From a virus: 21,733 nucleotides of DNA. Below are positions 1-21,733 of the stretch, piece after piece (position 1 is the stretch's first letter; the number at the start of each line of letters is the position of its first letter). The notes below the pieces were generated by a model that was not told where the DNA came from, searched no databases, and saw nothing but the letters and a program-made list of their open reading frames with translations. Where the stretch lies: positions 1-21,733 of the IMG/VR virus record IMGVR_UViG_3300042519_000356. The stretch is one strand, 5' to 3'. A program made the position numbers and the translations under genes.

Positions 1-99
1 CGGGCGACGGGCGACGGGCGACGGGCGACGGGCGACGGGCGACGGGCGACGGGCGACGGGCGACGGGCGACGGGCGACGGGCGACGGGCGACGGGCGAC
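1..99. repeat. Heptamer tandem repeat (CGGGCGA)x14
   Basis: Fourteen uninterrupted, identical copies of CGGGCGA fill positions 1-98, plus one further C. The array begins at the window edge, so its true length is unknown. GGG tracts recur every 7 bases with CGAC between them, so the + strand meets the G3-N4-G3 G-quadruplex pattern. The array is open in the frame starting at position 1, which ends at a TAG at 100-102. It could therefore be the tail of a preceding reading frame, although simple non-coding repeat is more likely. A collapsed repeat at an assembly end is another possibility. Confidence 0.97.
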
Positions 100-346
100 T
101 AGAAAAAAGGGTCCCATACCAATCACTCTCCCCACTTTCCTACCACCCAACACTAATTTTCCAACTCAGGTAGTTATTATCAACTAATTTTCCAACTCGG
201 GTAGTTATTATCAACTAATTTCACAACTTGGGTAGTTATTACCAACTACAAGTCCAGTATGGATTATCAACTCCAAACTCGGCTACTTATTATCAACTGC
301 AAAAATAAGTATTGTCAACTTTGTCAAAGCGTGCACCGTCCTCACC
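100..346. other. AT-rich non-coding region upstream of the packaging genes
   Basis: No convincing gene is present. The stretch is clearly more AT-rich than the genes that follow and carries the iterated repeats at 151-320. A 56-codon reading frame from the ATG at 259 runs into the next gene out of frame and is not credible. I see no good -35/-10 pair with proper spacing. The position just before the first packaging gene suits a promoter/operator region or a terminase recognition site, but the sequence does not decide between them. Confidence 0.8.
151..320. repeat. Iterated operator-like repeats with palindromic cores
   Basis: Three near-identical 30-31-bp units (151-180, 181-211, 212-242) are followed by three degenerate ones (243-267, 268-293, 294-315). 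The junction core TAGTTATTATCAACTA at 171-186 and 202-217 recurs with one change at 233-248. It is an imperfect palindrome with arms TAGTT and AACTA. Each unit also contains a CAACT/AACTT half-site, so AACT and AGTT half-sites alternate along the array. The exact 31-bp spacing of the first three cores is about three helical turns, which would put bound proteins on one DNA face. Likely roles are operator, terminase-binding (pac/cos-like) site or origin-like iterons. Confidence 0.8.
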
Positions 347-589
347 ATGCCTCAACTAATTCAAGACGAGTTTGCCAAGCTAGACATCTCCCCGCAGCGC
401 CGCTACCAGTTACGAAAGAGGCGTGATGGGTGCTGCCGCATTTGCGGAGCCCCTCGACTGGCCCCCTACGAGTATTGCGAAAAGCACTACCACGACCAAA
501 AGAGGTACACCCGGACGGGCAGTTATGCGCCGCACCTCACCGAGCTGCTGCGAAAACCCCGCGCAGTTCGCGCAAAGGACATAATTTAA
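347..589 (+). CDS. Small zinc-finger-like protein, function unknown
   Basis: An 80-residue basic protein. Residues 30-47 hold a C-x2-C (C30, C33) and a C-x2-H (C44, H47) separated by 10 residues, as expected for a small zinc-binding knuckle. The flanks are rich in Arg, Lys and Tyr (RRYQLRKRR before, KRY after). Such mini-proteins resemble the zinc half of HNH-type folds, but I see no HNH catalytic motif, so nuclease activity is not claimed. It is the first gene after the repeat array and ends 2 bases before the putative small terminase, so it may bind DNA in packaging or regulation (inference). No SD precedes the ATG; the 8 bases before it lack G. Confidence 0.7.
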   Translation: MPQLIQDEFAKLDISPQRRYQLRKRRDGCCRICGAPRLAPYEYCEKHYHDQKRYTRTGSYAPHLTELLRKPRAVRAKDII

Positions 590-591
590 CC

Positions 592-1101
592 ATGCGATCC
601 GACATCCACGCCAAACCTCCCAAGGAGTTAAAGAGGTTCTCCCACACCATCGAGCGGGGCTTGGTCAATGCCGCTCGCGTCGGGTCTGTTGGGCCACTGC
701 GTCAGAAGCGCCTGGGCGCGTCCGACCCCATGCTGGTCGTCTTGAAGTCTCGCGAGTACACGGTGGAGGCCATCAAGACCCTGGTCAGCTTAATGAAGGG
801 GGAGGTGCCAGCGGGCTCAGATGCTCAGGGTGTCCCGCCAGCGGTGCAGCTCCGAGCGGCGGAGCTGCTTATCGAACGGGGGTATGGCAAGTCTCCACAG
901 GCTATTTTACTTCGGGATGACACCGCAGCAAACGCGACCAGTGCGCATTCCGTCCCCATCTTGGAGAGGATTGCGCAGATTAAGGCTGCGCAGGATACTA
1001 TGGGGCAGACCACCGACTTGGAAGCCTCCGAGGCCGTCTTGGTCGAAAAGGAAGCAGACTTCACTGAAACCTCCCCGGACCCACAAGAGGACATCATATG
1101 A
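592..1101 (+). CDS. Putative terminase small subunit
   Basis: A 169-residue protein. The longer frame upstream overlaps the zinc protein, so the ATG at 592, two bases after that gene's stop, is the natural start; AAGGA lies 12 bases upstream, which is rather far. Residues about 50-100 (REYTVEAIKTLVSLM, then RAAELLIERGYGKSPQ) look like the helical domain found in many phage and prophage proteins encoded just before the large terminase, where residues resembling ELLDRGYGKPPQ are typical. The C-terminal third is acidic and probably disordered. The small-subunit call (recognising phage DNA and loading the ATPase) rests mainly on gene order. It overlaps the next gene by ATGA. Confidence 0.55.
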   Translation: MRSDIHAKPPKELKRFSHTIERGLVNAARVGSVGPLRQKRLGASDPMLVVLKSREYTVEAIKTLVSLMKGEVPAGSDAQGVPPAVQLRAAELLIERGYGKSPQAILLRDDTAANATSAHSVPILERIAQIKAAQDTMGQTTDLEASEAVLVEKEADFTETSPDPQEDII

Positions 1102-1652
1102 CTCCCGATAACAACCTCATCAGTTTCAATGGGCCGCATCACAACGGTCTCACCGTCGAGCACCCCGACTTGATCTTGCCGACGCCCCAGACAACGGACA
1201 CTCTCAAGTTCAGCACTGAGCTGACGGCTTTCCGAGGCATCTTTGGCAAAGTGTATTCAGGAACTGAGGACGCCGTGGACATCAATAATCGCTGCCATGA
1301 CATCGTCCTCGGCTTCGACACCGTCGTGCTTGGTGGCAAGATGGGGATCACCATCAAGGGCGGATCAAAGGACATTGGGATCACAATTCGCAATCTCGTT
1401 GGTCGGGGGCAAGAGGTCGACGTAGACATTGGCAACTGGTCGGACCAGTCGCACGAGCCCGTCACCGGCGTCTATTTGGACATCCGACGTGCGGACAAGT
1501 CGCCGGTCACGGTGCGGGTCATTAACGGCGAGAAGCCCTTGTTGGCTCCAGGCAGCGGACCCTACAAGTTTATCTTTCCGCAACCGTGGATACCGCTCTC
1601 CCTCAGAGCCAAGGTGTTCCAGCAGCTTCGCCGCAGCGGTCTGTTCCGATGA
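1098..1652 (+). CDS. Conserved-looking beta-rich protein of unknown function in the packaging cluster
   Basis: A 184-residue protein I cannot assign to a named family. It is rich in short beta-like segments with Gly turns: EDAVDINNRCHDIVLG around 56-71, then GKMGITIKGGSKDIGITIRN, then DVDIGNWSDQS around 115-125. This pattern resembles one or two coils of a right-handed parallel beta-helix. The C terminus (VFQQLRRSGLFR) is basic. An SD (AGAGGA) sits 6 bases before its ATG, one of the few good SDs in the window. It overlaps both neighbours by ATGA and lies between the two terminase genes, suggesting a role in packaging or head completion; that is only contextual. Confidence 0.75.
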   Translation: MTPDNNLISFNGPHHNGLTVEHPDLILPTPQTTDTLKFSTELTAFRGIFGKVYSGTEDAVDINNRCHDIVLGFDTVVLGGKMGITIKGGSKDIGITIRNLVGRGQEVDVDIGNWSDQSHEPVTGVYLDIRRADKSPVTVRVINGEKPLLAPGSGPYKFIFPQPWIPLSLRAKVFQQLRRSGLFR

Positions 1653-3085
1653 GTGAGCCCAACCCGGTCAGCACGCAGTTTCTCAGTTTCTGGGACTTCT
1701 TTCGTGATGCCTTTGTCCCGCTAAACAACTTGGAGCTGCCGCTGAAGCAGCTTCACAAAGACACCTGCGAAGCTCTCCAGGCCGCAGTACTGGGGGAGCT
1801 GAACAAGTCTTTTATCGTGGTCAACATCCCACCCCGCGTGGGCAAGACTAAGATCATGGAGGCATTGGTGTGCTGGCAACTGGCCTACTTCCCCGACTCC
1901 CAGATCATCTACACCTCGTACTCAAACGAGCTGGCCAAGACATCAGTGCGCTACGTCCAGCAGGTGATGGTAAGCCCGTGGTATCTGGACTTGTTTGCAA
2001 CGCGATTGGGGGCGATCCGGCAGGCAGACCATTTCACCACCGCCAGCGGGGGCAAGGTCTACGGCGACGGCGTCGGTGGCTCGCTTACCGGCCTGGGTGC
2101 CGGGCTGAAGCGACGGGCGGGCGGGTTCATCGTCCTCGACGATCCGAGCAAGCCAGACGAGGCGCTGTCCCGAGTAGAGTCGGACAAGCTGCGAGTGTGG
2201 TTCGAGAACACCCTCAAGTCCCGCCGCAACAGCTCGCAATGGACACCGATCATTATCTGTATGCAAAGACTCGATACGGAAGACCTGTCGGGGTTTGTGT
2301 TGAGAGAGTATGCTGCGGACGTGCACCATATAAAATTCTCGGCGTTCAACAATATGGGGGAATCTACGATTCCCGAGACGGTCAGCACCAAGTCCCTGCT
2401 CGACACCCAGCGGATCAGCCCGTTCACCTTCGCCGCGCAGTATCTTCAGGAGCCGACGGTCATTGGTGGCAACCTCATCAAGATAGGCGATTTTAAGTAT
2501 TACGATCCCGCCTACGCTCCCAAGTTTGAGTTCAAGGTCATCGCGGCAGACACCGCCATGAAGACAAAAGAGGCGAATGATTACTCGGTTTTCCAGTGCT
2601 GGGGGCGGTACCAGAAGAAAGCCTACTTGATTGACCAGATGCGAGGGAAGTGGGCTCCCGCAGACTTGATCCGCAATGCGCGGGCGTTCTACGAAAAGCA
2701 CCATCGGGCGGCGTCTCCGGTGGCCTACATGAGCGTTGAGGAGGCAGCGGCGGGGCTGACCCTGATTCAAGACCTGCGCAAGAAAGGCATCCCTACCAAG
2801 GGCGTTATCCGCCACCGAGACAAAGTCACCCGTGTGAAGCAGATTCTTGCCTACCAAGCGACGGGCATGGTGTGGATACCCAAGGAGGCATCCTGGCTCC
2901 CGGCGTTTGAGCAAGAGTGTGCGGCGTTCCGCGAAGATGGCAAAAGCAGACATGACGACCAAGTGGACGTGTTTGCCGATGGCGTGTTTCTGTGTCTTGG
3001 CAAAGGCACAAGCATTCTCAGCGTTATTGGTGGACGCAGGGCGGACCGAACAACCCCCGCCCCAGAAAACTCGGGGATTATCTGA
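1649..3085 (+). CDS. terL: Terminase large subunit (ATPase and nuclease)
   Basis: A 478-residue packaging motor that pumps DNA into the prohead and cuts it. A longer frame from 1586 exists, but the ATG at 1649 overlaps the previous stop (ATGA) and gives a normal N terminus. Motifs: Walker A in IPPRVGKTK (about residues 60-68), Walker B FIVLDD (160-165) with acidic D164/D165, and a coupling-like motif IIICMQRLDTEDL. The RNase H-like nuclease has D301 (VIAADTAM), E364/E365 (SVEEAAAG) and D436/D437 (RHDDQVD), so all three metal-binding acidic positions are present. Family: terminase with a 6C-type C-terminal nuclease. The enzyme appears intact. Confidence 0.96.
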   Translation: MSEPNPVSTQFLSFWDFFRDAFVPLNNLELPLKQLHKDTCEALQAAVLGELNKSFIVVNIPPRVGKTKIMEALVCWQLAYFPDSQIIYTSYSNELAKTSVRYVQQVMVSPWYLDLFATRLGAIRQADHFTTASGGKVYGDGVGGSLTGLGAGLKRRAGGFIVLDDPSKPDEALSRVESDKLRVWFENTLKSRRNSSQWTPIIICMQRLDTEDLSGFVLREYAADVHHIKFSAFNNMGESTIPETVSTKSLLDTQRISPFTFAAQYLQEPTVIGGNLIKIGDFKYYDPAYAPKFEFKVIAADTAMKTKEANDYSVFQCWGRYQKKAYLIDQMRGKWAPADLIRNARAFYEKHHRAASPVAYMSVEEAAAGLTLIQDLRKKGIPTKGVIRHRDKVTRVKQILAYQATGMVWIPKEASWLPAFEQECAAFREDGKSRHDDQVDVFADGVFLCLGKGTSILSVIGGRRADRTTPAPENSGII

Positions 3086-3097
3086 CCCACAAGACTA

Positions 3098-3136
3098 GTC
3101 GTAGGATTCGTCTTGCTTGAACGTCCCGCCTACGAC
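3098..3136 (+). promoter_or_regulatory. Inverted repeat in the terminase-portal gap
   Basis: GTCGTAGG (3098-3105) and CCTACGAC (3129-3136) are perfect 8-base complements around a 23-base loop. An alternative overlapping pair, AAGAC (3091-3095) with GTCTT (3110-3114), could compete with it. The element occupies most of the 67-base gap before the portal ATG at 3153. There is no T-run, so an intrinsic terminator is unlikely. An operator or mRNA structure affecting portal translation is possible. Confidence 0.45.
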
Positions 3137-3152
3137 AATACGAAACTCAAAG

Positions 3153-4592
3153 ATGACAGCCACCGACACCCCAGAACGCGCCAAGACTAGGGTCAATAGC
3201 CTCTCAGATTTGGTGACAGGCGTCACCGGGGGCAACCCTTACGACACCCAGACCATTGCGCAGCCTTACACGCTGGCGCAGGGCAACTCCTACGTCCCGA
3301 TCTCGCTGAATCGTGTCCTGCTGTCGTACTCGTTTATGACCCAAGGTCTGATTCAGACCGTGGTAAAACAGCCGGTCGAAGATGCGTTTAAGGGTGGGTT
3401 CGACATCAAATCCAACGAGCTTTCGGACGAGGACATTGCGAAACTTCAAAACGCTATCCGCCGACCACGTCGACGGAACCGCAGCAGCAAACTAGACCGC
3501 TTTACTCGCAAAATCAGCCCGAACTCCTCAGTTGCCTTGGGCCATTCCGACATCCGCACAGCGATGGATGTTCTGAACTGGTCTCGGCTCTACGGTGGCG
3601 CAGGGCTCATTATCAATACCGACCAGCCGTTTAATACGGAACTCGACATTGAAAAAATCGGCAAAGATTCGCCGCTGGAGTTTCTTTCCGCAGACCGCTG
3701 GGAGTTGATTCTCAGCCAGATGAACATTTTCGACACTGCCAACCCGACGCCGTTCAATTATTACGGCCTCCCGTTGCACCGCACACGAGTGGTGAAGGTG
3801 CTGGGCATCCAAGCTCCGAGCTACATTCGGCAGCGGTTACAGGGTTGGGGAATGTCGGAAATCGAAAGGTGCATTCGGGCGATCAACTCTTTCGTCAAAT
3901 TTGAGAACTTGGTGTTCGAGCTATTGGACGAAGCCAAGATCGACGTGTTTCAGATCATGGGGTTCAACGACGCCCTGCTCACGGACGAAGGCACGGCAAA
4001 CACGCAGCGGAGAGTGGACTTGGCGAATCGGATGAAGAATTTCCAGAACGCTCTCGTGATGGATAAAGAGGACTCCTACCAGCAGAAACAGCTCTCTTGG
4101 TCTGGGCTTGCCGAGATGTGGAATGAAATCCGGCTCAACCTGTCGTCGGACCTCAAGATTCCGATGAACAAGCTGTTTGGCCAGAGCGCCACCGGCTTTG
4201 GCGGAGGCCAAGACGCCATCGAGAATTACAACTCGGTTGTTGAGCAAGTCCGAGTGGACGCCGAGCCCGTCGTCATCGAGATAGTCGATTTGCGCTGTCA
4301 GCAACTCTTTGGCTACGTCCCAGAGTACACGCTTGCTTGGAAGCCTCTTAAAGCTCTCGACGGCGTGCAGGAGGAAGAAGTCCGATCCAAGAAGCAGGCT
4401 CGCGTGATGGAGCTGTTCTCGCAGCGTCTGGTGACAGGTATTGAGGCGTCCACGATCCTGCGTCGGGAAAACCTCTTGGACATCGAGACGGAGGTGTCGA
4501 AGGGGTTGCGTGATGTTGAGCCGATGATGCCCAATGCGGGCGACCCTTCTGATAAAGTAGCCGTTGCCGGAGACAAGAAACCGGAGAAGTGA
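3153..4592 (+). CDS. Portal protein (DUF1073-like)
   Basis: A 479-residue portal forming the ring at the head vertex through which DNA passes and to which terminase and neck bind. The frame is open from a TTG at 3117, but the ATG at 3153 is preferred. Hallmarks include LNRVLLSYSFMTQGLIQTVV near the N terminus, DVLNWSRLYGGAGLI in the wing/stem part, RQRLQGWGMSEIERC, a long amphipathic stretch, and NKLFGQSATGFGGGQDAIENYNS near residues 340-365, the strongest family signature. A charged, probably disordered tail ends it. Database entries of this family are sometimes labelled anti-CBASS Acb1-family; I see no phosphoesterase domain here, so that label should not be transferred. It overlaps the next gene by GTGA. 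Confidence 0.9.
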   Translation: MTATDTPERAKTRVNSLSDLVTGVTGGNPYDTQTIAQPYTLAQGNSYVPISLNRVLLSYSFMTQGLIQTVVKQPVEDAFKGGFDIKSNELSDEDIAKLQNAIRRPRRRNRSSKLDRFTRKISPNSSVALGHSDIRTAMDVLNWSRLYGGAGLIINTDQPFNTELDIEKIGKDSPLEFLSADRWELILSQMNIFDTANPTPFNYYGLPLHRTRVVKVLGIQAPSYIRQRLQGWGMSEIERCIRAINSFVKFENLVFELLDEAKIDVFQIMGFNDALLTDEGTANTQRRVDLANRMKNFQNALVMDKEDSYQQKQLSWSGLAEMWNEIRLNLSSDLKIPMNKLFGQSATGFGGGQDAIENYNSVVEQVRVDAEPVVIEIVDLRCQQLFGYVPEYTLAWKPLKALDGVQEEEVRSKKQARVMELFSQRLVTGIEASTILRRENLLDIETEVSKGLRDVEPMMPNAGDPSDKVAVAGDKKPEK

Positions 4593-5557
4593 AGACTACT
4601 CTTCAACCTCTGATCCACCGCGACAGCTACACCGGCTTCGTGGAAGCCGAAATTACCAGCTACCTGTCTGAGACGGTCTATAATCCGCTGATTGACCTTC
4701 TACACTCAGAAGGTCTCCGAACCAACGAGAACAAAGAGCATAGCGCGGTGTGGGACGCCATTATGGCGGGCACCCTCTGGTATGCCGCAGGCGTCTTTAC
4801 GGGGATTTTTGACGCTGCAATCAGTCGGGAATTAAGAGCAATGGGTGCCAAGTTCACGGCCAATGGATTTGTTCTCCCGATAGATGAAATTCCAATCTCC
4901 CTCCGAGGAGCTTTGGCTTTATCTAATTCAAAGAGTCGGACGCTGCATCGAACAGTTCAGTCTACATTAGACGAGATGCAGGAGAACATCTTGATCGCGG
5001 CCACCGGAATGCTGTTTTCAGATGTTGTTGACAAGATTACTGAAGACTTACAGGGACAGTTAGTCCGAACCGTATCCGCCGAAGCCTCACTTCCAACACT
5101 CCCCAAGACCCCACAGGGCTTGATAGAGACGCTGAAAGAGAGTCTTACCGGCGAAATGACTCGGGCAATCAAACAGAGTGCCCTCGAACAAATCAACTAC
5201 CTCCGTGCTAAAGTCTTGGACAACCTCCAGAACGGCGGACGCACCGACCGACTCGCCGAGCTTATCCGGGCGTACTTCGGCGTTGCCAAGCGGCGGGCGC
5301 GTTTCATCGCCGAATATGGGGCGGGCCAACTTGTCTCCGATTTTAGGGAGACAAGTTACGAGGCTCTCGGATCGACTGAATACGTCTGGGATACCAGCCA
5401 CGACGAAAAAGTTAGGGCTGACCACCGCGCATTGGACGGGCGGGTCTTCTCGTGGAGTAATCCACCCATCGCCGACCGGGCCACGGGCTTTCGGGGGCAC
5501 CCCGGCCATGCGGCAAATTGCCGGTGCACTGCCCGCCCGATAATTAACTTCTCGTGA
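4589..5557 (+). CDS. Mu F-like minor head / head morphogenesis protein
   Basis: A 322-residue protein with the Mu gpF / SPP1 gp7-type C-terminal domain. The conserved block starts at about residue 267 (VWDTSHDEKVRADHRALDGRVF) and ends with HPGHAANCRC, whose Cys and His residues are typical of the family. The N-terminal two thirds are mostly helical. These proteins accompany the portal, are incorporated in few copies and help early prohead assembly. The GTG start overlaps the portal stop (GTGA) with GGAG two bases upstream, and its own stop overlaps the next GTG, implying translational coupling. It carries a strong internal hairpin at 5328-5357. Confidence 0.88.
   Translation: MKTTLQPLIHRDSYTGFVEAEITSYLSETVYNPLIDLLHSEGLRTNENKEHSAVWDAIMAGTLWYAAGVFTGIFDAAISRELRAMGAKFTANGFVLPIDEIPISLRGALALSNSKSRTLHRTVQSTLDEMQENILIAATGMLFSDVVDKITEDLQGQLVRTVSAEASLPTLPKTPQGLIETLKESLTGEMTRAIKQSALEQINYLRAKVLDNLQNGGRTDRLAELIRAYFGVAKRRARFIAEYGAGQLVSDFRETSYEALGSTEYVWDTSHDEKVRADHRALDGRVFSWSNPPIADRATGFRGHPGHAANCRCTARPIINFS
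5328..5357 (+). other. Perfect 11-bp hairpin inside the Mu F-like gene
   Basis: AACTTGTCTCC (5328-5338) and GGAGACAAGTT (5347-5357) are exact reverse complements separated by an 8-base loop (GATTTTAG). The stem lies wholly in coding sequence (residues around QLVSDFRETSYE). Neither strand has a T-run after it, so it is not an intrinsic terminator. It may be coincidental, or an mRNA stability or pausing element. Confidence 0.6.
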
Positions 5558-6582
5558 GCACCACCCTCGACACTCTTACCACCGACCTCCGCTTTGCGGA
5601 CGGACTCCGTTTCAACATTGCGGCAGAGTCGCGGAAGTTTGACTGCAAATTTATTGAGCCTGGGATCGTGTCTTACAAAGACCAAGGCGGCGGTATTGAG
5701 CTGTTGCGCAAGGAAACGCTGGATCGCTGCATGGCTTCCGCTATTGGCAACCCGCTTATCTTAGGCCATACCTACATCCACGCCAAGAATCGCTTGGAGC
5801 TGGAAGAGGGGATTGTCCACAGCTTCGCCTACAACTCAGACGACGGGTGGTATTACGTCTCTGGTGAGGTCAGTACTCCATCGGCTCAAAATCGGATGCG
5901 TCGAGGCGAACGCCCTTCTTGCGGATACCGAGTCAAAGAACTCGGACCGGGAGGAATGTATCACGGCATCAAATACGACGCCGAAATTTTAGACATCGAA
6001 TTTAACCACTTGGCTATCGTGGACAACCCACGCTACGAATTGGCTGAATTTCGTCTGAACTCAGTCAACGTCAACGTCAGCAACCCAACCAACATCATGT
6101 TCAAATTCCTGAAGAAGCTCGTCACCCGTGAAAATGGTGCTGACGGCACAGTGACGGAGTCTACTAAAATGGAGGCCCACGAGGTTTCCGGTGACACGGA
6201 AATCGAAGTCGACGGCAAGATGGTAAAACTTAACAACCTTGCCCAAACCTACATGGCCGAAACCAAAGCTGCGGTTATCCGCACTGCTTCTGGTGACGAC
6301 GAAGTCGAAGTTGACGGCAAAAACGTCAAGCTCAACGAGCTGGTCGATTGCTACAAGAAAAACATGGGGCGCAGTAACGCCGCCCCTGTGGTTCCTGTTG
6401 TGGTTGCTCCAGTCGTCGCCGCCGCTCCTGCCGAATCCGATGAGCAAAAAGCCATTCGTGAAAACGGAGCCAAGGCTTTTGCCCAACTGCAAAACGCAGC
6501 CGTCGGTCAAACCGCTTCCGAATTTGCTAGTTCTAGCGATTCTCTTTCTGAACGTTGCGCTCGTGGCACCAAACGATACTAA
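5554..6582 (+). CDS. DUF2213-type head maturation protease fused to scaffold region
   Basis: A 342-residue protein. Residues 1-170 match the DUF2213 family, probably capsid maturation proteases: H72/H76 in ILGHTYIHAKN, S122 in RPSCGYRVKEL, and H152 in EFNHLAIVDNPRYE are plausible counterparts of the His/Ser positions of S78-like prohead proteases (inference). After residue 180 the composition changes to a charged, Ala/Val/Pro-rich scaffold-like tail holding two related blocks, EIEVDGKMVKLNNLAQTY (about 216-233) and EVEVDGKNVKLNELVDCY (about 250-267). Placement directly before the decoration and capsid genes fits. The GTG start overlaps the previous stop (GTGA). An internal start at 6097 may yield the scaffold alone. 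Confidence 0.82.
   Translation: MSTTLDTLTTDLRFADGLRFNIAAESRKFDCKFIEPGIVSYKDQGGGIELLRKETLDRCMASAIGNPLILGHTYIHAKNRLELEEGIVHSFAYNSDDGWYYVSGEVSTPSAQNRMRRGERPSCGYRVKELGPGGMYHGIKYDAEILDIEFNHLAIVDNPRYELAEFRLNSVNVNVSNPTNIMFKFLKKLVTRENGADGTVTESTKMEAHEVSGDTEIEVDGKMVKLNNLAQTYMAETKAAVIRTASGDDEVEVDGKNVKLNELVDCYKKNMGRSNAAPVVPVVVAPVVAAAPAESDEQKAIRENGAKAFAQLQNAAVGQTASEFASSSDSLSERCARGTKRY
6097..6582 (+). CDS. Possible nested scaffold protein from an internal in-frame start
   Basis: The ATG at 6097 (M182 of the protease gene) would give a 161-residue protein starting MFKFLKKLVTREN, a natural-looking amphipathic N terminus exactly where the protease domain ends. The 16 bases before it (6081-6096) contain no G and read CAACCCAACCAACATC, very like the leaders of the decoration and capsid genes downstream. 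Nested protease/scaffold pairs sharing a C terminus are established in lambda (C/Nu3) and Mu (I/Z). No experimental support is visible; the alternative is a single fused protein. Confidence 0.5.
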   Translation: MFKFLKKLVTRENGADGTVTESTKMEAHEVSGDTEIEVDGKMVKLNNLAQTYMAETKAAVIRTASGDDEVEVDGKNVKLNELVDCYKKNMGRSNAAPVVPVVVAPVVAAAPAESDEQKAIRENGAKAFAQLQNAAVGQTASEFASSSDSLSERCARGTKRY

Positions 6583-6596
6583 TTCATTCCTGCAAG

Positions 6597-6624
6597 ACTA
6601 ACCCAACACTAATCCAATACTAAC
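6597..6624 (+). promoter_or_regulatory. G-free leader of the decoration protein gene
   Basis: The 28 bases before the ATG at 6625 contain no G and carry three ACTAA copies. There is no SD. Equivalent G-free leaders precede the major capsid gene (7121-7143), the putative internal scaffold start (6081-6096) and the last fibre gene (21343-21370). An unstructured A/C-rich leader favours SD-independent initiation. Confidence 0.55.
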
Positions 6625-7119
6625 ATGGCCTTCCTAACTCAGCCCATGAATCTGTTCACCCAGGCTCCAATCTTGGGGCTTGTGAGCATGATTCCCTCGC
6701 CGAACGTCGTCTCGGCTCAAATCCTCTCTACGTCTTCTGCCACCGCGATCCAAGTGGGTTCTGCGGTCAAGCTGGTTGACGGCGTCTCTGGCAGCATCCT
6801 CGTAGATGTCTGCTCTGGACCGACCGACGGTCCGGTCTACGGCGTAATCCTTTACGACGCCCGCAAGAACCTCTATGTCGCCAACGACATTGTGACTATC
6901 GGGTGCTCTGATACCTACGTTTATCTCCGCACTTCCGCAGCCGTGGCTCGCGGTGCCAAGGTCACGATGACTGCGGCCACCACCACCACTGACTCCCTCG
7001 TCACGACCGTGTCGTCTCCGTCGACCCAGTACGTCACGGGTATTGCCATTGACAAGGCGGCTGCGGCTAACGACCTCATCCGAGTTCGCATCGCTCCTTC
7101 CCTCAACCTCGGCGTCTAA
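6625..7119 (+). CDS. Putative head decoration (cement) protein
   Basis: A 164-residue, almost wholly beta-type protein rich in Thr, Val, Ala and Ser. GSAVKLVDG, PVYGVILYDARKNLYVANDIVTIG and VARGAKVTMT recall phage structural cement proteins that sit on the capsid surface and stabilise it after expansion. It lies immediately before the major capsid gene, as many decoration genes do. No signal peptide, no Cys pairs. The G-free 28-base leader suggests independent, probably strong translation, in line with a high-copy protein. Function rests on fold impression and position. Confidence 0.65.
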   Translation: MAFLTQPMNLFTQAPILGLVSMIPSPNVVSAQILSTSSATAIQVGSAVKLVDGVSGSILVDVCSGPTDGPVYGVILYDARKNLYVANDIVTIGCSDTYVYLRTSAAVARGAKVTMTAATTTTDSLVTTVSSPSTQYVTGIAIDKAAAANDLIRVRIAPSLNLGV

Positions 7120-7143
7120 GCCATAACCTCAAACACCTACACC

Positions 7144-8268
7144 ATGAAAAGTGTTCTCTTCCGCAATACTGGCAAGTTCGACGCGCAGGGCAAAGAAGTC
7201 CGCGAGCCGATCTTCCTCAACAACCGTCACACCGCGAGCAAGTCGCTCTATCTGGGTGGCGAACGCAACAACGGTTTGGATACGCGCTACAACGCTGCCG
7301 CCGCCACTGCCGAGAATGCCACGGGGTATCAAATCCTTGTGGACACACTCACCTACATCAAGCAACAGCAGAGCGAGCAGACGTTCTACGAGCTTGGCTC
7401 GTTCGGTCTGACTCCTTCCAGCTTCGTGCCGGTGGCTGTCGGCGATGGCTCTTGGTCCGCAAACATCCTCACCCGCCGCACCTACTCGAACGGCGGCGAT
7501 TTCGAGGCGGGCCTTGTTCGTCAAGCGGGCAATAACACGCGCCTTTCTCAGTCCGACGTTTCGATGGACTCAGTGTCCATCAACACGTTTATCTGGGATG
7601 ACGCCGTGCAATACACGCTTGCAGAAATTGAGCAGGCTTTGGTCGCTTCTAACTGGGACATCATCTCCAGCAAACACGAAGCCCGCCTCAAAAAGTGGCA
7701 GCTTGGTGTGCAGGCGATTGCGTTCCTCGGCACCAAGTCGGGCAACATGGAAGGTCTGTTTAACAACAACAAGACCAACATTAACACCTCGCTCATCACC
7801 GCGCCGATCAGCGGTCTCAGTGCTGCGAACTTTGCAACCTTCGTGCAAACCCTGATTTCGACCTACTGGACGAACTCGGGCAGCACGGTGCTCCCAACCC
7901 ACTTCGTTATTCCGATGATTGATTATCTCGGTATGATGACGTTGGTCCCTGGCTCGGCTGGTACTTTCCCGGTCCCCATGCTGACCTACTTGGAGAATGC
8001 GTTCAAAGCTCTCTGCGGCCCGAACTTCAAGGTCATTCCAGTGGCCTACGGTGATGCGGCTATCAGCAACAGCCTCCGCTCGATCAACAAGAACACCTAC
8101 GCTCTCTACCGGTACGATCCAAAGTCGCTCCGCATGGACATCCCGGTGGACTTCACGGTCACGCAGCCCCAGACCATCAACAACTGGCAATTTGAGGACG
8201 TAGCCTACGCGCAACTCACTGGCGTCGGTTTCTACAAGCCACTTGAGACCCTGCTGTTCCAGTACTAA
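7144..8268 (+). CDS. Major capsid protein (DUF2184-like, HK97 fold)
   Basis: A 374-residue protein that forms the icosahedral shell. The C-terminal region (NKNTYALYRYDPKSLRMDIP, then a segment ending GVGFYKPLETLLFQY) has the pattern of the DUF2184 family: a domain reporting Tyr-Arg-x-Asp-Pro, then a final beta strand with an aromatic end. The central part (GDFEAGLVRQAGNNTRLSQSDVSM, then EIEQALVASNWDIISSKHEARLKK) fits the spine helix and A-domain of HK97-type shells. Length is normal. Its leader 7121-7143 is G-free, with no SD. The gene sits between the decoration protein and a small coiled-coil protein. Confidence 0.87.
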   Translation: MKSVLFRNTGKFDAQGKEVREPIFLNNRHTASKSLYLGGERNNGLDTRYNAAAATAENATGYQILVDTLTYIKQQQSEQTFYELGSFGLTPSSFVPVAVGDGSWSANILTRRTYSNGGDFEAGLVRQAGNNTRLSQSDVSMDSVSINTFIWDDAVQYTLAEIEQALVASNWDIISSKHEARLKKWQLGVQAIAFLGTKSGNMEGLFNNNKTNINTSLITAPISGLSAANFATFVQTLISTYWTNSGSTVLPTHFVIPMIDYLGMMTLVPGSAGTFPVPMLTYLENAFKALCGPNFKVIPVAYGDAAISNSLRSINKNTYALYRYDPKSLRMDIPVDFTVTQPQTINNWQFEDVAYAQLTGVGFYKPLETLLFQY

Positions 8269-8279
8269 AAAGCACTAAC

Positions 8280-8588
8280 ATGGCCAACGCCGACTCCCCC
8301 ATTCCCGCCGTCGTACTAGCCGACGTGCGGGTCTACAACAAGAGCCCGCAACGCTCGTTCCTCCACGATAAATTCGTGCTGGCACCCAACTCATTCCTCA
8401 CCGTCCCAGCGGCGGTGGCGAATCTCTGGTTGAGTGGCTACCCAGACACGGTTGTGGAAGCTGGAGTTGCACAAAAAGAGCTTGGGGGTTTGTCCTCCGA
8501 GCTGTCCGCAGCCAAAGCCCGCATTGCCGAGCTTGAAGCTGCTGCCGAGAAAAAGAAACCAAGCAAGAAGACCGACGAGGTTGTCTAA
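8280..8588 (+). CDS. Small head-associated protein with C-terminal coiled coil, unknown function
   Basis: A 102-residue protein. The N-terminal 60 residues (VRVYNKSPQRSFLHDKFVLAP, then VPAAVANLWLSGYPDTVVEAG) look like a compact beta domain of a type common in phage genes just after the capsid gene. Residues about 66-90 (LGGLSSELSAAKARIAELEAAA) form a short coiled coil ending in a lysine-rich tail. It could be a head accessory or small fibre protein; I do not recognise it. It starts 11 bases after the capsid stop without an SD, and the next gene starts 4 bases after it ends. Confidence 0.72.
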   Translation: MANADSPIPAVVLADVRVYNKSPQRSFLHDKFVLAPNSFLTVPAAVANLWLSGYPDTVVEAGVAQKELGGLSSELSAAKARIAELEAAAEKKKPSKKTDEVV

Positions 8589-8592
8589 TCCG

Positions 8593-9294
8593 GTGGCCTA
8601 CCTCCTCCCATCCGTTGCCGATTTCAAGGCGCAGTTCGTGCGGGACTTCCCGTTTGCGACACCTGCCTTTGTTGTCGGGGTGGTGGGGGCAACGGCCACG
8701 GCATCCGTAAGCTCCGGGGGCGTCTCTGGCATCGCAGTGACTGCCCCCGGTAGTGGTTTGAGCAATACCACACCCCTGTCCGCCGTAATCTACGGCGGCG
8801 GGGGTGTCGGTGCTCTTGCTTCCGTAACAGTCACCGCTGGTGCGGTGACAAGCATTCCAGTTAGCTCCGCAGGGTATGGCTATACTGAAGCACCCCGCGT
8901 CTACGTTTCATTGGGTGGTGACAACACCAACACCGAACGGGTCACAGATTTCGACATCGCTCGTGCGTTTAACGCCGCCGAGTCTTTCAACATGACCCGC
9001 ACTCTTTCAGGTTCGCAGGCGGCTTTTACCTACGCCTATGGACTCCTGTCGGCCCACTACCTTTGCGAGACCCTGCAAGCAGGCGGCTCCGGGTTAGGCG
9101 GAAAAGCCGATTGGTTGACAAGCTCTCGAAGCGTCGGCAACGTCAGCGAGTCCTACAACATTCCGACGCGAGTTCTGAACAGCCCGTTCTTGGCCAAGCT
9201 CTCGCGCACGACTTACGGGGCGCAGTTCCTTGAACTCGTGTCCGCATCCCTCATCGGCAATTTCCAATCGTTCCACCGGCCAACTTTGCCATGA
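8593..9294 (+). CDS. Head-tail adaptor (DUF4054-like) with an inserted Gly-rich beta domain
   Basis: A 233-residue protein beginning at GTG 8593; a longer frame upstream overlaps the preceding gene. The DUF4054 pattern is split in two. Residues 8-26 (VADFKAQFVRDFPF) form the start of the helical adaptor, and residues 117-233 hold the rest: VTDFDIARAFNAAESFN, AYGLLSAHYLCETLQAGG, then SRSVGNVSESYNIPTRVLNSPF and TTYGAQFLEL. Between them, residues about 27-115 form a Gly/Ser/Val/Thr-rich insert of two related repeats (VSGIAVTAPGSG and VTSIPVSSAGYGYTEAPRV). The adaptor would sit below the portal; the insert presumably projects from the neck (inference). Confidence 0.8.
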   Translation: MAYLLPSVADFKAQFVRDFPFATPAFVVGVVGATATASVSSGGVSGIAVTAPGSGLSNTTPLSAVIYGGGGVGALASVTVTAGAVTSIPVSSAGYGYTEAPRVYVSLGGDNTNTERVTDFDIARAFNAAESFNMTRTLSGSQAAFTYAYGLLSAHYLCETLQAGGSGLGGKADWLTSSRSVGNVSESYNIPTRVLNSPFLAKLSRTTYGAQFLELVSASLIGNFQSFHRPTLP

Positions 9295-9776
9295 CCTCGG
9301 TGAGACTCAACTTGGACCCGTTAAAAGACCTTCAGACGGCTCTCCAAGGATTGGAGGCGGGTCGAGCGCAAGTTGGAATTTTTGCCGACAAAGCGGAGCG
9401 CAGGCCCGATTCCAGCCGAGAGCCCATAGATAATCCGAGCCTTGGAGAAGAGCACGAGTTCGGTGTCGGAAACATACCGCAGCGGTCTTTCTTGGAGATG
9501 CCTCTGAGATTATACCTAGTAGATGAGATTCATCGCTCCCGTGCAGGCTTTGGCCAGCTCCTGGCAACGTCTTTAACGGAAGCTGATGGGGTTACTAAGC
9601 TGCTTGCGAGGTTGGGTAAGGCAGCAGAGGCCGTCGTTGACTTAGCCTTTTCCTCGGGCGGATTTGGCCACTGGCCGAAGTTGCACAAAGAGACGCTTCT
9701 TGCCAAAGCTCCCGAGACGCGCATTCTTATTGAGACGACCCAACTATGGGAGTCTGTGTCTTCCCGCGTCGTATGA
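9291..9776 (+). CDS. Virion morphogenesis / tail completion protein
   Basis: A 161-residue protein. The signature SLGEEHEFGVGNIPQRSFLE (residues 50-69) matches the pattern, usually read as asn-leu-ala-x-x-his-glu-phe-gly then ile-pro-x-arg-ser-phe, found in HK97 gp10-like and Mu-type neck proteins. A conserved-looking end follows: GFGHWPKLHKETL, then ILIETTQLWESVSSRV. Its role would be completing the head-to-tail connector or tail top. It overlaps both neighbours by ATGA, so it is probably translationally coupled within the neck operon. Confidence 0.75.
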   Translation: MTSVRLNLDPLKDLQTALQGLEAGRAQVGIFADKAERRPDSSREPIDNPSLGEEHEFGVGNIPQRSFLEMPLRLYLVDEIHRSRAGFGQLLATSLTEADGVTKLLARLGKAAEAVVDLAFSSGGFGHWPKLHKETLLAKAPETRILIETTQLWESVSSRVV

Positions 9777-10183
9777 TCGCTCAAATCGGAATCGCGTGCG
9801 CCAACCGTCTCAGCGTCTCGGACGCAGCTTTGGCTCTGCCATCGCTCTACGCCTCTATCGTAGGTTGGTTCCGCCCTCTGGTGCTTGGCCGCGTAACCAA
9901 GACCGTAGTGGATTTTGAGACCAAGGAAGTTTTCCGAGAGTTTCGTTGCATGGGGGTGATTCAACCTTTTGGAGTCCAAGAACTCAACATGAAGCCCGAG
10001 GGGCAGCGGAAATGGAACTGGCAGATGTTGCACACCACTCGCGACGTTAATCTCCTCAACGACGAGCGGTTCACCCTCCGGGGAACTCCGTTCCGAGTGA
10101 TGCGAAAAAAGGACTACTCTGACTATGGATATGTTGTCTATGAACTGACGCAGGACTATACGAAGGCGGCTCCCGATGTCTAA
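9773..10183 (+). CDS. Neck / tail-completion protein, family not named
   Basis: A 136-residue protein. I use the ATG at 9773 because it overlaps the previous stop (ATGA); an in-frame ATG at 9746 would add nine residues. The middle and C-terminal parts (FRCMGVIQPFGVQELNMKPEG, then QRKWNWQMLHTTRDVNL, then KKDYSDYGYVVYEL) form a well-defined small beta-rich domain of the kind encoded between the morphogenesis protein and the tail terminator in Mu/E217-like phages. A hydrophobic N-terminal third precedes it. Exact role (head completion or tail collar) is inferred from position only. Confidence 0.65.
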   Translation: MIAQIGIACANRLSVSDAALALPSLYASIVGWFRPLVLGRVTKTVVDFETKEVFREFRCMGVIQPFGVQELNMKPEGQRKWNWQMLHTTRDVNLLNDERFTLRGTPFRVMRKKDYSDYGYVVYELTQDYTKAAPDV

Positions 10184-10682
10184 AGAGTTCATCAAAATTA
10201 TCGCGCTCATTATTGAGCATGAACTTGATTTGGGGAAGGACCAAGTGATTCTCGCAAATCAGAAATTCGACATCCCATCAGATGATCGGCTTTACATCTC
10301 AATCGAGTTAATGGGCTCTCGTCCCTTTGGAGCAAAAACGGAGTACGTTGCAGACCCAATTACTGGGGAGCTGGTCGAGACCCAAGGAGTAAATTGCCAA
10401 GAAATGTATTCAGTTTTGGCTTACAGTAAAGGGCCGACGGCTCGTCAACGCCATTGGGAAATTGCCCCTGCACTGGTGAGCACCTTCGCCCAACAGCAAC
10501 AAGAAGAGCACTCTTTCAAAATCGGCTACTTGCCTCGGATGACTGATGTCTCGGGGCTGGATGGAGCTTCTCGGCTCAACCGATACAGGTTGACCTTTGT
10601 GGCGCTTGCCGCATACCGGAAATCGAAGCCGGTGGAATACTTTGACCAATTCGCCCAGCCGACAATCATCTCGAACCCATAA
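10176..10682 (+). CDS. Putative neck/tail terminator protein
   Basis: A 168-residue protein overlapping the preceding gene by 8 bases. The N-terminal part (EFIKIIALIIEHELDLGKDQVIL, with DRLYISIELM following) and the closing beta strands (LNRYRLTFVALAAYRK) agree with tail terminator proteins such as the phage neck terminator gp12-like family, which cap the tail tube and sheath and join them to the neck. It is immediately upstream of the sheath gene, the usual position. A QQQQEE stretch lies in the middle. No SD is needed if coupled to the previous gene. Confidence 0.62.
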   Translation: MSKEFIKIIALIIEHELDLGKDQVILANQKFDIPSDDRLYISIELMGSRPFGAKTEYVADPITGELVETQGVNCQEMYSVLAYSKGPTARQRHWEIAPALVSTFAQQQQEEHSFKIGYLPRMTDVSGLDGASRLNRYRLTFVALAAYRKSKPVEYFDQFAQPTIISNP

Positions 10683-10688
10683 CCGACC

Positions 10689-11843
10689 ATGAGCTTTATC
10701 GCCGCCAGTAATTTCGTCTCTGTCAGCGTCTCTTCTCCGCCCACCGGCTTGAAGCAGTACGCCGTCAACAACCTCGCGCTTTTTACTAACGAGACTCCGG
10801 TCAATGGAGCCATCACCTTTGCCGTCCCAGGCATCTATGTCAGTCCAACCGACGTGTTGGCTGACTGGGGCGCTGGCTCGGAAGCCTACGCGCAAGCGGT
10901 CCTTGTGTTCAGCCAGTCGCCGAACATCCTCGATGGAAGCGGCACCCTCATCATCGTCCCCTTGGCCGCCAGCGGCACCAACTCGACGCTTGCCGAGGCA
11001 ATCCCGAACGCCCTCAAAATTAACTTCTTTGGTGGGGCTATCTGGGCGGGCCTTACTCCAAACGACGCCGCAGTCCTTGCCGCTTCGACCGCTTGCCAAT
11101 CCCTCCGCGTCAAGCTGTTTGCTAGCTCTCACCTTACCGCCTCTGTCGCTGGCTATTTCACAACCATCCGAGCGGCAAGCGAGACGCACACCCGCTGCCT
11201 GCTGTACACCGAAGGAGCAACCGCATTGCTGGCCCGCAAGATGGCCGCAGCCTATGCCGGTCGCGCTCTTTCTGTAAACTTTGATGGGGTCAATACGACC
11301 GCCACCATGCACTTGAAGACGCTAGTCGGGATCGCCCCAGACACTGGCATATCCCAGACCCAGCTTACTGCGTGTGAGACCGCTGGCGTGGACACCTATC
11401 CAAGCGTCGGCGGTGGCGCGCAGTATATCGGAAAAGTTTACAGCACTGGCGGCAACGAGTACTTCGACAACGTCTACAACCTCGACTGGCTTGTCTTCTC
11501 GCTTCAAGTCGCAGGCTTTAACGCCTTGGCAACTACGAGCACGAAATTGCCCCAGACTGAGCCAGGAATGGCTCTCCTGAAGGGTGCCTACATCAATGTC
11601 CTTCAACAAGCATTATCTAATGGGTTCATCGCTCCAGGTACGTGGAACTCAGCGGAGTTGTTTGGGAAACCTGCCGACCTTCGTCGCAACATCCTCAATC
11701 AAGGCTACTACATTTACAGCCTCCCAGTGACCCAGCAGACGCAAGCAACGCGAGAAGCTCGCGAAGCCCCGTTGGTTCGCATCGCTGTCAAGTTCGCGGG
11801 CGCTATTCAAAGCTCCGACGTGCTTGTCTCCATCAACAAGTAA
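10689..11843 (+). CDS. Contractile tail sheath protein (DUF3383-like)
   Basis: A 384-residue sheath subunit, the key evidence that this is a contractile-tailed phage. The C-terminal domain carries the conserved series IAPGTWNSAELFGKPADLRRN, LNQGYYIYSLPVTQQTQ, REAREAPLVRIAVKFAGAIQ, and a final beta strand DVLVSIN used for inter-subunit strand exchange. The N-terminal part holds the variable surface domains. The order sheath then tube is standard. Relatively short for a sheath, consistent with DUF3383 members. It begins 6 bases after the terminator gene without an SD; only C/A-rich sequence with few Gs precedes the ATG. Confidence 0.9.
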   Translation: MSFIAASNFVSVSVSSPPTGLKQYAVNNLALFTNETPVNGAITFAVPGIYVSPTDVLADWGAGSEAYAQAVLVFSQSPNILDGSGTLIIVPLAASGTNSTLAEAIPNALKINFFGGAIWAGLTPNDAAVLAASTACQSLRVKLFASSHLTASVAGYFTTIRAASETHTRCLLYTEGATALLARKMAAAYAGRALSVNFDGVNTTATMHLKTLVGIAPDTGISQTQLTACETAGVDTYPSVGGGAQYIGKVYSTGGNEYFDNVYNLDWLVFSLQVAGFNALATTSTKLPQTEPGMALLKGAYINVLQQALSNGFIAPGTWNSAELFGKPADLRRNILNQGYYIYSLPVTQQTQATREAREAPLVRIAVKFAGAIQSSDVLVSINK

Positions 11844-11855
11844 TCCACCCATCCC

Positions 11856-12311
11856 ATGTCCACCGTCTCACTCACTGGCAACGACACTCTCGTCATCGGC
11901 GGCATCGTCCTCAACGACTTTGCCGACGGAGACTGGTTCACGATCACTTACGACAACGATCTTGCCAATTTGAAGCGGGGCAAGAACGGCAATTCGATCT
12001 TCGCGGAAAACTCAATGGGGCTGGTTGGCACGGCCACTTTGCGTCTGATCCGTGCTTCCGATGACGACAAGTCTGTGGACGCGCTGCTCCAGCAGCAACT
12101 CCAAGACTTCTCGTCCTTCGTGCTGCTCGACGGACAAGCAACGAAACGCGCTGGCGACGGCATGGGCAACATCACTTCGGACACCTACAAGCTCCAAGGC
12201 GGCATCTTTAAGCGCATGGTGGATGCGAAATCCAATGCGGAGGGTGACACGGATCAGAGCGTTTCGATGTATCGCTTCGAGTTCGCGAACGTCTCCCGCC
12301 AGGTGTTCTAA
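11856..12311 (+). CDS. Tail tube protein
   Basis: A 151-residue protein directly after the sheath gene. It shows the fold pattern of phage tail tube proteins: LVIGGIVLNDFADGDWFTI, LANLKRGKNGNSIFAENSM, VGTATLRLIRASDDDKSV with LQQQLQDF, and GGIFKRMVDAKSNAEGDTDQ followed by a final strand. The arrangement matches the tube or tube-like proteins that follow DUF3383 sheaths. The tube forms the inner channel for DNA. Its leader (CCACCCATCCC before ATG) lacks G apart from the upstream stop region, and no SD is visible. A structured non-coding stretch of about 100 bases follows the stop. Confidence 0.82.
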   Translation: MSTVSLTGNDTLVIGGIVLNDFADGDWFTITYDNDLANLKRGKNGNSIFAENSMGLVGTATLRLIRASDDDKSVDALLQQQLQDFSSFVLLDGQATKRAGDGMGNITSDTYKLQGGIFKRMVDAKSNAEGDTDQSVSMYRFEFANVSRQVF

Positions 12312-12319
12312 TCAATCGG

Positions 12320-12404
12320 CTCCGAGCAAGAAGAGGATCGTTTCTAGGGGTCACGAATCCTCGCACCGACGCCATATCGGGCTTGCTCGGAGTCTCTCGA
12401 CCCC
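12320..12404 (+). ncRNA. Structured, pseudoknot-capable element between tube and chaperone genes
   Basis: Outer arms CTCCGAGCAAG (12320-12330) and CTTGCTCGGAG (12382-12392) are perfect 11-base complements. Inside, GAGGATCGT (12333-12341) pairs with ACGAATCCTC (12353-12362) leaving one bulged A, with an 11-base loop. GGGGTC in that loop (12347-12352) is exactly complementary to GACCCC (12399-12404) outside the outer stem, so a pseudoknot is possible. No T-run follows, so it is not a typical terminator. It fills nearly all of the 102-base gap between genes. It may be an mRNA element or a small RNA; type assignment is tentative. Confidence 0.5.
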
Positions 12405-12413
12405 GACCAATTT

Positions 12414-12833
12414 ATGCAAGACCCCATCACACTAAAGAGCGGCTCGACCTTGGAAGTCGGGATCGCTTCGTTCTCCGCAGGCCACCGTCTGATGAAGACG
12501 GTAGCCAAGGAGCTATCATTGGTGAACTTCGACTTGAATCTGTCGAACTTCTCCGAGTTGTCTGGTCAGGACATCAACGTCCTGAAGAACGCCATTTTTC
12601 AGCTCCTTCAATCCGACTCTTTGGAGGCGGCGCTGATGGAGTGTGCCAAACGGTCGCTCTACAACGGTCAGCGGATTACCCCGCAGACCTTTGAACCTGA
12701 AGACGCTCGGCAGGATTACCTGCCCGTTGCGTGGGAGGTGATGAAAGCAAACCTCTCCCCTTTTTTCAAGGGGCTCGCCTTGTCGTCCTTGACAAGCGAA
12801 AAGCCGACATCAAGCGCCCAGCGATCCGAGTAA
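12414..12833 (+). CDS. Tail assembly chaperone, short form
   Basis: A 139-residue protein between tail tube and tape measure genes, where lambda gpG-like chaperones are encoded. It starts with MQDPITLKSGSTLEVGIASF and is mostly helical afterwards (NLSNFSELSGQDINVLKNAIF, LEAALMECAKRSLYNGQR). Such proteins bind the tape measure during tail assembly and are absent from finished virions. Near its end (codons 116-118, PFF) lies the slippery run feeding the long form. The last 21 residues after the slip are low in conservation features. No SD precedes the ATG. Confidence 0.78.
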   Translation: MQDPITLKSGSTLEVGIASFSAGHRLMKTVAKELSLVNFDLNLSNFSELSGQDINVLKNAIFQLLQSDSLEAALMECAKRSLYNGQRITPQTFEPEDARQDYLPVAWEVMKANLSPFFKGLALSSLTSEKPTSSAQRSE

Positions 12834-13000
12834 CAATGGACCAAGAAACGCTCATGGCTCTGAGATTAGCTCGTGAGGGTTTTGGCGGGGGAGACCCCGC
12901 TCGGATTTTTGCCATGCCTACCAATATGGTCCTCGACGCTTGGGAGTTTGTGAATTTCCAAGCTGAATACGAGGAAACCACAAGGGAGATGAACAAATGA
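12414..13000 (+). CDS. Tail assembly chaperone, long form by -1 frameshift (join 12414..12767, 12767..13000)
   Basis: A -1 shift at T TTT TTC (12761-12767) or C CCT TTT (12758-12764) joins the chaperone to the frame ending at 13000, giving about 195 residues (118 before, 77 after the slip). The second part reads QGARLVVLDKRKADIKRPA and continues through LAREGFGGGDPARIFAMPT and VLDAWEFVNFQAEYEE, a helical domain equivalent to the T part of lambda gpGT or to Mu 41 prime. The downstream frame also has its own ATG at 12836 (54 residues), so separate translation is the alternative. The long form overlaps the tape measure start by ATGA. Confidence 0.75.
12734..12799 (+). promoter_or_regulatory. Candidate -1 programmed frameshift signal
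   Basis: Three elements line up. An internal SD-like GGAGGTGAT lies at 12734-12742. Two overlapping slippery heptamers follow in the zero frame: C CCT TTT (12758-12764) and T TTT TTC (12761-12767). After an 8-base spacer comes a hairpin (12775-12784 with 12791-12799): nine pairs, one bulged C, 6-base loop. CCCCTT (12757-12762) can also pair with AAGGGG (12768-12773) across the slippery run. The gene context (before the tape measure) is exactly where tail chaperone frameshifts occur. Confidence 0.78.
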
Positions 13001-14172
13001 AAGTCGCTGAACTTTTTGTAGAGTTGGGTTTCGCCGTAAAAGGTGAAGACAAGCTCAAAGGATTTGAAGCGTCCCTGATTTCCGCTGCGGCTGCGGCAAA
13101 GAGCTTGGTAGCTGAGTTGACCACTCTAGCGGGTCTTAAACCCCCACAGCAAGGAACTGCCGCACAGCAGGTAGCTGCCGCTCCGACAACCGCACAGCAG
13201 GTAGCTGCCCCCTCTGGAGTCCTACCCCCGATACTTGCGCCTCAAACAGCCATACCGCCTTCGACAGCAGCATCTCCTGGGGCTGCGATCAATCAATCGC
13301 TCAAGAGTTTCGGCGTCTTCGCCAAGCAGTTGCTCGGACTAGGATCGCTGGCGGTCATTTTGAGGCAGCTTGGATCGGCCTTAGTTGATATGACTAAGAC
13401 AACAATTAAGACCAGTTTTGCCACGGACAAATTTGGTAAGGCCACTGGTCTTTCGCGAGAGGAGTTGTTGAAATGGCAATACGCCGCTGGCAAGTCAGAT
13501 GTCTCACCAGAGTCTATCCGAGATAACCTTTCAAACTTGGCCCAGCGGGCTTTTGAAATGAGGTACCTTGGGCAACACCAAGAAGCTGCCAGCCTGCTTA
13601 CTGGTTGGGGGTTGGATATGCAGCTATCCCCTGACAAGCTGCTTGAGCAGTTCGGAAAACGATTTGCGAACAGCTCTCTCAACGAGGCGCTGATGATCGC
13701 CAAAGTCGCTGGAATTAGCCCTGACGTAGCTTACATGATGCACGCCAACAAGGGCGTCATTCCGACTAGGCCACCAGGAGAAGCTCTAAGCGCAGAGCAA
13801 CAATCAGCCGTTATGAAAGCTGGAACGGCCCTCAATAATTTGGGGACCAGTATCTCGGCGCTTAAAGACAAAGCTATTGCCGAATTAGCGGTCAATTTTA
13901 TGGATTTGGGTAAGGGACTTTCTTTGGTTTCTAGTTTCTTTTTGGGTGACGGTGGGCGTTTATTATCCGCAACGCTGCTCGCACTCTCCGCATTTAATGC
14001 GCAAGCCGTAGCGACACCCGCCTTACCGGCGCAAAGAAACTCCGGTCAGCCCAGCGCAACGACCTACAACGTCACCAACAACAACCAAATCGACGGAGCT
14101 AGAGACCCAAATATGGTTGCCCGTGAAATCAGCGAGGCCAGTTATCAAGCTCCGAAGAACACCGGCCCATGA
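12997..14172 (+). CDS. Tail tape measure protein, short
   Basis: A 391-residue protein whose length would set tail length. N-terminal helical part (VAELFVELGFAVKGEDKLKGF) resembles tape measure starts. Residues about 48-98 are a low-complexity Ala/Pro/Gln linker with a duplicated TAQQVAA motif. Hydrophobic segments follow near 104-131 (FAKQLLGLGSLAVILRQLGSA) and 312-342, as usual for tape measures that cross the host membrane during ejection. The C-terminal ATTYNVTNNNQIDGARDPN is a common tape-measure ending. By the usual rule of about 0.15 nm per residue the tail would be about 60 nm. The ATG overlaps the chaperone stop (ATGA), and its stop overlaps the next gene. Confidence 0.83.
   Translation: MKVAELFVELGFAVKGEDKLKGFEASLISAAAAAKSLVAELTTLAGLKPPQQGTAAQQVAAAPTTAQQVAAPSGVLPPILAPQTAIPPSTAASPGAAINQSLKSFGVFAKQLLGLGSLAVILRQLGSALVDMTKTTIKTSFATDKFGKATGLSREELLKWQYAAGKSDVSPESIRDNLSNLAQRAFEMRYLGQHQEAASLLTGWGLDMQLSPDKLLEQFGKRFANSSLNEALMIAKVAGISPDVAYMMHANKGVIPTRPPGEALSAEQQSAVMKAGTALNNLGTSISALKDKAIAELAVNFMDLGKGLSLVSSFFLGDGGRLLSATLLALSAFNAQAVATPALPAQRNSGQPSATTYNVTNNNQIDGARDPNMVAREISEASYQAPKNTGP
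13161..13209 (+). repeat. 19-bp direct repeat in the tape measure linker
   Basis: CGCACAGCAGGTAGCTGCC at 13161-13179 is repeated exactly at 13191-13209, a 30-base period that keeps the frame and encodes AQQVAA twice. It appears to be a recent small duplication in the disordered linker and could change linker length by recombination or slippage. Confidence 0.85.
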
Positions 14173-15017
14173 ACATCATCCCGACGGACTCCACCAGCAT
14201 CTACTCGATTCTCAGCACGCTTGCCGTGCGGGATTCGCAAGTGGTGTTGGTGCGTCCGGGGAACCCGCCTCCAGGCATTGCCGGGTTCCTCTTGGACTTG
14301 GCGGAAGAAGACACGTCGGAACTCGAAAGCGACATCACTGACCACTACATCGAAAACAACACAGCCATTCAGGACCATATTGCTTTACGCCCCGAAACGA
14401 TCACTGTTACAGGACGAGTTGCGGAACTTGTAAAAACTGTCCCAACAGTGCGCCCGATTTCCCCGGTCCCAAATACGATGCCTGACATTCCAGAAATGCA
14501 GCCAGAGTTCACGGATGAGCAGCAACTGGATCAAGATGAAGTTGCCACGACCACAGCCCAAGACGCCGCCGCAGTAGCCTCTTCCGCCAGCCTTTTTGGT
14601 TACTACCAAGACCAAGCCAAGCAACAACCGGGGCAGACCAAGCAGAGCTACATCTACAATTTCTTCTACCAACTTTGGAAGGGACGGCAGCTATTCTCAG
14701 TTGAAAGCCCGTGGGGCATTATGGAAAACATGGCGATCCAAAGCGCCTCAGCCAAGCAGGGGGCTGAAAGTAGGTCGGTGACGGAGTTTACAATCACCTT
14801 CAAAAAAATCCGTGTCGCACGGGCAATCACCATCAACGCCGGTCTTCTCACCGGACGCCGCACTGGTGGGGATCAGTTCACCCCAAGTGTAAACTCGGCT
14901 TTCGCTGGTCGCGCCCAGCAGATGCAGTCAACGGAGGTTCGCAGTGGCATCGTCGGTGCGCTTCAACCAACAGCGACCCAACTGGCGAACTTCAACGGAT
15001 ACTGGCCAACCCTCTGA
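14169..15017 (+). CDS. Dit-like baseplate / tail protein
   Basis: A 282-residue protein just after the tape measure. The N-terminal domain (LDLAEEDTSELESDITDHYI, ENNTAIQDHIALRPETITVTG) matches the Dit-like phage tail N-terminal domain, in which a short Asp/Glu-rich strand precedes a 'His-x-x-Glu-asn-x-x-ala-ile-x-asp-his' pattern. A Pro/Gln/Asp-rich linker spans about 95-145, and the C-terminal domain (FFYQLWKGRQLFSVESPWG, SVTEFTITFKKIRVARAITI) completes a Dit-like or hub-adaptor fold. It would link the tube to the baseplate hub. It overlaps its upstream neighbour (ATGA) and its downstream neighbour by one base (TGATG). Confidence 0.75.
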   Translation: MNIIPTDSTSIYSILSTLAVRDSQVVLVRPGNPPPGIAGFLLDLAEEDTSELESDITDHYIENNTAIQDHIALRPETITVTGRVAELVKTVPTVRPISPVPNTMPDIPEMQPEFTDEQQLDQDEVATTTAQDAAAVASSASLFGYYQDQAKQQPGQTKQSYIYNFFYQLWKGRQLFSVESPWGIMENMAIQSASAKQGAESRSVTEFTITFKKIRVARAITINAGLLTGRRTGGDQFTPSVNSAFAGRAQQMQSTEVRSGIVGALQPTATQLANFNGYWPTL

Positions 15018-15361
15018 TGAAGATTGTCACCGGCATCACCTCGCAGCCAAAGCAGACTATTTTCTTCGTCCTGTCCGATGGGTCGCAGGTGTCAGTGTAT
15101 CTTGAATACAGACCTCAACAACTTGGTTGGTTTGCAAACTTCAGTTGGCAAACATGGACGTTGAACGGTTTGCGCCTCGTAGCCTCGCCCAACATTCTTA
15201 GGCAATGGGGAGAAATAATCCCCTTTGGGTTTTCTATTCAAACTCAGGAGTTTGTGGAGCCCGTCAATCAAACGGACTTTTCTCAAGGAATCGCCATCCT
15301 TTACCTTCTCGATGCCGACGACGTAGCATCTACCAACGAGACAATTTACGAAGGGAACTGA
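15017..15361 (+). CDS. Baseplate plug-like protein (Pam3 gp18 type)
   Basis: A 114-residue beta-rich protein. The core (FFVLSDGSQVSVYLEYRPQQ, LGWFANFSWQTWTLNGLRL, SPNILRQWGEIIPFGFSI) resembles the small baseplate plug protein family described from cyanophage Pam3 (gp18) and related contractile tails. Its order between the Dit-like protein and the hub agrees. The ATG shares one base with the preceding stop (TGATG), implying reinitiation. Function: closing the tube and stabilising the hub before ejection (from family knowledge). Confidence 0.68.
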   Translation: MKIVTGITSQPKQTIFFVLSDGSQVSVYLEYRPQQLGWFANFSWQTWTLNGLRLVASPNILRQWGEIIPFGFSIQTQEFVEPVNQTDFSQGIAILYLLDADDVASTNETIYEGN

Positions 15362-15362
15362 C

Positions 15363-16280
15363 GTGGAAAAGTTCAACCGAATTTATTCCCTGCAAGTCGA
15401 GGTCTCGGCAGGGTACTCCGTATCGCCCTATTCGCAATCGGCCAACTACAACGTCGAAATCACCCTGCCAAACACGGTCGAATTTACGATTACGAGAGCC
15501 CTCCTTGGGTCATCTCAGACGGGGTCATTCAAGGTCTACAATCTCCAAGAGACCGTGCGGACAGCAATGCGGAAGGACTATTCTCACGCTTCACAACTCC
15601 GAGCAATCAAGTTTCGTTGTGGTTACGCGCCCAGCGAAGAGTTTCAGCTCCCTCTTGTGTTCAACGGCACCGTAAACACTTGCTTCAGTTACCGGCAAGG
15701 AACGGATTGGATCACCGAGATAAATGCCTTTGACGGCGGGTGGCCAATGGCCAACGCAAACAACGTCAGCATGACCGTGGCACCGGGAGCCAGTGCCGCT
15801 CAAACCATTGTAATGCTTTCTCGCCAGATGCCAAATCTCAGCGGGACACCCATCGTAGGTGATTTCCCTATTCGCAACCTGCGAGGAGAAGTCCTCTTTG
15901 GGAATATATGGACCCTCATCCTTGAAAAATCTAACGGGTTTGCGGCTGTCGACAACGGGCAAGTCAAAGCCTTGAATCTGAACGAAGTCTTCCGAGGACC
16001 AATCACACTCATTTCCGAAGAAAGTGGTTTGCTTGGAAGCCCAAAAAGGTCTGAGACCTTTGTTGAGTTAAGTATGCTGTTTGAGCCCAGCCTCAGTGTT
16101 GGCCAAATCGTTGAACTTTACAGCACCGTCGACAGGAGCCTGAACCGAGATTGGAAAGTTTTCGGATTTGAGCATCACGGTACTATCTCCCCATCCATTT
16201 GCGGAGAGCTGCTTTCAAGCGTAAAATTATCGCTTCCGCCCGACGCTTTTCGCATTGTTGCTGGACAACCCGTACTATGA
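15363..16280 (+). CDS. Baseplate hub protein (gp27/gpD-like)
   Basis: A 305-residue protein beginning at GTG 15363 with an SD-like AAGGGA ending 6 bases upstream, one of the clearest ribosome sites in the window. It is beta-rich with the pattern of trimeric baseplate hubs: YNVEITLPNTVEFTITRAL, GSFKVYNLQETVRTAM, QLRAIKFRCGYAPS, and near the C terminus ELSMLFEPSLSVGQIVELYS then DWKVFGFEHHGTIS, the latter typical of the final hub domain. The hub caps the tube and holds the spike, encoded next. It overlaps the spike gene by ATGA. Confidence 0.78.
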   Translation: MEKFNRIYSLQVEVSAGYSVSPYSQSANYNVEITLPNTVEFTITRALLGSSQTGSFKVYNLQETVRTAMRKDYSHASQLRAIKFRCGYAPSEEFQLPLVFNGTVNTCFSYRQGTDWITEINAFDGGWPMANANNVSMTVAPGASAAQTIVMLSRQMPNLSGTPIVGDFPIRNLRGEVLFGNIWTLILEKSNGFAAVDNGQVKALNLNEVFRGPITLISEESGLLGSPKRSETFVELSMLFEPSLSVGQIVELYSTVDRSLNRDWKVFGFEHHGTISPSICGELLSSVKLSLPPDAFRIVAGQPVL

Positions 16281-17014
16281 GCGAGCCCATCACCAGTCCA
16301 ATTCCACCGGACCTCCGTTCACTATTAACGGACTTGAAAAAAGAAATTTTCTACGGGCTCAACTGTCACCAAGTCGGAGTGATTAACTCTTTCGATCCGA
16401 CGACGCAGACTGCCACGGTGCAGATTCAAGTGCTGCGCAACATCGGGAACACCCAAGTTGCTTACCCACTTTTGACTGACTGCCCGGTTATCTTCCCAGG
16501 CGGTGGGGGTGCCTACATGACCTTCCCCGTGGCCAAGGGCGACCCGTGCTTGGTCCTGTTCAATGATCGCGACCTCGACCTCTGGTTCACTACCGGCAAC
16601 GTGGTTGGTCCAAACAGCGCCAGAGCCCACAGTTTAAGCGACGGCATAGTACTTGTAGGCATTCGCAACAAAACAAATCCTCCGCCCTACACCGCCAATG
16701 ATGCCGTGATGTTAGCCTTGGGCACGGCATCCGTCAAGATCACCACTGCGGGCGTCGTCAGGATAACCAAGGGCTCTGGGTATGTAGAGGTTAATGAAAC
16801 CGGGATAGTCAAGTTACATGGCGCTTCTGGGGCAGAAGTGGTAGCGGATACCAAAGTAGCAGTATTGGCCGGATCAGCTTCTTTAAGAACTGGCATGGAG
16901 CAACTGTGCGACTTGCTAACCAATTTCAAGGACACTGGCGGGCAAACTCCAAACGCGGCAACTCTTGCTGCGATTACTGCAATGAAAACATATTTTCAAA
17001 CTCTGCTCGCATAA
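16277..17014 (+). CDS. Baseplate spike protein (gpV / Gp138 N-terminal type)
   Basis: A 245-residue protein; the ATG at 16277 overlaps the hub stop (ATGA), whereas a longer frame from 16199 would lie inside the hub gene. Residues about 35-110 fit the Gp138 N-terminal OB-type domain: VGVINSFDPTTQTATVQIQV, CPVIFPGGGGAYMTFPVAKG, DPCLVLFNDRDLDLWF. The C-terminal half has short repeating beta segments (VRITKGSGYVEVNETGIVKL, then GASGAEVVADTKVAVLAGS), suiting a triple-stranded beta-prism spike. It would pierce the outer membrane or cell surface. No lysozyme domain is present. Confidence 0.86.
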   Translation: MSEPITSPIPPDLRSLLTDLKKEIFYGLNCHQVGVINSFDPTTQTATVQIQVLRNIGNTQVAYPLLTDCPVIFPGGGGAYMTFPVAKGDPCLVLFNDRDLDLWFTTGNVVGPNSARAHSLSDGIVLVGIRNKTNPPPYTANDAVMLALGTASVKITTAGVVRITKGSGYVEVNETGIVKLHGASGAEVVADTKVAVLAGSASLRTGMEQLCDLLTNFKDTGGQTPNAATLAAITAMKTYFQTLLA

Positions 17015-17015
17015 T

Positions 17016-17384
17016 ATGCCACAACCATTCCGAGGAATCACCGCCGCAAACGACTGGACCTTTGGGCAAGGCCGCAATTCCTACTTTACAAAGGAGCAGG
17101 CAATCGCTGCCGACATCAAAACCTCGCTGTTGTTTTTCTTGAACGACTGTTGGTTCGCCATGACCACTGGCATTGACTGGTGGAACCTGCTTGCCTCGAA
17201 GGGTGAAGTCGCAAAACAAAACATCTTGCTCCAAGCTCGGCTTGCGATCATTCAGCGGGAAGGCGTGGTGCGGATTAACTCGGTCGAAGCTGTGACCGAC
17301 TCAGCACAGCGCCGACTCACCATCAAGTTCAACGTGGACACTATTTACAGCCGAAACCTTACTGGCTACGCCCAGCTCCCATGA
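17016..17384 (+). CDS. Baseplate wedge protein (gp25 / Mu gp46-like)
   Basis: A 122-residue protein. DIKTSLLFFLNDCWFAMTTG and IDWWNLLASKG match the conserved core of the GP46/gp25-like family: a helix with leu-x-phe-phe-leu-asn, followed by an aromatic 'gly-ile-asp-trp' turn. RRLTIKFNVDTIY forms the closing strand. This protein sits in the wedge and nucleates sheath polymerisation. Position between spike and J-type protein is canonical for Mu-like baseplates. It overlaps the next gene by ATGA. Confidence 0.82.
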   Translation: MPQPFRGITAANDWTFGQGRNSYFTKEQAIAADIKTSLLFFLNDCWFAMTTGIDWWNLLASKGEVAKQNILLQARLAIIQREGVVRINSVEAVTDSAQRRLTIKFNVDTIYSRNLTGYAQLP

Positions 17385-18568
17385 ACGCAATAACCAACAC
17401 CGGAATCAGCCTTGATACTCCTGCTGAAACGCTGGATCGGTTTCTGGTAGGCAGCACTGCGTACCCAGGGATGAAGCGGATTTACGGCGACGACATCAAC
17501 GTCAACCCGAACTCTCCCGACGGGCAATTCATCAACCTCGGAGTCCTGATTACGCAGGATATGCTGCAATTCGTGGCCAGTGTTTACTCCAGCTTTGACC
17601 CCGATCAAGCTGTTGGTCGAGGACTGGATCAGCGTTGCGCAATTAACGGTGTTATCCGTCGCGCTGGAACCTACACTTACACCCCTGTCACCGTTACAGC
17701 TACCCAAGCTGTTACCCTTGCAGGACTCAACACCGCGCCCGATGCGCCGTTTACCGTCTCCGACGCGGCTGGCAACCGATTCGTCCTTGTTACCACCTAC
17801 GCTTTTGGCGCAGCGGCCTCGACCTCTCTGGTGTTCCGCGCTCTCAACCTCGGAGCCGTGCTGACCGTCGTCAACACGATCACCGTCATCAATACCGTGA
17901 CCTTGGGCATCAGCACGGTAAATAACCCTGCTGTCGCTACCACTACCGGCACCAACGAGGAAACGGACGCCGTTCTTCGCCTCCGTCGCGCTCGGTCGGT
18001 TGCGCTTGCCAGCAAAGGATACTTCCAAGGGCTCTACGACGCCCTGAGCAACGTGACTGGAGTCACTGACGTGCTTGTCTTGGAGAACATCACAAACACC
18101 ACTGACGCCAACGGTATCCCCGCCCACTCTATTTGGTGCGTCGTGGCAGGCACCGCTTCTGCGACGGACGTGGCCAATGCCATTTACCTCAAGCGCAATG
18201 CCGGTTGCGGCATGAAAGGGGCAATCAGCACCAACGTCACCCAAGCTGACAATTCGTTGTTTGCCGTTCTCTATGACGTTCCGGTTGCGCAAAATTTGTG
18301 GATTCGATGCACCGGCACCGCTGTCACCGGTTCCTTGGATGGTGCCTACCTGAAAACCTCACTCTTGGCGGGCCTCTCCTACGGCATAGGGGAAAAAGCG
18401 ACTTCCTCAGACATCGTTGCCCGATTGCAAGCCCTTGCGCCCAATGGTTCGTTCTCGGTCGAAGGAGTGTCCCTCGACGGCGCTACTTGGACTTCGCTGG
18501 TTGCAACAACTGGAGTGAACTATCAATTCGTCCCCGCCTCGGCTCGCACGACCATCACAGTCGTTTAA
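17381..18568 (+). CDS. Baseplate J-like wedge protein (Mu gp47 type)
   Basis: A 395-residue protein of the baseplate J family. Key signs: GTNEETDAVLRLRRARSVAL (about residues 190-209), the family's most conserved helix; GYFQGLYDALSNVTGVTDVL following; and VLENITNTTDANGIPAHSIW, a classic J segment. The C-terminal region GEKATSSDIVARLQAL is also typical. The N-terminal domain contains a Thr/Ala-rich beta domain (TPVTVTATQAVTLAGLNTAP), the usual small inserted Ig-like fold. Forms the wedge triangles of the baseplate. It starts by ATGA overlap and ends 3 bases before the next gene. Confidence 0.88.
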   Translation: MNAITNTGISLDTPAETLDRFLVGSTAYPGMKRIYGDDINVNPNSPDGQFINLGVLITQDMLQFVASVYSSFDPDQAVGRGLDQRCAINGVIRRAGTYTYTPVTVTATQAVTLAGLNTAPDAPFTVSDAAGNRFVLVTTYAFGAAASTSLVFRALNLGAVLTVVNTITVINTVTLGISTVNNPAVATTTGTNEETDAVLRLRRARSVALASKGYFQGLYDALSNVTGVTDVLVLENITNTTDANGIPAHSIWCVVAGTASATDVANAIYLKRNAGCGMKGAISTNVTQADNSLFAVLYDVPVAQNLWIRCTGTAVTGSLDGAYLKTSLLAGLSYGIGEKATSSDIVARLQALAPNGSFSVEGVSLDGATWTSLVATTGVNYQFVPASARTTITVV

Positions 18569-18571
18569 CAA

Positions 18572-19495
18572 ATGAGCCTGACAACCCTGACTGATTACTA
18601 TGCCAGTTTGCTCGCCTACCAATACCGGGGGTTGCCGAACGCAGACAGGCAAGTAAAGCTCTGGGCCAGTCAGTTTCTTGCCGAGAACCTCGCGGCCTCG
18701 TTGCTCACCTGCTTTGACTTGGACACGGCTGTCGGGACTCAGCTCGATGTCCTTGGAAAGTATATTGGGGTTTCGCGCAACATTGGAGCACCAACCCCAA
18801 CACCGTATTTTGGATTGTGGACCTATGCAGAGACAACCCTGCTCCAAGCCAACTACCAAGGGACTTGGAATCCGACTACAAACACCCCGACAATCACCTC
18901 CGCGACGGCAGGACATTGGTGGGTGGCTGACAGCGCAGGAACGGCTACTGCACCCGTGGCAGCAGCCTTTGCTTGCGGAGACGTGTTGCGTGCGTTGGGG
19001 TCCACTAGCTTTGTCAACTACACCGACGCGGCTGTCTACCCCTACGGTGGAAACCACCCGAACGGGAATGGATTAACTGGGTACGCCTCAACGGGGATCA
19101 ATCCGAACGGAGTGTTCTATGATTACTCCTTCGCCGAAGGACAGAACACGTTGCTGTCTGATGCCGCTTACCGTGTAGTCCTGAAGCTCAAAACAATTAA
19201 CAACGGGGGCCACCATACGACTGCCTCTATCACCAGTTCCTTGTTTGCGATGTTTGGCCCGTCTGTTGCGATGACCGACAACCGGAACATGACAATGAGC
19301 TACATCGTGTGGAGTAGTGTCGGGCTGACTGAAGCTCTGTTGCTGGCGTACCTTCCGCGCCCGATGGGGGTGGGCATTACCGTGACAATTATTAACGTCA
19401 ACCCCACGCCTGGAGTGGGTGAATTGCTTGTCACCGAAGATGGATTCACTATTACCACGGAAGACTCTGACTCGATTATTACTGAACCAACATGA
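18572..19495 (+). CDS. DUF2612-like baseplate protein with inserted fibre-type domain
   Basis: A 307-residue protein. The N-terminal helical part (LTDYYASLLAYQYRGLPNAD, then FDLDTAVGTQLDVLGKYIGV) and later LLSDAAYRVVLKLKTINNGG match the DUF2612 family that occupies the tailward wedge site after J. Between them, residues about 86-166 form an extra domain: YQGTWNPTTNTPTI, HWWVADSAGT and ACGDVLRALGS. That pattern (x-gly-thr-trp-asn-x-x-thr-asn-thr-pro, then a gly-asp turn) is common in phage tail fibres, not in this baseplate family. The protein probably anchors fibres. ATGA overlap with the first fibre gene supports joint expression. Confidence 0.76.
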   Translation: MSLTTLTDYYASLLAYQYRGLPNADRQVKLWASQFLAENLAASLLTCFDLDTAVGTQLDVLGKYIGVSRNIGAPTPTPYFGLWTYAETTLLQANYQGTWNPTTNTPTITSATAGHWWVADSAGTATAPVAAAFACGDVLRALGSTSFVNYTDAAVYPYGGNHPNGNGLTGYASTGINPNGVFYDYSFAEGQNTLLSDAAYRVVLKLKTINNGGHHTTASITSSLFAMFGPSVAMTDNRNMTMSYIVWSSVGLTEALLLAYLPRPMGVGITVTIINVNPTPGVGELLVTEDGFTITTEDSDSIITEPT

Positions 19496-21366
19496 AGACG
19501 CTCCTTCGCTCTCTCGTATCTATTGCCCTGCTTGCGACCGCATCCCCGCTTTGGTCCGCTGACGTATCAATAAATTCCCTACCAGCAATCGGGAGTGTCA
19601 GCAGCTCGACCGTTCTGCCCGTGGTAGACGTGTCTGGTACGCCAACAACCAAGAAGGCAACTGTCACCCAGCTCATCAACGGTCTGCCTGTCGCGACGGG
19701 CAGCACTGTCGGCACCATGTCGGCTGCGGACAAGGCCAAGCTCGACGCCGCCACGGACGCCAACACCGCCAGCGCCATTGTGCGCCGTGATGCCAGCGGC
19801 AACTTCACCGCAGGCACTGTCACCGCTGGCACCGTGACCGGATTGGCCAACCCAACCAACGGGTCCGACGCAGCCAATAAAAGCTACGTCGACGCCAGCG
19901 CAGCCGGTCTCACCGTCAAGCAAGCTGGACGCGCAGCGACGACCGCCAACGTCACTCTTTCGGGTGGAGCACCCTCAACGCTCGATGGTGTTACGCTTGC
20001 TGCTAGCGACCGCATCCTTGTCAAGAACCAGGCTACCAACACAGAAAACGGCATCTATTACGTTGCAACTTTAGGCAGTGGCAGCAACGGCACTTGGACG
20101 AGGACCACAGACGCCGACACCGGCGCAGAACTTGACACCGGCACCTACATTTTCATCTCGTCTGGCACCGCCAACGCAAACGCCGCGTACACAATGGTGA
20201 CTCAAGGACCAATCACTCTTGGAACATCACCCATTGTCTGGGCACTATTCTCACAGGTGACGAGCATCGCAGCTTCCAGCATCACCGGCCAACTGATCGA
20301 AAGTCAAATTCAAGACGCAGCGATCAACACCGCCAAGTTTGCCGCTGGCCTGACGCCGGTTGAAATTTTCGGGGTGTTGCCGACCACTGGCAACTTTGCG
20401 GGGAGGCAAGTGTTCCTTACCACGGACTCAAAGCTCTACCGATACAATGGGACGGCTTTTACAACGCTGGTTCCGACGGTAGACCTGCAAGGGACGATTA
20501 CGACGCTCCAGATCGCGAACAATGCTATCACTGCCGGACTTATTGAGGCCAACGCAGTGACCTCGACAAAAATCGCCGATAACGCTATTAGCTCGCCAAA
20601 AATCGTCGCGGGCGCGATCACGACGGCCAAAATCCTCGCGGGGGCAGTCACTGCCGACACTATATCCGCCAACGCGATCACCGCAGGCAAGATCGCGGCC
20701 AATGCTGTCACCGCAGGCACTGTTGCCGCCAACGCTATCACGGCAGGCACCATTGCAGTCAACGCAGTGACCGCAGGCACCATCGTGGCAGGAGCGGTCA
20801 ACACAACTGAACTTGCAGCCGGAGCGGTGAATGCTGGTAAGATCGCAGCCGGGGCCGTGACCGCCGACAAGATCACCGTGGCTAACTTCACCGCTGTGGC
20901 GGGGAACATTCTCGACCTTACCGCAGGCACGATCCGAGCAGATACGTCAATCACTCTGGGGACTGGGGTCTCTGCGGTTTCAATAACCAACTCTGGACAA
21001 ACTGTCGGAGGAGGACGGATTAGTTTTTTAGCTGATGGATTAAATCCAAGAATTATGGTCACAGGGAATGGAGCCTATTCTACGTCAGGTTTTCAAATCA
21101 ATGGAGCCAATGACCCAGTTCCGCCCTTTTTCTCCGCTTTTAACGCCTCTGGTTCTGTTATGAACATTACCACCACCGGAGGTATTGGTCTCTTTCAATC
21201 GACTCCAATTCGATTCGGAACTGGGTCTCGAATGGAAAAAATAACCTCGGATGGGTGGTCTCCTCCAGTTTTTGATGGGGACAACACCATCGAGTTTCAA
21301 TGGAGTGGCGGTTTGAAAGTCCGCATCGACGGAAGCACCGTGTTAAACATCACCACTACCCCTTAA
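19492..21366 (+). CDS. Tail fibre protein with signal-peptide-like N terminus
   Basis: A 624-residue fibre. It begins MKTLLRSLVSIALLATASPL, with basic residues then a hydrophobic core and WSADV, resembling a Sec signal, unusual for a virion protein; the next in-frame ATG is about 225 bases later. Then: ISLP-type attachment segment; GDAANKSYVDA-like motif; a common fibre domain at about 140-258 (DRILVKNQATNTENGIYYV, WTRTTDADTGAELDTGTYIF); twelve 10-residue repeats at 341-460; and a C-terminal receptor-binding-like region ending VLNITTTP. No peptidase S74 chaperone domain is evident. Role: host recognition. The final 110 residues are encoded by noticeably more AT-rich sequence. Confidence 0.85.
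   Translation: MKTLLRSLVSIALLATASPLWSADVSINSLPAIGSVSSSTVLPVVDVSGTPTTKKATVTQLINGLPVATGSTVGTMSAADKAKLDAATDANTASAIVRRDASGNFTAGTVTAGTVTGLANPTNGSDAANKSYVDASAAGLTVKQAGRAATTANVTLSGGAPSTLDGVTLAASDRILVKNQATNTENGIYYVATLGSGSNGTWTRTTDADTGAELDTGTYIFISSGTANANAAYTMVTQGPITLGTSPIVWALFSQVTSIAASSITGQLIESQIQDAAINTAKFAAGLTPVEIFGVLPTTGNFAGRQVFLTTDSKLYRYNGTAFTTLVPTVDLQGTITTLQIANNAITAGLIEANAVTSTKIADNAISSPKIVAGAITTAKILAGAVTADTISANAITAGKIAANAVTAGTVAANAITAGTIAVNAVTAGTIVAGAVNTTELAAGAVNAGKIAAGAVTADKITVANFTAVAGNILDLTAGTIRADTSITLGTGVSAVSITNSGQTVGGGRISFLADGLNPRIMVTGNGAYSTSGFQINGANDPVPPFFSAFNASGSVMNITTTGGIGLFQSTPIRFGTGSRMEKITSDGWSPPVFDGDNTIEFQWSGGLKVRIDGSTVLNITTTP
20512..20871 (+). repeat. Twelve 30-bp (10-residue) repeats in the tail fibre gene
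   Basis: Residues 341-460 are twelve consecutive decapeptides in perfect register, with consensus I-A-A-N/G-A-I/V-T-A-G-K/T (for example IAANAVTAGT, ISANAITAGK). There are no insertions. The regular hydrophobic positions fit a trimeric beta or coiled shaft as in tip attachment proteins and fibres. At DNA level copies are similar but not identical, so expansion or contraction by recombination is conceivable. Confidence 0.9.
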
Positions 21367-21370
21367 TCCC

Positions 21371-21733
21371 ATGCCCTCTATCCCTCGCAAAACCCAGAAG
21401 ATTTTCGGTGGTTCGCTCACCCCGGCCAACAACGTCGCCGTCTACGGAAGCCTTGCAGCCGGGGCTCCTGCTTACCCCAGCACGATCACCGACCTGACGG
21501 CCATCCAATCCGCTGCTTGGCTCCAGGGGCTGACTCCCGCACTCATTGGCAACCGTAGCCCCGCGCTTGAAGACCTTAACGGCGTCTTCTTGGTGCTGTC
21601 TCAGCAAATCGCCTACCTGTTGCAATCGGGCATCCCCGAATGGATCGCAACCGAGACCTACTGGATCGGCCAGATCGTGCGCTTTCCAGGCACCGCGCTC
21701 TGCTTCACGAGCACGGTAAATAACAACCTTGGC
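21371..21733 (+). CDS. Second tail fibre protein, truncated by the window edge
   Basis: 121 codons are open to the end of the window. The sequence (MPSIPRKTQKIFGGSL, then DLTAIQSAAWLQGLTPALIG, NRSPALEDLNGVFLVLSQQI, AYLLQSGIPEWIATETYWIG, QIVRFPGTALCFTSTVNNN) matches the recurrent phage fibre pattern in which 'ala-leu-glu-asp-x-asn' and 'gln-x-gly-x-pro-glu-trp' precede a Tyr-rich strand 'tyr-x-x-gly-x-x-val-arg'. Such proteins attach near fibre tips or baseplates. A 28-base G-free leader (21343-21370) precedes the ATG, as for the capsid genes. The C terminus is unseen. Confidence 0.82.
   Translation, partial: MPSIPRKTQKIFGGSLTPANNVAVYGSLAAGAPAYPSTITDLTAIQSAAWLQGLTPALIGNRSPALEDLNGVFLVLSQQIAYLLQSGIPEWIATETYWIGQIVRFPGTALCFTSTVNNNLG

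Follow-up and report, generated by a model that had tools for sequence, protein, structure and literature searches.

What fills the 102 nt that separate two tail genes of this phage, and what might it do there? The window (the whole 21,733-nt stretch of DNA analysed, IMG/VR record IMGVR_UViG_3300042519_000356) carries a phage structural operon, as judged from profile matches and gene order. Within it, a folded element occupies the 102 nt from the stop codon of a probable tail tube gene (12309-12311) to the AUG of a tail assembly chaperone gene. In phages generally, the tube is a very high-copy product and the chaperone a low-copy one.

Operon setting and anatomy of the element

The genes that define the setting are as follows.

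7144-8268: major capsid gene (Pfam Major_capside)
10689-11843: sheath gene (PHROG 205)
11856-12311, + strand: probable tail tube gene, 151 residues, directly 3' of the sheath gene (PHROG 280, 'virion structural protein')
12414-12833, + strand: tail assembly chaperone gene (Pfam Phage_TAC_15), start codon without a Shine-Dalgarno (SD) sequence

No profile named 'tail tube' matched the gene at 11856-12311, whose match is PHROG 280; it is read as the tail tube because of its place in the gene order, after the sheath. The first-pass annotation had located the element between tube and chaperone genes, and this placement is backed by PHROG 280 and gene order on the one side (the tube being probable) and by Phage_TAC_15 on the other. 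SD sequences are absent at most gene starts in the window, including those of the capsid, sheath and tube genes, and the leaders are AC-rich. Such gene starts suggest a host with weak SD dependence. Further into the chaperone gene, its reading frame is overlapped by an open reading frame at 12731-13000 in the -1 frame, with a slippery heptamer (T TTT TTC, 12761-12767) and a possible hairpin (CAAGG/CCTTG) just 3' of it. The overlapping arrangement at 12414-13000 and the heptamer correspond to the -1 frameshift typical of tail assembly chaperone genes; the slippery run is TTTTTTC in the related contigs L016, L018 and L020, TTTTTTG in L017 and TTTCTTC in L089.

Comparison with relatives shows that the element is, in its predicted structure, a pseudoknotted three-way-junction RNA of about 90 nt, composed of an outer stem (P1), two hairpins (B and C) and a loop-to-tail helix (K:K'). 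Its parts in the window are listed below.

12312-12317, + strand: 5' spacer that separates P1 from the tube stop by 5-6 nt in each of the six lineages
12318-12330, + strand: outer stem P1, 5' strand; pairs with 12382-12394 over 13 bp with one G-U; covariation
12333-12341, + strand: hairpin B, 5' strand; pairs with 12353-12362, with one bulge
12347-12352, + strand: strand K (GGGGUC) of the pseudoknot, within the hairpin B loop
12353-12362, + strand: hairpin B, 3' strand
12366-12380, + strand: hairpin C (CCGA/UCGG, 7-nt loop; strands 12366-12369/12377-12380)
12382-12394, + strand: outer stem P1, 3' strand; covariation
12399-12404, + strand: pseudoknot strand K' (GACCCC), ending 9 nt 5' of the chaperone AUG
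12420-12425, + strand: second possible partner of K (GACCCC, chaperone codons 3-4), complementary to the loop of hairpin B

The tail 3' of P1 reads UCUCGACCCC. Several features had been noticed in the first-pass annotation from the letters alone. Its perfect 11-bp outer repeat is exact at 12320-12330/12382-12392 and extends to 13 bp when one G-U pair is counted, and the complementarity it described between the loop GGGGTC (12347-12352) and GACCCC (12399-12404) is likewise exact. Its inventory of helices was right about the bulged 9-bp hairpin (12333-12341/12353-12362) but missed the second hairpin at 12366-12369/12377-12380. It is the presence of this hairpin C, with a loop related to CRCYAA in five of the six lineages, that makes the element a three-way junction.

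From the sequence of the window alone, the excess of structure over chance is modest. The fold of 12300-12425 has a z-score of -1.75 (14 of 200 shuffles were equally stable), that of 12312-12404 a z-score of -3.03, and the element ranks 96th of 2164 by energy among 102-nt windows on the + strand. Taken singly, the lineages give fold z-scores of -2.9 to -4.4. The most stable predicted RNA fold of the window lies elsewhere, at 8701-8872 (-66.5 kcal/mol for 102 nt at 8711, + strand), within a glycine-rich coding stretch.

Covariation and distribution among relatives

Relatives were gathered by searches with the tube, chaperone and sheath proteins. The element occurs in the same gap in six diverged lineages of a group of uncultured tailed phages, with proteins 59-89% identical to those of the window (tube proteins 62-89%, chaperones 59-78%): the window with the near-identical contigs L002-L007; L008; L018/L021; L009/L017; L020; and L089. 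Compensatory changes in related contigs, which the first-pass annotation had named as the check on its proposal, are strongly in evidence, with a level of pairing across the element that none of 500 shuffles matched. Across the six lineages 77 of 78 aligned P1 stem cells are paired, and six positions have changed on both sides and still pair; on the protein tree of the lineages, seven of the 13 P1 positions change one to three times. P1 is 13 bp long in five lineages and 14 bp in one. Hairpin B varies at all seven counted pairs, with several positions changing on the tree, and hairpin C is weaker (84% of cells paired, with L020 differing). RNAalifold independently returned the same fold from the alignment, with 15 pairs changed on both sides. 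Taken over the whole structure listed above, 92.9% of cells pair and the covariation score is 0.418 versus 0.204 in shuffles (0 of 500 as high), and sliding the partners by one column lowers pairing to 46-53%.

A covariance model (R1) was built from eight rows, which match it by construction; it finds the element in every member, scoring 76-109 bits on the + strand and never above 18 bits on the - strand. These scores and the G-U wobble pairs establish that the RNA is read from the + strand. Because six diverged relatives keep the shape while the letters change, the RNA structure is real. The weak single-sequence statistics would suit chance hairpins or a DNA-level inverted repeat, a reading of negligible probability that is refuted by the compensatory changes in six lineages, the G-U pairs on one strand and the 0 of 500 shuffles.

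The loop-to-tail pseudoknot has at least 6 bp in all six lineages. K is nearly invariant, so little covariation is available from it; L009 retains a 6-bp K:K' helix through a one-base shift, and in L089 the helix is extended to 11 bp, which 0 of 2000 shuffles reached. From the end of K' to the chaperone AUG there are 8-10 nt (14 in L020). The near-constant length of P1 and the short linkers to K' are what we would expect if hairpin B folds back along P1. The second GACCCC, at codons 3-4, also complements K in all six lineages when G-U pairs are allowed, a complementarity possibly kept through the protein sequence. An Asp-Pro pair is absent at the chaperone starts of the examined relatives that lack the element, and this, together with the complementarity kept at the second site, hints at competing pairings. 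As a proven switch, the second site was set aside; it is a hint only, and codons 3-4 show no more synonymous conservation than other codons of the gene.

The element is missing from about 50 tube relatives at greater distance (43-53% identity). Most of these have tube stop and chaperone start codons that overlap or almost touch, some with an SD-like sequence in between; in the element-bearing clade the stop-to-start gap is 102-111 nt. The sheath protein is also short in this clade (about 384-393 aa), compared with about 490 aa in distant relatives such as L019. The element is single copy in each record searched, the window's own record included, and the covariance model found no further credible copy, either at about 120 loci from relatives by tube, chaperone or sheath or in 40 complete viral records from distant relatives. 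One weak match to the model (13.7 bits over 48 bases, E 0.067) was read as chance, as was a pattern match in L090, because the outer stem is missing around it. No named phage gave a DNA match to the tube-chaperone stretch; the only one with a related tube protein (41%), Bdellovibrio phage phi1422, lacks the element. Among 273 and 388 bacterial genomes (of the order and phylum, respectively, of the one bacterial match), the element occurs only in that one metagenome-assembled genome (MAG). The match is L089 (CAIYUD010000104.1), a contig binned to an uncultured Opitutae MAG, which may be a prophage, a phage or a mis-binned contig and gives a possible host lead for the phage clade.

Comparison with known RNA systems

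In the window no Rfam 15 family reached its gathering cut-off at the element, in keeping with the first-pass annotation, which did not recognise a known RNA family here, and permissive Rfam searches of three lineages gave chance-level matches only, far below the cut-offs. At the element, searches found no tRNA or tmRNA, no promoter-like match and no intrinsic terminator (a G+C-rich hairpin with an immediate T-run); the absence of a terminator T-run had also been noted at first reading. Phage retroregulators and 3'-UTR RNAs, such as lambda sib and the L17 downstream element, are likewise structured RNAs directly after a gene and may act on the message upstream of them. Lambda sib is an RNase III hairpin, and the L17 downstream element is a curated Rfam family with no match to our element. 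Phage and bacterial operons with intercistronic coupling share the principle that structure and spacing from one stop to the next start set relative expression; they differ in that none of the cases found has a covarying pseudoknotted fold replacing a stop/start overlap.

The pairing loop of class 1 flaviviral xrRNAs (exonuclease-blocking RNAs), L3, lies on the second hairpin. These RNAs share with the element a three-way junction in which a hairpin loop pairs 3' of the base stem (PMC5760640). P1, B, C and K:K' give this topology here, but with the pairing loop on the first, 5' hairpin, and the sequence is unrelated and the genome is phage DNA. On reading the alignment, we saw no stretch of the 5' spacer that would obviously pair with the junction, as in the xrRNA-type ring. 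The T4-type gene 32 leader is also a phage mRNA pseudoknot 5' of a start codon with a patchy distribution among relatives (PMC3014915, PMC535899), and K:K' places such a pseudoknot upstream of the chaperone start in six lineages. The T4 version differs in being a two-helix pseudoknot of about 28 nt that lies 67 nt upstream, with an A+U-rich binding tract for gp32 and an SD; the present element is a three-way junction of about 90 nt in which K' ends 8-14 nt before an SD-less AUG, leaving only those 8-14 nt as a tract. A 2010 review considered the T4-type pseudoknot possibly the sole viral case of a pseudoknot in translational autoregulation (PMC3014915). On these comparisons the element resembles the T4 gene 32 leader pseudoknot in setting and class 1 xrRNAs in topology, and is assigned to neither. 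No description of such an element was found in the open-licence literature, and we class it as a new family of cis-acting structured RNA in phages.

Candidate functions at the tube-chaperone boundary

The first-pass annotation had suggested that the element may control mRNA processing, decay or translation of the chaperone; what bears on function here is the element's position, its anatomy and the comparison among relatives. Our preferred reading, held tentatively, is that the element may be a translational insulator or attenuator working in cis, which takes the place of stop-start coupling and reduces how much chaperone is made relative to tube. In the distant relatives, where tube stop and chaperone start codons mostly overlap or touch, translation of the two genes is probably coupled, with ribosomes reinitiating at the chaperone after terminating on the tube gene. 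In the element-bearing clade, the element would sit in the polycistronic tail mRNA and act in cis, with terminating ribosomes being shed across the gap that holds the fold. Starts without an SD depend on an open leader. The chaperone leader at about -15 to -10 is the K' strand, and the chaperone, lacking an SD, would need a fresh initiation event at an AUG preceded by a leader locked in the pseudoknot. Opening and closing of K:K', or competition with the site at codons 3-4, would then set chaperone output low relative to tube. A gap of 102-111 nt should break coupling, because in reporter work reinitiation had almost vanished once stop and start were about 20-38 nt apart (PMC10666635), and it is the broken coupling together with an SD-less AUG whose leader strand is K' that makes us favour insulation or attenuation. 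The T4 gene 32 leader pseudoknot provides a phage precedent for translational autoregulation (PMC3014915).

The SD-less start of the chaperone is not special in itself, because most genes here, those for highly made proteins included, lack an SD. For the same reason the idea that the element replaces a lost SD is weakened. Also set aside was a distal SD, provided by GGAGG-like purines of hairpin B and moved close by folding, the strand being paired in B. A role in stimulating readthrough or -1 frameshifting of the tube gene was rejected: none of the frames remains open across the element in all six lineages, and it is therefore not coding. Enhanced initiation or an effect on mRNA stability would be equally possible roles for the element.

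Stability is the basis of the main rival to the translational reading, a possible but clearly less probable role in mRNA decay or processing. The stem and pseudoknot would block exonucleases, or an RNase III-like cut would occur, so that the tube mRNA would be stable and the chaperone mRNA short-lived. Such a role would suit an element that begins 5-6 nt after the probable tube stop, and the near-constant 13-14 bp of P1 with the loop-to-tail pseudoknot suggest a mechanically rigid fold; flaviviral xrRNAs of similar topology block bacterial RNase J1 in vitro (PMC5760640). A barrier alone, however, needs no K' close to the AUG.

It is unlikely that the fold is a protein-binding operator, at which a phage or host protein, for instance the chaperone or the tube, would bind and repress the chaperone autoregulatorily. 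Its unpaired parts (the loop of hairpin C and UUCUUGGGGUC) are conserved beyond the needs of pairing and GGGGUC is nearly invariant, as an operator might require, but no candidate RNA-binding protein was found, and tail assembly chaperones are not known to bind RNA. T4 gene 32 operates in this manner (PMC3014915, PMC535899). Rather unlikely, too, is a natural xrRNA-like mechanical roadblock, in which the three-way-junction pseudoknot would halt a bacterial exonuclease, or else the ribosome, between the tube and chaperone genes; if true, a bacteriophage would thereby be setting its virion-protein stoichiometry at the RNA level.

That the element is cut out of the tail mRNA to serve as a trans-acting small RNA or a structural RNA is improbable. 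The discrete, compact and conserved fold of about 90 nt, single copy per record searched, would be compatible with it, but the lack of a promoter-like match and of a terminator at the element speaks against it, and a role in cis is favoured because the position in the gap and the distances to the stop and the AUG are kept. It is very improbable that the element is a self-cleaving ribozyme, of a class not described before, that cuts the two mRNAs apart: the junction is pseudoknotted and has some invariant unpaired bases, but there is no Rfam match even at permissive thresholds and no obvious conserved cleavage site, and the topology is unlike that of HDV-like, twister and pistol ribozymes.

Phages need tube, chaperone and tape-measure protein in widely differing quantities from genes that lie side by side. 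The element adds a new family to the few structured RNAs known from phages, and a covarying pseudoknot at the tube/chaperone boundary is a concrete candidate for RNA-level control of tail-protein ratios.
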